The position numbers and the translations under genes are program-made. Of a DNA stretch of 58,442 nt, positions 1-58,442 are shown one piece after another. The notes under the pieces are model-generated. The model saw only the letters and a list, made by a program, of their open reading frames with translations. It had not been told where the DNA came from and ran no database searches. Location: the NCBI GenBank assembly GCA_019218315.1, contig JAHUUI010000003.1:1-58442 (forward strand), written 5' to 3'. Positions within the stretch are counted from its first letter, which is position 1, and each line of letters opens with the position of its first letter. The DNA is from Cardiobacteriaceae bacterium TAE3-ERU3 (GTDB lineage: Bacteria > Pseudomonadota > Gammaproteobacteria > Cardiobacteriales > Cardiobacteriaceae).

Positions 1-59
1 TTTGTGTGTTTTTCATGAATTCTTCCTGAGTATAAAAGCAGCTCCAACAATACTACATG

Positions 60-80
60 ATATGTTGATATACAACATAT
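60..80. promoter_or_regulatory. Perfect inverted repeat, probable operator
   Basis: Arms ATATGTTG (60-67) and CAACATAT (73-80) flank a 5-base centre, ATATA, so almost the whole site reads the same on both strands. It lies about 63 bases before the start codon of the XRE regulator at 143. XRE repressors commonly bind such palindromes in their own promoters, so autoregulation is a reasonable inference. It has no GC-rich stem or T-tract and so does not look like a terminator. Confidence 0.45.
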
Positions 81-142
81 TGAGGTGTTCATTTAAAAAG
101 TTCAATAAGCGACTCTACATGTTTTACGGAGAGAGTCTTTCA

Positions 143-529
143 ATGAGTGCCAATGATCTGAACCAGAGGATTGGACAGCGCATAGCCGTGCAGCGTTTAA
201 AAGTAGGTATGACGCAAGAGGATGTTAGCAAAGCTCTAGGGATGAATAATGAATCTATCTCACGCTTAGAGCGAGGTGCGGTTGCAGCATCAGTTCCGCG
301 CCTGATGGAATTAGCCGAATTGTTTGGTTGTAAAACCGGGGATTTTTTTCTTGACCAAAGTACGCTTCTGCAAGATCAGGCGGCTGAGATTCAAGAGCTA
401 TTAAATCGTGTCAGCCCCAATGCAAGACGGCATCTCGTTGAACAGCTGCGCCATTCTGTTGAGTGGGTCGAAGCATATGAACGTCAAATACAAAGTAAGT
501 TAGGAGAATCAGGTATCCGGAAGAATTGA
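143..529 (+). CDS. XRE-family helix-turn-helix transcriptional regulator
   Basis: A 128-residue cytoplasmic protein with an N-terminal Cro/CI-type helix-turn-helix at about residues 8-63. The recognition segment runs TQEDVSKALGMNNESISRLE (24-43), the classic XRE pattern. The C-terminal half is a short charged helical tail, with no peptidase or metabolite-binding domain. I chose the ATG at 143 because a GGAGAGAG ribosome-binding site sits just upstream and the HTH starts soon after; the frame is open further upstream but carries no domain there. Beside it is a recombinase remnant, so it may be a leftover prophage or integrative-element repressor. A perfect palindrome at 60-80 is a candidate operator. 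The target genes cannot be told from sequence. Confidence 0.85.
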   Translation: MSANDLNQRIGQRIAVQRLKVGMTQEDVSKALGMNNESISRLERGAVAASVPRLMELAELFGCKTGDFFLDQSTLLQDQAAEIQELLNRVSPNARRHLVEQLRHSVEWVEAYERQIQSKLGESGIRKN

Positions 530-820
530 AGTCTATGACCTAATACATAGGTTAAGCTGATGGGATGAATGGATAATCAATAAACCAAGCTGAAACCATC
601 TACACAAAAACTAAGACATATACTACTACCAGTAATGCTTCAGCAGAGGTGAGCATACATGTGGGTTTCATTATTGAGCATAATGGCTGAATACAAATAT
701 AACCAGTTCGGTATACTGGCATCACTTAATCACATATGAACGATCTATTTTATGGATACGCAGCCTAATTCTAAGTTTAGAGCTCCCCATCATACTCACA
801 GCTATATAAATCAAGTAGTG

Positions 821-1138
821 TCACCAGTGCACTAGCATCAACCCGTATAAAATTAGGCACGTAATTACTGTATACCGTAAACAGCCTTTTTGTTGATATT
901 CATCATGTCCCATCTGCTTGGCAATCCATTCCGGGTTTTCCCCGGAAGCCAGCCATAATGTTGCGGCAGTATGGCGTGTTTGATAAGCACGGCGGCGTTC
1001 CAAGCCGGCTCTTTCAAGCAATGGATGCCACACACTTCTATTGACGTTGTGATACTCCAGCGGGTTACCACGAGTATTGTAGAATACGAAATCGGAACGG
1101 CCCTTGGTCACCTCCAATTGTCTTTTCAGGATATTTAA
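821..1138 (-). pseudogene. Tyrosine recombinase (integrase) C-terminal remnant
   Basis: The frame encodes the C-terminal catalytic part of a phage/ICE-type tyrosine recombinase. The segments RSDFVFYNTRGNPLEYHNV and RRAYQTRHTAAT are followed by AKQMGH. The RH of the QTRHT box corresponds to the third and fourth catalytic-site residues and the GH to the last histidine. The nucleophilic tyrosine that should follow about 9-10 residues later in a VYG-type context is absent: homology stops near base 893 and the remaining residues are unrelated. The N-terminal arm-binding domain and most of the catalytic domain are missing. Reading upstream, the frame continues without interruption straight to the stop codon of the lyase gene at 1139, so the recombination junction lies at that stop codon. 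The remnant is certainly inactive. It marks a past integration or deletion event beside the catabolic block. Confidence 0.75.
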
Positions 1139-1951
1139 CTATATAAGGTTAAGTATTGCTTTGGCTCGCTCTATAACCGGCTTATCGACCATTTTACCAT
1201 TAAGCTGGAATGCGCCTTCACCGTGTTGCGCACAAGCAGCAAGGATCTCTTTTGCCCAGGCAATCTGTTCCTCATGATGCACACCGTAAACTTGCTGCAC
1301 AACGTCTATCTGTGCCGGGTGGATGCACAATGCACCAGAAAACCCTTGTGATAGACGATGCTCACAGCGCTGCTTCCAGCCTTCTTGATCGCGAAAATCA
1401 GCATACACACTGTCAATCGGTGCGCTAAGGTTAGCCAATCTGCTGTGCAATGTCAGCTGAAAAGCGAGTTGGTCGAAATATGCTGTCGCGCCGCTACCTT
1501 CAGTAGCAAAGCGCAAATCGCCAGTAAAATCCAGCGCACCAAATGACAGCGCATAGACTCCTTCAGCTGTAGCAATATCAGCCAAGTTTGCCAGACCACG
1601 CGCTGACTCCAACAGTGGTAGCAGCGGTTTGGCAAAACGCTGCCATAACTTATTCAAGCTATCTGCCGTTTCAGCTTTGGCGAGCATAATGCCATCGAAA
1701 TGACCGAGTTTTGTCAGCGCTTCACAATCAGCTGTGTATTCAGTACTATCAGCTGCATTGATGCGAATCCATATTTGCTTGGCTTGTTGCTCGCGCAACT
1801 TGTCGATGGTTGCCTGACGTGCCGCAGGCTTGTCCGCAGGCTGTACCGCGTCTTCCCAGTCGATAATCACCGCATCCGCCTTACCCGCCAAAGCCTTGTC
1901 CAGCAAAGCAGTTTTATGCCCTGGTACAAACAAATATGCACTAGCCGCCAT
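1139..1951 (-). CDS. ccl: CitE-like (HpcH/HpaI aldolase family) lyase, probable citramalyl-CoA lyase
   Basis: A 270-residue cytoplasmic TIM-barrel lyase of the CitE family. Seen in the sequence: the N-terminal LFVPGHK segment, DWEDAV (31-36), the acyl-CoA-binding Arg of WIRIN (R63), LLESARGL (E115) and FGALDFTGDL (D141), the last two being the usual Mg2+ ligands, and a C-terminal CIHPAQ box (209-214). Within the family this fits citramalyl-CoA, malyl-CoA or citryl-CoA lyases. With the neighbouring CoA-transferase and MaoC hydratase the best reading is (S)-citramalyl-CoA cleavage to pyruvate and acetyl-CoA, the last step of itaconate breakdown. The ATG at 1951 overlaps the end of the upstream CoA-transferase gene by 11 bases and has GGAG just before it, so translation is probably coupled. 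A recombinase fragment follows directly after its stop codon. Confidence 0.8.
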   Translation of the reverse strand: MAASAYLFVPGHKTALLDKALAGKADAVIIDWEDAVQPADKPAARQATIDKLREQQAKQIWIRINAADSTEYTADCEALTKLGHFDGIMLAKAETADSLNKLWQRFAKPLLPLLESARGLANLADIATAEGVYALSFGALDFTGDLRFATEGSGATAYFDQLAFQLTLHSRLANLSAPIDSVYADFRDQEGWKQRCEHRLSQGFSGALCIHPAQIDVVQQVYGVHHEEQIAWAKEILAACAQHGEGAFQLNGKMVDKPVIERAKAILNLI

Positions 1952-3119
1952 TGCTGATCTCCATACCAAGCTCCTGCAAAATTGCTGCATTGTGTTCACC
2001 AAGCGCCGGCACACGACCCATTGCTGCATTAAAGCGGTTACTTTGCGCTGGTGGCAACAAGGCTGGCAAGCTGCCAATTGGTGAATCTATTTCACACCAA
2101 CGGTTACGCGCCTGCAGCTGTGGATGCGCCCATACATCACGCATGGTATTGACCTGCGCATTGGCGATTGCGCCAGCTTCAAGCCGCTGCACGACCTCTT
2201 CACGGCTCAGCTCTGCGAAAGTAGCTTCAATGATGGCGCGCAGGCGCTCACGGTTGGTTACGCGTTTGCTGTTTTGCGCAAAGTCAGCATCACTAGCCAA
2301 TTCTGGCTGCTCTAATACGACATTACAGAACTGCTGCCATTCACGCTCATTTTGCAAACCAAACATCACAATGCCGTCTTTACACGGGAATGGGCCATAA
2401 GGGTAAATAGTCGCATGTGCCGCCCAAGCACGTGGTGGCGCGGGCTGATCGTGATAAGTATAGTAGAGTGGGAAGCCCATCCATTCAGTCAGGCATTCGA
2501 GCATCGAAACATCAATATGGCTGCCTTCACCTGTCTTACCGCGTAATAACAGTGCATTAAGGATACTGCTATAGGCGTACATACCAGCACAAATATCAGC
2601 AATTGAAATACCGGTTTTTGCCATTTGCGCTTCTTCAGGACCGCCTGTTACCGAGAGCAGACCACTTTCACTTTGGATCAAGAGGTCATAAGCTTTTTTG
2701 TCGCGATACGGACCATCCATACCATATCCGGAAATATCACACACAATCAGGCGCGGGTGCTTCTCGCTCAGCTGCTTATAGCCCAACCCGAGGCGCTCAC
2801 TGGCACCCGGTGCAAGGTTCTGCACCAATACATCAGCTTGTGCCACCAAGCGCTGTAGCACTGCATGCCCTTCTTCACTTTTAACGTTGATCGCAAGGCT
2901 TTCCTTACCACGGTTAACCCACACAAAATGCGAAGCCAAGCCATCGACTCGCTCATCGTAACCGCGCGCAAAATCCCCACCATCAGGGCGCTCTACTTTG
3001 ATGACGCGCGCACCCATGTCCGCCAATTGTCGTGTACAGAACGGTGCGGCAATCGCGTGCTCAAGGCTGACAACGGTAATGCCGTCAAGCGGCAAAGTCT
3101 GTTTGTTCTGCTTAGTCAT
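1941..3119 (-). CDS. ict: CaiB/BaiF-family CoA-transferase, probable itaconate CoA-transferase
   Basis: A 392-residue class III CoA-transferase, full length for the family. The N-terminus (LDGITVVSLEHAIAAPFCTRQ, 11-31) and the KVERPDGGDF motif (41-50) are typical. The catalytic aspartate that forms the acyl anhydride is D175 in the IADICAG motif, and GEGSHIDVSML follows at about 198-208. These enzymes move CoA from a donor such as succinyl-CoA to a free carboxylic acid. By context the acceptor is probably itaconate, giving itaconyl-CoA for the hydratase encoded just upstream. Mesaconate, citramalate or another dicarboxylate remains possible, because substrate choice in this family cannot be read from motifs. 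The gene overlaps the upstream MaoC gene by 8 bases and the downstream lyase gene by 11, a tightly coupled operon. Confidence 0.85.
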   Translation of the reverse strand: MTKQNKQTLPLDGITVVSLEHAIAAPFCTRQLADMGARVIKVERPDGGDFARGYDERVDGLASHFVWVNRGKESLAINVKSEEGHAVLQRLVAQADVLVQNLAPGASERLGLGYKQLSEKHPRLIVCDISGYGMDGPYRDKKAYDLLIQSESGLLSVTGGPEEAQMAKTGISIADICAGMYAYSSILNALLLRGKTGEGSHIDVSMLECLTEWMGFPLYYTYHDQPAPPRAWAAHATIYPYGPFPCKDGIVMFGLQNEREWQQFCNVVLEQPELASDADFAQNSKRVTNRERLRAIIEATFAELSREEVVQRLEAGAIANAQVNTMRDVWAHPQLQARNRWCEIDSPIGSLPALLPPAQSNRFNAAMGRVPALGEHNAAILQELGMEISNGG

Positions 3120-3942
3120 TGAAAGTTACCTCTCCTTGCTGAATCAGGCCATTCTCGTTACACGCCCACACTTCGGCACGATTATCATCCACCATTCGTC
3201 CTTCAAAGCGGATGTCATGCGGCAATTGCGAAGGACGCACACCGCGATAACGGAACGTCTTCACTGTGCGCTCTGGAAATTGGCGCTGTGCACAATGTAG
3301 CGCCAATGTTGCGATCATCGGACCATGTACAACCAAATGATCATAACCTTCAACATCGTGGGTATAAGGATAGTCGTAATGAATACGGTGACCGTTAAAG
3401 GTCAAAGCTGAATAGCGAAATAGCAAAGTACTATCAGGGCTAAGCGTTTCCGACCACTCTGCTTGAGGTGCTGCATCACTGCTGGTTTTTGCTGGGCTTG
3501 GCTCGCGGTACACCACGTCCTGATCTTCATGAATACACACTTCACCATCTTGGCTGTATTCGTGATGCAGACGCACAAACACGAGCCGACCGGTCGAACC
3601 GTGCTTTTCTTTAATTGAGGTAATCGTCGTTTTGCACTGCGCTACTTCCCCAACGCGCAATGGCTTCACAAACTCGAATGCCCCTCCGGCCCACATGCGG
3701 ATCAGCCCATCCATTGGTGGCAAGAAATCTCCGCGCTTAGGATGGCCATCCCCACCCAGCTCCTCCGCCGGCAGCTCTGGCTGGAAAAACATCCATTGCC
3801 ACAACATCGGCAAATGCTCGCTATCAGGTGTATGGCAACGTGCACCAATGGTTGCCTGCATACGGCGAACCAGAATACGGCTGATTTCGTCTTCACTTTC
3901 GCGTGATTTTCCTAGCCAAGCATCAAACATTCTCTTCTCCAT
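3112..3942 (-). CDS. ich: MaoC-like acyl-CoA hydratase, probable itaconyl-CoA hydratase
   Basis: A 276-residue double-hotdog protein of the HTD2/MaoC-like type. The C-terminal hotdog carries the hydratase signature TFNGHRIHYD (181-190) followed by YDHLVVHGP (200-208); H188 and D190 are the likely catalytic residues. The N-terminal half (about 1-150) is the FAS1-type dehydratase-like hotdog. Family members include mesaconyl-C4-CoA hydratase and the itaconyl-CoA hydratase of Pseudomonas. Context with CaiB and CitE homologues points to hydration of itaconyl-CoA to citramalyl-CoA. It is the first gene of the operon and is transcribed divergently from the LysR regulator gene. The start at 3942 (MEKRMFD) could instead be the Met at residue 5. 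Confident in fold and family, moderately confident in substrate. Confidence 0.8.
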   Translation of the reverse strand: MEKRMFDAWLGKSRESEDEISRILVRRMQATIGARCHTPDSEHLPMLWQWMFFQPELPAEELGGDGHPKRGDFLPPMDGLIRMWAGGAFEFVKPLRVGEVAQCKTTITSIKEKHGSTGRLVFVRLHHEYSQDGEVCIHEDQDVVYREPSPAKTSSDAAPQAEWSETLSPDSTLLFRYSALTFNGHRIHYDYPYTHDVEGYDHLVVHGPMIATLALHCAQRQFPERTVKTFRYRGVRPSQLPHDIRFEGRMVDDNRAEVWACNENGLIQQGEVTFND

Positions 3943-4053
3943 CAGTTAGCAAGATAGGTATACTTTAGCTAGCTTTATGCATTATGGAAATCAAAATATT
4001 GCAAAGAGCATTTTTGTATTTAACAAACGCTACTAACAAATAACTTCAAGCCA
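3943..4053. promoter_or_regulatory. Divergent promoter region between hydratase and LysR genes
   Basis: These 111 AT-rich bases separate the catabolic operon (minus strand) from its LysR-type regulator (plus strand). LysR regulators typically bind T-N11-A sites in such intergenic regions and control both directions. I could not single out one convincing T-N11-A palindrome or a clear -35/-10 pair by eye, so only the region is annotated. Confidence 0.45.
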
Positions 4054-4938
4054 ATGACGCCCACCCTTAAAGATCTTGCCCTTTTTATTCATCTTGCTGA
4101 CGCCCAACACCTTGGCAAAGGTGCCGAACGCGCCGCATTATCTGCTTCTGCTGCGAGTATTCGCCTTAAAGCACTGGAAGAAACTTTAGATTCTTCGCTA
4201 TTTCGTCGTCATGCGAAAGGATTGACCCTAACTCCAGCAGGCGAAGTACTCTACCAACATGCACGCCAAGTTATGAGCAGTGTTGAAAGCCTTAAACGCG
4301 AATTCTCCCAGCCTGATCATGAAACAGGCAAATTGTGCATCTACGCCAACACCACCGCCGTCATCGACATCCTTCCCGACATCCTCTCTTCGTTCATGGT
4401 GGCACATCCAAAAGTCAGTATCGATTTACAGGAAAAAGACCAGCGCTACATCGTTCAAGGCGTTGAAGACGGCAAAGTAGATTTTGGCATTGTTTCAGGT
4501 GAAATCAGTGCGCCAGCGTTATCTGTTATTCCATTTAGCCGCGATCACCTATGCGTGGTCTACTCATCACACCACCACTTTCTGCACAAAGGTAACATTA
4601 ACTACCGCGATACATTTCATTACCCACACCTCGGGCTTAGCGCCGACACCACCCTACAACGCTTCCTGCGCAAGCAGCAGGAATTACTCGGCGTTGAATT
4701 ACACCAGCGTATAGAACTATCCGGATTCGAATCTTTATGCAGGATGATAGAGGCTGGCGTTGGCATTGGAGTCGTGCCTGAGTCAACCGTCAGGCGCTAC
4801 GCTCAAATGATGGATATCCAATTTTTGCGTATCAAAGACCCATGGGCTGTTCGTGTTCGTAGCATTATCGTCAGTAACTATCATGCGCAAACACCACTAT
4901 GTCGTATGCTGATTGACGCTATCAAACAGCAGGGCTAA
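4054..4938 (+). CDS. LysR-family transcriptional regulator
   Basis: A 294-residue LysR-type regulator of full length. Residues 4-62 form the winged HTH, with the typical AERAALSASAASIRLKALEE recognition region and LFRRHAKGLTLTPAGEVLY wing. The effector domain, from about residue 90, has the two-lobe periplasmic-binding fold pattern, including IEAGVGIGVVPES near residue 235. It stands divergent to the CoA-transferase/hydratase/lyase operon and upstream of the TRAP transporter genes, the usual place for a pathway-specific activator that senses the substrate or its CoA ester. In P. aeruginosa and Yersinia, itaconate operons also lie beside a LysR gene. Here that role is inferred from position, not from residues. 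Confidence 0.88.
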   Translation: MTPTLKDLALFIHLADAQHLGKGAERAALSASAASIRLKALEETLDSSLFRRHAKGLTLTPAGEVLYQHARQVMSSVESLKREFSQPDHETGKLCIYANTTAVIDILPDILSSFMVAHPKVSIDLQEKDQRYIVQGVEDGKVDFGIVSGEISAPALSVIPFSRDHLCVVYSSHHHFLHKGNINYRDTFHYPHLGLSADTTLQRFLRKQQELLGVELHQRIELSGFESLCRMIEAGVGIGVVPESTVRRYAQMMDIQFLRIKDPWAVRVRSIIVSNYHAQTPLCRMLIDAIKQQG

Positions 4939-4959
4939 ATAATAAACTCCAAACTTCTA

Positions 4960-4988
4960 TTGACTAAAGATAATATCCTGATAATAAT
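4960..4988 (+). promoter_or_regulatory. Possible sigma-70 promoter for the TRAP operon
   Basis: TTGACT (4960-4965), a 17-base spacer and AATAAT (4983-4988) lie in the 154-base gap between the LysR gene and dctP. The -35 is good and the -10 is weak. An activator-dependent promoter would be consistent with that. Confidence 0.35.
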
Positions 4989-5092
4989 AATTAGCGGATA
5001 GTAACCCGCCGAATCATCAGGCAGATGGCTTTTTAAACCAAGCACATCAAATCTCGGCACTACCATTCAACCTTTAACCTCGGGAAGATATT

Positions 5093-6076
5093 ATGAATAT
5101 GAAAAAAAGTATCCTAGCTGCAGCACTACTCGCAACTATGACGTATGCAAATGCAGAAACCACCATCAAATTCTCACACATCGTTGCTCCAGATACGCCT
5201 AAAGGCCAAATGGCACAAAAATTCAAAGAAATTATTGAAGAGCGCAGCAATGGAGACATCAAAGTTGATATCTTCCCAAATTCACAGCTCTATAACGACA
5301 ACAAAGTACTCGAAGCACTCCTGCTCGGTGATGTACAAATGGCTGCACCTTCACTGTCAAAACTGCAGCGCCTGACCACTAAAATGCAAGTCTATGATCT
5401 GCCTTTCCTGTTTAAAGACATGGATGCTGTTGAGCGTTTCCAGTCAAGCGAAGTTGGTCAGGAATTGTTAAAGACTGTAGAACCTAAAGGCATTGTTGCA
5501 TTAGGCTACCTGCACAACGGCTTAAAGCAGTTCTCTGCAAATGATCCTATTCGAGTTCCTGCTGATATGGACGGCAAAAAATTCCGTATCCAGCAATCAG
5601 ACGTACTCGCATCACAATTTGAAGCTGTTGGTGCGGTGCCAATCAAGAAGCCATTCTCTGAGGTTTATACCCTGCTGCAAACCAAAGCTATTGACGGTGC
5701 TGAAAACCCATGGTCAAACATCTATTCACAGAAATTCCATGAAATCCAGCCTTACATCACTGAATCAAATAACGGTTTGCTTGACTACGTCGTCATTACC
5801 TCAAAATCTTTCATGGATAGTCTCCCGGAAGACCAGCAAGCTCTCGTGCGCGAAGCAGCCGACGAAGCCATTGCTTATGGTAACGGCCTTGCAGCTGAAA
5901 TCAATAACCGCGACAAACAGAGCATTATCGATAGCGGCTACAGCGAAATCATTGAGTTGACTCCTGAAGAACGCAAACAATGGGTTGACGCTATGCGCCC
6001 TGTCTGGAAGCAATACGAAGACCAAATTGGTGCGGACGTTATTGCCGCGGCAGAAGCCAGCAACGAAGCACAATAA
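5093..6076 (+). CDS. dctP: TRAP transporter substrate-binding protein DctP
   Basis: A 327-residue periplasmic binding protein. The signal peptide (residues 1-21, Lys-Lys then a hydrophobic core ending in YANA) precedes mature ETTIKFSH. The family fingerprint is present: KVLEALLLGDVQMA (71-84), KKFRIQQSD with the conserved substrate-carboxylate-binding arginine R165, and SEVYTLLQTKAIDGAENPW (189-207). The protein captures an organic acid in the periplasm and delivers it to the DctQM membrane complex. Because the operon sits beside the Ict-Ich-Ccl genes, the ligand is probably itaconate or a related C4/C5 dicarboxylate. The sequence GGGAAG precedes the ATG. A hairpin with a T-tract follows the stop, which probably lets this subunit be made in excess over the membrane subunits. 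Confidence 0.92.
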   Translation: MNMKKSILAAALLATMTYANAETTIKFSHIVAPDTPKGQMAQKFKEIIEERSNGDIKVDIFPNSQLYNDNKVLEALLLGDVQMAAPSLSKLQRLTTKMQVYDLPFLFKDMDAVERFQSSEVGQELLKTVEPKGIVALGYLHNGLKQFSANDPIRVPADMDGKKFRIQQSDVLASQFEAVGAVPIKKPFSEVYTLLQTKAIDGAENPWSNIYSQKFHEIQPYITESNNGLLDYVVITSKSFMDSLPEDQQALVREAADEAIAYGNGLAAEINNRDKQSIIDSGYSEIIELTPEERKQWVDAMRPVWKQYEDQIGADVIAAAEASNEAQ

Positions 6077-6093
6077 GCACTGCCAACTCTAGC

Positions 6094-6134
6094 ATCCATA
6101 CCTCGCCCCGCATGTGGCGGGGTATGGATTTTTT
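6094..6134 (+). terminator. Hairpin/attenuator between dctP and dctQ
   Basis: ATCCATACC (6094-6102) pairs with GGTATGGAT (6121-6129), and an inner CCCCGC/GCGGGG stem extends it. A run of T follows (6129-6134). Located 17 bases after the dctP stop and 26 bases before the dctQ start, it fits a partial terminator that raises dctP expression over dctQM. Confidence 0.7.
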
Positions 6135-6159
6135 ATTTACTCAACCACAAAGAAAAATT

Positions 6160-6708
6160 ATGGTTAAATTTATCCACCGCTTTGAAGAGGCAATCTTGTG
6201 CCTACTACTTACAGGGCTGACGGTTTTGGTATTTTTCGAAACGCTGCTTCGCTTTCAAGGCAAAGGTACGCTTTGGATGGAAGAAACTGTGCAATGGACG
6301 GTCGCATGGTTCGTACTATTTGGCGCATCTTACGGCGTACGGGTTGGCGCACATATCGGCTTAACCGTACTAACAGACAAAATTGCCCACCCTACCATTA
6401 AACGCATTATTGCCTTAATTGCAGTTGGCGTATGCATAGCCTATACAATTATCTTTCTCTACAGCTCATGGCAGTACGTCTATACCCAGTATCGTATCGG
6501 CTTTGGCATGAATGACCTGCCAGTCAAACAATGGATACCATACACTGGGCTCCTTATTGGCTTTGCGCTACTGTTAATCCGCTTCAGCGTTATCACATGG
6601 CAACTCCTTACAGGCAAGATCAATAGCCTCAACTATGCTGATGAGGCAAAAGAAAGCGTCGAGCAGCATGCCCAGCCTATGCCTAAAACCGAGGAGAATA
6701 TCCTATGA
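6160..6708 (+). CDS. dctQ: TRAP transporter small membrane subunit DctQ
   Basis: A 182-residue inner-membrane protein with four hydrophobic segments (about residues 13-35, 48-70, 88-110 and 125-148) and a charged C-terminal tail, the DctQ architecture. The segment WMEETVQWTVAWFVLFGASYGVR is typical of the small subunit, which packs against DctM in the sodium-driven TRAP complex. The frame is open further upstream to 6112, but that stretch lies inside the preceding hairpin. The ATG at 6160 (MVKFIHRFEEA) gives the normal N-terminus. The gene ends with an ATGA overlap into dctM. Confidence 0.88.
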   Translation: MVKFIHRFEEAILCLLLTGLTVLVFFETLLRFQGKGTLWMEETVQWTVAWFVLFGASYGVRVGAHIGLTVLTDKIAHPTIKRIIALIAVGVCIAYTIIFLYSSWQYVYTQYRIGFGMNDLPVKQWIPYTGLLIGFALLLIRFSVITWQLLTGKINSLNYADEAKESVEQHAQPMPKTEENIL

Positions 6709-8105
6709 CCACTATTTTTCTCTTTAGCATCCTTTTCCTCGGTATGCTACTTGGTATGCCAGTTGCGATTGCACTGGGGTTTTCTTCAGTATTAACCCTG
6801 ATATTTTTCACCAATGACTCCCTGCCAAGTATTGCCCAGCAATTTTATAGTGCCACCAGCGAACACTACACCCTGCTCGCTATTCCTTTCTTCATTTTAT
6901 CCTCGGCATTTTTGACGACCGGCGGTGTTGCCACCCGTATCATCAATTTCGCCAATGATTGCGTCGGCCACATTCGCGGCGGTCTGGCAATGGCATCTGT
7001 GCTCGCTTGCATGATCTTTGCTGCAGTATCTGGCTCATCACCGGCAACCGTTGCCGCTATCGGCTCAATTGTCATCGTCGGCATGGTCAAAGCCGGCTAT
7101 CCTGAAAAATTGGCCGCAGGCGTCATCACTACAGCGGGTACTCTCGGCATTTTGATTCCACCGTCAATCGTCATGCTCGTTTATGCCGCAGCAACGCAAG
7201 AATCAGCTTCAAAACTATTTGAAGCAGGGCTTGTTCCCGGCTTGATGATGGGCTGTGTGCTTATGGTCGCCATCTACATCGTTGCGCGGATTAAGAAACT
7301 GCCTTCATTACCTTTCCCCGGTTTCAAGCAGTTATTCACTAGCGGCGCTAAAGCTGCTGGCGGCCTGATGCTGATTCTTATCGTGCTTGGCACGATTTAT
7401 ATGGGTATTGCCAGCCCTACTGAAGCCGCTGCAATTTCAGCCGTATACGCCTTCTTTATTGCTGTTTGGGGATACCGTGATATCGGTCCACTTAAAGATC
7501 AGCCTTGGCGTAAATCTGGTGAGTCTCTTGCCAATGCTGTCGTACGCAATATCGGTGTGTCGTTACTCGCCATTCCCAAATGCTTTACCAATGAAGAGGT
7601 TCGCCACAGTATTCTGGATGCAGCCAAAGTCAGTATCATGCTGCTGTTCATCATTGCCAACGCGATGTTGTTTGCGCACGTTCTTACCAGCGAACGTATC
7701 CCTCACCACCTCGCCGAAGCAATCGTCAATATGAACCTGCAGCCGTGGATGTTCCTGATCATCGTCAATATCCTGCTACTGGTTGCCGGTGCTTTTATGG
7801 AACCCTCTGCAATCATCTTGATCATGGCGCCAATCTTGTTCCCAATTGCCGTCAAGCTTGGAATTGACCCAATTCACCTTGGCATCATCATGGTTGTGAA
7901 CATGGAACTTGGCATGCTTTCACCACCGATTGGGCTTAACCTATTCGTCACCTCATCCATCACTGGACGTGACCTTGGATGGGTAATAAAAGCAGTCGTA
8001 CCGTGGTTCTTATTGCTGATCTTCTTCCTTGGTTTGATCACTTACGTGCCACAAATTACCCTCGCATTTCCGGAGTACCTCGATCAACTCCGTCGTGGTG
8101 GGTAA
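6705..8105 (+). CDS. dctM: TRAP transporter large permease subunit DctM
   Basis: A 466-residue polytopic membrane protein, somewhat longer than the usual 425-430. It has the DctM family features LFLGMLLGMPVAIALG (residues 11-26), the AVSGSSPATVAAIGSI segment (about 107-122), GTLGILIPPSIVMLVYA (144-160), and a C-terminal GMLSPPIGLNLFV. It forms the substrate and Na+ translocation path. The extra length lies in a central cytoplasmic loop (about 250-300) between repeat halves. Its start overlaps the dctQ stop by four bases (ATGA), so the two are translationally coupled. A strong terminator follows, directly before a tRNA gene. Confidence 0.92.
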   Translation: MTTIFLFSILFLGMLLGMPVAIALGFSSVLTLIFFTNDSLPSIAQQFYSATSEHYTLLAIPFFILSSAFLTTGGVATRIINFANDCVGHIRGGLAMASVLACMIFAAVSGSSPATVAAIGSIVIVGMVKAGYPEKLAAGVITTAGTLGILIPPSIVMLVYAAATQESASKLFEAGLVPGLMMGCVLMVAIYIVARIKKLPSLPFPGFKQLFTSGAKAAGGLMLILIVLGTIYMGIASPTEAAAISAVYAFFIAVWGYRDIGPLKDQPWRKSGESLANAVVRNIGVSLLAIPKCFTNEEVRHSILDAAKVSIMLLFIIANAMLFAHVLTSERIPHHLAEAIVNMNLQPWMFLIIVNILLLVAGAFMEPSAIILIMAPILFPIAVKLGIDPIHLGIIMVVNMELGMLSPPIGLNLFVTSSITGRDLGWVIKAVVPWFLLLIFFLGLITYVPQITLAFPEYLDQLRRGG

Positions 8106-8129
8106 AAATTTTCATTAACCCTTAACAAA

Positions 8130-8166
8130 AGGCGGCAAATCGCGTATGATTGCCGCCTGATTTTTT
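8130..8166 (+). terminator. Rho-independent terminator after dctM
   Basis: AGGCGGCAA (8130-8138) and TTGCCGCCT (8150-8158) form a perfect 9-bp GC-rich stem, followed by GA and six T. It ends the TRAP operon. The T-run abuts the first base of the tRNA, so a tRNA promoter would have to overlap this hairpin or the tRNA would depend on read-through. Confidence 0.88.
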
Positions 8167-8243
8167 GGGCCTGTAGCTCAGTTGGTTAGAGCAGGCGACT
8201 CATAATCGCTTGGTCGGGGGTTCAAGTCCCTCCGGGCCTACCA
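8167..8243 (+). tRNA. tRNA-Ile2 (CAU anticodon)
   Basis: A complete 77-base cloverleaf with encoded CCA: acceptor GGGCCTG/CGGGCCT (G-U at the first pair), D-arm GCTC...GAGC, anticodon arm GGCGA-CTCATAA-TCGCT with anticodon CAT, variable loop TGGTC, and T-arm GGGGG-TTCAAGT-CCCTC. A CAT anticodon would suggest Met. However, the stretch from GAGC through the anticodon arm and TTGGTC matches the E. coli tRNA-Ile2 genes as I recall them, not elongator or initiator tRNA-Met. In such tRNAs TilS converts C34 to lysidine so that AUA is read as isoleucine. Identity as Ile2 is inferred from that similarity. Confidence 0.9.
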
Positions 8244-8668
8244 AATCTTCTTATATCTAGCACTATTAAGCGATATTTATTCAATATAATCAAAGCAACA
8301 ACTGAATACCTATCACTTGTTATTATTTAATATTTCCCTGTATAACAATCCCAAAGCGGAGGGATATGGATACGATTCTCCCTATTCACCTAGTATCCTT
8401 CGTGCTCAATGGTAATCAAACGTTATAGCTGAATAATTCTAAAATTCATACAAAGTGTCATTACGGGGCTGGCTAATACAGCAAGACAATGCAACGTTAT
8501 ATAATGCTGCCATAGCCAATATTTTTCTTATCACTTACCAGATAGCTATTTCTTCTCAATTAAGCCACATTTAATGATTTAAGAATGATTCAAATGGTGG
8601 TAGCTCATCTATATTCAGGTCATCATCCATTAGTACATTTATCGATACATAAACGAACTTTCTATTTT
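8244..8668. other. AT-rich intergenic stretch, no gene seen
   Basis: These 425 bases contain many stop codons in all frames, no tRNA-like fold and no convincing repeat. A short plus-strand frame at 8585-8794 has no recognisable ribosome-binding site, lacks protein-like composition, and overlaps a better minus-strand gene. It may be decayed sequence next to the tRNA, a common landing site for mobile elements. Confidence 0.5.
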
Positions 8669-8998
8669 CTAAAAAAACAACAAATATTTATAAAATTCAA
8701 TGGCCCTAGCCTTGTCTTTTTCATCATACTTACCGAGTATCTCTTGATCATAGTGAGAGAGTGCATATGTTTCCCAATCCGTATTATCGGGTAACTCAAT
8801 TGCGCAACCAATAATGGCATCAATAGCCTCTTGTTTAACTGGCGTTGTTAGCGCTGCTTCTACTGTTCTTTTGCACTCCTCACTCTTGTAATAGGCAACT
8901 TTAACTTCATTTAAATTGGCATCAATAAATCTCAGTAGTTCATCATTAGCCTGTGCTGCGCATACCAGTAAAGCAAATAATGCAGTCAATCGTTTCAT
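8669..8998 (-). CDS. Small secreted protein of unknown function
   Basis: A 109-residue protein with a clear signal peptide (MKRLTALFALLVCAAQA, cleavage probably after residue 17). The mature part is about 92 residues, mainly helical and acidic, with two cysteines (SEECKRT and IGCAIE) that could form one disulfide in the periplasm. A GGAGATGGGAAT ribosome-binding site lies just before the ATG. I do not recognise the family. The gene stands alone between tRNA-Ile2 and dinB. The signal peptide, paired cysteines and good ribosome-binding site make it a real gene in my view. Function unknown. Confidence 0.65.
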   Translation of the reverse strand: MKRLTALFALLVCAAQANDELLRFIDANLNEVKVAYYKSEECKRTVEAALTTPVKQEAIDAIIGCAIELPDNTDWETYALSHYDQEILGKYDEKDKARAIEFYKYLLFF

Positions 8999-9258
8999 AT
9001 TCCCATCTCCTCAAAATATTTAGACAGCATACTAAAAGCTGTAGCTTTCAGTGGGGCGTTAGATGACAATGCCCGCCACACATTGACCCGATTCAAATTA
9101 CTATAAAGTAGCGCTACAATACAGATATTTTTACAACGAACATAACTCAGTACAGTAGTCTGCTTTTGCCTCATGATTGGTTGATATACAGAAATTACAT
9201 TGAGCAATATCTGGCTAATGTAATAATACATGCTGTCTCAGCATTATTATTTGTGTCC

Positions 9259-10347
9259 ATGCAGCCTTATCAGATCAAACAACGCAAGATTATCCATATC
9301 GATATGGATGCATTCTTTGCGTCTGTTGAACAGCGCGATAACCCTGATCTGCGCGGTAAGCCGCTGATCGTCGGTGGTGATCCTGATGGTCGTGGTGTGG
9401 TTGCAGCAGCGAGTTATGAAGCACGGCATTACGGTATTCATTCGGCAATGTCCTGCTACGAAGCGCGTAAGCGCTGTGCACAAGCTGTGTTTGTACGCCC
9501 ACGTTTTGTCGTTTATCGTGAGGTCAGCCAGCAAATTCGCGATCTCATGCTGGGTTTAACGCCTTTGGTCGAGCCATTGTCGCTCGATGAAGCATATCTC
9601 GACGTGACTGGTGTCGATACTTATCGCGGTTCTGCGACGCTGATGGCTGAAGCACTACGCGCTGAAATCAAAGCACAAACCGGACTGACTGCTTCAGCGG
9701 GCGTATCCTTTAACAAGATGCTGGCCAAAATTGCCTCCGACCTCAACAAACCCGACGGCATTGCGGTGATTACACCGGATATGGCGGCTGACTTTATCTC
9801 TGCACTGCCAATTGGCAAATTCCACGGTATTGGCAAAGCAACTGCGGCAAAAATGACTACACTGAATATCCACAATGGTGCCGATTTACGCGCAGCTGAT
9901 CCTGACATGCTGGTGCGTGAATTTGGCAAGCGTGGCGCGTTTTATGCGCGTATCGCCCATGGCGATGACCCACGCGAGGTCACTCCAGAGCGCGAGCACA
10001 AATCGGTTGGCTGTGAGACCACGTTTGCGACGGATTTGCATCATCACGCGGATATCCTGCGCGAACTGCATATACAAAACAAAGAAGCTTTTCATGACCT
10101 AGGCAAGCACAAACTGCGCGCCAGCTGCATCACGATCAAAATCAAATTCAATGATTTTACCCAGCTGACACGCAGCAAAACATTGAGCCGCCCTTTTTAT
10201 ACCATCGACGATACCCACTATTGGCTGGACCATTTACTTACACAAGTCACGCTTGACCGCCCTGTGCGTCTGGTCGGTGTAACGTTCAGCCATTTCGAGC
10301 AGGAACGCAGATTACGCCAACTCGCTCTATGGCCCGAACTTGGTTAA
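9259..10347 (+). CDS. dinB: DNA polymerase IV (Y family)
   Basis: A 362-residue translesion polymerase, close to the usual ~350. The palm motif IIHIDMDAFFASVE (11-24, catalytic D15) and the second acidic motif LSLDEAYLDVTG (107-118, D110/E111) are intact. The helix-hairpin-helix region GKFHGIGKATAAKM and the C-terminal little-finger domain follow. It copies past lesions and extends misaligned primers, without proofreading. The frame is open upstream to 9166, but the ATG at 9259 gives the standard N-terminus; the ribosome-binding site there is weak. I found no convincing LexA box (CTG-N10-CAG) upstream, so SOS control is not evident. It is convergent with epmA, the two stops overlapping by four bases. 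Confidence 0.95.
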   Translation: MQPYQIKQRKIIHIDMDAFFASVEQRDNPDLRGKPLIVGGDPDGRGVVAAASYEARHYGIHSAMSCYEARKRCAQAVFVRPRFVVYREVSQQIRDLMLGLTPLVEPLSLDEAYLDVTGVDTYRGSATLMAEALRAEIKAQTGLTASAGVSFNKMLAKIASDLNKPDGIAVITPDMAADFISALPIGKFHGIGKATAAKMTTLNIHNGADLRAADPDMLVREFGKRGAFYARIAHGDDPREVTPEREHKSVGCETTFATDLHHHADILRELHIQNKEAFHDLGKHKLRASCITIKIKFNDFTQLTRSKTLSRPFYTIDDTHYWLDHLLTQVTLDRPVRLVGVTFSHFEQERRLRQLALWPELG

Positions 10348-11288
10348 CTAGGGTTTGTTGACATTTGATTTTCAGGCAATAACTGCACATCGTCAATATG
10401 TGCGGCACTGTGGGCGAGCATCAGTAAACGATCAACGCCCAGTGCGACACCGGCACATTCGGGCAAACCGGCTGCCAATGCAGCGAGGAAGTCCTCATCA
10501 ATCGGCATGGTCGGCAACCCCATCGCACTACGCGCGGCGTTATCGGCGATAAAACGCTGACGCTGCTCGGCTGCGTCGCACAGTTCCCAAAAGCCGTTAC
10601 ATAATTCCAGACCTTGATGATAGAGCTCAAAGCGCGCAGCAACTTGTCGCCCGTTGTGCTCGATAATGCGTGACAGCGCCGCCTGACTCGGCGGATAAGC
10701 ACAGACAAACGTCCATTCATCCTGCCCGAGATATGGCTCGATACGCTGGGTAAATAACAAGTCAAGATAGCCGTCGCGATCAAGTTGCCATGCGCGGCAA
10801 TCCGGCACGATTTGCTCTGCTTGCACGACGATCTCGGCATCGCTGCTCAGTGCAGGATCAAAACCGCAAAAGTGGATAAACAGTTCATCGTAGGTACGCG
10901 CAACAATGGGTAAATCCGCTTTGTGTGGTACCAGTTGCTTGACCAGTGTCGCGACTTCGTCCATTAATTGATGATGGTCGAAGCCAAGGCGATACCATTC
11001 GAGCATCATGAATTCGCATAAATGCCGCCGCCCCGCTTCTTCACCGCGAAAGACATGCGCAAGCTGGTATATATCGCCACTACCGGCACTGAGCAGGCGT
11101 TTCATGGCGTATTCGGGGGAAGTGTTGAGATAACCCTGCCCTGCACGCACGCTGTGCAGATGCGGATCAGTGACAGCTGCGTGGCTGAGATGCGCTGTAT
11201 CGACTTCGAGTACGCCACGTTCGGCAAAAAAGCGGCGAATGGCGGCAAACATCGCCGCCCGCTGTTGTATACGCAAAAGAACCGACAT
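10344..11288 (-). CDS. epmA: EF-P--(R)-beta-lysine ligase EpmA (PoxA/GenX)
   Basis: A 314-residue class II lysyl-tRNA-synthetase paralogue lacking the anticodon-binding domain. Motif 2 (YQLAHVFRGEEAGRRHLCEFMMLEWYR, about residues 94-120) and motif 3 (GVALGVDRLLML, about 279-290) are complete. The protein starts directly at the catalytic domain, as expected for EpmA rather than LysS. It activates (R)-beta-lysine and attaches it to the conserved lysine of elongation factor P. Neither epmB (lysine 2,3-aminomutase) nor efp is in this window. The ATG at 11288 follows the nhaC stop codon with no gap, so translation is probably coupled. Confidence 0.93.
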   Translation of the reverse strand: MSVLLRIQQRAAMFAAIRRFFAERGVLEVDTAHLSHAAVTDPHLHSVRAGQGYLNTSPEYAMKRLLSAGSGDIYQLAHVFRGEEAGRRHLCEFMMLEWYRLGFDHHQLMDEVATLVKQLVPHKADLPIVARTYDELFIHFCGFDPALSSDAEIVVQAEQIVPDCRAWQLDRDGYLDLLFTQRIEPYLGQDEWTFVCAYPPSQAALSRIIEHNGRQVAARFELYHQGLELCNGFWELCDAAEQRQRFIADNAARSAMGLPTMPIDEDFLAALAAGLPECAGVALGVDRLLMLAHSAAHIDDVQLLPENQMSTNPS

Positions 11289-12656
11289 CTAGCGCTTACC
11301 AGGTATGACCAGGGTGATGATCACACTCAGGTAGCAGAAGAAAGCGTAGGGCAAATAGCTCAGCACGCTGACATCGAGCTGCTGCGCGATAAAGACACCG
11401 CAGACGCTCCACGGCACCAGCGGGTTAACCACGGTACCGGCGTCTTCCAATGTTCGTGCAAGATTCTTGCGGTTGAGATCAAGGTCGTCGTAAATCGGCT
11501 TGAACGTCTCACCTGAAAGCAAAATACTCAAATACTGCTCTCCGATCAGTACGTTAACTCCAATACTGGTCGCGGCAACAGCCAATGTGGCACGGGTGGC
11601 ATTGATCAACCACGCTGTAATCGCGACAAGCAGGCGCGGTATAACGCCGAGTGCAAACAACAAGCCGCCCATGCTGACTGCGAGTACAACGATAGTCATG
11701 GTGAAGAACATGCTTTGCAGCCCGCCACGAGAGAACATACGCACTAAATCCGGTGCCCATTCCTGATTGGGTTCGAAGCCTGAAAAGAAAAATGCGCCGT
11801 AGCGTCCCCAATCTCCGTAACCGGAAAACTGCGCGATAACAATCGCGACAATCGAGGTATAGATCATCGCCATAACTGCCGGTACGCGGAACAGTACCAG
11901 CACGATCAGTAATGCAAACGGCAGCAAGGACAAAGGCTGGATCAGCCCAGTTGCCTGTAGTGAGTCACGGAACGCATTTATGCGCGAGATGTCACCAATA
12001 CTTTGTTCACTGGTCATGGAAATTGCACCGTAGATAATGCAGCAAATGATCAGTGCTGGAACAGTCGTGCGCATCATGTTTTTAATGTGTGCAAACAGAT
12101 CAATGCCGACAATCGAGGCGGCAATCGATGTGGTATCGGATAGCGGCGACATTTTATCACCGAGAAAAGCACCCGAGACTACGGCACCGGCGGTAATCGC
12201 CATATTGGCGTCAAACGCCTCGCCAATCCCCATGAATGCCACACCAAGCGTAGCAGCAGTGGTCAGACTACTACCCAACGCAATGCCGATTACACCAGTT
12301 ATCAGGAATACGGATACATAGAACCAGTCCGCACTCATCAATTGTGTGCCGTAATAAATCAGGCTGGGAATCGCACCACTGATTAATAATGCAGTGACAA
12401 GAATACCGATAAAGAAGAACAGATACAGCGCACCGACACTCGCCATCAAAGATTCTGCCATCGCCGCCTGCATCGCCGTATACGACACACCGCGTATCCG
12501 TCCGTATATCAGCAAGCAAACCATGACAAACACGATACCGATATGCGGCACCCAGCCAGTGCCAATAATCAGGAATGACAGCGTTGCAACCGCAAATGCC
12601 GCAACGATTGCAGCTTCAGCAAAACCCGGCTGGTGTAATGACTTGTTATCTGGCAT
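11289..12656 (-). CDS. nhaC: NhaC-family Na+/H+ antiporter
   Basis: A 455-residue polytopic membrane protein with about a dozen hydrophobic segments. Family hallmarks include ALGSSLTTAATLGVAFMGIG (about 125-144), VSGAFLGDKMSPLSDTTSIAASI (about 159-181) and GTVVNPLVPWSVCGVF near the C-terminus (about 415). NhaC antiporters exchange cytoplasmic Na+ for H+, and some paralogues exchange organic anions. In a cell using sodium-driven TRAP uptake, it could help maintain the sodium gradient. The gene abuts epmA without spacing. No specific regulatory element was seen in the short gap to mnmE. Confidence 0.88.
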   Translation of the reverse strand: MPDNKSLHQPGFAEAAIVAAFAVATLSFLIIGTGWVPHIGIVFVMVCLLIYGRIRGVSYTAMQAAMAESLMASVGALYLFFFIGILVTALLISGAIPSLIYYGTQLMSADWFYVSVFLITGVIGIALGSSLTTAATLGVAFMGIGEAFDANMAITAGAVVSGAFLGDKMSPLSDTTSIAASIVGIDLFAHIKNMMRTTVPALIICCIIYGAISMTSEQSIGDISRINAFRDSLQATGLIQPLSLLPFALLIVLVLFRVPAVMAMIYTSIVAIVIAQFSGYGDWGRYGAFFFSGFEPNQEWAPDLVRMFSRGGLQSMFFTMTIVVLAVSMGGLLFALGVIPRLLVAITAWLINATRATLAVAATSIGVNVLIGEQYLSILLSGETFKPIYDDLDLNRKNLARTLEDAGTVVNPLVPWSVCGVFIAQQLDVSVLSYLPYAFFCYLSVIITLVIPGKR

Positions 12657-12707
12657 AAATCCTCACCCTGAACGGAAAGTAAATAATTTATATTAAATCA
12701 GGGTCGG

Positions 12708-14045
12708 CTATTTACCAATACAAAATGAGGAAAAAATTACCCCGAGTAAATCATCTGCACTAACTGTACCAGTAATTTGCCCTAAAGCATCATGCGCAAG
12801 GCGCAAGTCTTCAGCAATCAGCTCACCTAAGCGTGCACCTTCGATCTGAGCGACGGCATTGCGATAATAGCCCAGACATTCATCAAGTGCTCGCACATGA
12901 CGCTCACGAGCAATAAACGGCGTTTCTTCTTGCTCCGCCTTACCTACCAAAGCCGCTAATGCGCGATTGAATTCAGGCATGCCTTGACCCGTTTTAGCCG
13001 CAATCCAGACACCATCCTGATGCGCCGCCTGAATACCTTCGTCAACCAGATCAGCTTTGTTGTACACATGCAATAACGGCGTCGTATCCGGCACATCACG
13101 CAGTGCTTCGGCTTTAGCTTCACCATCCATATCCGTGGCGTCAGTCAGCCATACGACAACGTCGGCACGAGCCAACGCATCACGAGAACGGCGGATACCT
13201 TCCTGCTCAATGACATCATCACTATCGCGCAATCCGGCTGTATCAAGTACGTTAACCGGTATACCCTCGATTACTACCCGTTCGCGCACAATATCGCGTG
13301 TAGTACCTGCATGCTCAGTCACGATTGCACGTTCATCTCCGACCAACGCATTGAGCAGGCTGGATTTCCCGGCATTGGGCTTACCAACCAGCACCATGTC
13401 TATGCCGTCGTTAATCAGCTGACCTTGTGCGGTTTGGCGCAATAATGCCTGTAAACGCTCACCCCATGCATACAGTCGCCCGGCCACATCTCCTTCATCG
13501 AGAAAATCAATTTCTTCTTCAGGAAAATCCAGTGCTGCTTCGATATAAACGCGTAGCTTGAGCAAATCATCAGCCAGCGCTTCCACTTCTCGCGAAAAAG
13601 CACCCTGCAATGAACGCGACGCAGCTTTAACTGCTGCTTGCGAACGCGCTGAAATCAAATCAGCAATCGCTTCTGCCTGTGCGAGGTCAATTTTGTCGTT
13701 AAGAAACGCGCGCTTTGAAAACTCACCTGCCTCAGCCATTCGTGCACCGGCATCAAGGCATGCTTGCAATAACAGTTGCGTAACAGCATTACCGCCATGC
13801 CCCTGCAACTCAACCACATCTTCACCAGTAAATGAATGCGGTGCGTTGAAATACAGCACCAGCCCCTGATCAATCACGCTTCCATCAGCTGCTGAAAAAT
13901 CAGCCAAAACGGCACGCCGCGGTGTTGGGCGCTTGCCGGTCAGTTTTTCTGCGATGGTAAGTGCTTTTGCGCCGCTAATACGCAAAACCGCCACGCCTCC
14001 CTGACCGGGAGGCGTGGCGATCGCTACGATGGTATCACTCATCAT
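12708..14045 (-). CDS. mnmE: tRNA uridine-5-carboxymethylaminomethyl modification GTPase MnmE
   Basis: A 445-residue three-domain protein. The N-terminal tetrahydrofolate-binding domain ([24 protein letters not shown]) is followed by a helical domain. It holds an inserted G domain with G1 GKPNAGKS (221-228), G3 DTAG (268-271) and G4 NKAD (329-332), and ends in the catalytic CIGK tetrapeptide (442-445). With MnmG it modifies the wobble uridine of several tRNAs (cmnm5U). The start overlaps the yidC stop (ATGATGA), so it is the last gene of the rpmH-rnpA-yidD-yidC-mnmE string. The first two codons are both ATG, and either may be used. Confidence 0.97.
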   Translation of the reverse strand: MMSDTIVAIATPPGQGGVAVLRISGAKALTIAEKLTGKRPTPRRAVLADFSAADGSVIDQGLVLYFNAPHSFTGEDVVELQGHGGNAVTQLLLQACLDAGARMAEAGEFSKRAFLNDKIDLAQAEAIADLISARSQAAVKAASRSLQGAFSREVEALADDLLKLRVYIEAALDFPEEEIDFLDEGDVAGRLYAWGERLQALLRQTAQGQLINDGIDMVLVGKPNAGKSSLLNALVGDERAIVTEHAGTTRDIVRERVVIEGIPVNVLDTAGLRDSDDVIEQEGIRRSRDALARADVVVWLTDATDMDGEAKAEALRDVPDTTPLLHVYNKADLVDEGIQAAHQDGVWIAAKTGQGMPEFNRALAALVGKAEQEETPFIARERHVRALDECLGYYRNAVAQIEGARLGELIAEDLRLAHDALGQITGTVSADDLLGVIFSSFCIGK

Positions 14046-15709
14046 GCTTTAGATGGCTTAACCTTCGGTTCGCCGTAGCGCTTGTTCATAATGTACTGTT
14101 GAATAATCGAGAATGCGTTACTCACTGACCAGTACAACACAAGACCAGACGGGAACCACATGAACATGAAGCCGAATACCAAAGGCAGCATCATCATGAT
14201 CTTAGCCTGCATTGGGTCTGGTGGCGGCGGGTTCAGGCGCTGCTGAATGAACATCAATGCAGCATTGATGACCGGCAGAATGAAGTATGGATCACGCTCG
14301 GACAAATCCTGAATCCACAAAATCCAAGGCGCTTGGCGCAATTCGACAGATTCAACCAATACCCAATAGAAGGCGATGAAGAATGGAATCTGCAGAAGCA
14401 TTGGCAAACAGCCGCTCGCCGGATTAACTTTTTCCTCACGATAAAGCTTCATCATCGCTTGGCTCATCGCCTGACGATCATCGCCATAACGCTCTTTGAG
14501 ACGCTTCATTTGCGGCTGCAAACGGCGCATCTTGGCCATAGACTTATAAGCCCAAGCAGACGGCACGAAGAACAGCATTTTGATCAGCAGGGTCATAAGG
14601 ACAATTGCCCAGCCCCAGTTGCCAATGATACCGTGAATGAAAGTCAGCACCTTAAACATCGGCTGCGCAATCATGAACAGGAAACCGTAGTCAACTGTCT
14701 TATCAAGTGCTGGTGCGACTTCTTGCAAACGGCTCTGTACCTTAGGACCAACATATGCATGGATATTAAATGTACCCTGTGCACCCGGCTCTATCGTTTG
14801 ATTAGCGCCAGTGACACCCATGATATGGTTAGCACCATTTTGGCGGGTAAAGAAATTGTTGGTTGTGTTGTCTTCTGGGATCAGCGCACCGATAAAGTAA
14901 TGCTGGATCATGGCAACCCAGCCATCACTGGTGGTTACCTGAAGATTTTCATTAAAGTCATCAAGATTGATCTTGTTGTAGCGATCATCTTTGGTCGACA
15001 TAACGCCACCAGTAAAGGTATAAACGTGGCCTATACCGCCTTTACTGATTGCAGAACCAAAATCAAGCAATTGATATGGGTAGATCTGCCATGTCTTATC
15101 TGACTGGTTGTCTACCTGCTGTTGTAAATTGAATTCATACTTACCGCGAGCAAACACAAATGACTTGGTGACGGTCAAGCCTTCTTCATTCTGCCATGTT
15201 AATGGCACAACCAAAGTATCATCACCATCAGCCATCACGTAGCTGTCCTGCTCACTGGTAAACACAGCATTACCTGTCAGTGGCTTAACGTCAGCACCGT
15301 TGTTCAGACCACTCTGCAAGACAAAACGGCCAGGATTGCTTTCGCGCATCAGCGCCAAAGGCTGATCGCTGTGAATGGTCACCGGATAATCGAGTAGCTC
15401 GACGCGGGTAACAGTACCGCCCATCAAATTGACGGTCAATTCCATCAGGTCAGTACGAATTTTGACATTACCGGCACCGTTGTTATCAACCGCTACCGAT
15501 GTAGAACCCGCAGGCCCTGCAACTGAACTCGGCGCTGCTGCTGGCAAAGACAAATCGCCAGTGCCACTTGGTGCTGCGCCTGGAACAGCATCGCTCTGGC
15601 TGACCTGAGGATCAATGACTGGCTGATTGGCAACCTGCCATTTTTGCCACAAGATAAATGCTATACCAAAGGCAAGCACATATAAGATTACTCGCAAATT
15701 ACTTTTCAT
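14042..15709 (-). CDS. yidC: Membrane protein insertase YidC
   Basis: A 555-residue inner-membrane insertase of the Gram-negative type. The N-terminal anchor (residues 7-22) is followed by a Pro/Ala/Ser-rich linker and a large periplasmic beta-sandwich domain (about 80-330). The conserved insertase core comes next (about 345-545), including [19 protein letters not shown] and a cytoplasmic helical hairpin with [39 protein letters not shown] and the final transmembrane pair follow, and the tail is Lys-rich. It inserts proteins alone or with SecYEG. It is co-transcribed with rnpA and yidD upstream and mnmE downstream, the standard arrangement. Confidence 0.97.
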
Positions 15710-15935
15710 GATTCACCACATTATTTTCCGGTACCGGATCGTAGCCGCCCTTATGCCATGGGCCGCACTTTAAAATTCTTACTATCGTCAGCCAACTGCC
15801 GCGTAAAGCGCCATGCTTTTCTATTGCCTCTTCACCATAACGTGAACAAGTTGGCTCAAATCGACACTGCTGCCCCAGCAGCGGGCTCAAAATCAGGCGA
15901 TAAAGCCGAATCCCCTTAATAAGGATGCGCTTCAT
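15699..15935 (-). CDS. yidD: Membrane protein insertion efficiency factor YidD
   Basis: A 78-residue protein with the full YidD signature: [20 protein letters not shown], then [15 protein letters not shown], then [12 protein letters not shown]. The three conserved cysteines lie in QCRF, PTCS and KCGP. It is a small membrane-associated helper of YidC-dependent insertion. The ATG at 15935 overlaps the rnpA stop (ATGA), so I prefer it to an upstream in-frame ATG at 15953. The gene also overlaps yidC by 11 bases. Confidence 0.93.
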
Positions 15936-16276
15936 CGCTGAAGCCGCTTCCAATGCCGCACAAGTGAGGCAAATATTTCACTGTTATCGGCATGCTGTGC
16001 TGCATGCTTGGCTAACAGTACGATATCCATGTTAAATTCTCTGGCCATTTCGAGGCGAAAACTTTCACGCGCTAGCCGCTTAACCCGATTACGCTCGTGC
16101 GCTCTGGCAATATTGCGCTTGGCAATGATTAACCCCAGACGTGAGCAGGGCTCTACACGGCAACGCCCCAGAACAGTGAAGTAGCGGTCACTACTGCGCT
16201 TTTCCGGGGCGTCGAATACATATTGGTAGTCGCTGTGCGTGAGCAAGCGCCGAGATCTGTCAAATGACTGATCCAC
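15932..16276 (-). CDS. rnpA: Ribonuclease P protein component
   Basis: A 114-residue basic protein subunit of RNase P, which with the M1 RNA matures tRNA 5' ends. The RNR motif [15 protein letters not shown] (61-75) and RLGLIIAKR (46-54) are diagnostic. The start appears to be GTG at 16276, close behind rpmH; GTG and other non-ATG starts are common for rnpA. It overlaps yidD by four bases. The C-terminal [10 protein letters not shown] is typical. Confidence 0.94.
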
Positions 16277-16289
16277 TCAATACGCCGAA

Positions 16290-16430
16290 TTAGACAGTCA
16301 AACGATGACGACCTTTGGCACGACGGCTATTGATTACCTTGCGGCCATTTTTGGTTGCCATGCGAGCACGGAAACCATGAGTGCGCTTGCGCTTCAGGTT
16401 GCTAGGCTGGTATGTACGCTTGGTTGACAT
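16290..16430 (-). CDS. rpmH: Ribosomal protein L34
   Basis: A 46-residue protein translated by hand: it begins [20 protein letters not shown], continues [20 protein letters not shown] and ends RHRLTV. This is L34 with two extra N-terminal residues compared with the usual 44-residue MKRT form. A GGAG ribosome-binding site precedes the ATG at 16430. It is the first gene of the rpmH-rnpA-yidD-yidC-mnmE operon and has its own strong promoter at 16465-16493. Unlike in most gammaproteobacteria, dnaA is not found on the other side of this promoter. Confidence 0.96.
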
Positions 16431-16464
16431 AAATTATCTCCGGATGGAATATGCAAAGCGCGCC

Positions 16465-16493
16465 ATCATACGGATTGCGATGGGTATTGTCAA
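16465..16493 (-). promoter_or_regulatory. Strong sigma-70 promoter for rpmH operon
   Basis: On the minus strand a perfect TTGACA (16493-16488) and TATGAT (16470-16465) are separated by exactly 17 bases, near the sigma-70 consensus. The predicted transcript starts about 25 bases before the rpmH ribosome-binding site. It fits the high demand for a ribosomal protein. Confidence 0.85.
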
Positions 16494-16608
16494 TGGATTA
16501 CTGAGCAATAATTTCCATACAATCAAGCGGGCAGATCCCAAAGGGATATATCTGTTTCATACCGAGGCTAAATAACACCTTGTCCACCCACTTTGCCATC
16601 AATTGGCA

Positions 16609-16637
16609 CAAAAAAGCCGGATAGGATATCCGGCTTT
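16609..16637 (-). terminator. Terminator after the YrdC-family gene
   Basis: On the minus strand AAGCCGGATA and TATCCGGCTT form a 10-bp stem with a 2-base turn, followed by a run of T. It lies 23 bases after the stop of the gene at 16660-17442 and separates it from the rpmH promoter. Confidence 0.85.
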
Positions 16638-16659
16638 ATGTAGTGATTTTCTACTGAAA

Positions 16660-17442
16660 TCAGTAGTACTCACCATGGCGATAATCCCAGCTTGGGAAGA
16701 TATCGGAAAGGTGCATCATAATCTTATCAACGTCCAATCCTTTGCGAATCAAGACTGGCGCAGGTGATACAGAACGCTCACCTTTTTGCTCAGGGACAAG
16801 CTTGCCTTCTTTATCCACCATTGACACCATAACGCCCTGCTCATAGCGGGTTTCAATGGTTTTATCAGGCTGGATAGACGCAACATAATCATCAGCTTCA
16901 ATGATCAGATCCACATGCGAAGCGATGCGCTCACCAATCCCTTCTACCATCCCACGGTTACCCTTACCGGAAGGATTAGCAGAACTGGCATAAACCATTT
17001 TTTCTTCTGTTTCCCACAAGTGCTTGGCAATTTGCTCACCCGGTGTACCGAAACGGATAACGAAGCAGCTGGTACCGCGCTTATCCATCATCAACTCTTC
17101 ACGACCATCTTTGACGAGTTTTGCCTTGGCATCTTCACGCCACGGCAAAATACAGCCGAGCAGAATATCCTCATCCCAATGCTTCTGATAAAGTGCTTCG
17201 ATCTCAGGATTAAGCTCAGCCAACGCGCGCAATTGATCCATACTGCCGCACAATACGACACCTGGCTTATTACGGTTACGCTCTTTGGCATCAAATTTAC
17301 GCTCCAATCCTTTGCGATCAGTTGTAATGATGATGTAGCCAACCTTGGTTGGGCTGACAATCAATCCACCCTCTTGAGCCAATGCATCGAGTGCTTCTTG
17401 TGGCACTGATTTCTGCCAATGAATCTGTTTGGTCACTGCCAT
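16660..17442 (-). CDS. Sua5/YciO/YrdC-family protein (threonylcarbamoyl-AMP synthase-like)
   Basis: A 260-residue cytoplasmic protein whose first ~190 residues match the YrdC fold: LIVSPTKVGYIIITTD (27-42), a KFDAKERNRNKPGVVLC segment (49-65) with the conserved K...R...KP pattern, and SSANPSGKGNRG (about 153-164). YrdC/TsaC makes threonylcarbamoyl-AMP from Thr, bicarbonate and ATP for t6A37 of tRNA. YciO-type paralogues are related but less well defined. This protein has a C-terminal extension of about 70 residues compared with TsaC and only loosely matches either group, so I give no gene symbol. It occupies the place beside rpmH where dnaA usually lies, with its own terminator. Confidence 0.75.
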   Translation of the reverse strand: MAVTKQIHWQKSVPQEALDALAQEGGLIVSPTKVGYIIITTDRKGLERKFDAKERNRNKPGVVLCGSMDQLRALAELNPEIEALYQKHWDEDILLGCILPWREDAKAKLVKDGREELMMDKRGTSCFVIRFGTPGEQIAKHLWETEEKMVYASSANPSGKGNRGMVEGIGERIASHVDLIIEADDYVASIQPDKTIETRYEQGVMVSMVDKEGKLVPEQKGERSVSPAPVLIRKGLDVDKIMMHLSDIFPSWDYRHGEYY

Positions 17443-17511
17443 CTCCTGTGATATTTGCGAAAGTGCGGCATTTTAACACCAATTTAGCAATTAATGCGTC
17501 CCTTACTCTAC

Positions 17512-18267
17512 TCAATCAGAAAATAGCGCAACCAGTACTGCAGCAAGCGTCATAACAAACAAGATACGCTTTAGCGCCAAGGGGCTAAGGTTAATTGCAA
17601 AACGAACGCCAATAACAGCACCGATCATATTCCCTACTGCCAGCACTGCTCCGGCAAGCCACAACACTTGCCCTTGCCAAATAAAAATCAACAAGGCCAC
17701 TGCTGTAAAAAATATCGTCAAGACCACTTTCAGCGCATTGGCATGCACCAAGTCATAGCGCAAGCTCCCCGCCAATGCCGTAAGTAATACAAAGCCCACA
17801 CCTGCCTGAACAAACCCTCCGTATACACCAGCAAAAAACAACCACACCCATGCTGATGGTGTGTCACGCATACTATTAGGCTCTGTACCGAGGGCTGGCA
17901 TAACGACTGATGGCCTAACCATCATGATTGCAGCCATGCCCAACATAGTTAACAGCAACGTGGGCTTGAGTATCTCATTTGGTGCAAAAGCTGCAGCAAA
18001 AGCGCCAACTAAAGAACCAACCAAAGTCGGCACTAGGATCAGTGGCAGATCCCTGGTCGCTAATTTACCGGCGCGATGAAATTGGCGAATACCGACGACA
18101 GACTGCAAAAAAATGCCCACACGGTTAGTGCCGTTTGCGACGTCCGGTGGTACTCCCATAATCATGAGTGCCGGCAAAATCAGGTTTGATCCGCCACCGG
18201 CAAGCATATTAATGATACCCGCAAATACACCCAGCACAGCGAGAATACTGTAATCCAGCCAATCCAT
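17512..18267 (-). CDS. TauE/SafE-family membrane permease
   Basis: A 251-residue integral membrane protein with about eight hydrophobic segments. The N-terminus YSILAVLGVFAGIINMLAGGGSNLILPALM (6-35) and PPDVANGTNRVGI (40-52) are hallmarks of the TauE/SafE (DUF81) family. Members have been proposed to move sulfite, sulfoacetate or other sulfur-containing or organic anions across the inner membrane. The substrate cannot be read from the sequence. Its gene stands between a SPOR-domain gene and the YrdC-family gene, with no sulfur-metabolism genes nearby. Confident in family only. Confidence 0.85.
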   Translation of the reverse strand: MDWLDYSILAVLGVFAGIINMLAGGGSNLILPALMIMGVPPDVANGTNRVGIFLQSVVGIRQFHRAGKLATRDLPLILVPTLVGSLVGAFAAAFAPNEILKPTLLLTMLGMAAIMMVRPSVVMPALGTEPNSMRDTPSAWVWLFFAGVYGGFVQAGVGFVLLTALAGSLRYDLVHANALKVVLTIFFTAVALLIFIWQGQVLWLAGAVLAVGNMIGAVIGVRFAINLSPLALKRILFVMTLAAVLVALFSD

Positions 18268-18290
18268 ATCAAACTCCGCGCAAGTGTAAA

Positions 18291-18839
18291 TTAATCGTTG
18301 ACGTATGCCTTGAGTAAAGTATCCACGCCTTCGCGTTTCAGCTTTTTCTGCACCTGTACTGCACTGTCTTTATCTTTATAAGGCCCAATTTGAACCAAAT
18401 AGAACTTACCATTGCGGATAATGGTCACAGGGTAATCACGCAAAATCATTCTCGCCCGCATGCGGTCAGCCTGCTCTTGCTCGCGGAATGCGCCGACCTG
18501 AATGCGGTAGTTACTTCCCTTAACTTCAGGCACTTTTGCAGTACTCTCAACTTTGCGCTCAATTTCCGCTTCAACTTGAGCTTTGCGCCCAGCCAACTCA
18601 TGATAAAAATCATAGCGTGGTTTTTTCACAGGTTGTGAGGCTTCATTTTGCGGGGGTTGAGCAGCTGATTGCTGGGCATTACTCACCACAGTTGGGCGAT
18701 CTCTCGATTCCATACCGTTTAAGAACTTCAATCCGATAAAGCCAAGAATCACCAAAATGCCAGCCATCAGCAACATGCCAATCAAGCGGGCAACAATTCT
18801 GCTTTGCGAGGATGACCTTTTGCTTCTACTGCGACTCAC
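18291..18839 (-). CDS. SPOR-domain cell-division-type protein (FtsN-like)
   Basis: A 182-residue bitopic inner-membrane protein with a short Arg/Ser-rich cytoplasmic tail (1-14), one transmembrane helix (about 17-41), a linker rich in Gln/Pro, and a C-terminal SPOR domain (about 108-182). The SPOR repeats are YRIQVGAFREQEQADRMRAR and FYLVQIGPYKDKDSAVQVQK. SPOR domains bind denuded septal peptidoglycan, so the protein should localise at the division site. The topology and placement directly after argS match the FtsN-like gene that follows argS in many gammaproteobacteria. Whether it carries the essential FtsN motif is unclear. The start overlaps the argS stop (ATGA). Confidence 0.87.
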   Translation of the reverse strand: MSRSRSKRSSSQSRIVARLIGMLLMAGILVILGFIGLKFLNGMESRDRPTVVSNAQQSAAQPPQNEASQPVKKPRYDFYHELAGRKAQVEAEIERKVESTAKVPEVKGSNYRIQVGAFREQEQADRMRARMILRDYPVTIIRNGKFYLVQIGPYKDKDSAVQVQKKLKREGVDTLLKAYVND

Positions 18840-20611
18840 ATGCGCTCCAAGGCGTCAACGCCAATAATAGCCAACCCATTGCGCAAGACTTGCCGCGTTG
18901 CGTAGGTCAGTAGCAAGCGAGAATGACGCAAAGCGTTGTCTTCATGCAAGACTTTATGTCCCGCATCGTAAAATTGATGCCATGCTGTCGCCAGTGCTTT
19001 GAGGTAATTGACGATACCATGAGCTGAAAGCTGTACACCAGCTTGTGCGACCACTTCAGGAAAACGCGACAACTCACGCAGCAATGCTTTTTCTTCCGGT
19101 TCGGTCAAGCTGCGGCGGTGTGAAAGTGCTTCTTGCAAATCCACCATTTGCTGCTCTTCTTCAGCACGGTTCAAAATACGACAAGTACGGGCATGCGCGT
19201 ATTCAACATAGTAATAAGGATTGTCTTTGCTGTGTGAAACGGCAAGGTCCATATCGAAATCCAGATGCTGCTCAGGCTTGCGCATGGCGTAGAAGAAACG
19301 TGCAGGACCATCACCGACAGCTTCACGCAGTTCACGCAATGTCACAAACTGACCAGAACGAGTAGACATCTGGATTTTTTCACCGCCACGATACAGTACA
19401 GCGAACTGCACCAAAGCGATGGTTAACTTGCTGGGGTCAAGCCCAAGAGCAGCGAGAGAAGCACGAACACGCGCCATATAACCATGGTGATCTGCACCAA
19501 ACAGGTCGATCATATGATCATAGCCACGCTCATATTTATCGAGATGGTAGGCGATGTCTGAGGCGAAATAAGTAGTGACACCATTCTCCCGGCGCACAAC
19601 GCGGTCTTTTTCATCACCAAATTCAGCCGCTTTAAACCACAGGGCACCGTCTTGTTCGTACAAAAAGCCAGCTTCTTGCAAACGCTCCAGCGTCTTATCG
19701 ACCATGCCGCTGTCAAACAATGAACGCTCAGAATACCAGCGGTCAAAATGCACACCAAATCCAGCCAAGTCATCACGAATATCATCGACCATGGCATTTA
19801 AAGCCACATCAAACACGGTGCGGTAATTATCACCAAGCTTTGCCTTCATATCGGCAATGGCACTATCAATCCAGCGATCGCGATCACCAGCATCGATCTC
19901 TTCAGCCGTCCAGTCTTTGGCTGGCTCTTGCAGCCATGAATCAGGCTGATAAGCAAAATCGGCGCCGTATTGCTCGCTTAAAGGACTAGCTAGATCGTTG
20001 ACGTAATCACCCTGATAAAGCCCTGTCGGCAATGCTGCTTCAACACCTTGCTGCTGCAAATAACGCCAATAAACGCTTAGCGCCAAAATATCCATCTGAC
20101 GACCAGCATCATTGACGTAATATTCACAATCTACATCATGACCATTGGCACGCAATACGTTAGCAAGGCTGGCTCCATAAGCTGCCCCGCGACCATGACC
20201 AACGTGCAACGGGCCTGTTGGGTTAGCTGACACAAACTCAATCAAAACTTTATCGGCATGCTCAGCCTCATGATGGCCAAATTTTCCACCATGCTGCAAA
20301 ATATCAGCAAGTACAGCCGTTTCGCTATCACGCGACAAACGGATATTGATAAAGCCTGGGCCAGCCACTTCCATGCCGGCAACACTATCCATTAATGGTA
20401 CAGATACCACCAATTCATCAGCCAATTCACGGGGCTTCATGCTCAACTTTTTGGCTGCTTTCAGCGCCACATTGCTTTGGTAGTCTCCATGCTCAGGATT
20501 ATTGGTGCGCTCTACCGAGACTTCCACATCCAAATTGCTGATATCAACACCGCGGCTTTGTGCCACAAGTGCTAAAGCTGATTGTAGTCCGTATTCTATT
20601 TCTTGTTTCAA
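18836..20611 (-). CDS. argS: Arginyl-tRNA synthetase
   Basis: A 591-residue class I synthetase, slightly longer than the usual ~577. The N-terminal Add-1 domain, the HIGH motif as HVGH (136-139) in NPTGPLHVGHGRG, the IQMSTRSGQFVTL stretch that replaces KMSKS in many ArgS proteins, and a C-terminal DALR anticodon-binding domain ending NGLAIIGVDALERM are all present. It charges tRNA-Arg and needs the tRNA for amino-acid activation. It is cotranscribed with the SPOR gene through a four-base overlap. Confidence 0.97.
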   Translation of the reverse strand: MKQEIEYGLQSALALVAQSRGVDISNLDVEVSVERTNNPEHGDYQSNVALKAAKKLSMKPRELADELVVSVPLMDSVAGMEVAGPGFINIRLSRDSETAVLADILQHGGKFGHHEAEHADKVLIEFVSANPTGPLHVGHGRGAAYGASLANVLRANGHDVDCEYYVNDAGRQMDILALSVYWRYLQQQGVEAALPTGLYQGDYVNDLASPLSEQYGADFAYQPDSWLQEPAKDWTAEEIDAGDRDRWIDSAIADMKAKLGDNYRTVFDVALNAMVDDIRDDLAGFGVHFDRWYSERSLFDSGMVDKTLERLQEAGFLYEQDGALWFKAAEFGDEKDRVVRRENGVTTYFASDIAYHLDKYERGYDHMIDLFGADHHGYMARVRASLAALGLDPSKLTIALVQFAVLYRGGEKIQMSTRSGQFVTLRELREAVGDGPARFFYAMRKPEQHLDFDMDLAVSHSKDNPYYYVEYAHARTCRILNRAEEEQQMVDLQEALSHRRSLTEPEEKALLRELSRFPEVVAQAGVQLSAHGIVNYLKALATAWHQFYDAGHKVLHEDNALRHSRLLLTYATRQVLRNGLAIIGVDALERM

Positions 20612-20686
20612 GGTAATTTTCTCATCGCATTAAGGCGTAACAGGCGCAGTATTTTATCGCGTAATCAGGGCAAAACCAATGCCGTA

Positions 20687-21769
20687 TTAAGCTTTCGCCG
20701 CATCGACTGCTATACGTTGATCAACATCATCGACTTGCTGCTTGGTTTCTTCGGCACGCTCACGGTCTTCTTCGTCCATTTGCGAGATCACATATTCATT
20801 TTCAGCCTGAGGATGGTATTGCAAGCGCGCAAAAATGGGAAAATGGTCTGAGCCAATGCCCGGTAGGCGTTTAATACTGCAAATATAAAAGTCATCACTA
20901 TGAAAGAGATGATCCAACGGCCAGCGTAATAATGGTATTTTGGCGTGAAAAGTACTGAATAATCCTCGGCCAATTCGCGGATCAAGCAGACCACTAACCC
21001 GCTTAAAAAGCCGGGTTGATGCAGACCATGCTACGTCATTCATATCACCAAAGACCAGTGCAGGCTCATTGCGCTCTTTCACTTCTTCACCGACCAGGAC
21101 AAGCTCCGCGTCCCTTTCATCAGATTTTTCATTCTCCGTCGGACTCGGTGGTGCCGGATGAACGCAGTAGAGGCGAACGCGTTGCCCACTTGGCAATATG
21201 ACATATGCGACGATAGAAGGTATATCTTCCTCAACCCGAAAGCGAATTTCTGCTTCTTCCAATGGCAAGCGAGAATACAAGTGGATGCCGTAAAGATTAT
21301 CTTGTGGCTGCTTCACCTGATAGGGATAATCATCATCCAAAACCGCAAGCTTGTCTTCCCACCACTTATCACTTTCAAGAGTTAGCAACATATCCGGCTT
21401 GTACTGATCAACCAAGGCAATCAATGCATCTGAGTTCCGATTTGGCGTCAAGACATTACTGCTGATCAAAGAAATTTCATTATCTGCATTGGCTTTTTCC
21501 GGCTCACGCACTTCTTTGCGGCCAATGGGTAAATACGGCAATATCCAGACTAATTGATAGATCATCGCCGCAACCGTAAGCAATGCACCTGTCCAAATTA
21601 ACCAATGGCCATTCCCCCAAATTATCGCTGCAATCAGCGTAATTGCCTGAAAAGACAATATCTGTACACGTGGAAAATCAAAACCACGTATCATCCAGTG
21701 CCCATTACGAAGCATGGGCAGCAAAGTTGCCAATAAAGACACCCCCATCATGACCACAATGGTATTCAT
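20687..21769 (-). CDS. Endonuclease/exonuclease/phosphatase-family protein with membrane anchor
   Basis: A 360-residue protein. Residues 1-80 contain about three hydrophobic segments; from about 95 the EEP fold begins (ISLISSNVLTPNRN), with the catalytic pairs LLTLESD, LYCVHPAPP, VFGDMND (about 240-246) and the terminal GSDHFPIFARL (about 305-315). The C-terminal 40 residues are an acidic, Glu/Asp/Gln-rich tail. Such proteins cleave phosphoester bonds in nucleic acids, lipids or inositol phosphates. The membrane anchor places the catalytic domain at or outside the inner membrane, but the substrate is unknown. The gene stands alone between argS and priA. Confidence 0.82.
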   Translation of the reverse strand: MNTIVVMMGVSLLATLLPMLRNGHWMIRGFDFPRVQILSFQAITLIAAIIWGNGHWLIWTGALLTVAAMIYQLVWILPYLPIGRKEVREPEKANADNEISLISSNVLTPNRNSDALIALVDQYKPDMLLTLESDKWWEDKLAVLDDDYPYQVKQPQDNLYGIHLYSRLPLEEAEIRFRVEEDIPSIVAYVILPSGQRVRLYCVHPAPPSPTENEKSDERDAELVLVGEEVKERNEPALVFGDMNDVAWSASTRLFKRVSGLLDPRIGRGLFSTFHAKIPLLRWPLDHLFHSDDFYICSIKRLPGIGSDHFPIFARLQYHPQAENEYVISQMDEEDRERAEETKQQVDDVDQRIAVDAAKA

Positions 21770-21938
21770 GAATCAAATCCTGAGAATATTGAAAAAATCG
21801 CGCACACAATATCACAAGGCAAATAAATTTTCTTAATGTTTACAGCCCCTATTTAAAGCTCATGATCACAACTCTCGGTATTAAAGCCTCATTCAAAGAA
21901 CTTTCTTAAGCATCAAGCAGCATAAAAATACCGAAATG

Positions 21939-24104
21939 CTAATCACTGCCTTGAGGATCAACATCAACCATGACCCGAACACCAAGTGCCTGCCCTTGAG
22001 CATTAAGCCAGGCAATTATTTCCGGTAAATTTCTTTGCAGATGTTTCTTGTCTGAGGCTTGTAACAATAGTTGCTGACGTTGCTTACCGTCTTTGCGCGG
22101 CATCAATGCCGGTGCAGGACCAAGCCACCTCAGTGCTTCATCCCGCCCTAATGCTTGTTCAACACCGCTACGCGTCCATTGCAATGCCTGTGCCGCACGT
22201 GCGCCATCACGGTGTGTCGACATCAGCAGCGCTTGTGCTGTAAGTGGCGGCAAACCTGATTCGCGCCGTTGTGCATACAGGCGCTTCGCCTGATCAATAT
22301 ATGGCGTATGAAGCACGCTAAACACAGGATGCTGCGGTTGCGTAGTTTGTAGCCAAACCTCTCCCTGAGATTCACGCCCAGCTCGCCCGGCAACCTGTAC
22401 CAATAATTGTGCCAAGCGTTCCTCACTACGGTAGTCTGCACTGAATAAGGCCTGATCCACATCGACTACCGCAACCAAATGCAAATTAGCGAAATGATGC
22501 CCTTTCGATAACCATTGCGTACCCAAGACAATATCAACCTCGCCGGCATGAATTTTTGCCACCGCCTCGTCAAATTGCTTGGCTGTGGTAAACGCATCAC
22601 TATCCATACGCAGCACTCGGGCCTGTGGAAAGTGCAGATTTACCGCTTGCTCTAAACGTTGAGTACCCATGCCCAACATCAATAACTCAGTTGACATACA
22701 GGACGGACACTGCAGCGGTAACGGCGCTTGTCGCCCACAATGGTGGCATTGCAAGCGCCGACTGTGTGTATGAGCTGTCATCGTCGTGTCACACGCCGGA
22801 CACTCACTTTTCCATCCACATTGCGCGCAATACATCAGTGGCGCATAGCCACGCCGGTTGAGAAACAGCATGACTTGCTTGCCTTCGCGTAAAGTTGCAC
22901 GCATCGCTCGAACCAAGCGCTTTTCCAGACCACCGACCAACTCCCCTTCTTGCGGATTGACCATCACGATTTTTGCCGGCGCATCAGCTCGAATACGCTC
23001 TGCCAAACGGTGGTATTGCCAACCGCCCTGCCAAACTTTGTGATAGCTTTCCAAAGATGGCGTAGCAGAGCCTAAAACGATTGGAATATTGTTGTTATGT
23101 GCTCTGACAATTGCCATATCACGAGCGTGATAGCGAAAACCATCCTGCTGCTTATACGCCTGATCATGCTCTTCATCAACGACGATACCGCGTAAATCTA
23201 TAAACGGACTAAAAATAGCTGAGCGTGTACCAACAACAACTTGCGCATCACCAGCCGCAATCGCCTGCCATGTATCAAGGCGAGCCTTGTCTGTCATCCC
23301 CGAGTGATGCGTGACCACAGCGTGGCGCAACCGCGCTCGCAATGCGCTACTCATGGCATTGACCAAGCCGATTTCCGGCACCAAAACCAATGCCTGCCCA
23401 CCATTTTCGAGCAGTTTATCAAGCCAATGCAGGTAGACTTCCGTCTTGCCTGATCCAGTGACGCCATCAAGCAAATGCACTGAAAAGGCTTTGGCGTTGT
23501 TAAGTGTCGTTACGATTGTATCTTGCTCTGCACTAAGCTGCGGCACATCACTTCGCTCATCTTCCACCACGCCTTGCCAGCACTCACGTGCACTCAACCA
23601 ACCCCGCATCAGCAAATCATCAAGCCACGCTTTATTTGCTTTAAATGCTTCACGTAGCTCCGCAGCGCTCATATCCCTTTCCGCCAATGTAGCAAGTACC
23701 TGATGCTGCTTCTCCCCTAACGATCCACCAAGTGCCGTACGTCCGGTATCAGTCAAAGAAAATAACCGTGGTAAATCACGGACGTTCTCAGCGCCCTTGC
23801 GCAGCGCAACCGGTAATGCCGCATGAACCACCTCTCCGGCAGGATGCTGGTAGTAGCGTGCTGCATAGGCAAGCAATTTTTGTAGTTCCTGATTGATTAA
23901 CGGCTTATCATCGAGCACCTGCGTAACAGACTTAACAGTAAAATCGCCTTCTGGTGGTTGCTGGTGGACACGCATCACCACCCCCACCACCTGACCACGA
24001 CCAAAAGGCACCATCACCCTCGCACCAAGTTCGACCGGAACATCACAGCTATAGTCGAACCAAGCTGCCAAAGGCCGGTTAATGGCCACTGAAACCCATT
24101 GCAT
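21939..24104 (-). CDS. priA: Primosomal protein N' (replication-restart helicase PriA)
   Basis: A 721-residue 3'-to-5' DNA helicase. The N-terminal 3' DNA-binding domain (MQWVSVAINRPLAAWFDYS) is followed by Walker A GVTGSGKT (214-221), DEEH (310-313) and the zinc-binding cysteines CAQC, CPAC, CHHC and CPSC (about 426-469), then helicase motifs IV-VI (VLGTQWLSKGHHF, QVAGRAGR). It recognises stalled forks and reloads the replisome. I chose the ATG at 24104, which starts the canonical N-terminus, over an upstream start at 24122. The gene is divergent from znuC across a Zur-type site. Confidence 0.97.
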   Translation of the reverse strand: MQWVSVAINRPLAAWFDYSCDVPVELGARVMVPFGRGQVVGVVMRVHQQPPEGDFTVKSVTQVLDDKPLINQELQKLLAYAARYYQHPAGEVVHAALPVALRKGAENVRDLPRLFSLTDTGRTALGGSLGEKQHQVLATLAERDMSAAELREAFKANKAWLDDLLMRGWLSARECWQGVVEDERSDVPQLSAEQDTIVTTLNNAKAFSVHLLDGVTGSGKTEVYLHWLDKLLENGGQALVLVPEIGLVNAMSSALRARLRHAVVTHHSGMTDKARLDTWQAIAAGDAQVVVGTRSAIFSPFIDLRGIVVDEEHDQAYKQQDGFRYHARDMAIVRAHNNNIPIVLGSATPSLESYHKVWQGGWQYHRLAERIRADAPAKIVMVNPQEGELVGGLEKRLVRAMRATLREGKQVMLFLNRRGYAPLMYCAQCGWKSECPACDTTMTAHTHSRRLQCHHCGRQAPLPLQCPSCMSTELLMLGMGTQRLEQAVNLHFPQARVLRMDSDAFTTAKQFDEAVAKIHAGEVDIVLGTQWLSKGHHFANLHLVAVVDVDQALFSADYRSEERLAQLLVQVAGRAGRESQGEVWLQTTQPQHPVFSVLHTPYIDQAKRLYAQRRESGLPPLTAQALLMSTHRDGARAAQALQWTRSGVEQALGRDEALRWLGPAPALMPRKDGKQRQQLLLQASDKKHLQRNLPEIIAWLNAQGQALGVRVMVDVDPQGSD

Positions 24105-24112
24105 CGCCACGC

Positions 24113-24141
24113 TTTGCACCACCTTGAGAAATCGTTATACT
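24113..24141 (+). promoter_or_regulatory. Probable znuCB promoter
   Basis: TTTGCA (24113-24118), a 17-base spacer and TATACT (24136-24141) form a reasonable sigma-70 promoter about 30 bases before the znuC ATG. The -10 lies inside the Zur palindrome, so bound repressor would block polymerase. Confidence 0.6.
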
Positions 24142-24150
24142 ATAACTTTA
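24128..24150. promoter_or_regulatory. Zur-box-like palindrome controlling znuCB
   Basis: The core GTTATACTATAAC (24134-24146) is a perfect palindrome about one central base. It is preceded by GAAATC and followed by TTTAC, close to the gammaproteobacterial Zur site (GAAATGTTATANTATAACATTTC). It overlaps the predicted -10 of znuC and lies within 25 bases of the priA start, so priA might be affected too. Assignment to Zur rests on the motif plus the zinc-uptake gene downstream. Confidence 0.82.
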
Positions 24151-24169
24151 CACAAACATCATCAGCATC

Positions 24170-24880
24170 ATGTCAGACGCGCTCATCACACTCGACCACG
24201 TCAGCTACCGCATTCGCGAGCGCGATATCTTACAAGACATCAGCTTGGATATTGCACAGCAGCAGATATTAACCATTGTTGGCCCGAACGGTGCTGGCAA
24301 AAGTACCTTGCTCAAAATTATCCTCGGACTGATCAAGCCGTCGCGCGGCAGAATAACACGAGCTGCTGATCTGACCATCAGCGTCGTGCCACAACACTTT
24401 ACCATCCCCGATGACTTACCAATTACCGTGGCGCGATTTTTACGCGATACAGACAGCGACAATCAGCATATATGGCTTGAGCGGCTCGGTATTGAAAAGT
24501 TACTCTCCAGTCCGTTACAACAACTCTCAGGCGGTGAACGCCAACGTTTGTTACTGGCCAGAGCCATTTTGCGTGAACCGGATCTCATTGTATTAGATGA
24601 ACCCGCGGCCGGTATCGACCCGGCAAGCCTTGGCCAGTTTTACCATTTGATTCGCGAATACCAACAGCAAAGCCTATGCTCTATTGCCATGGTCTCCCAT
24701 GATCTCCATTTAGTCATGGCTGCAAGTGATCAGGTCATTTGCCTTAATCAGCATATTTGCTGCCAAGGTCTGCCACAAGAATTAGCCACTCATCCTGATT
24801 TTCTACGAGCCACGGGGCAGCCACCGCATATGGCTGATATTGGCGTATACACCCACCACCACAATCATTCCCACCTGTAG
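24170..24880 (+). CDS. znuC: Zinc ABC transporter ATPase ZnuC
   Basis: A 236-residue ABC ATPase with Walker A GPNGAGKST (38-46), signature LSGGERQR (119-126), Walker B LIVLDEP (139-145) and the H-loop MVSHDLH. It powers high-affinity zinc uptake with ZnuB and a periplasmic ZnuA. The last ten residues (YTHHHNHSHL) are histidine-rich, a known feature of ZnuC tails that may sense or buffer zinc. znuA is not adjacent and must be encoded elsewhere. A Zur-type palindrome covers its promoter. The znuB start is 10 bases after the stop. Confidence 0.95.
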   Translation: MSDALITLDHVSYRIRERDILQDISLDIAQQQILTIVGPNGAGKSTLLKIILGLIKPSRGRITRAADLTISVVPQHFTIPDDLPITVARFLRDTDSDNQHIWLERLGIEKLLSSPLQQLSGGERQRLLLARAILREPDLIVLDEPAAGIDPASLGQFYHLIREYQQQSLCSIAMVSHDLHLVMAASDQVICLNQHICCQGLPQELATHPDFLRATGQPPHMADIGVYTHHHNHSHL

Positions 24881-24890
24881 TACTACCCAC

Positions 24891-25697
24891 ATGTTTATCC
24901 AGTTCGTATTAATTCCCAGCCTTTGTGCGCTTACTGCCAGCTGTGCCTGCGCCCCACTCGGCTGCCTGTTGTGCTGGCGACGTCTGATTTACTTTGGCGA
25001 AGCTTTAGCACACAGTTCACTGCTTGGCATCGCCCTGAGCCTCTATTTTGATTGGCCATTGGCTATCGGCATTTGGGCAATCACATTTATTTTGGTCATT
25101 GCACTCTACTTACTGAAATACCGTAGTAACCAGGATAGCAACAACATTCTTGGCACTCTTTCACACTTCGCTTTAGCACTAGGCGTACTGCTGATCAGCA
25201 GTATGGAAGGCATTCGCACCGACTTGATGAGTTACTTGTTTGGCGACATTCTTGCAACCACTGGTACAGATCTCATCATCATTGCCGGCGTCACTTTTGT
25301 TTCTCTACTACTTTTGCGCCTGATTTGGCAGAAATTACTGCTCTTGACCATCAATCCAATGCTCGCCTATAGCGAAAATACCAACTTACATCTCATAGAA
25401 CTACTCTATTTGCTTATCCTCGGTACATTCATTGGTGTAATGGTGCAATACTTTGGTTTGTTATTGATCATTGCACTATTGATCATTCCGGCCAATACCG
25501 CCAATCGCCTCGCAAAAACACCCGAGCAAAGTGTCGTCATCGCGCTTATCATCGGGCTTTCAGCAACTGCTGCTGGTACAGCCCTCGCTTGGCAATTTGA
25601 CTTCCCGGTAGCGCCGAGCATCGTCAGTATTGCAGGGATACTTTATTTCTTATCATTACCGCTAGCACATTGGGTCAAGCAAAGTAATCGCCAATAA
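24891..25697 (+). CDS. znuB: Zinc ABC transporter permease ZnuB
   Basis: A 268-residue ABC-3-family permease with about eight transmembrane segments. LGCLLCWRRLIYFGEALAHSSLLGIAL near the N-terminus and GTFIGVMVQYFGLLLIIALLIIPANTANRLA (about 185-215) are characteristic. It forms the Zn2+ channel of the ZnuABC importer. I take the ATG at 24891 (MFIQFVLIPSL) because it begins at the first membrane segment and follows the znuC stop closely; an upstream non-ATG start at 24840 would only add a polar tail inside znuC. No strong ribosome-binding site is visible, which suggests coupled translation. Confidence 0.93.
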   Translation: MFIQFVLIPSLCALTASCACAPLGCLLCWRRLIYFGEALAHSSLLGIALSLYFDWPLAIGIWAITFILVIALYLLKYRSNQDSNNILGTLSHFALALGVLLISSMEGIRTDLMSYLFGDILATTGTDLIIIAGVTFVSLLLLRLIWQKLLLLTINPMLAYSENTNLHLIELLYLLILGTFIGVMVQYFGLLLIIALLIIPANTANRLAKTPEQSVVIALIIGLSATAAGTALAWQFDFPVAPSIVSIAGILYFLSLPLAHWVKQSNRQ

Positions 25698-25699
25698 CT

Positions 25700-25728
25700 T
25701 TGACTTCGGAGATATAGAAAGCTAATAT
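25700..25728 (+). promoter_or_regulatory. Promoter for dksA
   Basis: TTGACT (25700-25705), a 17-base spacer and TAATAT (25723-25728) lie immediately after the znuB stop and 31 bases before the dksA ATG. Both boxes are close to consensus. Confidence 0.65.
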
Positions 25729-25759
25729 CTCGCCAATTTTTAACCACCGGAGTGTCGTA

Positions 25760-26191
25760 ATGGCAAACGGACAGCACAACCACAACATCGCACCATACAC
25801 TCTTGAAGACGATGAAGAATACATGAACGAAGCACAGCGAAAGCACTTCGTCCATATTCTGGAAGACTGGAAGCAATCCATCTACGAGGAAAGTGAGCGT
25901 ACTCGAGAACACCTCAAAGACGAACGGACACAAACCGCCGATCTGAATGACCGTGCCAGTCTAGAAGAAGAATTTGCGCTTGAATTACGCACCCGCGACC
26001 GCGAGCGCAAATTGCTGCACAAAATCGATAAAGCACTTGATCGATTGGCAAAAGATGAATTTGGCTGGTGCGAGCACTGCGGTGAAGAAATTGGCCTGCG
26101 CCGCTTAGAAGCACGCCCTACTGCGGATATGTGCATCGACTGCAAGCAAATTGCCGAGCGCAAAGAAAAAAGCTTCCACGACGCTCGATAG
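25760..26191 (+). CDS. dksA: RNA polymerase-binding transcription factor DksA
   Basis: A 143-residue protein of normal length. The coiled-coil (about 30-105) carries at its tip the functional DxxDxA motif (D61, D64, A66), and the C-terminal zinc finger has four cysteines (C104, C107, C125, C128). It inserts into the secondary channel of RNA polymerase and, with ppGpp, represses rRNA and activates amino-acid promoters. The four-cysteine form is the zinc-dependent paralogue, and it lies directly downstream of zinc-uptake genes but with its own promoter. A terminator follows. Confidence 0.96.
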   Translation: MANGQHNHNIAPYTLEDDEEYMNEAQRKHFVHILEDWKQSIYEESERTREHLKDERTQTADLNDRASLEEEFALELRTRDRERKLLHKIDKALDRLAKDEFGWCEHCGEEIGLRRLEARPTADMCIDCKQIAERKEKSFHDAR

Positions 26192-26215
26192 CAACTAACA
26201 ACCTCTTACTACCCA

Positions 26216-26244
26216 AACCGCACGCCAAAACGTGCGGTTTCTTT
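26216..26244 (+). terminator. Rho-independent terminator after dksA
   Basis: ACCGCACG (26217-26224) and CGTGCGGT (26231-26238) form a perfect 8-bp stem with a CCAAAA loop, followed by T-rich TTCTTTG. It lies 25 bases after the dksA stop. Beyond it, up to 26517, I see no further gene. Confidence 0.85.
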
Positions 26245-26517
26245 GCGTTCAAGATAACGCAAGCTCTCAATACTCCACTTATAACGCTATATTCCCCATC
26301 TAGGCTTACAGCATTTCTGTACCTCTATTGTGCTAGGCAAAATCATGGGCAATATGCCTATATTGCCGGGATATTCCGCCATTTGACATGAAACATAAGA
26401 GCGCTCCAGTAAGCGTTCAGCCATATGACTAAAGCGACTATTGTTATGCTTTTTCCATATAAATGGTGATCATCAAACTTGCTATCATCACTCGCCTTGT
26501 AACTGACAGGTGTTTAG

Positions 26518-28062
26518 ATGAAAAAGAAACTACTTACATTGGCCCTCACGTCCACACTCATTTCAACCATTCACGCAGCGGAGTTAACCATCGCTTTTGA
26601 TGCTGACCCCGTGTCCCTCGATCCTCAAGAACACCTTTCTCAAGACACCATGCAAATGGCGAATTGGCTATTCGACCCATTGGTACGCCTCGACCACGAA
26701 CTCAATATCATTCCCGCACTGGCTGAAAGCTGGGAACAGATATCCCCGACTGTCACCCGCTTTCACTTACGCAAAGGAGTCACTTTCCACAGCGGCAACC
26801 CATTTACCGCCGACGATGTCATATTCACCTTCAATCGCATACGCACCTCAGGCGATTTCAAAGGCCTATTCAGTGCTTACGAAGGTATTGAAAAAGTTGA
26901 TGATTACACTGTCGATTTCATCACCAAACAACCCTATCCATTGGTACTTGCCAATATGCGCACACTATTTATCATGGATAAGGACTTTTATAGCGGCGAA
27001 GATGAGCAAGGCAAAGACAAATCAAGAATTGAAAAAAGCACAGGAACATTCGCTTCGGTGAACGCATCCGGTACCGGCGCATTTACGATTGAAAGCCGAC
27101 AGCAAGGTGTAAAAAGTGTTTACGTCAAGAATCCGAATTACTGGGACGAAACCGGTAACATCGACAAATTCACATTTGTACCGATCAAGGAAAATGCCAC
27201 TCGTATAGCGGCATTACTGTCAGGAGATGTGGATTGGATCTACCCCGTGCCACCTACTGATCTGGAGCGTGTCGATGCGGCGCAAGATTTTACCCTCTAC
27301 AGTATTCCCAGTGACCGCATCATCACCTTGCAACTCAATCAAAAAGTAGTTGAGCCATTTAAGGATAAGCGAGTTCGTCAGGCAGTTATCTATGCCATCA
27401 ACAATCCAGCCATCACAGAAAGAATCCTACGTGGCTATGCAGAACCCGCTGCCCAGAACTCACCTCAAGGCTATAGCGGCCACAACGACTCACTAGAGCC
27501 ACGCTACGATCTGGAAAAAGCGAAACAATTGATGAAAGAAGCTGGCTATGAAGACGGCTTTACCATCACCATGATCGCGCCAAACAATCGCTACGTTAAT
27601 GACGAAAAGATTGCGCAAGCGGTTGTCGCAATGTTAGCCAAAATAAACATCAAAGTTAATCTTACAACCATGCCTAAAGCGCAATACTGGGGCGAGTTTG
27701 CCAAATGTGAAAACGGCATCCAAATGCTCGGCTGGGGTTCAAATACAGCCGACAGCGCTTATTACAGTGAATACCTGACTATGACCCGTGATGACGATCA
27801 AGGCGTTGGCAGCTATAACTGCAATGGCAGCAGTAATGCCGAGCTCGATGCGTTAATCCATAAAGCCAATACCATGCAGGCTGGTGAGGAGCGCAATGCA
27901 CTACTGCACAAAGTCGGGCAAATAGAATACGATGAGGCACTCTATGTCCCACTACATTGGGAAAGCCTCAACTGGGGCTACAACAACAAAATCAGCAACT
28001 TCCCTGAAGTAGTCAATTTAAAGAATTTCCCGCTGTTCCAAAAAGTGATTGTGAAAGAATAA
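26518..28062 (+). CDS. ABC transporter periplasmic peptide/solute-binding protein (DppA/OppA family)
   Basis: A 514-residue family-5 solute-binding protein. The signal peptide ends at HAA (about residue 20). The mature start AELTIAFDADPVSLDPQEH is the usual SBP_bac_5 N-terminus, and GVTFHSGNPFTADDVIFTFNRI (about 91-112) is the family motif. The best fit is a dipeptide- or oligopeptide-binding component. No permease or ATPase genes are adjacent, so it must share a transporter encoded elsewhere, as orphan binding proteins often do. It is followed by a bidirectional terminator. Confidence 0.85.
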   Translation: MKKKLLTLALTSTLISTIHAAELTIAFDADPVSLDPQEHLSQDTMQMANWLFDPLVRLDHELNIIPALAESWEQISPTVTRFHLRKGVTFHSGNPFTADDVIFTFNRIRTSGDFKGLFSAYEGIEKVDDYTVDFITKQPYPLVLANMRTLFIMDKDFYSGEDEQGKDKSRIEKSTGTFASVNASGTGAFTIESRQQGVKSVYVKNPNYWDETGNIDKFTFVPIKENATRIAALLSGDVDWIYPVPPTDLERVDAAQDFTLYSIPSDRIITLQLNQKVVEPFKDKRVRQAVIYAINNPAITERILRGYAEPAAQNSPQGYSGHNDSLEPRYDLEKAKQLMKEAGYEDGFTITMIAPNNRYVNDEKIAQAVVAMLAKINIKVNLTTMPKAQYWGEFAKCENGIQMLGWGSNTADSAYYSEYLTMTRDDDQGVGSYNCNGSSNAELDALIHKANTMQAGEERNALLHKVGQIEYDEALYVPLHWESLNWGYNNKISNFPEVVNLKNFPLFQKVIVKE

Positions 28063-28075
28063 TCTGATCACGCAT

Positions 28076-28112
28076 AAAAAAGCCGCAGTATCACAAGATA
28101 CTGCGGCTTTTT
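28076..28112. terminator. Bidirectional terminator between binding-protein gene and asd
   Basis: AAAAAGCCGCAGTATC and GATACTGCGGCTTTTT form a 16-bp perfect stem with an ACAA loop. A-tracts and T-tracts at both ends let it stop transcription from either side of this convergent junction. Confidence 0.92.
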
Positions 28113-28123
28113 GCTGTTGCCGA

Positions 28124-29233
28124 TTAAATTTTTCCGAGCAAAATATTAAGCATACGGCGCAGTGGTTCAGCAGCGCCCCACAGCAGCTGATCGCCAACGG
28201 TAAACGCGCTGAGGTATTCACCGCCCATCGCGAGTTTACGCAGGCGGCCTACAGGTACGTCAAGCGTGCCAGAAACGGCCGCTGGCGTCAGTTCATTGGC
28301 GCTGTCTGCCTTGTTATTGGCAATCACGCGCACCCAGTCGTTGTGTTCAGCAAGCGCTGCTTCGATATCGGCCATCGGAATATCCTGCTTGAGCTTGATA
28401 GTCAGTGCTTGTGCGTGTGAGCGCATTGCGCCAATACGAACGCACAGGCCGTCAATCAATACCGGATTGTCGCTGCGGCCCATGATTTTGTTCGCTTCAA
28501 CTTGTGCTTTCCATTCCTCACGGCTTTGCCCACTCTCAAGCTCGCTGTCAATCCACGGAATCAGGCTACCCGCAAGTGGCGCGCCAAATTGGGTAGTATC
28601 CAGTCCGCCACACAAGGTTGTGGTCACTTTGCGGTCAATGGCGAGAATGTCACTGGCTGGGTCAGAGAGCAAATCACTAACACTTTGCTCAATGACGCCC
28701 ATTTGCGTGAGCAATTCGCGCATGTGCTTCGCGCCGCCACCTGATGCGGCCTGATAAGTCATCGGTGTAATCCATTCGACCCAATCTTTGGCGAGAATAC
28801 CGCCAATCGCCAACATCATCAGGGAGACGGTACAGTTACCACCAACAAAATCTTTTTTGCCGTCGTTCAGTGCGCGATCAATCACATCACGGTTGACCGG
28901 ATCAAGCACGATCACACTGTCATCTTCCATGCGCAAGGTTGACGCAGCATCAATCCAATAACCCTGCCAGCCCTTGTCACGCAATGGCTGATGTACGGCT
29001 TTGGTGTAATCGCCGCCCTGACAGGTAATGATGATGTCCATTTCTGCCAGTACGTCGAGGTCGTTTGCGTCCTGCAAAGTGCTGTTGGTGGCATAATCCG
29101 GCGCGGCCTGCCCTGCTTGCGAGGTAGAAAACAACGTGGTGTCGATATTGGCAAAATCACCTTCTTCCTGCATGCGGCCGATCAGCACCGAGCCGACCAT
29201 ACCACGCCATCCGACGATACCCAGTTTTTTCAT
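28124..29233 (-). CDS. asd: Aspartate-semialdehyde dehydrogenase
   Basis: A 369-residue NADPH-dependent enzyme of the Gram-negative Asd type. The nucleotide-binding start [17 protein letters not shown] (5-21), the catalytic cysteine C134 in GGNCTVSLM, the [14 protein letters not shown] stretch (about 162-175) and [16 protein letters not shown] with the active-site histidine (about 273) are intact. It reduces aspartyl phosphate to the semialdehyde, feeding lysine, diaminopimelate, methionine and threonine synthesis. The stop is near the bidirectional terminator; valS lies 24 bases upstream. Confidence 0.97.
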
Positions 29234-29257
29234 GTCTTAACTCCTGCGTTTGACCGC

Positions 29258-32077
29258 TTATAAATTGGAAATTTTGCTTTTCTGCGCCAGCAATGCCTGA
29301 TGCTGCGCCTGATTGTCAGCAAGTTGCTGACGGGTTTGCTCGACCAATGCAGCCGGTGCTTTACTGACAAAGCGCTCGTTACCAAGCTGACCTTCGAGTT
29401 TGGCTATATTGCCTTCAAGTTTACCGATTTCTTTGTCGAGGCGCTGTAATTCTGCGTCTTTATCAATCAAGCCGGCGAGCGGGATCATCACGTCCATTTG
29501 TCCAACGCGGAATGCTGCCGATTCCGGCGCTTGTGCGGCGTCATCAAGTACGTCAATAGACTCAAGGCGACCGAGGTTAAGCAAGCGCACCTGCTGTGAA
29601 GCAAGCTTGGCTTTATCCGCTTCAGCGGCATTGACCAGCAACACCGGCAATGGTTTACCCGGTGCAATGTTCATATCAGCGCGGATTTTACGGATGCCGA
29701 GCAGTACGTCCTGCACCCAGGCAATATCTGCTGTGGCTTCGCCGTCTTCCTGCTCATCTGTTTGCGGGAATGGACGCGCCATAATGCTGTCTTCTTTAAG
29801 CGACAATGCCGGTGCAAGTGATTGCCAGATTTCTTCACTGATAAATGGCATCAATGGGTGAATCAGGCGCAAGGTTTGCTCAAGCACGTTCAGTGCGGTG
29901 TAGCGGGTCTTGGCTTTTTGCGCTTCGTCGTCGCTGTGCTTGCCGAGTACCGGCTTAATTAGCTCAAGATACCAGTCACAGTATTTGTGCCAAATAAAGT
30001 CGTAAAGCGCCTGTGCGGCAAAGTCAAAACGGTATTGCGCAAACCCATCGTGAACGGCTTTGATCGTCGCATTGAGTTCGGCGGTAATCCATCGGTCGGC
30101 ACTGTCGTTTGATGGCGTGGCATCAACCGCTTTGTCTTCGGTTTGCATCAAGACAAAACGCGCTGCATTCCACAATTTGTTACAGAAGTTGCGGTAGCCC
30201 TCAACGCGCTGCACGTCAAAGACGACATCGCGCCCTGTGGTTGCCTGTGCTGCAAAGGTAAAGCGCAGTGCGTCCGTGCCGCAAGCAGGAATACCTTCGG
30301 GGAATGTTTCACGAGTTTGCTTGGCAATTTTTTCCGCTAGCTTCGGCTGCATCATGTTACTGGTACGCTTGGCGACCAGCGCGTCGAGGTCGATACCATC
30401 AATCACGTCAATCGGGTCAATCACGTTTCCCTTGGACTTGGACATTTTCTGCCCGTCGCTGTCACGCACAAGCCCGTGGATATAGACTTCACGGAACGGC
30501 ACATTACCGTCCATGCAGTACATACCCATCAGCACCATACGCGCGACCCAGAAGAAGATAATGTCAAAGCCGGTGACCAATACGCTACCGGGATAGAATT
30601 CTGCCAAATCAGCGGTCTGTTCCGGCCAACCTTGTGTTGCAAATGGCCACAATGCCGATGAGAACCACGTATCAAGCACGTCATCATCCTGACGCAAGGC
30701 AACATCGTCAGCCAAGCCATGTTTGCTACGCACTTCGGCTTCATTTTCCGCAACGTAGATATTGCCCGCATCGTCGTACCACGCAGGAATACGGTGTCCC
30801 CACCACAATTGACGCGAGATACACCAATCTTGCAGGTTTTCCATCCAATTGAAATAGGTATTTTCCCAGTTTTTCGGCACGAACTTGATTCGCCCATCGC
30901 GTACTGCGTCAATCGCCGGTTTGGTCAAGCGGTTATAGCCACCCTCACGACCATCATCCTGCTTTTGTATCGTGAGGTCAACGAACCACTGATCGGTCAA
31001 ATACGGCTCAATAACCACGCCAGTACGATCACCATACGGGCGCTTGAGCGTGTGCGGCTCAATTTTAACCAATAATCCTTCTGCTTCCAGATCGGCCACG
31101 ATTTTGTCGCGGGCTGCAAAGCGATCGAGACCACGATATGCTTCAGGTACATTGTCGTTCATGGTTGCTTCAGGCGTCATCAGGTTGATGACTTCCATTT
31201 CATGGCGTGTGCCGACCTGATAATCGTTGAAATCGTGTGCCGGCGTGATTTTCACACAACCCGTACCAAATTCAGGATCGACATATTCATCTTCGATAAT
31301 CGGAATGGTGCGGTCAGTCAGCGGTACATGCACCATCTTGCCGACCAAATGCGCGTAGCGTTCATCACCCGGTGCAATCGCCAATGCTCCATCGGCAAGG
31401 ATGGTTTCAGGGCGTGTGGTTGCGATATGCATAAATTCGCCATCCAGCCCTTGTCCGGCGACGAATGGATAACGCACATGGTACATGTGTCCCTGCTCTT
31501 CGCGGTTCTCAACTTCGAGGTCGGATATAGCGGTTTTAAGTACAGGGTCCCAATTCACCAAGCGCTTGCCACGATAGATCAAGCCATCATCATAAAGCTT
31601 GACGAACAGCGTACGTACCGCCTTGGACATGGTTTCGTCCATGGTAAAGCGCTCACGCGACCAATCCAGAGACGCACCAAGGCGACGCAACTGCTGCATA
31701 ATCTGACCGCCGGATTCGCCTTTCCATTGCCAGACGCGATCAGTAAAAGCTTCACGCCCCAAGTCGTGGCGAGTTTTGCCTTCTGCGTTGAGTTGACGCT
31801 CGACGACCATTTGCGTCGCGATACCGGCATGATCACTGCCCGGCTGCCACAATGTGCGTTTGCCATTCATACGCTGATAACGAATCAACGCGTCCATGAT
31901 CGTATCTTGGAATGCATGCCCCATGTGCAGCGTGCCGGTCACGTTCGGTGGCGGAATCATGATAGCGTAGGCTTCACCTTCGCCTTGAGGGGAGAACTGA
32001 CCGTCCTGTTCCCAACGTTGATACCACTTATTTTCGATTTCTGACGGCTGATAGCGCGTCGCCATGTCTTTACTCAT
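29258..32077 (-). CDS. valS: Valyl-tRNA synthetase
   Basis: A 939-residue class I synthetase. The HIGH motif HMGH (51-54) lies in [15 protein letters not shown], the editing CP1 domain follows, and KMSKS is seen as [14 protein letters not shown] near residue 555. The C-terminal coiled-coil arm (about 870-939) is full of Lys/Glu/Gln. It charges tRNA-Val and edits mischarged threonine. Two in-frame ATGs (32077 and 32065) and a TTG at 32089 compete as starts; none has a strong ribosome-binding site, and I chose 32077. A perfect 7-base inverted repeat lies just upstream at 32095-32115. Confidence 0.95.
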
Positions 32078-32094
32078 TATGCTTGCCAAACCGT

Positions 32095-32115
32095 GTTAAA
32101 ACGCGTCATTTTAAC
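32095..32115. repeat. Inverted repeat upstream of valS
   Basis: GTTAAAA (32095-32101) and TTTTAAC (32109-32115) are perfect inverted arms around CGCGTCA. The site lies 18 bases before the chosen valS start. It could be a weak leader hairpin or a protein site; I do not recognise it as a known operator or T-box. Confidence 0.4.
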
Positions 32116-32203
32116 ATAGCAATGATGATGAATCAGGCACTAAAACCGCTCACCACACCAGAAATTACCGAAAATTTTAACAAGCCTAAATCAAGATTAA
32201 TTC

Positions 32204-32635
32204 CTACCAACACATTTCTGGCGCAACAACTACCTTCCCATAATTTATATTGCCATTTGCCGCTTTAAATTGGTAATAAACATTATTTACCAAACCATTT
32301 TCTAAAGCGCCAGAAAGCACCTTGTCTCGACAAGTTTTATCGATAAGAAAAGGCGTCCATGTATTAATACGATCTTGTGCTTCATTCTTGGTAATTTCTC
32401 CACCTCCAGCAAAATTATCACTGACAAGTAGGATAATAGATCCGGTAGCTACAACTGCTCCCGTAAAATTCAGCAAGCCCTGCTGGCGTGGAAGGCTACT
32501 GTTCAAATCTTTGACCAGATCGGTAATATTATCGTAATTTGCACTACCTCGATTCTCATAATGTTCCCGATAATAGTTACTAGCATAGGGATAAACTGCT
32601 GCAACCAACAGAATTATGATCAGTAGTTTTTTCAT
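32204..32635 (-). CDS. Small exported or membrane-anchored protein of unknown function
   Basis: A 143-residue protein. The N-terminus has Lys-Lys followed by a hydrophobic stretch (about 4-17) that may be an uncleaved anchor or signal peptide. A second hydrophobic stretch (about 55-75, LLNFTGAVVATGSIILLV) follows. The C-terminal half has two cysteines (KTCRDKV and the terminal PEMCW) that could pair in the periplasm. A GAGAAGT ribosome-binding site precedes the ATG. I do not recognise the family, and neighbours valS and typA give no functional clue. Similar in style, not in sequence, to the small secreted protein at 8669-8998. Confidence 0.6.
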   Translation of the reverse strand: MKKLLIIILLVAAVYPYASNYYREHYENRGSANYDNITDLVKDLNSSLPRQQGLLNFTGAVVATGSIILLVSDNFAGGGEITKNEAQDRINTWTPFLIDKTCRDKVLSGALENGLVNNVYYQFKAANGNINYGKVVVAPEMCW

Positions 32636-32702
32636 TTTACTTCTCGGCTATTTAGCTTCCTTGATTATATCACCAGAAAAATAATAGACGCCACTTAATG
32701 TA

Positions 32703-32731
32703 AAGAACCCACCGAGTTTTGGTGGGTTCTT
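32703..32731 (-). terminator. Terminator after typA
   Basis: AAGAACCCACC (32703-32713) and GGTGGGTTCTT (32721-32731) form an 11-bp perfect stem with a GAGTTTT loop. On the minus strand a TTTA tract follows. It lies 37 bases downstream of the typA stop. Confidence 0.85.
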
Positions 32732-32767
32732 ACAACAATTCAATTATTAGAGGAAACTAATAACATA

Positions 32768-34588
32768 TTATTTTTTACTGGCACGCTTGCGCTCATGTTC
32801 TTTCAGGAATTTCTTACGGATACGAATCGACTTAGGCGTGACTTCGACTAATTCATCTTCATCGATGAATTCGAGTGCCTGCTCAAGCGTATTACGGATA
32901 GGTGGCGTCAAGATCAAGTTCTCATCAGTACCAGCGGCACGAATATTAGTCAGCTGTTTTGCTTTGAGGGGGTTAACGGTCAAATCGTTGTCACGACTAT
33001 GAATACCGATGACCATTCCTTCGTATACATCTTCACCATGACCAATGAACAGACGACCACGGTCTTGCAGGTTAAACAAAGCATACGCCAGTGCTTTACC
33101 CTCGCCCATAGCAATCAAAACACCATTGTGGCGCGTCTTGCCAAGGCCTTGCTTCATTGGGCCGTAATGATCAAAAGTTTGGAATTTCAAGCCACTGCCA
33201 GAAGTCAAGGTCATAAATTCAGTTTGAAAACCAATCAAGCCACGGGTTGGGATAATATACTCAAGGCGAATACGGCCTTTGCCATCCGGCACCATATTCT
33301 GCATTTCACCTTTACGCTCACCCATACGCTCCATGATGCTGCCTTGATGCTGCTCATCAATATCAAGAACGACGATTTCATAGGGTTCATGGGTTTCACC
33401 ATCAACTTCCTTGAAGATAACTTCAGGGCGTGAAACACCCAATTCATAACCTTCACGGCGCATGGTCTCAATCAGGATTGACAAGTGAAGCTCACCACGA
33501 CCAGATACTTTGAACTTGTCAGGATCATCCATTTCTTGAACTTGCAATGCTACGTTGTGGATCAGCTCGCGATCAAGACGCTCTTTAATCTGGCGACTGG
33601 TCACGAACTTACCTTCACGACCAGCAAATGGAGAAGTATTGACTTGGAAAGTCATACTCATCGTTGGCTCATCTACTGAAAGACTAGGCAACGCCTCAAC
33701 TTCATTAGGATCGCATAAAGTATCTGAAATATAGAGTGGATCGATACCAGTGAAAGAAATAATATCACCAGCTGCCGCACTATCAGCTTCCACTTTTTCC
33801 AGGCCAAGAAACTTGAAAATTTGCAAAACACGGCCACTGCGAACTGCGCCTTCACGGCCAATAATTTTAACCGGCGTATTGGTTTTGATCGTGCCACGTT
33901 CTACACGGCCGACGCCGATAACACCAGTATAGCTAGAGTATGACAGAGAACTAACCTGCATACGGAAAGGCCCTTCACGATCTACTTGTGGTGGCTGAAC
34001 ATGCTCAACAATTGCTTCAAACAATGGCGTCATGTCACCTTCACGGATATCTGGGTTGTCGCCAGCATAGCCATTCAGACCAGATGCATAAATAATTGGG
34101 AAGTCCAACTGCTCATCGGTTGCGCCAAGGCGATCAAAAAGATCAAAAGTTTCATCAAGAACCCAATCTGCACGAGCACCTGGGCGATCAATTTTGTTGA
34201 TAACAACAATTGGCTTCAAACCAAGATCAAAGGCTTTCTGGGTCACAAAGCGCGTCTGCGGCATTGGCCCATCCATAGCATCGACGAGCAATAATACACA
34301 GTCAACCATTGACAATACGCGCTCTACTTCGCCGCCGAAGTCAGCGTGTCCTGGGGTATCAACAATATTGATCTGGTAGTCTTTCCAGCGAATGGCTGTA
34401 TTCTTCGCCATGATGGTAATACCGCGTTCACGTTCGAGATCCATAGAATCCATCATGCGGTCATAAACCTCTGCTCGTTCAGCGAGGGTGTCTGATTGGC
34501 GGAAAAGCTGATCCACCAATGTTGTTTTACCGTGGTCAACGTGCGCCACTATGGCGATGTTACGGATTTTGGATACGTCGTTATTCAT
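32768..34588 (-). CDS. typA: Translational GTPase TypA/BipA
   Basis: A 606-residue ribosome-binding GTPase. G1 is AHVDHGKT (15-22), followed by [24 protein letters not shown] and NKIDR (about 128-132); the EF-G-like domains and the BipA-specific C-terminal domain complete the protein. It assists 50S assembly, especially at low temperature. The ATG at 34588 ([14 protein letters not shown]) is the standard start; an upstream in-frame extension to 34636 adds only unlikely residues. The C-terminus is Lys/Arg-rich. A terminator follows. Confidence 0.96.
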
Positions 34589-34769
34589 GCTCACGCGATA
34601 AGCCTCTGGCTTGGTCAAAAGGCGCATATTATACACTGCTTAACTCAACATAGCTAAACAACAACGTAAAATCACGAGATTAATTTTTTATGGTTTGTAC
34701 TACTACTGGAATACTATTTGATAGAGCCACCTATGAAAATGATTTATTTAACCATATATTTACAATAAA

Positions 34770-35921
34770 TTATTGCGCTTTCTTTGCTGCTTTCTTTTCT
34801 TCCAACAAATGCTCATAGCGCTCATCAGTAAGTGTTTCCATAAATGCGACCAACGCATCAATCTTGCGGTCACTCATTTTAATGGCGTGTAACTCATCCA
34901 GATCAATAGTGCCAGGCACTTCAGGTTCACGCCATGGCTTACCTGTTTCAGGATTGATTTTTCGATCAGTATTATTGTATTTATCATAGAACTCAACTAC
35001 GGTACGTAAATCAGCAAAAATACCGTTATGCATATAGGGTCCAGTAACTGCGACATTACGCAAGGTTGGCACTTTGAATTTACCATCGTATTTTTCATCA
35101 TCGACTGCCGGGTTTTCCAATAATCCATGGTCGATATAATCGCTGTCTAGCTGAGCTATTTTGATTAAATCAGGGTTGGATGGCACACCAATATTACGGT
35201 ATTGGTGGTTGGTAAAAGGTTCTTGTTTACTATCTTCAGCCATCAGCTTGTGGCATTCGGAACAATTGATATTGGCTTGGGAGAAAAAGAGCGTTCTCCC
35301 TAAGTCTTCCAAGACAGTTAATTCATACTCACCACGTAAAAATTTGTCATATTTACTATCGTAGGTAGAGAAAGTGTCCGTTTCCTCGAACGCTTGGATA
35401 GATTGCGTCATTGCCTTAAATACCGCCTGAGGTCCCTGATCAAATAGATCCTTGCCATAAAGCTTTGCCATAGCCTCTTTATAGACAGGATTTTCCAGAA
35501 CACGCTCAATGACAGTTGCATCACTCACCATATTCATTTCTACCGGGTTCAATGGTGGTCCAGCGGCTTGATCTGCAAGTGTCGTCGCACGTCCATCCCA
35601 AAATTGACCACCAACATATTCACCTAATGCTTCATCAAAATGAAATGGCGGAGAAGTATTGGCATAAGCCGCCGTAGGAGCATTGCGGTTACCAAAAGAG
35701 TGATCATTATCACCTAAAGATACGATGCCATGCGCAGGTGTTTCCCGCCCATCGGTAAAAGCACGACCGGGGTCATGGCACGTACTACACGACTGCGTTC
35801 GGTTCAAAGAAAGATTTGGATCAAAAAAGAATAGCTTACCCAATTCAGCTTCGCTTAATTCTACAGCTAACGCGGTGGAGCTACAGTATGAGAAGAGGAT
35901 GAGGGTGAGGATTTTTTGCAT
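34770..35921 (-). CDS. Di-haem cytochrome c peroxidase / MauG-family protein
   Basis: A 383-residue periplasmic protein with a signal peptide (1-19, ending in TALA) and two c-type haem sites, CSTCH (45-49) and CSECH (220-224). ELGKLFFFDPNLSLNRTQSC, NAPTAAYA and PTLRNVAVTGPYMHNG are family signatures. Members either reduce H2O2 with electrons from cytochrome c or, like MauG, oxidise protein substrates. The tail is unusually Lys/Glu/Ala-rich. It is the last gene of a minus-strand group with a fatty-acid hydroxylase, a DUF1111 di-haem protein and an imelysin, so a role in envelope iron or redox chemistry is possible. Its start lies inside the end of the upstream hydroxylase gene. Confidence 0.88.
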   Translation of the reverse strand: MQKILTLILFSYCSSTALAVELSEAELGKLFFFDPNLSLNRTQSCSTCHDPGRAFTDGRETPAHGIVSLGDNDHSFGNRNAPTAAYANTSPPFHFDEALGEYVGGQFWDGRATTLADQAAGPPLNPVEMNMVSDATVIERVLENPVYKEAMAKLYGKDLFDQGPQAVFKAMTQSIQAFEETDTFSTYDSKYDKFLRGEYELTVLEDLGRTLFFSQANINCSECHKLMAEDSKQEPFTNHQYRNIGVPSNPDLIKIAQLDSDYIDHGLLENPAVDDEKYDGKFKVPTLRNVAVTGPYMHNGIFADLRTVVEFYDKYNNTDRKINPETGKPWREPEVPGTIDLDELHAIKMSDRKIDALVAFMETLTDERYEHLLEEKKAAKKAQ

Positions 35922-36853
35922 GATCGCCTCCTGGCATTTCGACTTAAAAGTCGACCGCTTTCTTTGAACGGATAGATTAGTATTTTTGATATAGTATCAT
36001 ATTTTTGGTGTTGTCCTCGCCCTAAGCCCAAAGCCATTGTGCTTTCAACTTCGTGATTACACCTGAGGCTACCAAACATCCAATCCCAAATGGCCAAATA
36101 ACCACCAAAATTATGATGCATATGCCGAGTACTATGGTGTATTTGATGCTGTGCTGGTGAAATAAAAATATGTTCCAAGCAACGGCCATATGACAAACGA
36201 ACTGGTGAATGCCTTAAATTTGCACCTAAAGCTGAAAACAGTACCGCGAATCCATTTACGCCCAAAATAGTAAATAAATTAAATCGAGCACCAAATAAAA
36301 CAACAAATATACCCGTGACAAAACCAGCACTGATAGCATAGCGTAAGCCGAATAAGATATTTTCTACTGGGTGCACGCGATAAAAACTCAGTGGATTCAG
36401 GATTTCAGGTGAGTGATGCACTTTGTGAAATGCCCACAAAAAGCGATTTGTATGTAGCCAGCGATGTAACCAATAACGCGTAAAGTCGCTGAAAACAAAA
36501 AGCGATACCGTATAGAGAAAAACGATCCATTCATAGGCAAGTGGATATGATATTGGCTTAATCCAACCTGTTCCCAGATGGTAAACAAACATAGTAACTG
36601 CTTGTACCGAAAGGATTAATGGTGCAATCACAAAAACCTTAATCAGCCAGCTAACAAAAAAATATTTCACATCCAGTGTCGTATCTTTATGCCGAATCCA
36701 CTGTTTTAGCGCGCCATAACTTGGCAGGCGTTTTTGCTGTATCAGTGTCAACACCAAGGCCAAGATTATCGAGGTAAGTAAATAACCCCAAAATAACCGT
36801 TCACCAGGATCGAGCAAATAAGACAATGGCCCTCTATTCACAACTTTTACCAC
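35867..36853 (-). CDS. Fatty acid hydroxylase / sterol desaturase-family membrane protein
   Basis: A membrane di-iron oxygenase-like protein of about 328 residues. Four or more hydrophobic segments surround the three histidine boxes, HRWLH, HKVHH and HQIHH (about residues 130-134, 143-147 and 236-240 from the chosen start), with HMHH just after; the boxes bind two irons. Known members hydroxylate or desaturate lipids. The start is uncertain: there is no ATG near the N-terminus, and GTG at 36853 or 36841 or TTG at 36874 are possible. The last ~18 residues (rich in Ser/Lys/Arg) overlap the start of the peroxidase gene by 55 bases, an unusually long overlap. The natural substrate is unknown. Confidence 0.8.
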   Translation of the reverse strand: MVKVVNRGPLSYLLDPGERLFWGYLLTSIILALVLTLIQQKRLPSYGALKQWIRHKDTTLDVKYFFVSWLIKVFVIAPLILSVQAVTMFVYHLGTGWIKPISYPLAYEWIVFLYTVSLFVFSDFTRYWLHRWLHTNRFLWAFHKVHHSPEILNPLSFYRVHPVENILFGLRYAISAGFVTGIFVVLFGARFNLFTILGVNGFAVLFSALGANLRHSPVRLSYGRCLEHIFISPAQHQIHHSTRHMHHNFGGYLAIWDWMFGSLRCNHEVESTMALGLGRGQHQKYDTISKILIYPFKESGRLLSRNARRRSCKKSSPSSSSHTVAPPR

Positions 36854-36961
36854 TGAAATTACAGTTCCACACAAAGATTATATATTCCATCTTTGCATTT
36901 ATCATGACCAATTTGGGTAAATGCAGCTCAATGACGTGAAAGACAATACCAACGCATCTCA

Positions 36962-38482
36962 TCATAATGCCTCCAAAAAGGTCAGCAAGGCTTCTCGTTG
37001 CACACGATCGAGAGCCATAAAGCGTTGTTTGACCTGATCAGCTTCACCCCCATGCCACAAAATGGCTTCCAAAGGATCTGCAGCGCGCGCATCATGAAGA
37101 AATCTTTGTTTTTGTCTAACCCGAGCACCTACGCCCCACAGTGGTGCTGTTCTCCATTCAGTTGTTTGTGCCAAGTATTCTGGTCGTCCATCTGCCAGTT
37201 CTTCACCCATATCATGCAATAAAAAATCACTATACGGAGCAAATTTAATACCATCTTTTGTGGTCAACTGTGCACGATGGCAACTACTGCAGCCTATAGA
37301 TGTAAATAAACTGTATCCTTGTTTTGCCTGCTCACTAAATGTCACAGGATGTGGTGCTTTAAAAGAAGTGACATAAAAAGCAATAGCGTCTAAGCGCTGT
37401 TGTGGTAAATCCAATATTCCAAAAGCTGTAGGCCGTCCTCGTGGAGCATCAAGACAATCAGTCTGTGCGGGGGTACAAAGTTCTTCAGGAAATAAAGGGT
37501 TTGTAAGCCCCATATCATGAGCAGCAGCATCTGCTGTTTGCTGAACAACTGTAGGCTGCGATGCTTTCCAACCATATTTTCCTAAACGCATCTCTTGTGC
37601 TGCGATATCATAAACCCAATTAGGACGACCAGAGATACCATCCCCATCAACATCATCAGGATCTGCATAGGCTAAAATAACCTCTGGATCGGTCTTGCTG
37701 ATTAAATTCATACCAGCAAGTGCCGGAGCCTGACGCAGTGCAAATTGAGTTTCCGTATCCAATGGCCCATAATTCATATTCTCGAGATAAGGTTCAAAAA
37801 AAGTGAGTTCCTTTATCTCTCCATCAGGAAACGTAACAATCTTCTTATGGTGCTTCAGCCTGGTTAGTGCTTCTGGCGCTACTTTACCATTGCCATTAAT
37901 CGCAACCTGTCGGCCATACACAGGATCACCATAATTAATGAGAGACTCTTTTTCACGCTGACCTTGCTTGGCTGGTTGAGCCAATTTAAATGTCAACGCT
38001 CTCAATGGTTGGCCATTATCAGCTAAGGCAATACCCGCACCATTATCTACGTGGCAGCTTGTACATGTATTTGCATTAAAAAGAGGCCCCAAACCATCTC
38101 TGGCTGTTGTTGCGCTTGGCGCCACAACCCAGGGAACAGAGAAGAAAGATCGCCCCAGGATGAATTGATCAAGATCGGCATCGTCCAGCCCATCCAATTT
38201 TTGCTTAAATGGTTGTTGATGGGAAGCGTCTATAAAATAATCATCTCGAAATATCACTACATCAGATTCTTGCTCTAACTCAGATTCTGACGATTGCACT
38301 ACGCTGGATGCATAGGTAATATTTAATAAAAGAACACACAAGCACGCCAGTGAAAAACACAATATTTTTCCGATACTAAATAGCAGATCGCCCCGACTGC
38401 GTACAGTCGAGGCGATTTGTAGCGATCTATGTCGCGCCACTTTAGATCTTGGTTTCTTCAGGATCTGTGACATCGTCTTCAT
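36962..38482 (-). CDS. Di-haem oxidoreductase (DUF1111/DiOX family)
   Basis: A 506-residue exported di-haem protein with haem sites CTSCH (140-144) and CSSCH (398-402). LGPLFNANTCTSCHVDNGAG, DGDGISGRPNWV and GRPTAFGILDLP match the DUF1111 thiol-oxidoreductase-like family. A hydrophobic segment at about 37-58 (ILCFSLACLCVLLLNITYA) is the signal peptide or anchor; the preceding 36 basic residues are long for a signal, so the true start may lie further in. As annotated, the gene overlaps the imelysin gene by 41 bases. DUF1111 genes often stand next to imelysin genes, and a role in handling iron or its ligand is inferred. Confidence 0.85.
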   Translation of the reverse strand: MKTMSQILKKPRSKVARHRSLQIASTVRSRGDLLFSIGKILCFSLACLCVLLLNITYASSVVQSSESELEQESDVVIFRDDYFIDASHQQPFKQKLDGLDDADLDQFILGRSFFSVPWVVAPSATTARDGLGPLFNANTCTSCHVDNGAGIALADNGQPLRALTFKLAQPAKQGQREKESLINYGDPVYGRQVAINGNGKVAPEALTRLKHHKKIVTFPDGEIKELTFFEPYLENMNYGPLDTETQFALRQAPALAGMNLISKTDPEVILAYADPDDVDGDGISGRPNWVYDIAAQEMRLGKYGWKASQPTVVQQTADAAAHDMGLTNPLFPEELCTPAQTDCLDAPRGRPTAFGILDLPQQRLDAIAFYVTSFKAPHPVTFSEQAKQGYSLFTSIGCSSCHRAQLTTKDGIKFAPYSDFLLHDMGEELADGRPEYLAQTTEWRTAPLWGVGARVRQKQRFLHDARAADPLEAILWHGGEADQVKQRFMALDRVQREALLTFLEAL

Positions 38483-39767
38483 TCAAAGACACATCAAACG
38501 CTTGTGCAACCAATACCATCTTGTCGCCTAGCTTACGCAACTGGTTCTTAAGTGCAACAATGTTATTAACGCTTTCTTCATTTTGCGGTGCGATCTGATG
38601 GTCAAAGTGCATAGTGCTCTCAGCCAATTCATTGACTTTAGCAATACGCGCTTCAATATCATCCATCAAAGCCGTGACTTCTTTTTGATCCGCTTCAGAA
38701 AGTGCATCAAATGGTGATGGACCAACTTCTTTATTGAGATACTTGCCCATCAAGACATTCTTGAATCCAGCATAGTTTTGAGCAATATCACGGTGAGTAT
38801 TGTCAGAGAAGCAGCTGTGCTCATCTTCTTCACTTGGTGTAAGAACAGCTACAGCAATACGCTCATTAGCTAATTCTGACTTGATGAATGTACCCATACC
38901 AGCAAAGATATTGCGCAGAGCTTCTTCTGGAGCAATATTCTTATCTGCATTGTCACCTTGTAACTCACCCAACAAAGCTGCGCGGTAAAGACCAGTATTG
39001 CCTTCTATTTTATCAGCCCATGCACTGCTGACAGTTTCAAGATCTTGAACCAGCTTGTCAGCAGCTGCATTGAGATAATCGAGACGACGTTGTGCAAACT
39101 CATCTTCAGTAAAGTCAGTCAGTGGACGCTGACCTGCAACCAATGCACCATGAGTCACATTATCTTCAATGAAGTTCGCATAATCCTGATCCTGACCCCA
39201 CAACAAGAATTCAATGGCGTGGTAACCAGAAGTTACGTTAGCTTCCCCACCATTTTCATTCAGCGCTGTAATTGTATCAACATCAATCACGTCAATATTG
39301 ACCGCTTCAGGCTCTTCTCCACCAGGCGTGAACTCACCAGTAGAATCAATGATGTTATCGCCAGTTTTATTGCCATCAGCATCAATAGTGTAATCAATCA
39401 GATTTTCATCAAGTGGCCATGCATTGATCTGACCTTCCAGTGCACCGTATGCCTCAGCAACCCAGCCTTCTTCAGCATCAATAGGGCCTTCTGAAAGACG
39501 GAAAATTTCAGTTTCACCATAGCTCTCACGAGAATTCAGCCAAGACTGCTTAGCTTCATTTAACGTTTGCTCTGTAGGAGACTGAGTAAAAGCGTGGATA
39601 GCTTTTTGTAATGCTTTAGCGTCTTTAAGCGCATCAGTATAGTTTTCTTGGGCGATTTCAGCATAAGTATTAAGTACAGCTGAAGGCTCTACCTTTGCGA
39701 ATACAGAACCAGTAGCAAAACCAATAGCTGCGACTAGCGCAATGCGTTGGAATGTTTTCTTCATCAT
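38442..39767 (-). CDS. Imelysin-family iron-regulated periplasmic protein (IrpA/ICMP-like)
   Basis: A 441-residue exported protein: the signal peptide runs to VFA (about residue 24), and the mature domain is the imelysin-like all-helical two-repeat fold. The diagnostic GxHxxE motif is present as GYHAIE (G181, H183, E186). SWLNSRESYGETEIFRLSEGPID (about 75-97) is also typical. Related IrpA and EfeO-type proteins act in iron uptake or are induced by iron limitation. I chose the ATG at 39767, preceded by AGGAAAGG; the adjacent ATG at 39764 is equally possible. It is the first gene of the four-gene group, and no convincing Fur box was found upstream. Confidence 0.88.
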   Translation of the reverse strand: MMKKTFQRIALVAAIGFATGSVFAKVEPSAVLNTYAEIAQENYTDALKDAKALQKAIHAFTQSPTEQTLNEAKQSWLNSRESYGETEIFRLSEGPIDAEEGWVAEAYGALEGQINAWPLDENLIDYTIDADGNKTGDNIIDSTGEFTPGGEEPEAVNIDVIDVDTITALNENGGEANVTSGYHAIEFLLWGQDQDYANFIEDNVTHGALVAGQRPLTDFTEDEFAQRRLDYLNAAADKLVQDLETVSSAWADKIEGNTGLYRAALLGELQGDNADKNIAPEEALRNIFAGMGTFIKSELANERIAVAVLTPSEEDEHSCFSDNTHRDIAQNYAGFKNVLMGKYLNKEVGPSPFDALSEADQKEVTALMDDIEARIAKVNELAESTMHFDHQIAPQNEESVNNIVALKNQLRKLGDKMVLVAQAFDVSLNEDDVTDPEETKI

Positions 39768-39886
39768 TCTTACCTTTCCTTTAGTTAACATTGGCGACAT
39801 TATGCACTATAGAAACAGTAAACTCAATTTTAATGGGAATGTTTATTGTTTATGGGGCACAAATAACACTTATTTCATTGACTACT

Positions 39887-41317
39887 TTATGGCTTCAACG
39901 ATTGCAAGAGTAACTCGCTGACTGACTTTGGATTTGCTTGGCCTTTAGATCGTTTCAGAACTTGTCCTACAAAAAAACCAAGCATTTTCTCTTGTCCATT
40001 ACGATAGGCCTCAACTTGTGCTGGATTACTCTTTAGAACTTCTTCTACCCATAACTGAAGCTGACCATCGTCATTAACTTGCTTTAACCCATGCTGCTCT
40101 ATCAGTTCATCAACGCTACAAGTCTGCGCCCACATCAAAGGAAGTAGTTTTTTTCCACTACTCGCTGAAATAGTACCATCCTGGACACGCTGCAATAATG
40201 TTGCAAGCACATCGCTATCTATAGGAGAGGCATCAATGGTGGTCTGTTGTTCTTTAAGCAAGCGTGCTAACTCACCTTGAATCCAATTTGCAGCCAATCT
40301 ACCATCATTGATCTTATTAGTCAGCGCATCAAAGTAATCAGCTGTTTTAACGTCTTGAACAAGATATTGCGCACTTTCAGCATCGAGTCCATGCTCCTTC
40401 ATCAAGCGCTCTTTACGTGCATTAGGCAATTCGGGCATTTTGCGGAAAATATCCTCAAGAAATTCCTCAGTTAGGTCAAGAGGTAGCAGATCAGGGTCAG
40501 GGAAGTAGCGATAATCGTTTGCTTCTTCTTTTGTCCGCATTGTGCGTGTTTCCTGTTTTTCTGCATCATACAGCCGAGTTTCCTGTTCAACACGTCCACC
40601 AGCATCCATTACATCACTTTGACGTTCTATTTCGATATTTATCGCTTGTTCTACAAAACGGAATGAGTTGATATTTTTTAGTTCGACACGTGAATTGAGT
40701 TCACTACTTCCCTTTTCGCGTAACGATACGTTTGCATCACATCGAAATGAACCCTCCTGCATATTTCCATCACTAATACCTAAATAACGTACAAGCTGGT
40801 GAATGTGGCGCATAAAAGCAACTGCTTCTTTAGCACTGCGCATGTCGGGTTCTGATACCAACTCAATCAAGGGCACACCAGCGCGATTCAGGTCTATTCC
40901 GGTACGATCTGAAAAAATATCATGGACAGACTTCCCTGCATCCTCCTCAAGCTGTCCTCGATTAATCCGGACAACTCTTTCTACGCCATCTACTTCGAGC
41001 CTCACTTCACCACCTTGAATAATGGCATCATCAAGCTGACTGATTTGATAGCCTTTTGGCAAGTCAGGATAGAAATAGTTTTTCCGCATAAAAAAAGCAT
41101 GAGGATTTATATGTGCACCAATAGCACGACCAAACTGTGCTGCATAGCAAACAGCCTGTTCATTTAAAACTGGCAAAACACCTGGGTAACCTAGATCAAG
41201 TTCATTTGAATTTTCATTAGCTTCCTGCCCAAAGTGATTAGGCGAAGAAGAAAATAATTTACTGTTAGTGTCTAGCTGAATATGCAATTCCAGCCCAATT
41301 ACGGGTTCATAGCGCAT
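39887..41317 (-). CDS. gatB: Aspartyl/glutamyl-tRNA amidotransferase subunit B
   Basis: A 476-residue protein with the GatB N-terminus MRYEPVIGLELHIQLDTNSKLF, the LFSSSPNHFG stretch, the YFYPDLPKGYQISQ motif (about 80-93) and the C-terminal YqeY-like tail (SGKKLLPLM, KRSKGQANPKSVSELL). With GatC and GatA it converts Glu-tRNA-Gln or Asp-tRNA-Asn to the amide form. The ATG at 41317 has GAGG upstream and gives the standard N-terminus. Unusually, gatC and gatA are not adjacent; they may be elsewhere. It is separated from pilQ by a terminator and so has its own promoter. Confidence 0.94.
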   Translation of the reverse strand: MRYEPVIGLELHIQLDTNSKLFSSSPNHFGQEANENSNELDLGYPGVLPVLNEQAVCYAAQFGRAIGAHINPHAFFMRKNYFYPDLPKGYQISQLDDAIIQGGEVRLEVDGVERVVRINRGQLEEDAGKSVHDIFSDRTGIDLNRAGVPLIELVSEPDMRSAKEAVAFMRHIHQLVRYLGISDGNMQEGSFRCDANVSLREKGSSELNSRVELKNINSFRFVEQAINIEIERQSDVMDAGGRVEQETRLYDAEKQETRTMRTKEEANDYRYFPDPDLLPLDLTEEFLEDIFRKMPELPNARKERLMKEHGLDAESAQYLVQDVKTADYFDALTNKINDGRLAANWIQGELARLLKEQQTTIDASPIDSDVLATLLQRVQDGTISASSGKKLLPLMWAQTCSVDELIEQHGLKQVNDDGQLQLWVEEVLKSNPAQVEAYRNGQEKMLGFFVGQVLKRSKGQANPKSVSELLLQSLKP

Positions 41318-41329
41318 GGTTATCCTCAC

Positions 41330-41355
41330 AAAATAAAGCCCCACAAAGTGGGGCT
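41330..41355 (-). terminator. Terminator of the pil operon
   Basis: On the minus strand AGCCCCAC and GTGGGGCT form an 8-bp perfect stem with a TTT loop, followed by TTATTTT. It lies 27 bases after the pilQ stop and close to the gatB start. Confidence 0.85.
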
Positions 41356-41381
41356 GAAAATAAGATTATATGAATCAAAAT

Positions 41382-43712
41382 TTAGTTACGCAAGTTACTG
41401 AACTTATCATAATCCGATAAATTGTTATCGATAATTCTTGGTGTTACAAAGATCAAAAGCTCACTTTTGTTGTATCGCTTATTCGTAGTTTTGAAAGCAT
41501 TACCAATTATAGGTAAATCTCCTAAAAGTGGTACTTTGTTAGTACTCAAACTCTGCTCTTGTTGATATACACCACCTAAAACAATTGTTTCACCATTATC
41601 AACTAACACATTGGTTTCCAGATGATTTGTTGTTATACCAACATTACCAGCTGTAGATCTAATTGAAGGATCAGGCTTATCATTTGTCACATTCAACAAT
41701 AGATCTACCCTATTATCCGGTGCAATTCTTGGTGTAACATCTAACGAAAGCTCAGCATTTTGAAACTGAACCTGAGTCCCATCCCCCGACACTGTTTCAT
41801 AAGGAATTTGTTGCCCTGAAGCAATACGAGCTTGCTTCCCATCTTGAGTAACAACCCTTGGACTAGAAATAATTTCTGCTTTCCCTTCTGTTTGCAAGGC
41901 TGAAAGTTCCAAATCAACAAGAAAATCTGCGCCAAGGATAGCAAGTCCATAACTACTACCAGCCACAGGCATATTAACTCCAAGCCTATTTGACAAGCCA
42001 GGGATTTCAATAGTGGCATCCTTACCTTTGGCACTATCAACTATAGCATTATGAACACTCTCACCCAAGCCATATGCGCCTTCAGAGCTACCACTACCGC
42101 TTATCAAACGACCATTTTTGGAATTAAAAAAAGTCAAACCAAATCTTGCTCCCAGATCTCGTGTAAAGTTATCTGTTGTTAGAACCAGCCTTGCATCAAC
42201 TAAAACTTGACGCACTGGCTCATCTAATTTCGCTATAAGGTCTCTTGCCGCTTGCAACTTACTAGGAATATCACTAATCAATAAAGTATTAGTTCTTTTA
42301 TCAACACTTACTGTTCCCTTGGCCGACAAAATGGAATCCTGTACAAAAGAAGCTCTATCACCACTACCTCTGGCCCGAGCACCTTCTAATATAGTTGCAA
42401 TTTCTGCAGCGTTAGCATATTTAATCTGAATTAATTCAGTTCTAGCAGGTACAAGCTGATCACGCTCCTGAATGACTTTGAGAGCATTTAATTCACGCTG
42501 ATCTAATTCAGATGCTGGTGCAATATAAATGACTGAGCCATTTTCACGCATACCAAGACCTTTGGTCTTAAGAATAATATCTAGCGCTTGATCCCAAGGT
42601 ACACTATCAAGTCGAAGAGTAATATTCCCCGTGACTGCATCACTGACAACAATGTTGTTATTTGTAAACTCTGCAATAATCTGCAAGACAGCTCTAACTT
42701 CAATATCTTGGAAATTCAAAGACAGAGGAGCACCACGATAGCGCTTTGTTGGACTAAAACCTTGCAGTTCGTCTACTTGTTTTTGCAAGCTATTATCTGA
42801 AACCTCAGGTTTTACTTCAATTGTGTAGACATCACCATTTTGGTAAGAAGCGTATTCAAATGCAATATTACGCTTAATATTCAATACCAACTCTGTACCT
42901 CGTGCTGATCGATAAATATCTATATTATCGACTGGTGTAGCATAAGATCCCACTTCCATTCGCTTTTGATCAGCCTTTGTTACATAAAAACCATCTAAAT
43001 AAGCAATGACTTTGTTCCCATCTTGTCGAACATTTACATTACTGATAGATTTAGGTAACGCAAAAGATAACAAGCCTACTCCACCTTTTTTTTGTGTATA
43101 TACAGGATCAAGTACAGCTTGCTGTAGAGGGGATGTAGGAACTCCCCTAGCAACTTGATCATTGGTAGCTATTTCGGGCTGTCTAATTAAAGTTGGAGTC
43201 ACGTCGGTAGTTTGATTAATAAGTGTTTTACTAACTTGACTTGATTTTGTACCTTGCCCCCCCTCCCTAGAAAAGCTATTAAATAATGCGCCACTATTGT
43301 GGGAGATCGATCCTGATTTATTTTCTGGTACAGATGCTACTGTATCAACTCGACCAATATCATCAAAAGTCAATACAATATCGCGGCCGCGACTTTGAAT
43401 ATTGTAGTTTCTTGCTGCAACTAAGTTTACAACTACCCTTGTTCTTCCTTCTCCTTCAATCACATCGACATCATATATTCCATTAGCTGCAATATTAATT
43501 TCTCGCTCTTTGAGGGAAGAATCAGTTTCTGCAAAATCTAAAACAATCGCATACGGATTAGCAGTAGTAAACGCTCTAGGCATTTTACCGACATTTTCAA
43601 ACACCAGTTCATACTTACCATTTTGTGTAAAACCCGAAGAGACACCATTAATTGATGCCGCATACACATTACACTGCAATGCAATTAAAAATCCTAAACT
43701 TAATTTTTTCAT
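41382..43712 (-). CDS. pilQ: Type IV pilus outer-membrane secretin PilQ
   Basis: A 776-residue exported protein. The signal peptide (MKKLSLGFLIALQCNVYA) is followed by two AMIN peptidoglycan-binding domains (about 20-130 and 200-305), a short STN/N0 domain (about 345-410), N1 with the TNTLLISDIPSKL region (about 470-490) and the secretin barrel, with GSSYGLAILGADFLVDLELSALQTEGKAEIIS and the C-terminal VLGGVYQQEQS...KVPLLGDLPIIGNAFK signature. It forms the oligomeric outer-membrane gate of the pilus. It is the last gene of pilMNOPQ and is followed by a terminator. The gene is visibly more AT-rich than the flanking metabolic genes. Confidence 0.95.
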   Translation of the reverse strand: MKKLSLGFLIALQCNVYAASINGVSSGFTQNGKYELVFENVGKMPRAFTTANPYAIVLDFAETDSSLKEREINIAANGIYDVDVIEGEGRTRVVVNLVAARNYNIQSRGRDIVLTFDDIGRVDTVASVPENKSGSISHNSGALFNSFSREGGQGTKSSQVSKTLINQTTDVTPTLIRQPEIATNDQVARGVPTSPLQQAVLDPVYTQKKGGVGLLSFALPKSISNVNVRQDGNKVIAYLDGFYVTKADQKRMEVGSYATPVDNIDIYRSARGTELVLNIKRNIAFEYASYQNGDVYTIEVKPEVSDNSLQKQVDELQGFSPTKRYRGAPLSLNFQDIEVRAVLQIIAEFTNNNIVVSDAVTGNITLRLDSVPWDQALDIILKTKGLGMRENGSVIYIAPASELDQRELNALKVIQERDQLVPARTELIQIKYANAAEIATILEGARARGSGDRASFVQDSILSAKGTVSVDKRTNTLLISDIPSKLQAARDLIAKLDEPVRQVLVDARLVLTTDNFTRDLGARFGLTFFNSKNGRLISGSGSSEGAYGLGESVHNAIVDSAKGKDATIEIPGLSNRLGVNMPVAGSSYGLAILGADFLVDLELSALQTEGKAEIISSPRVVTQDGKQARIASGQQIPYETVSGDGTQVQFQNAELSLDVTPRIAPDNRVDLLLNVTNDKPDPSIRSTAGNVGITTNHLETNVLVDNGETIVLGGVYQQEQSLSTNKVPLLGDLPIIGNAFKTTNKRYNKSELLIFVTPRIIDNNLSDYDKFSNLRN

Positions 43713-43721
43713 TTGAGTAAC

Positions 43722-44309
43722 CTAGTTCCTTATGAGCGGTAATGACGCATTACGATTCTGCCATCCCTGTGCAGTACGATACTTTTCTTGAATAATCATT
43801 ACTTCGCGGTTTATCGCGATAATCAAGCCATTTTGCCGACCGATATATTCTCCAACAGCTGCATTAACGATACCAGAATCAGGTGTCATAATCAGAGCTA
43901 TTTTACCCTTAGTTGGGCTTGATAATGTACCTGTCATTGCCAGCTGATCTAAACTATAATTTTCTAGAAAAAAAGGAGCATGTGGTGCAGGTGGACCATC
44001 GCCACACTCATCCCCTTCGCAAGAATCAGAATTTTCTGCAGATTGTATTCTCCCGACTTCTTCTACGAATGCCTTAACACTAAAAGGGTCACTATCATCG
44101 CTTACAAAGTGATAAGGCTTATATTCAGACAACTCTTTACTTTCAAAGCCAGTTATTTCTACGCTAGGTAAGGTTGTCTTCTGTATGTCACTTATTACAT
44201 TTTGAGTTTTTTCGTATACATTTTCTTTAACAAAGAAATCAGTGAAACCCGTGCTAAGAGTAAAAATACACATAACTACCATGAAAGATTGCGGTTGACA
44301 CTTATTCAT
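43722..44309 (-). CDS. pilP: Type IV pilus inner-membrane alignment protein PilP
   Basis: A 195-residue protein with an N-terminal hydrophobic segment (about 8-22), a disordered linker and a C-terminal HR-type beta domain (about 105-195). FFLENYSLDQLAMTGTLSS and GKIALIMTPDSGIVNAAVGEYIGRQNG are the PilP signatures. It links the PilMNO platform to PilQ. A canonical lipobox is not obvious: Cys14 follows VVM rather than a small residue, so it may be an anchor rather than a lipoprotein. The start overlaps the pilO stop (ATGA). Confidence 0.88.
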   Translation of the reverse strand: MNKCQPQSFMVVMCIFTLSTGFTDFFVKENVYEKTQNVISDIQKTTLPSVEITGFESKELSEYKPYHFVSDDSDPFSVKAFVEEVGRIQSAENSDSCEGDECGDGPPAPHAPFFLENYSLDQLAMTGTLSSPTKGKIALIMTPDSGIVNAAVGEYIGRQNGLIIAINREVMIIQEKYRTAQGWQNRNASLPLIRN

Positions 44310-44926
44310 CGCTTGCCACCTTCGGTCTCTCCAACCAATTTACTAATATCTTGGTTATAAATATAGGTTTCAAGATCACTAGAAATCTTAAGCTGATCGA
44401 CATTTTGACTAGCAATTCCTATATCGAAGCGCCGGACATTCAAAATCCTAGGCAATTCACCAATAGATTCCACGAAATGTGCAAAATTAACAAAGTTTGT
44501 ATTTGTACTGAGTGATATAGGCTCAATATCATAATATTGTTTTACTATACTGGTTTCAGGCTTAAACTCAGAAAAATTTATTTCACTTTCATACGCTGCT
44601 TTATAAGTTTCATCGATTAGATTAGGCATCTCGGTTTCAGCAGGTAAAAACTCTAATAGAGAATAAAGTTTATCTGTTAATTCATTTTTTTTATCTTTGT
44701 ATAAAGGTAGATCCAAGCTAAATTGATACAATGTGCGGTAATCACCTTGCAACCGAATTATCTCACTACTATTATCACTTTGGGTTTGTATAAGTTCTTC
44801 TCTAAAGAAACGATTATAAAGAAACCACACAAGACCAGCCACCACCACCCAAACCAATATTTGGTAATAGATAGGCCATGTACCTGGATTACTCCGATCA
44901 AGCTGAGAAGGTTTAACGAGCTTCAT
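44306..44926 (-). CDS. pilO: Type IV pilus inner-membrane protein PilO
   Basis: A 206-residue bitopic protein with a transmembrane helix (about 21-40, YYQILVWVVVAGLVWFLYN), a coiled coil (about 45-100) and a C-terminal ferredoxin-like domain containing the PISLSTNTNFVNFAHFVESIGELPRI pattern. It pairs with PilN to form the alignment complex. The ATG at 44926 has a GGGGGAG ribosome-binding site a few bases upstream and overlaps the pilN end by 14 bases; a longer frame upstream is a pilN shadow. Confidence 0.9.
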   Translation of the reverse strand: MKLVKPSQLDRSNPGTWPIYYQILVWVVVAGLVWFLYNRFFREELIQTQSDNSSEIIRLQGDYRTLYQFSLDLPLYKDKKNELTDKLYSLLEFLPAETEMPNLIDETYKAAYESEINFSEFKPETSIVKQYYDIEPISLSTNTNFVNFAHFVESIGELPRILNVRRFDIGIASQNVDQLKISSDLETYIYNQDISKLVGETEGGKR

Positions 44927-45509
44927 CAACATCTCCCCCATAAGCTTTAAGACTTGCAGCGACATTAAAGGATTTTGTCTCTGAATTAGGATTAACCTCA
45001 TAACGCGCTGTAGACTTCGCAGTTTGAATACCACCACCACGAAGAGTTACTGTATTCAATAGCTCATTTGATTGCAATATCCGCATAAAATCAGCTACAC
45101 CAGCATCATTTTCGGCAACCCCTTCAATTTCAAGCTCTGCACCATCAAAAGAAATATGATTAAGAAAAACTTCTGACGGAGTATTTTTTGCCAGATAATC
45201 CATTATTTTCAATGCAGTGCCACGCTGAGATTGTAATAGTTCGATTGCTTGGATTTGTTTGTTTATTTCATCAATTAAAAGCTTAATACTATCAACTTGT
45301 TTTTTTGCTGACTGAAGCTGTGCAATCTGATTTTTCAAATAATCTTTAGTTTGCTCTTGCTCATCTATATAATTTTGTTCAACATAATAGTTAAGACCAA
45401 TAAAAGCTGCAGTCAACAAAAAGACACCCACCGTAACAGCTATAAAATTCTTTTTTTGCTTTTGACGTGCAACTTCACGCCAAGGCTGGAGGTTAAATCT
45501 AATAATCAT
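44913..45509 (-). CDS. pilN: Type IV pilus inner-membrane protein PilN
   Basis: A 198-residue bitopic protein that begins with the conserved FNLQPWREVARQKQKKNF motif (5-22), through which PilN binds the PilM groove. A transmembrane helix (about 25-42) and a coiled-coil (45-95) follow. The C-terminal ferredoxin-like domain carries VFLNHISFDGAELEIEGVA. The start shares one base with the pilM stop (TAATG), so the genes are tightly coupled. Confidence 0.92.
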   Translation of the reverse strand: MIIRFNLQPWREVARQKQKKNFIAVTVGVFLLTAAFIGLNYYVEQNYIDEQEQTKDYLKNQIAQLQSAKKQVDSIKLLIDEINKQIQAIELLQSQRGTALKIMDYLAKNTPSEVFLNHISFDGAELEIEGVAENDAGVADFMRILQSNELLNTVTLRGGGIQTAKSTARYEVNPNSETKSFNVAASLKAYGGDVDEAR

Positions 45510-46552
45510 TATTGATCTCCATCTGTCAACAAACTAATTGCTAACGCATAGTTCGCCGAAAGGGTTTTCCAATCTTGATTTTCAGGATTACCCCCAGACC
45601 ATACTATTGACAAATCTATCATTTCAACTACCAGACTAATTAGAGACTGTAACTCATCAATAAAACTATTAAGACAAGCACCACCACCAATCAAAACTAC
45701 CTTAGTTATATCTTTATCCGCCTTACCAGAAGCCTCAAAGAAATCAATAACCAAATTAAGTTGCTCGGCAAAAGCTGCAGCAAAAGGTTTGACAACGAGC
45801 TCTATAAATTCACTATCATGCTCATCGCGATGTTTCAGAAGCTGAGCATCTTCAAAATTTAAATCATATATCTCGGCAATACTTTCAGTCGCGTATTTGC
45901 CACCTATTTGTTGCTCTCTATTAAAAATCAGCCCCTTACTACTATAGAAGTAATATCGACTACGCTCATGAGCAATATCAATCAAAAGGACTGTTCCATC
46001 CTGAACTTCTTCACTATAAATTGAATTAATCAGTCGACCCAATGCATAAGCATCCACATCAACGTTGATTTGATTTCTCTTTCTATCAAATTTTTCAAAA
46101 GAAAAAATTGAGTCTGTAAGTGGGTCAACAATATCACGTCGAGAAGTTGCTACTAAATAACGAATTCCAGAAGTTTCCTCCCCATCCGATTCTATCTCTT
46201 TAAAATCAAAATAAACCTGATCAAGAGAAAAAGGCAACAATTCGCTCAATTCAACCTCAATTGCGCTCTCCCTTTCAAAGGCCGAAATTTCTCTTCCAAT
46301 TTCTATTTCTCTCGTAATTACATCAGACAAAGCAACAGCTGTAAAAATATCTGACTTTTTCGAAGAAAGAGGAACAAGAGAATGATGTACATCATTCTCT
46401 TGTTCCTCGTTTTGAATTTGAGATTTTTGCCTCAATACATAATTTCCATTTTTCCCAGTAAACTTAATATTACTCTTAAATTTACCTTGCACGCTCTTAA
46501 CACTGAACTGACCAATATCAACAGCGAGCATTGTATTTGATGACCCGAGCAT
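45509..46552 (-). CDS. pilM: Type IV pilus assembly ATPase-like protein PilM
   Basis: A 347-residue cytoplasmic protein of the actin/FtsA-like fold. The first phosphate loop is AVDIGQFSVKSVQG (about 9-22), with LLIDIAHERSRYYFY and KVVLIGGGACLNSF in the later nucleotide-binding positions. PilM binds PilN and sits on the cytoplasmic side of the alignment complex. An AAGGAGATGT ribosome-binding site precedes the ATG at 46552, which I prefer to upstream in-frame starts up to 46600. It is 48 bases downstream of gltA with no terminator visible, so it may share the gltA transcript. No ponA/mrcA is adjacent on the other side, unlike in Pseudomonas. Confidence 0.9.
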   Translation of the reverse strand: MLGSSNTMLAVDIGQFSVKSVQGKFKSNIKFTGKNGNYVLRQKSQIQNEEQENDVHHSLVPLSSKKSDIFTAVALSDVITREIEIGREISAFERESAIEVELSELLPFSLDQVYFDFKEIESDGEETSGIRYLVATSRRDIVDPLTDSIFSFEKFDRKRNQINVDVDAYALGRLINSIYSEEVQDGTVLLIDIAHERSRYYFYSSKGLIFNREQQIGGKYATESIAEIYDLNFEDAQLLKHRDEHDSEFIELVVKPFAAAFAEQLNLVIDFFEASGKADKDITKVVLIGGGACLNSFIDELQSLISLVVEMIDLSIVWSGGNPENQDWKTLSANYALAISLLTDGDQ

Positions 46553-46600
46553 TACATCTCCTTGAAGCATCCTGCATAAATCAAAACCTGAGTCGAGCAA

Positions 46601-47872
46601 TCAAGAAATCGTGCGCTCTGCATGTCCAGTATAAAGCTGTCTTGGGCGACCGATTCTATACCCAGTCTCAATCATTTCATTCCAGTGAGCTATCCAACCT
46701 GCTGTTCTTGCAACTGCGAACAGAACTGTGAACATATTTTTAGGAATACCAAGAGCACTGTAGATAATTCCAGAATAAAAATCAACATTCGGATAAAGCT
46801 TACGTTCTATGAAGTAGTCGTCTTTCAGCGCAGCTTCTTCCAATTTGCGTGCGAGTTCCATACGTGGATCATTACCATAGCGATCCAGGATATCATAGCA
46901 AACTTTTTGAATAATTTTGGCGCGAGGGTCGTAGTTACGGTAAACGCGGTGACCAAAGCCCATCAACTTAAATGGATCGTCTTTATCTTTTGCCTTATCA
47001 ATATACTTAGAGATATTTTTAACATCGCCAATCTCTTCAAGCATATCCAGCACAGCTTCATTAGCGCCACCATGTGCTGGCCCCCACAATGCAGCTATAC
47101 CTGATGCTATTGCTGCATAAGGATTAGTGCCTGTACTGCCGGCAAGTCTTACAGTGGAAGTTGAAGCATTCTGCTCATGATCAGCGTGCAAAATAAACAA
47201 TTGATCAATTGCTTTAACAGCCAGTTCATCTACTTGATAGTCCTGCCCCGGCTTCTCGAAAGTCATCCGCAGGAAGCTTTCTGTATAGCCTTCATCGTGT
47301 CTTGGATAGAGTAAAGGCAAACCGTGTCTTTTACGGTAAGTCCCAGCTGCAATCATAGGCATTTTCGCCAAAAGACGCAGTGCTGTGACATAACGGGCAT
47401 CCGCATGCTGAATATCTGAAGCACAAGGATAAAAAGCTGACAGTGACCCAACCAAGCTCATCAACATAGACATCGGATGTGCATCGTAGTGGAAACCATC
47501 AAAAAAACGGTGAACCCGCTCATTGAGCATACGATAGTGCTTAATCTGTTCTAGATATTCAGCGCTTTGTTCTTCAGTTGGCACTTCGCCATGATAGAGC
47601 AGATAAGCGGTGTCAACGAATGAAAGCTTGTCAGCAACATTCTCAATAGGATAGCCGCGGTAAAGAAGCTTGCCTTCCATGCCATCGATAAAAGTAATTT
47701 TACTTTCACAGCTAGAAGTAACAGCAAAGCCCGGATCATGTGTAAAAAAGCCAGCTTTAGGCAACCCTGCGATATCGATAACAGGACGACCCAAAGTTGG
47801 CTCTAGAATCGGCAATTCAATTTCTTGATTTTCTTCTTTACTAGTGACTAGTTTGATCGAACGATCGCTCAT
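46601..47872 (-). CDS. gltA: Citrate synthase (type II)
   Basis: A 423-residue protein of the hexameric Gram-negative type. The active-site histidine is in LFILHADHEQNAST (about 223), and the second histidine and the catalytic aspartate region lie in GFGHRVYRNYDPRAK (about 300-315) and the later FYSGI segment. The N-terminal beta-domain with the FFTHDPGFAVTSSC motif is the type II extension. It condenses oxaloacetate and acetyl-CoA, and so would consume the acetyl-CoA released by the citramalyl-CoA lyase. It has its own promoter at 47908-47936. Confidence 0.96.
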   Translation of the reverse strand: MSDRSIKLVTSKEENQEIELPILEPTLGRPVIDIAGLPKAGFFTHDPGFAVTSSCESKITFIDGMEGKLLYRGYPIENVADKLSFVDTAYLLYHGEVPTEEQSAEYLEQIKHYRMLNERVHRFFDGFHYDAHPMSMLMSLVGSLSAFYPCASDIQHADARYVTALRLLAKMPMIAAGTYRKRHGLPLLYPRHDEGYTESFLRMTFEKPGQDYQVDELAVKAIDQLFILHADHEQNASTSTVRLAGSTGTNPYAAIASGIAALWGPAHGGANEAVLDMLEEIGDVKNISKYIDKAKDKDDPFKLMGFGHRVYRNYDPRAKIIQKVCYDILDRYGNDPRMELARKLEEAALKDDYFIERKLYPNVDFYSGIIYSALGIPKNMFTVLFAVARTAGWIAHWNEMIETGYRIGRPRQLYTGHAERTIS

Positions 47873-47907
47873 TGGTGCTCCTTTGATAACGCATTAAAAC
47901 GCTGATC

Positions 47908-47936
47908 AAAGTAGCCTAACCAGTTAGTAAGGTCAA
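47908..47936 (-). promoter_or_regulatory. Promoter for gltA (and possibly pilMNOPQ)
   Basis: On the minus strand TTGACC (47936-47931), a 17-base spacer and TACTTT (47913-47908) lie 36 bases before the gltA ATG and just beyond the rpmE2 stop. Confidence 0.6.
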
Positions 47937-47946
47937 GTGAATATGT

Positions 47947-48192
47947 TTATTTTTTGCCGTATTTGCGACGGAAGCGATCAACACGACCAGCGCTGTCGAC
48001 AATATTCTGCTTACCAGTATAGAAAGGGTGTGACTTACTGCTAATATCAACGCGAACAACAGGATATTCTTCGCCGTCTTCCCACTTGATAGTGTCATTT
48101 GTTTCAACAGTTGACTTTGTTAAAAAGGAAAAATCAGCTGCAGCGTCTTGAAATACAACTGGGCGATAATTAGGGTGGATATCTTTCTTCAT
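47947..48192 (-). CDS. rpmE2: Ribosomal protein L31 type B
   Basis: An 81-residue protein with [20 protein letters not shown] at the start and [29 protein letters not shown] at the end, diagnostic for L31. The CxxC zinc-binding cysteines of the housekeeping form are absent, making this the zinc-independent type B (YkgM-like) paralogue. Such copies replace the zinc form when zinc is scarce and are usually under Zur. I see no GTTATA-type palindrome upstream, so here it may be the sole, constitutive L31. Confidence 0.94.
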
Positions 48193-48403
48193 GATATATG
48201 TTCTCCAAATAGTAGTCTAAGCGACAAAACCGCGGGATTTTACAGAATAAACTGCTGCGTAGCAACAAGTTATTCATACATTTAGCGAAAGTAAAGTGAA
48301 ATACTATTGGAATCCATACAAAAACCAACCAAAATATGATCACCAGAATATTTCTTGGGTTTACTTAACTGCACTATCGCAGCTGTGCATCATGCAGTAA
48401 ATG

Positions 48404-49771
48404 CTAACACAGCACATGTAACGCAAGCCCCCCGGTAGAAGTCTCGCGGTATTTGAGGCTCATGTCCTTGCCGGTTTCGTACATGGTTTTAATGACTTCA
48501 TCGAGCGTCACCACCGGTTTGCTTTTGCGCATTAGTGCCATGCGTGCGGCGTTGACCGCCTTCACTGACGACACTGCATTGCGCTCGATGCACGGTACTT
48601 GCACCTGCCCGCCAACTGGATCGCAGGTCAGGCCAAGGTGATGTTCCATGGCAATTTCCGCCGCTTCACACACCTGTGAGGCTGTACCGCCCTGCAAGTC
48701 GGTCAAACCACCTGCAGCCATCGAACACGCCACGCCAATCTCACCCTGGCAACCAACTTCTGCACCCGAAATAGACGCATTCATTTTGTACAGGCTGCCG
48801 ATTGAGCTACACACCAGCAGATAGCGCACTACCTGATCATCGGTGAGCGGATGGATAAAGCGGTCGTAATATGCCAGTACTGCTGGCACGATACCGCACG
48901 CGCCATTGGTTGGCGCAGTGACGACTCGCCCACCGGCAGCGTTTTCTTCATTGACTGCCATCGCAATCATGTTCAACCAATCGATAATCCGCATCGGATC
49001 TTGCTCAAAGTGCTGACCGCTATCTTCAAGCTGCTGCCGCAATTGCGGCGCACGGCGCGGAATACGTAATTTACCCGGTAATACGCCTTCGTTATCCAAG
49101 CCGCGGCGGATACACGCCTGCATCACCTGCCACACTTTCACGCAATAATCGCGCACTTCCTGCTCTGAACGCAGCGCTGCTTCATTGCGCAGGGTAATGG
49201 TCGAAAGGCGCAGATTGTGTTCGGCACAGTGCGCCATTAAATCCTTGGCACTTTGATACGGGTAAGGCACGGGATGCGATACTTCACGCGCACTTTCACT
49301 AAAGTGCGCTTCATCAACAATAAAACCACCGCCAATCGAGTAATACGCCTTTTCAAACAGCTTGTTTTCGTCATGGTCAAACGCCTGCAAAATCATGCCG
49401 TTTTCATGCAACGGCAAATTGTCCTTGTGAAAGACAAAATCCGCATCATAATCGAACGCCACTGAATCGCGATCCGGCTGTGGAATTTCGCCATATTGCA
49501 GGATATGCGCAATCATCTGCGGCATGGCATCGGTATCGACCGTTTCCGGTGCTTCACCGGCCAGCCCTGCGATAATTGCATGGTCTGTGCCGTGTCCGCG
49601 TCCGGTGTAGGACAGCGAACCATAGACATTAGCCTTGAAACGTACGGTTTGCTCATAGACACCGGCATCCTTGAGCGCTTGCACAAACAAGCGCCCCGCT
49701 TTCATCGGTCCGACAGTATGCGAACTCGACGGACCGATACCAATTTTGAACATTTCAAAGATGCTGATCAT
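48404..49771 (-). CDS. sdaA: L-serine ammonia-lyase (iron-sulfur)
   Basis: A 455-residue one-chain L-serine dehydratase. Residues 1-160 form the beta (ACT-like) domain starting [19 protein letters not shown]. The catalytic alpha domain contains the [4Fe-4S] cysteines in [26 protein letters not shown] and LTCDPVGG (about residues 285-395), and ends with the usual penultimate catalytic-site cysteine (HVLC). It converts L-serine to pyruvate and ammonia. It lies 28 bases after soxG in the same direction, so it is the likely end of the creatine/sarcosine pathway: sarcosine-derived glycine and C1-folate give serine, then pyruvate. The cluster needs the oxygen-labile cluster to be kept intact. Confidence 0.95.
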
Positions 49772-49799
49772 GGCGACTCATGGCAAAAAAAGCGCGGTA

Positions 49800-50402
49800 T
49801 TATACAACGCGCATCCCGTACGGACGCGCGGCTTTGACCAGGAGTTTCCACACGTAATCGGCGAAGCTGCGACGGATGATGATGTCGTACTGTGCATCAT
49901 CACAGCGGTGCAACAAGACATGTGCCTGACTGACCACGGTACCGACACAATCACCGACTTTCATACTTTCGACATCGTATGGGGTGAGATGACGCAAAAC
50001 CGTATTTACGTCTGCGCCCGACAACACCAGTGCGGTCACGCCACCACTGTTATCAACCACTTGTGCCGATACGTTTCCCACCGCCTGCTGCAAAGCGGCG
50101 AGATATTGCGCTTTGTCGTCATAGGCACAAATCACCGCCCACTCATCAGGCGACAGCCACAATACGCGCACTTTGTCGTTTTTGGCACTGCTGCGCGCAG
50201 CGGTTGGCCATGTCACGCCGAGGGCTTTCCCAGCAGCACTGGTAAACGCGCTGTCGTTGCCGTGTCCGCGCACGATGATGTAACCCGTCTGCGGCCATTC
50301 GCAGACATTCAAGCCCGCATTACCGCTTGTGCCTTGTGCTTCTGTCCACGCGCTGATTTGATGCGTCAGCGGTGTAACCCAATGTTGTTTCATATTATCC
50401 AT
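49800..50402 (-). CDS. soxG: Sarcosine oxidase gamma subunit
   Basis: A 200-residue protein with the SoxG folate-binding-type pattern: VRVLWLSPDEWAVIC (about 78-92), VVDNSGGVTALVLSGADVNTVLRHLTPYDVES and a C-terminal YDIIIRRSFADYVWKLLVKAARPYG. It is the gamma subunit of the heterotetrameric (TSox) sarcosine oxidase. It overlaps soxA by eight bases; a second ATG just after the soxA stop is also possible. Confidence 0.93.
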   Translation of the reverse strand: MDNMKQHWVTPLTHQISAWTEAQGTSGNAGLNVCEWPQTGYIIVRGHGNDSAFTSAAGKALGVTWPTAARSSAKNDKVRVLWLSPDEWAVICAYDDKAQYLAALQQAVGNVSAQVVDNSGGVTALVLSGADVNTVLRHLTPYDVESMKVGDCVGTVVSQAHVLLHRCDDAQYDIIIRRSFADYVWKLLVKAARPYGMRVV

Positions 50403-53400
50403 GCTGACGCTCTCCTTTCGGGTCTACAAAGATGGTGCTTTTGCTGACTTTAGCCGGAATGATGTTGCCGTCTGCGTAGGCATACACGGTGCTGCCATCG
50501 CGGTTCACACCATCGCGCACCAATGCCAAGGCAATACTGCGCCCCAAAAATGCGCTGTAATAGCTTGAAGTAACGTGCCCCAGTGGCAAAATTGGTGTTT
50601 CACCTGCGCCTGTTTTCGGCAACGGCTGTTCGCGCTCCATGATTTGTGCGCCTTCGACCAGCACGGTTTGCGGGTCTTCGGTGAGCAGTCCGACAAACTG
50701 TTTTCGCCCCTCTTTGGCTGTATCACTGCGCGACAGCGAACGGCGGCCGAGGAAGGAAAACGGCTTTTTCATGCCCACTGCCCAACCCATGCCGAGATCA
50801 ATCGGTGATACCGAGCCGTCAGTGTCTTGCCCTGCGATGATGAAGCCTTTTTCCGCACGCAGAACGTGCATGGTTTCCGTGCCATACGGGGTGATATTGT
50901 ACGGCGCGCCGGCTTCCATCACCTTGCCCCACAGGTATTCACCGTAACCGGCTTCAACGTTGATTTCAAATGCCATCTCGCCCGAGAAACTGATACGGAA
51001 TACCCGCGCCGGCAAAGCGGCAACCGTGCCCGCACGCCAGTCCATGAATTTGAACGTTTCGGGGTCAAAGTCGATGTCGTCACACAATGCTTGCAACACC
51101 TTGCGCGAGTTTGGCCCGACCACAGCCACGGTTGCCCAGTGGTCAGTGACCGAGGTCAACCACACATCGAGCTCCGGCCATTCGGTTTGGTGCCACTGTT
51201 CGAGCCAATCCAGCACACGTGCCGCGCCGCCCGTGGTCGTGGTCATGTGGAACTGATTGTCGCTGATACACGCGGTGACACCATCGTCCATCACCATGCC
51301 GTTTTCATCGAGCATCAAACCGTAGCGGCATTTGCCCGGTGCAAGCTTGAGCCACGCATTACTGTAAATACGGTTCAGGAATTCACGCGCGTCTTTGCCG
51401 TCAACCTGAATTTTGCCCAGCGTGGTTGCATCCATCACCGCGACGCTGTCACGCGCGGCTGCGCATTCACGCTTGACCGCCGCGTGCATGTCCTCGCCAT
51501 TTTTCGGGAAGTACCACGGCCGCCACCACTGCCCGACCACTTCCATCGGCGCACCGGCGGCAACGTGTGCCGGATGAATCGAGGTAGTACGTTCAGGGGC
51601 AAAGGTATTGCCCTGCATACTGCCAGCGAGCACGCCAAAGCTGACCGGCGTATAAGCCGGACGATAAGTCGTGGTGCTAATGTCGCTAACCGGCACATTC
51701 AGCGCCTTGGCGGTGAGCATGAAGCTGTTGACGCTGGTCAGCTTGCCTTGGTCAGTACCAAAGCCAAACGCAGTGTAGCGCTTGACGTGTTCGATATTGT
51801 GGTAATTCTCGCGTACCGCCAGTTCGATGTCGGCGGCGGTCACGTCATTCTGGTAATCAACAAACGCTTTTGCACCGTGGCCTTCCGGCTGACCGTCATC
51901 AAGACGCACTGCCATCGCAGGTGCATTGCCGTTAAACGCTGCAGTCTGCGGTACGCTCACCGTAGCGTTTTTATCCAACGCGGCAAGGGCTGCTTGGGTG
52001 CTTTGCTGTACTTGCGCGAGGGTGTCCGCCCAATGAAAATGCCCCGTCACTGCACCAATGCCGCAAATGCCTTGTTTGCTGTCGGCAAACTTATCGGGAA
52101 TGACAAAACTCATCGCCGCATCCGACCACTGCGGACGGCTGGTATCGTGGCAATACAGATGCACAGTCGGGGTCAGGCCACCACTCGAACAGACCACATC
52201 AACCGCGACTTGCTCGCTTTGTCCGTTACTGACGTGACGCAATAGCGCGCCTTTAACTGCTTTGCTGCCCTCGACTTGCGCAATGCCGTAACCACTGAAC
52301 ACACGCACTGCCGCAGGCAAATCAGCTGGTGCTTGCGCATCTGGTCGCACATCGGCAACCGTTACTTGTGCGCCTGCGGCCGCCAAATCCCGCACGGCCT
52401 CGTAAATGCCGTCATGACTGCCACACACCAATACCGACCCGCCGAGCAACACGCCGTAGCGGTTGAGATAAGTTTGCACTGCCGACAGGGTAAATACCCC
52501 CGGCAAGTCGTTATTGCCAAACACCAACGGGCGCTCAATTGCACCGCTGGCGAGCAGAATTTGTTTGGCACGAATCTTGTGCAAGCGCTGGCGCGGCTGA
52601 TTGGCTGCACGCGCCGCCAATGGCAGATGGTCTTGTACCAGTTCCACCGCCTGCACGAGATTGTGGTCGTGCTTGGCAAAGGCCGTGGTGCGCGATAACA
52701 ACGTCAGGTTGTCGAGCTGCGCCAGTTCGGCAAGCAGCTTGTCGAGGTATTCCACCGCGCTTTGTCCGTCAAATTTCGCTTGTGCATCGCTGAGCAGCCA
52801 ACCGCCCAATTCTTGTTGCTCGTCCACGAGCAAGGTTTTGCACCCCGCTTCTGCCGCCGCTTTTGCCGCAAGCAGACCACTCAAGCCGCCGCCAATCACC
52901 AGCACGTCAACGTGATGATGCAGATGGTCGTACCATTCTTCATCGCGCTTGGTCGGCGCATAGCCGAATCCGGCAAAGCCACGAATCACGTTTTCATAAT
53001 ACGGCCACAATTTGCGCGGCCATTTGAATGTCTTGCTGTAAAAGCCGGCCGGCATCAGGTTTTTGCCCAATTTGCCGAGCAAGCGCTTGGTATCAAAACC
53101 GCCTGATGTGCCGGTTGTACGCCGCGCATACAGGCCATCGTATAATTCCGCCTGTGTCGCCTTGACGTTCGGCGTGCTGTACGCGCCGGTTTCGAGTTGC
53201 AACAAGGCATTGGGTTCTTCCGAACCGGCGGCCATGATGCCGCGTGGACGGCCGTATTTGTAGCTGCTCGCCAGTTCCTGCACACCGTTGACCAACAGTG
53301 CCGAAGCCAGCGTATCACCGACCAGTCCCTGATAGGTTTCGCCGTCAAAGGTAAAGGTCAGACGCTTGCCGTAATCAACCCGCGTTGACGGTTTGTGGAT

Positions 53401-53415
53401 GCGTTTTGCACTCAT
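50395..53415 (-). CDS. soxA: Sarcosine oxidase alpha subunit
   Basis: A 1006-residue flavoprotein. The N-terminal segment has the GETYQGLVGDTLASALLVNGV ferredoxin-like start (about 16-36). The NAD-binding Rossmann domain follows, with VLVIGGGLSGLLAAKAAAEAG (about 160-180) and the central SVLVCGSHDGIYEAVRDLAAAG. The C-terminal ~400 residues are a glycine-cleavage T-protein (GcvT)-like tetrahydrofolate-binding domain. With SoxB it oxidises sarcosine to glycine, passing the methyl group to THF as 5,10-methylene-THF. The ATG at 53415 (MSAKRIHKPSTRVDYG) overlaps the soxD stop (ATGA). The GC content is higher than in the neighbouring AT-rich gene. Confidence 0.96.
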   Translation of the reverse strand: MSAKRIHKPSTRVDYGKRLTFTFDGETYQGLVGDTLASALLVNGVQELASSYKYGRPRGIMAAGSEEPNALLQLETGAYSTPNVKATQAELYDGLYARRTTGTSGGFDTKRLLGKLGKNLMPAGFYSKTFKWPRKLWPYYENVIRGFAGFGYAPTKRDEEWYDHLHHHVDVLVIGGGLSGLLAAKAAAEAGCKTLLVDEQQELGGWLLSDAQAKFDGQSAVEYLDKLLAELAQLDNLTLLSRTTAFAKHDHNLVQAVELVQDHLPLAARAANQPRQRLHKIRAKQILLASGAIERPLVFGNNDLPGVFTLSAVQTYLNRYGVLLGGSVLVCGSHDGIYEAVRDLAAAGAQVTVADVRPDAQAPADLPAAVRVFSGYGIAQVEGSKAVKGALLRHVSNGQSEQVAVDVVCSSGGLTPTVHLYCHDTSRPQWSDAAMSFVIPDKFADSKQGICGIGAVTGHFHWADTLAQVQQSTQAALAALDKNATVSVPQTAAFNGNAPAMAVRLDDGQPEGHGAKAFVDYQNDVTAADIELAVRENYHNIEHVKRYTAFGFGTDQGKLTSVNSFMLTAKALNVPVSDISTTTYRPAYTPVSFGVLAGSMQGNTFAPERTTSIHPAHVAAGAPMEVVGQWWRPWYFPKNGEDMHAAVKRECAAARDSVAVMDATTLGKIQVDGKDAREFLNRIYSNAWLKLAPGKCRYGLMLDENGMVMDDGVTACISDNQFHMTTTTGGAARVLDWLEQWHQTEWPELDVWLTSVTDHWATVAVVGPNSRKVLQALCDDIDFDPETFKFMDWRAGTVAALPARVFRISFSGEMAFEINVEAGYGEYLWGKVMEAGAPYNITPYGTETMHVLRAEKGFIIAGQDTDGSVSPIDLGMGWAVGMKKPFSFLGRRSLSRSDTAKEGRKQFVGLLTEDPQTVLVEGAQIMEREQPLPKTGAGETPILPLGHVTSSYYSAFLGRSIALALVRDGVNRDGSTVYAYADGNIIPAKVSKSTIFVDPKGERQHG

Positions 53416-53717
53416 GACTGCGCCTCCTGCTGTTCTTGTTGCCAAGCGACTTTGCCGTCTTGCATGGTGTAAGTTGCGGCGATTTCATTGCTGACGTTGT
53501 GGCGCTTGACCGCGATAAATTTGTGGCAGCCTGCGCCGTGCGACCACTGTTCCCACGTCCAACCCTTGGGGTTATCACGGAAAAAGACGTAGTCGCCCCA
53601 CGCTTCATCTGTCGCTTCATCAGGATTGGCGGGACGCACAATATACGCCTCGCCTGCATAGTGAAATTCTTGTTCGTCGCGGTGTTCGCCGCAGTGTGGA
53701 CAATAAATATAAAGCAT
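53412..53717 (-). CDS. soxD: Sarcosine oxidase delta subunit
   Basis: A 101-residue protein with the CPHCGEHRDEQEFHY zinc-site N-terminus (6-20), the YVFFRDNPKGWTWEQWSHGAGCHKF segment (43-67) and FIAVKRHNVSNEI, diagnostic for SoxD. It binds a zinc ion and bridges the alpha and beta subunits. It is 14 bases downstream of soxB and overlaps soxA by four bases. Confidence 0.95.
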   Translation of the reverse strand: MLYIYCPHCGEHRDEQEFHYAGEAYIVRPANPDEATDEAWGDYVFFRDNPKGWTWEQWSHGAGCHKFIAVKRHNVSNEIAATYTMQDGKVAWQQEQQEAQS

Positions 53718-53731
53718 TGTGTCTTCCTTAC

Positions 53732-55000
53732 TCAGTGCGCTACGCCGGCCGCGCCGTGTTCGTCAATCAAATGGCCGGTGTGGAAACGGTCCATACTGAA
53801 CGGCTTGGCAAGTGGATGCGGCTCGTCATTGGCGAGGGTCGCGGCAAAGACGTTGCCGGAACCCGGTGTCGCCTTGAAGCCGCCCGTGCCCCAACCACAA
53901 TTGAAATACAATCCCTGCACCGGTGTTTTGGAAATAATCGGGCAAGCGTCAGGGCAAGTATCGACAATACCGCCCCATTGCCGATTCATGCGCACGCGCG
54001 ACAAGGTTGGGAACATCTCGATAATTGCCGCCGCGGTATGCTCAATCAAAAATTCGCTGCCGCGCTGGCCGTAGCCAAGATAGCCGTCAATACCCGCACC
54101 GATGACGTATTCACCTTTGTCCGACTGACTGATGTAGCCGTGTACCGCGTTGGACATAATCACCGTGTCAATCGAGCGCTGCATGGACTCAGACACGAAT
54201 GCCTGCAACGGATGGCTTTGCAATGGCAGACGCAAGCCCGCCATCTTCGCCAATACGGAAGAATGACCCGCCGCAACACAACCAACCCGCCCTGCTTTGA
54301 CGTAGCCTTGCGAGGTTTGCAAGCCCTTGATGTGGCCATTTTCAATATCCATACCGGTCACTTCGCAGTTTTCAATCAAATCGACACCGAGCTTGCTCGC
54401 GGCACGGGCAAAGCCGCGCGCGACCGCATCGTGGTGCGCGACCCCGCCACGCGGCTGATAGCTCGCACCCAATACCGGAAAACGCGTACTCGACGAGCAA
54501 TCAAGCAATGGAATGCGCTCTTTGAGCGTCTTGGCATCGACCACTTCGGCATCAATGCCCTGCAAGTGGTTGGCATTGACGCGGCGCTCGATGTCGCGCA
54601 TATCCTGCAAATTATGACCGAGGTTATACACGCCCCGTTGTGAAAACAGCACGTTGAAATTCAAATCATCGCTCAAGCCTTCCCACAGGCGCAGCGAGTG
54701 TTCGTATAAATACGCCGCTTCGTCCCACAGGTAATTCGAGCGCACGATGGTGGTATTACGCGCAGTATTGCCGCCGCCGAGATAGCCCTTTTCCAGTACC
54801 GCAATCTTGCCAACATTATGCTCTTTGGCGAGGTAATAAGCAGTCGCCAAGCCGTGTCCGCCACCGCCGACAATCACCACGTCATACGACGGCTGCAATT
54901 CACCGCGCCGCCATGCCTCCGGCCAGTCTTGATGCTTACTCAAGCTATGCTTGAATAGACTTAGCCACGAATAATGCCCGTCTTTGTTTTCATTTTTCAT
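53732..55000 (-). CDS. soxB: Sarcosine oxidase beta subunit
   Basis: A 422-residue FAD-dependent subunit. DVVIVGGGGHGLATAYYLAKEH (40-61) is the Rossmann FAD-binding start, and ARNTTIVRSNYLWDEAAYLYEHS (80-102) is the SoxB-specific segment. The C-terminal GLYFNCGWGTGGFKATPGSG is the FAD-pyrimidine site. It carries out the oxidation of sarcosine. An AAGGAT ribosome-binding site precedes the ATG. The preceding gene stops only 18 bases upstream and is an AT-rich membrane-protein gene, so soxB probably shares its transcript. Confidence 0.96.
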   Translation of the reverse strand: MKNENKDGHYSWLSLFKHSLSKHQDWPEAWRRGELQPSYDVVIVGGGGHGLATAYYLAKEHNVGKIAVLEKGYLGGGNTARNTTIVRSNYLWDEAAYLYEHSLRLWEGLSDDLNFNVLFSQRGVYNLGHNLQDMRDIERRVNANHLQGIDAEVVDAKTLKERIPLLDCSSSTRFPVLGASYQPRGGVAHHDAVARGFARAASKLGVDLIENCEVTGMDIENGHIKGLQTSQGYVKAGRVGCVAAGHSSVLAKMAGLRLPLQSHPLQAFVSESMQRSIDTVIMSNAVHGYISQSDKGEYVIGAGIDGYLGYGQRGSEFLIEHTAAAIIEMFPTLSRVRMNRQWGGIVDTCPDACPIISKTPVQGLYFNCGWGTGGFKATPGSGNVFAATLANDEPHPLAKPFSMDRFHTGHLIDEHGAAGVAH

Positions 55001-55018
55001 GGTAAATCCTTTATATGG

Positions 55019-55861
55019 TCAAAAAATAAAATAAACAGCTATAGATGAAATAAAAGAAACTACAAATGCTATTATCACCCCCCATTTTATTTTACTTTTA
55101 AAGCTTTCTTTTTTATCATATTTATTAACAACATCACCCCAATAAAAAACATAATTATCAAATAATCCAAAAAACTTTTTTGAACTTAGAAATATAATAA
55201 TCGAACAAAAACACATTAGAAGAATAATTGTAATAGTAAAAATAAAAATAAAATCGTTATAATCATTACTATATTTTTCAGAAATTAAAAAATTAATCTT
55301 CTCATCAATACCCTTAGACATTAATTCAGAAAAATTAATTTTTTCAATTACTAATTTACGCGAATAATTAAGGTATATTATAAGTGGAACAAATGAAAGC
55401 GGCATAAATGAAAGTATATATTTTGATATAGTTTTTATAAAAGTTGGAAACCAGCTTTTCTTCTCTTGTATCCGTAACACTTGAGAGTCAATTTCATCCA
55501 TTAATAGTAAGCACCATTCTCTATTTTCATACTCAACATTAATTTTTATTTTTATTTCATCATTTTTTGAAAAAACAACAGAACACAATGTCCTTTTGTA
55601 TTCAATATTACTATCATCTAATATTTTTATTTCTATCTTGGATATTTCCCTACCACCCGCATTTTCATCTTCTAAAATCCTTTCTAATCTATCTGTTTCA
55701 AAAGAAAAATCATCTTCTCTTTCCATTTCAAACACAACATAACTATTATCAATTTTACTCGATTTCTCTTTTAATATTGAGTAGATTTTGGTTAAATGCG
55801 TTTCTGTTAAAATGAAATTAACATTCTTATATTTTTTAAATTTTCTTGCCCTATCCTGCAT
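55019..55861 (-). CDS. AT-rich membrane protein of unknown function
   Basis: A 280-residue protein with a basic N-terminus (MQDRARKFKKYKN), a mixed alpha/beta acidic domain (about 15-130), and three hydrophobic segments (about 150-168, 207-227 and 262-279). The second is preceded by an Asn/Asp-rich loop. The gene is far more AT-rich than the sox genes beside it and uses AAA/AAT/ATT codons heavily. An AAAGGAT ribosome-binding site precedes the ATG. I do not recognise the family. It is the first gene before soxB, with only 18 bases between them, so it appears inserted between the sox promoter and soxB. Foreign origin is likely. Function unknown. Confidence 0.75.
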   Translation of the reverse strand: MQDRARKFKKYKNVNFILTETHLTKIYSILKEKSSKIDNSYVVFEMEREDDFSFETDRLERILEDENAGGREISKIEIKILDDSNIEYKRTLCSVVFSKNDEIKIKINVEYENREWCLLLMDEIDSQVLRIQEKKSWFPTFIKTISKYILSFMPLSFVPLIIYLNYSRKLVIEKINFSELMSKGIDEKINFLISEKYSNDYNDFIFIFTITIILLMCFCSIIIFLSSKKFFGLFDNYVFYWGDVVNKYDKKESFKSKIKWGVIIAFVVSFISSIAVYFIF

Positions 55862-56056
55862 AATCTATCCTTTAAGGTTTAAATTAAAGTGAAATATAAT
55901 TAGAAATAAGTTGCCACTTTCAAGCTGAGCTTACATAAGCTACGATACGAATAATTTTCACTATTGAATTTCGATGTGCTTTCTTCTTATTTCATAATTC
56001 AAAATACTGGCTATCGGAGTGACCGGCATTTTTCTGCTTTCCTTATTTCACGATCC

Positions 56057-57358
56057 TCAGCGTAACTCATCACGGCTACGCTCCGTGGCTTGTGCCATCG
56101 CAATAACGGCGACTACAGCAATGGCAATCAGATACCACGCCGGCGCTAGCTTTGAACCAGTTACATCAATCAGCCAGGTAGCGATTAATGGTGCCGTACC
56201 ACCAAGTAAGGCATTAGCAAGGTTAAAGGTAAATGCAAAGCCGGTGTAGCGCACATTAGTCGGGAAAATCTCACTGAGAAAAGCGGGCAATGTGCCATCA
56301 TTCATTGATAGCATCGCACCAAAGACAATCTCGATCAGGATGATAAACAGTACGCTTTCGGTATTGAGAATACTGAACAGCGGTACAGTAAAGACGATAA
56401 ATACCACACATGCAGCCATCAGCATTTTCTTGCGCCCAAAGCGATCCGACAACGTTCCCATCAAGAAAATCAGACCGATATAAGTGAACAGCGATACCGA
56501 TGTCGCAATAAACGACGTCGTTTCATCAATCCCAATTTCCTGAGACAAATAAGTCGGCATATAGCTAAGCACGAGATAGAACGCCACTGCATTGAGACTT
56601 GCCACCATAAAGGCAATCACCAACTGCCGGCGGTGGTGAATAAACAGGTGCTTGATCGGCGTGTGGTGATTGGCATTTTTTTCTTCCATCGCCTGAAAAT
56701 GCGGGGTTTTTTGCAGTTTTAAGCGAATATAGCGGCCAATCAATCCCATCGGACCAGCCATCAAAAATGGAATACGCCAGCCCCAATCAAGCATAAATTC
56801 TTCACTGAGCATATTGGTCATCACCGCAGCCATCAGCGAACCAAGCAACAACCCGGCAGCCGTACTTGCCGGCACGATGCTGGTGTAAATTCCACGCTTA
56901 CCTTTTGGCGCGTATTCAGCAAGAAATGCCGAAGCACCTGCATATTCACCGGATGCCGAAAAACCTTGAACCATACGCAAAATCAGCAGCAGAATCGGCG
57001 CGAATACGCCAATCAATGCATAACTGGGAATCAGTGCAATTAAAAAGGTCGAGACCGACATGATCAGAATTGACCATGACAACGCATTCCGGCGGCCAAA
57101 CTTATCGCCAATCGTGCCCCAGAAAATGCCGCCAAATGGACGGACAATAAATGAGATGGCAAATACCGCAAAAGTAGAGAGTAGCGCTGCTGTACTGTCT
57201 TGCTCAGGAAAGAATACTTTGGAAATAATGACGGCAAAATAACCATAAGCCGCGTAGTCAAACCATTCAACGAAATTTCCGATAAAGCATGCCGTTGAAG
57301 CCTTGCGCAAATCCTGCTCCTTAATCAGCGGCAGGTCTCCGGTGGTGGTCGAAGACAT
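56057..57358 (-). CDS. MHS-family MFS transporter, probable creatine or related-metabolite importer
   Basis: A 433-residue 12-TM major facilitator of the metabolite:H+ symporter (MHS) type. FIGNFVEWFDYAAYGYFAVII (25-45), IVRPFGGIFWGTIGDKFGRRN (about 71-91), RMVQGFSASGEYAGASAFLAEYAPKGKRG (about 127-155) and LSDRFGRKK are MHS signatures. MHS carriers take up compatible solutes and organic acids such as proline, betaine, citrate and alpha-ketoglutarate. Its gene lies between creatinase and the sox operon on the same strand, so creatine or sarcosine is the likely substrate. An AAGGAGAGA ribosome-binding site precedes the ATG. The gap to creatinase is 48 bases, suggesting cotranscription. Confidence 0.88.
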   Translation of the reverse strand: MSSTTTGDLPLIKEQDLRKASTACFIGNFVEWFDYAAYGYFAVIISKVFFPEQDSTAALLSTFAVFAISFIVRPFGGIFWGTIGDKFGRRNALSWSILIMSVSTFLIALIPSYALIGVFAPILLLILRMVQGFSASGEYAGASAFLAEYAPKGKRGIYTSIVPASTAAGLLLGSLMAAVMTNMLSEEFMLDWGWRIPFLMAGPMGLIGRYIRLKLQKTPHFQAMEEKNANHHTPIKHLFIHHRRQLVIAFMVASLNAVAFYLVLSYMPTYLSQEIGIDETTSFIATSVSLFTYIGLIFLMGTLSDRFGRKKMLMAACVVFIVFTVPLFSILNTESVLFIILIEIVFGAMLSMNDGTLPAFLSEIFPTNVRYTGFAFTFNLANALLGGTAPLIATWLIDVTGSKLAPAWYLIAIAVVAVIAMAQATERSRDELR

Positions 57359-57406
57359 ATATCTCTCCTTGCTTTAAGTAAAGCTTATTTAATAATTAGC
57401 AGCCAA

Positions 57407-58442
57407 TTATGCCGCAATAATGTTGTGCGCTGGCCCGTAAGGAAAGCCAGTGATATTCTCAGCACCGTTTTCAGTGATGACGAGAATATCGTGCTCACGG
57501 TAGCCTCCAGCGCCCGGCTGGCCGTCAGGCAACATGATCATCGGTTCGATCGAGACCACCATACCCGGCTCCAGCACCGTCTCGACGTCCTCACGGAACT
57601 CAAGCCCCGCCTCACGACCAAAATAGTGCGACAGCACGCCGAATGAGTGACCATAACCGAAAGTACGGTATTTAAGCAAACCGTAATGCTTGAAAATTTT
57701 GTTTAATTCTTTCGCCACATCACAACAACGCAGCCCCGGCTTGAGCATTGAAAGCCCTGCTTCGTGTACTTCAATATTCACCGCCCATAGCTTGCGTGAG
57801 GCTGCATCCGGCTCGCCAAAAAACAGCGTGCGTTCTAATGCGGTGTAATAGCCACCAATCATGGAAAAGCAGTTCAGGCTTAAAATGTCACCGCGTTGCA
57901 CCCTACGACTGGTAACCGGATTATGTGCACCATCGGTATTGATGCCGGATTGAAACCACGTCCAAGTATCCATCAGCTCTGCATGCGGAAAACGCTTGGC
58001 AATTTCACGAACCATCGCCTGTGTGGATGCCAGTGCAACCTCATATTCAGGTACGCCTTCTTTTATTGCGGCAACCAATGCTGCTCCACCCACATCACAA
58101 ACCTGCGCACCCTGCTTAATATGGGCTATTTCTTCAGCCGACTTAATCATGCGCATATGCATACACGCCGTACTGACATCAGCAAATTCAACCTCTGGCA
58201 AGGCCGCCTGTAAGCGGGAAAATCGCTCTAACGGCAAATGATCAAACTCGATACCAACCCGCCCTTTGTTTGCAACCAACTCACGCACAGCTCGGTAATA
58301 ATTATCGCGGTTCCAATCGGTGTAAACCAAGTTATCTCCATTAACCGTACGCCACCATGGTTGTCCACCATCAATATTTGCTGAAATAGTAGTCAGCGTA
58401 TCTTGCGTCACGACCAGCCCATACGACCGGCCAAATTGGCAA
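57407..58442 (-). CDS. Creatinase (creatine amidinohydrolase), 5' part beyond window
   Basis: A partial gene of 344 codons plus stop; the frame stays open to the end of the window. It lacks only about the first 60 residues compared with the ~403-residue Pseudomonas enzyme as I recall it. It has the pita-bread fold: CQFGRSYGLVVTQ, then TISANIDGGQPWWRT, DTWTWFQSGINTDGAHNPVT with the catalytic histidine (H232 in P. putida), ALERTLFFG, FGYGHSFGVLSHYFGREAG and GYREHDILVITENGAENITGFP. It hydrolyses creatine to sarcosine and urea without metal. Sarcosine is then handled by SoxBDAG. Similarity to creatinase is much stronger than to generic Xaa-Pro peptidases. Confidence 0.95.
   Translation of the reverse strand, partial: CQFGRSYGLVVTQDTLTTISANIDGGQPWWRTVNGDNLVYTDWNRDNYYRAVRELVANKGRVGIEFDHLPLERFSRLQAALPEVEFADVSTACMHMRMIKSAEEIAHIKQGAQVCDVGGAALVAAIKEGVPEYEVALASTQAMVREIAKRFPHAELMDTWTWFQSGINTDGAHNPVTSRRVQRGDILSLNCFSMIGGYYTALERTLFFGEPDAASRKLWAVNIEVHEAGLSMLKPGLRCCDVAKELNKIFKHYGLLKYRTFGYGHSFGVLSHYFGREAGLEFREDVETVLEPGMVVSIEPMIMLPDGQPGAGGYREHDILVITENGAENITGFPYGPAHNIIAA

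What the first reader, a model, noticed from the sequence alone, without database searches (positions are those of the whole stretch)
49800..58442. Creatine-to-pyruvate pathway in one block
Creatinase makes sarcosine and urea, an MHS carrier fits creatine uptake, SoxBDAG turns sarcosine into glycine and methylene-THF, and SdaA turns the serine made from these into pyruvate and ammonia. Only GlyA is missing from the window. Together with the itaconate block this points to a cell living on animal metabolites. Urea and ammonia release could also affect local pH.
Basis: partly seen in the sequence, partly recalled or inferred. Interest (0 to 1): 0.62.

Follow-up and report, generated by a model that had tools for sequence, protein, structure and literature searches.

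The report
Creatine-to-pyruvate gene block
A small bacterial genome carries, side by side, the genes expected to take up creatine and turn it into pyruvate, a pathway already known in other bacteria but here apparently put together from parts of different origin.

Summary
The block is real and the gene names hold. On one strand lie creatinase (cut by the window end; it starts about 200 bases further on the same contig), an MHS carrier, an unexplained AT-rich 280-aa ORF, soxBDAG and sdaA. Creatinase aligns without a gap to a solved creatinase and keeps the active-site letters that could be checked. SoxB and SoxD match solved tetrameric sarcosine oxidase. A GbdR-like AraC regulator is divergent, just outside the window. 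The one glyA found lies on another contig. Urease, creatininase and a full urea carboxylase were not found, so urea is probably excreted. No Rieske oxygenase was found, so sarcosine probably comes from creatine or from outside, not from betaine. The pathway is in print, and the same gene set occurs beside creatinase in other loci. New detail: trees point to mixed ancestry. sdaA is the family's own gene; sox is shared with 1 of 11 other family genomes; a close creatinase is in none of those 11. Similar blocks in Burkholderiaceae use other sox and sdaA lineages, so assembly was probably independent. Verdict: largely correct, ordinary biochemistry, modest evolutionary interest. Activity, uptake and growth on creatine are untested.

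The parts
57407..58442 (-). creatinase (creatine amidinohydrolase), 344 of 411 codons; the rest lies beyond the window end
   Evidence: 626 bits to 1chm, ungapped; active-site positions
56057..57358 (-). MHS-family carrier, probably for creatine
   Evidence: TIGR00883 407 bits, under its cut-off of 443; neighbour of creatinase in related loci
55019..55861 (-). 280-aa AT-rich orphan ORF, probably membrane-bound (inferred from hydrophobic stretches); role unknown
   Evidence: 23.7% G+C; only in the own genome of 115 searched
53732..55000 (-). soxB, sarcosine oxidase beta subunit
53412..53717 (-). soxD, sarcosine oxidase delta subunit
50395..53415 (-). soxA, sarcosine oxidase alpha subunit with folate-binding GCV_T domain
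49800..50402 (-). soxG, sarcosine oxidase gamma subunit
48404..49771 (-). sdaA, one-chain iron-sulfur L-serine ammonia-lyase

Best explanation
A creatine catabolic block. The MHS carrier imports creatine (inferred). Creatinase splits it into sarcosine and urea (inferred from sequence and active site). Tetrameric sarcosine oxidase SoxBDAG oxidises sarcosine to glycine, H2O2 and methylene-tetrahydrofolate (known for the family). GlyA, encoded elsewhere, joins glycine and the methylene group into serine. SdaA deaminates serine to pyruvate and ammonia. The sum is creatine + O2 to urea + pyruvate + NH3 + H2O2, with all three sarcosine carbons entering pyruvate. Urea is probably released, since no urease was found. 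A divergent GbdR-like regulator probably switches on at least the creatinase-carrier part. The block was probably put together in this lineage from a foreign creatine module, a sarcosine module shared with one family member, and the family's own sdaA.
For: Family matches; creatinase ungapped over 399 residues to 1chm and letters invariant at 12 positions examined in 82 proteins, 10 of them as I recalled them; SoxB, SoxD and SoxA match solved tetrameric enzymes; one glyA; carrier and similar regulator lie near creatinase in many related loci; carrier grouped with those of creatinase loci; a homologous carrier gene is needed for growth on creatine in Corynebacterium glutamicum (PMC8864220, passages; homology to the window's carrier not tested); no urease or creatininase; no Rieske oxygenase; sdaA and sox trees.
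Against: No expression or activity data. SoxD, SoxG and carrier miss NCBIfam cut-offs. A 195-nt gap and an AT-rich orphan ORF separate the creatine half from the sarcosine half. The creatinase tree does not resolve the window's place, so the donor is unknown. Most related loci lack sox within the DNA held: soxA and soxB in 8 of 79, many loci being cut short.
Confidence: 0.8

Rival explanations
1. The halves are separate units. Creatinase and carrier answer to the divergent regulator; the orphan ORF with soxBDAG-sdaA has its own promoter and serves sarcosine from any source.
For: 195-nt gap and sharp drop in G+C at the join; a promoter-like site at 55923-55896 on the - strand; different ancestry of the halves.
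Against: Promoter-like sites are no more frequent than in shuffles (15 against 13.0, sd 3.2) and terminator-like ones neither (15 against 15.1); all genes run on one strand with an 18-nt gap from the orphan ORF to soxB. The pathway reading stays the same.
Confidence: 0.3
2. Sox and sdaA mainly serve betaine, dimethylglycine or sarcosine from outside, and creatinase is a side branch.
For: soxBDAG serves betaine breakdown elsewhere (PMC3691474, passages); the regulator is nearest to GbdR, a choline-metabolism regulator; G004 has sox without a close creatinase.
Against: No Rieske oxygenase of the GbcA kind in the genome. No dimethylglycine-dehydrogenase-like fusion among the listed SoxA-model matches of this genome, a weak point because only 11 of 23 candidates were scored and the list is cut. 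Sarcosine taken up from outside is not excluded.
Confidence: 0.1
3. The M24 protein is not a creatinase but a peptidase or another hydrolase.
For: The M24 fold is shared by prolidases, ectoine hydrolase and others; no NCBIfam model passed its cut-off for the piece in the window.
Against: Three solved creatinases score 566-627 bits, the next chain (Xaa-Pro dipeptidase) 98 bits; active-site letters kept; sarcosine genes beside it.
Confidence: 0.04

Closest known systems
glyA-soxBDAG-sdaA-purU clusters of Arthrobacter and Corynebacterium sp. U-96 (PMC3534580, passages read; primary papers cited there not read)
   Same: soxBDAG with sdaA for sarcosine to pyruvate; Arthrobacter sp. Rue61a grows on creatine
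   Different: There glyA and purU are in the cluster; here glyA lies elsewhere, and creatinase and a carrier are in the block
Creatinase-sdaA-soxBDAG blocks of Paraburkholderia, Burkholderia and Crenobacter (L040, L043, L053, L070)
   Same: Same enzymes on one strand; L070 also shows a carrier match, cut by the locus end
   Different: Gene order differs (sdaA before soxB), and their SoxA and SdaA belong to other clades
Creatinase-carrier pairs with a similar regulator in Acinetobacter (L028, L031, L033, L034, L046)
   Same: Creatinase followed by a 59-62% identical carrier; regulator 39-40% identical
   Different: Regulator on the same strand, no sox or sdaA found in the DNA held
CreT of Corynebacterium glutamicum and the carrier beside creatinase in Pseudomonas putida (PMC8864220, passages read)
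   Same: Carrier gene beside creatine genes; the creT mutant loses growth on creatine
   Different: No sequence comparison with the window's carrier was made
Transferred glyA-soxBDAG-purU island of Colwellia psychrerythraea 34H (PMC3691474, passages read)
   Same: soxBDAG of raised G+C, read as transferred
   Different: Serves betaine breakdown; no creatinase in the passages read
CahR-regulated creatine use in Pseudomonas putida KT2440 (known only from its citation in PMC12951989; paper not held)
   Same: Creatine use under a dedicated regulator (from the title)
   Different: Not read; relation of CahR to the regulator here is not tested

Membership tests
Creatinase (EC 3.5.3.3) | Full-length sequence match to solved creatinases, far above other M24 proteins | tested here: met
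   626, 596 and 566 bits against 98 for the next chain
Creatinase (EC 3.5.3.3) | Active-site residues (numbers recalled) | tested here: met
   12 positions examined, all invariant in 82 proteins; 10 carry the recalled letter, 2 that I had marked doubtful carry A and L in all rows, as in the 1chm alignment, so my recall of those was wrong
Creatinase (EC 3.5.3.3) | Hydrolysis of creatine to sarcosine and urea | not testable with these tools
   Needs an assay
Heterotetrameric sarcosine oxidase | Four subunits soxB, D, A, G in order | tested here: met
   SoxD and SoxG pass Pfam but not NCBIfam cut-offs
Heterotetrameric sarcosine oxidase | Flavin-binding histidine of SoxB and zinc ligands of SoxD (roles recalled) | tested here: met
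   Read from the alignments
Heterotetrameric sarcosine oxidase | Folate-binding GCV_T domain in SoxA | tested here: met
   PF01571, 219.9 bits
One-chain iron-sulfur L-serine ammonia-lyase | TIGR00720 over its cut-off | tested here: met
   698.8 bits against 345.1
Creatine carrier of the CreT / creatinase-neighbour kind | Groups with carriers near creatinase genes | tested here: met
   with 32 carriers from creatinase loci, apart from 2 more distant carriers; the sample was chosen for creatinase, so the test is weak
Creatine carrier of the CreT / creatinase-neighbour kind | Transport of creatine | not testable with these tools
   Needs an uptake assay
GbdR (NF052371) | Score over the curated cut-off of 480 bits | tested here: not met
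   285.9 bits; a relative of GbdR, not GbdR

The most novel reading that the evidence does not exclude
A small-genome bacterium assembled its own creatine-to-pyruvate operon. It joined a foreign creatine module, a sarcosine module shared with one family member and its native serine deaminase, independently of the Burkholderiaceae blocks that hold the same enzymes from other lineages. An AT-rich orphan protein now sits at the seam and may have a part in uptake or control.
Probability: 0.5. Interest if true: 0.4.

Novelty: new member of a known kind. Interest (0 to 1): 0.28.

Why it matters
It gives a compact, testable case of a bacterium that can probably live on creatine, an abundant compound of vertebrate muscle, while releasing urea. 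Coupling of creatinase, sarcosine oxidase and serine deaminase from different lineages in different bacteria supports the view that pyruvate is the end point of the pathway. The enzymes themselves are well known.

Tried and rejected
An empty site in the same-genus genome G001 was sought. Citrate synthase and the genes beside it are conserved there (L122), and ptsI with HPr are present too, but some 780 kb away, so no clean insertion site could be shown.

Recent transfer of sdaA together with sox was my first idea, because both are richer in G+C than the neighbour gltA. It was rejected: sdaA groups with the family's own genes and the same-genus copy has similar G+C (0.518 against 0.532).

The orphan ORF was searched in Pfam, NCBIfam, PADLOC, PHROGs, the PDB, plasmids, phages, IMG/VR and 115 genomes. 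Only two weak PHROGs matches appeared (E 0.012 and 0.021). Its model has mean pLDDT 47, so no fold search was run.

A name for the organism was sought and not found; no call names it or its class. The published S. ornithocola draft has 39% G+C and 2.52 Mb (PMC5313612, whole text), against 46.7% in the window and 2.41 Mb for the genome, so that species is not supported.

Active-site numbers of creatinase were looked for in PMC7568399 (passages) without success and stay recalled.

Paper searches. None of their listings showed a paper on this locus, but the organism is not known, so this says little. Nine papers were opened: PMC5313612 whole; PMC8864220, PMC3691474, PMC7568399, PMC12951989, PMC7921472, PMC3534580, PMC5436106 and PMC6742649 as passages.

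Full report
What is there. The - strand from about 58,642 (beyond the window) down to 48,404 carries creatinase, an MHS carrier, a 280-aa ORF, soxB, soxD, soxA, soxG and sdaA. From the coordinates, the gaps are 48, 195, 18 and 14 nt, then overlaps of 4 and 8 nt within sox, then 28 nt to sdaA; 531 nt separate sdaA from citrate synthase. sdaA lies outside its coordinates, creatinase is cut by the window end, and the 280-aa ORF was not mentioned.

Creatinase. The full frame aligns without a gap over 399 residues to 1chm (creatine amidinohydrolase; of Pseudomonas putida, recalled) at E 1.7e-187. Two other solved creatinases score 596 and 566 bits, and the next chain, a dipeptidase, 98 bits. Twelve positions were examined in 82 aligned proteins, the window's included, and each is invariant. 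Ten carry the active-site letter I recalled; at two that I had marked as doubtful my recalled letter is in no row, so my recall there was wrong.

Sarcosine oxidase and serine deaminase. SoxB and SoxA match solved tetrameric enzymes at E 8.6e-164 and 4.1e-221, and SoxD at 5.7e-20. The flavin histidine of SoxB and the zinc ligands of SoxD are kept (read from the alignments; roles recalled). SoxA has the folate-binding GCV_T domain. SoxD and SoxG fall below NCBIfam cut-offs but pass Pfam's. SdaA passes its model by a wide margin and is the only match in the genome.

Carrier and regulator. Counts used matches covering at least 75% of the query; shorter ones were dropped. A carrier at least 50% identical starts within 700 nt downstream in 21 of 73 loci with at least 1,500 nt held, and within 6.5 kb on the same strand in 26 of 50 with at least 7,000 nt held. 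A similar regulator lies within 1 kb upstream in 59 of 72, divergent in 9 of 72. In the carrier tree the window's protein is sister to five Acinetobacter carriers (100/97, long branches) within 33 carriers, the other 32 all from creatinase loci. Among the DNA held, the closest regulators are those of Psychrobacter (42-44%), then Acinetobacter and the unnamed G048 (39-40%). The regulator scores 286 bits with the GbdR model, below its cut-off of 480. In Corynebacterium glutamicum the carrier gene creT is needed for growth on creatine, and a similar carrier lies beside creatinase in P. putida (PMC8864220, passages read); the window's carrier was not compared with those two.

The rest of the pathway. 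glyA gives one match, on another contig next to nrdR. GcvT is present; other glycine cleavage genes were not searched. Urease and creatininase gave no match. The best urea carboxylase match is a 450-aa frame far below cut-off, probably biotin carboxylase (the name is inference). A Rieske oxygenase of the GbcA kind gave no match in this genome, while G014 has two. Hence creatine or outside sarcosine, not betaine, is the likely source of sarcosine, and urea probably leaves the cell. One catalase-family match of 54 bits exists; other H2O2-removing enzymes were not searched.

Origins. Of 57 genomes searched (own, same genus, family, order and class; several incomplete), a close creatinase occurs in 2: the window's own and G014 of the same order (58%). 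The other listed matches are 21-36% identical or less, M24-type proteins (21-31% in the list). Of the 11 other family genomes none has a close creatinase. A SoxA over the cut-off occurs in 5 of 57: own, G004 (same family), G013, G014 and G048; two genus-mates of G004 (G009, G011) do not reach it. The window's SoxB and SoxA are sisters of G004's (100/100 in both trees), apart from the Burkholderiaceae sequences. SdaA groups with those of eight other family members (100/100), apart from the sdaA of Burkholderiaceae blocks. So the three parts seem to have different histories, and blocks with the same enzymes in Burkholderiaceae and Crenobacter (L040, L043, L053, L070) were built from other copies. 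Against this: the creatinase tree leaves the window's place unresolved, and old vertical sox with repeated loss is not excluded. G+C is 53-57% in sox and sdaA, 47-52% in carrier, creatinase and regulator, and 23.7% in the orphan ORF. Only 1 of 1129 windows of that length in four stretches of the genome, the window included, is as low, and it probably overlaps the ORF.

One unit or two. The 195-nt gap, the drop in G+C and a promoter-like site before the orphan ORF leave room for a second transcript, but promoter-like and terminator-like sites are no more frequent than in shuffles (15 against 13.0, and 15 against 15.1).

Known or new. In 8 of 79 loci soxA and soxB lie near creatinase and in 12 of 79 sdaA does; with at least 9 kb held on both sides it is 6 and 6 of 44, both in 5. 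L070 holds creatinase, sdaA and soxBDAG on one strand, with a carrier match cut by the locus end. A glyA-soxBDAG-sdaA-purU cluster for sarcosine to pyruvate, in a strain that grows on creatine, is in print (PMC3534580, passages read). The finding is a new member of a known kind, with a modestly interesting assembly history and an unexplained orphan gene at its seam.

Noticed in passing
window 55019-55861 (-): AT-rich (23.7% G+C) 280-aa orphan ORF between carrier and soxB, without a significant match in any library or genome searched.
   Followed up: partly
window 1139-6076: Itaconate-type set at Pfam level: HpcH/HpaI-type lyase, CoA-transferase III, FAS1_DH-like dehydratase, then divergent LysR and a DctP binding protein. 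Not examined further.
   Followed up: no
G004 and G005 (search): The citrate synthase query gave no match at E <= 0.001 in these two family genomes (2 of 7 genomes searched), although one of them is a single contig.
   Followed up: no
L121 6342-12997: In G004 the sox genes lie beside an NhaC/ArcD-type antiporter gene (29% identical to the window's 11289-12656), with no creatinase or sdaA match in the 20 kb fetched.
   Followed up: partly
L157: The only catalase-family match in the genome scores 54 bits over a 343-aa frame, perhaps a small catalase-related peroxidase; notable because sarcosine oxidase makes H2O2.
   Followed up: partly
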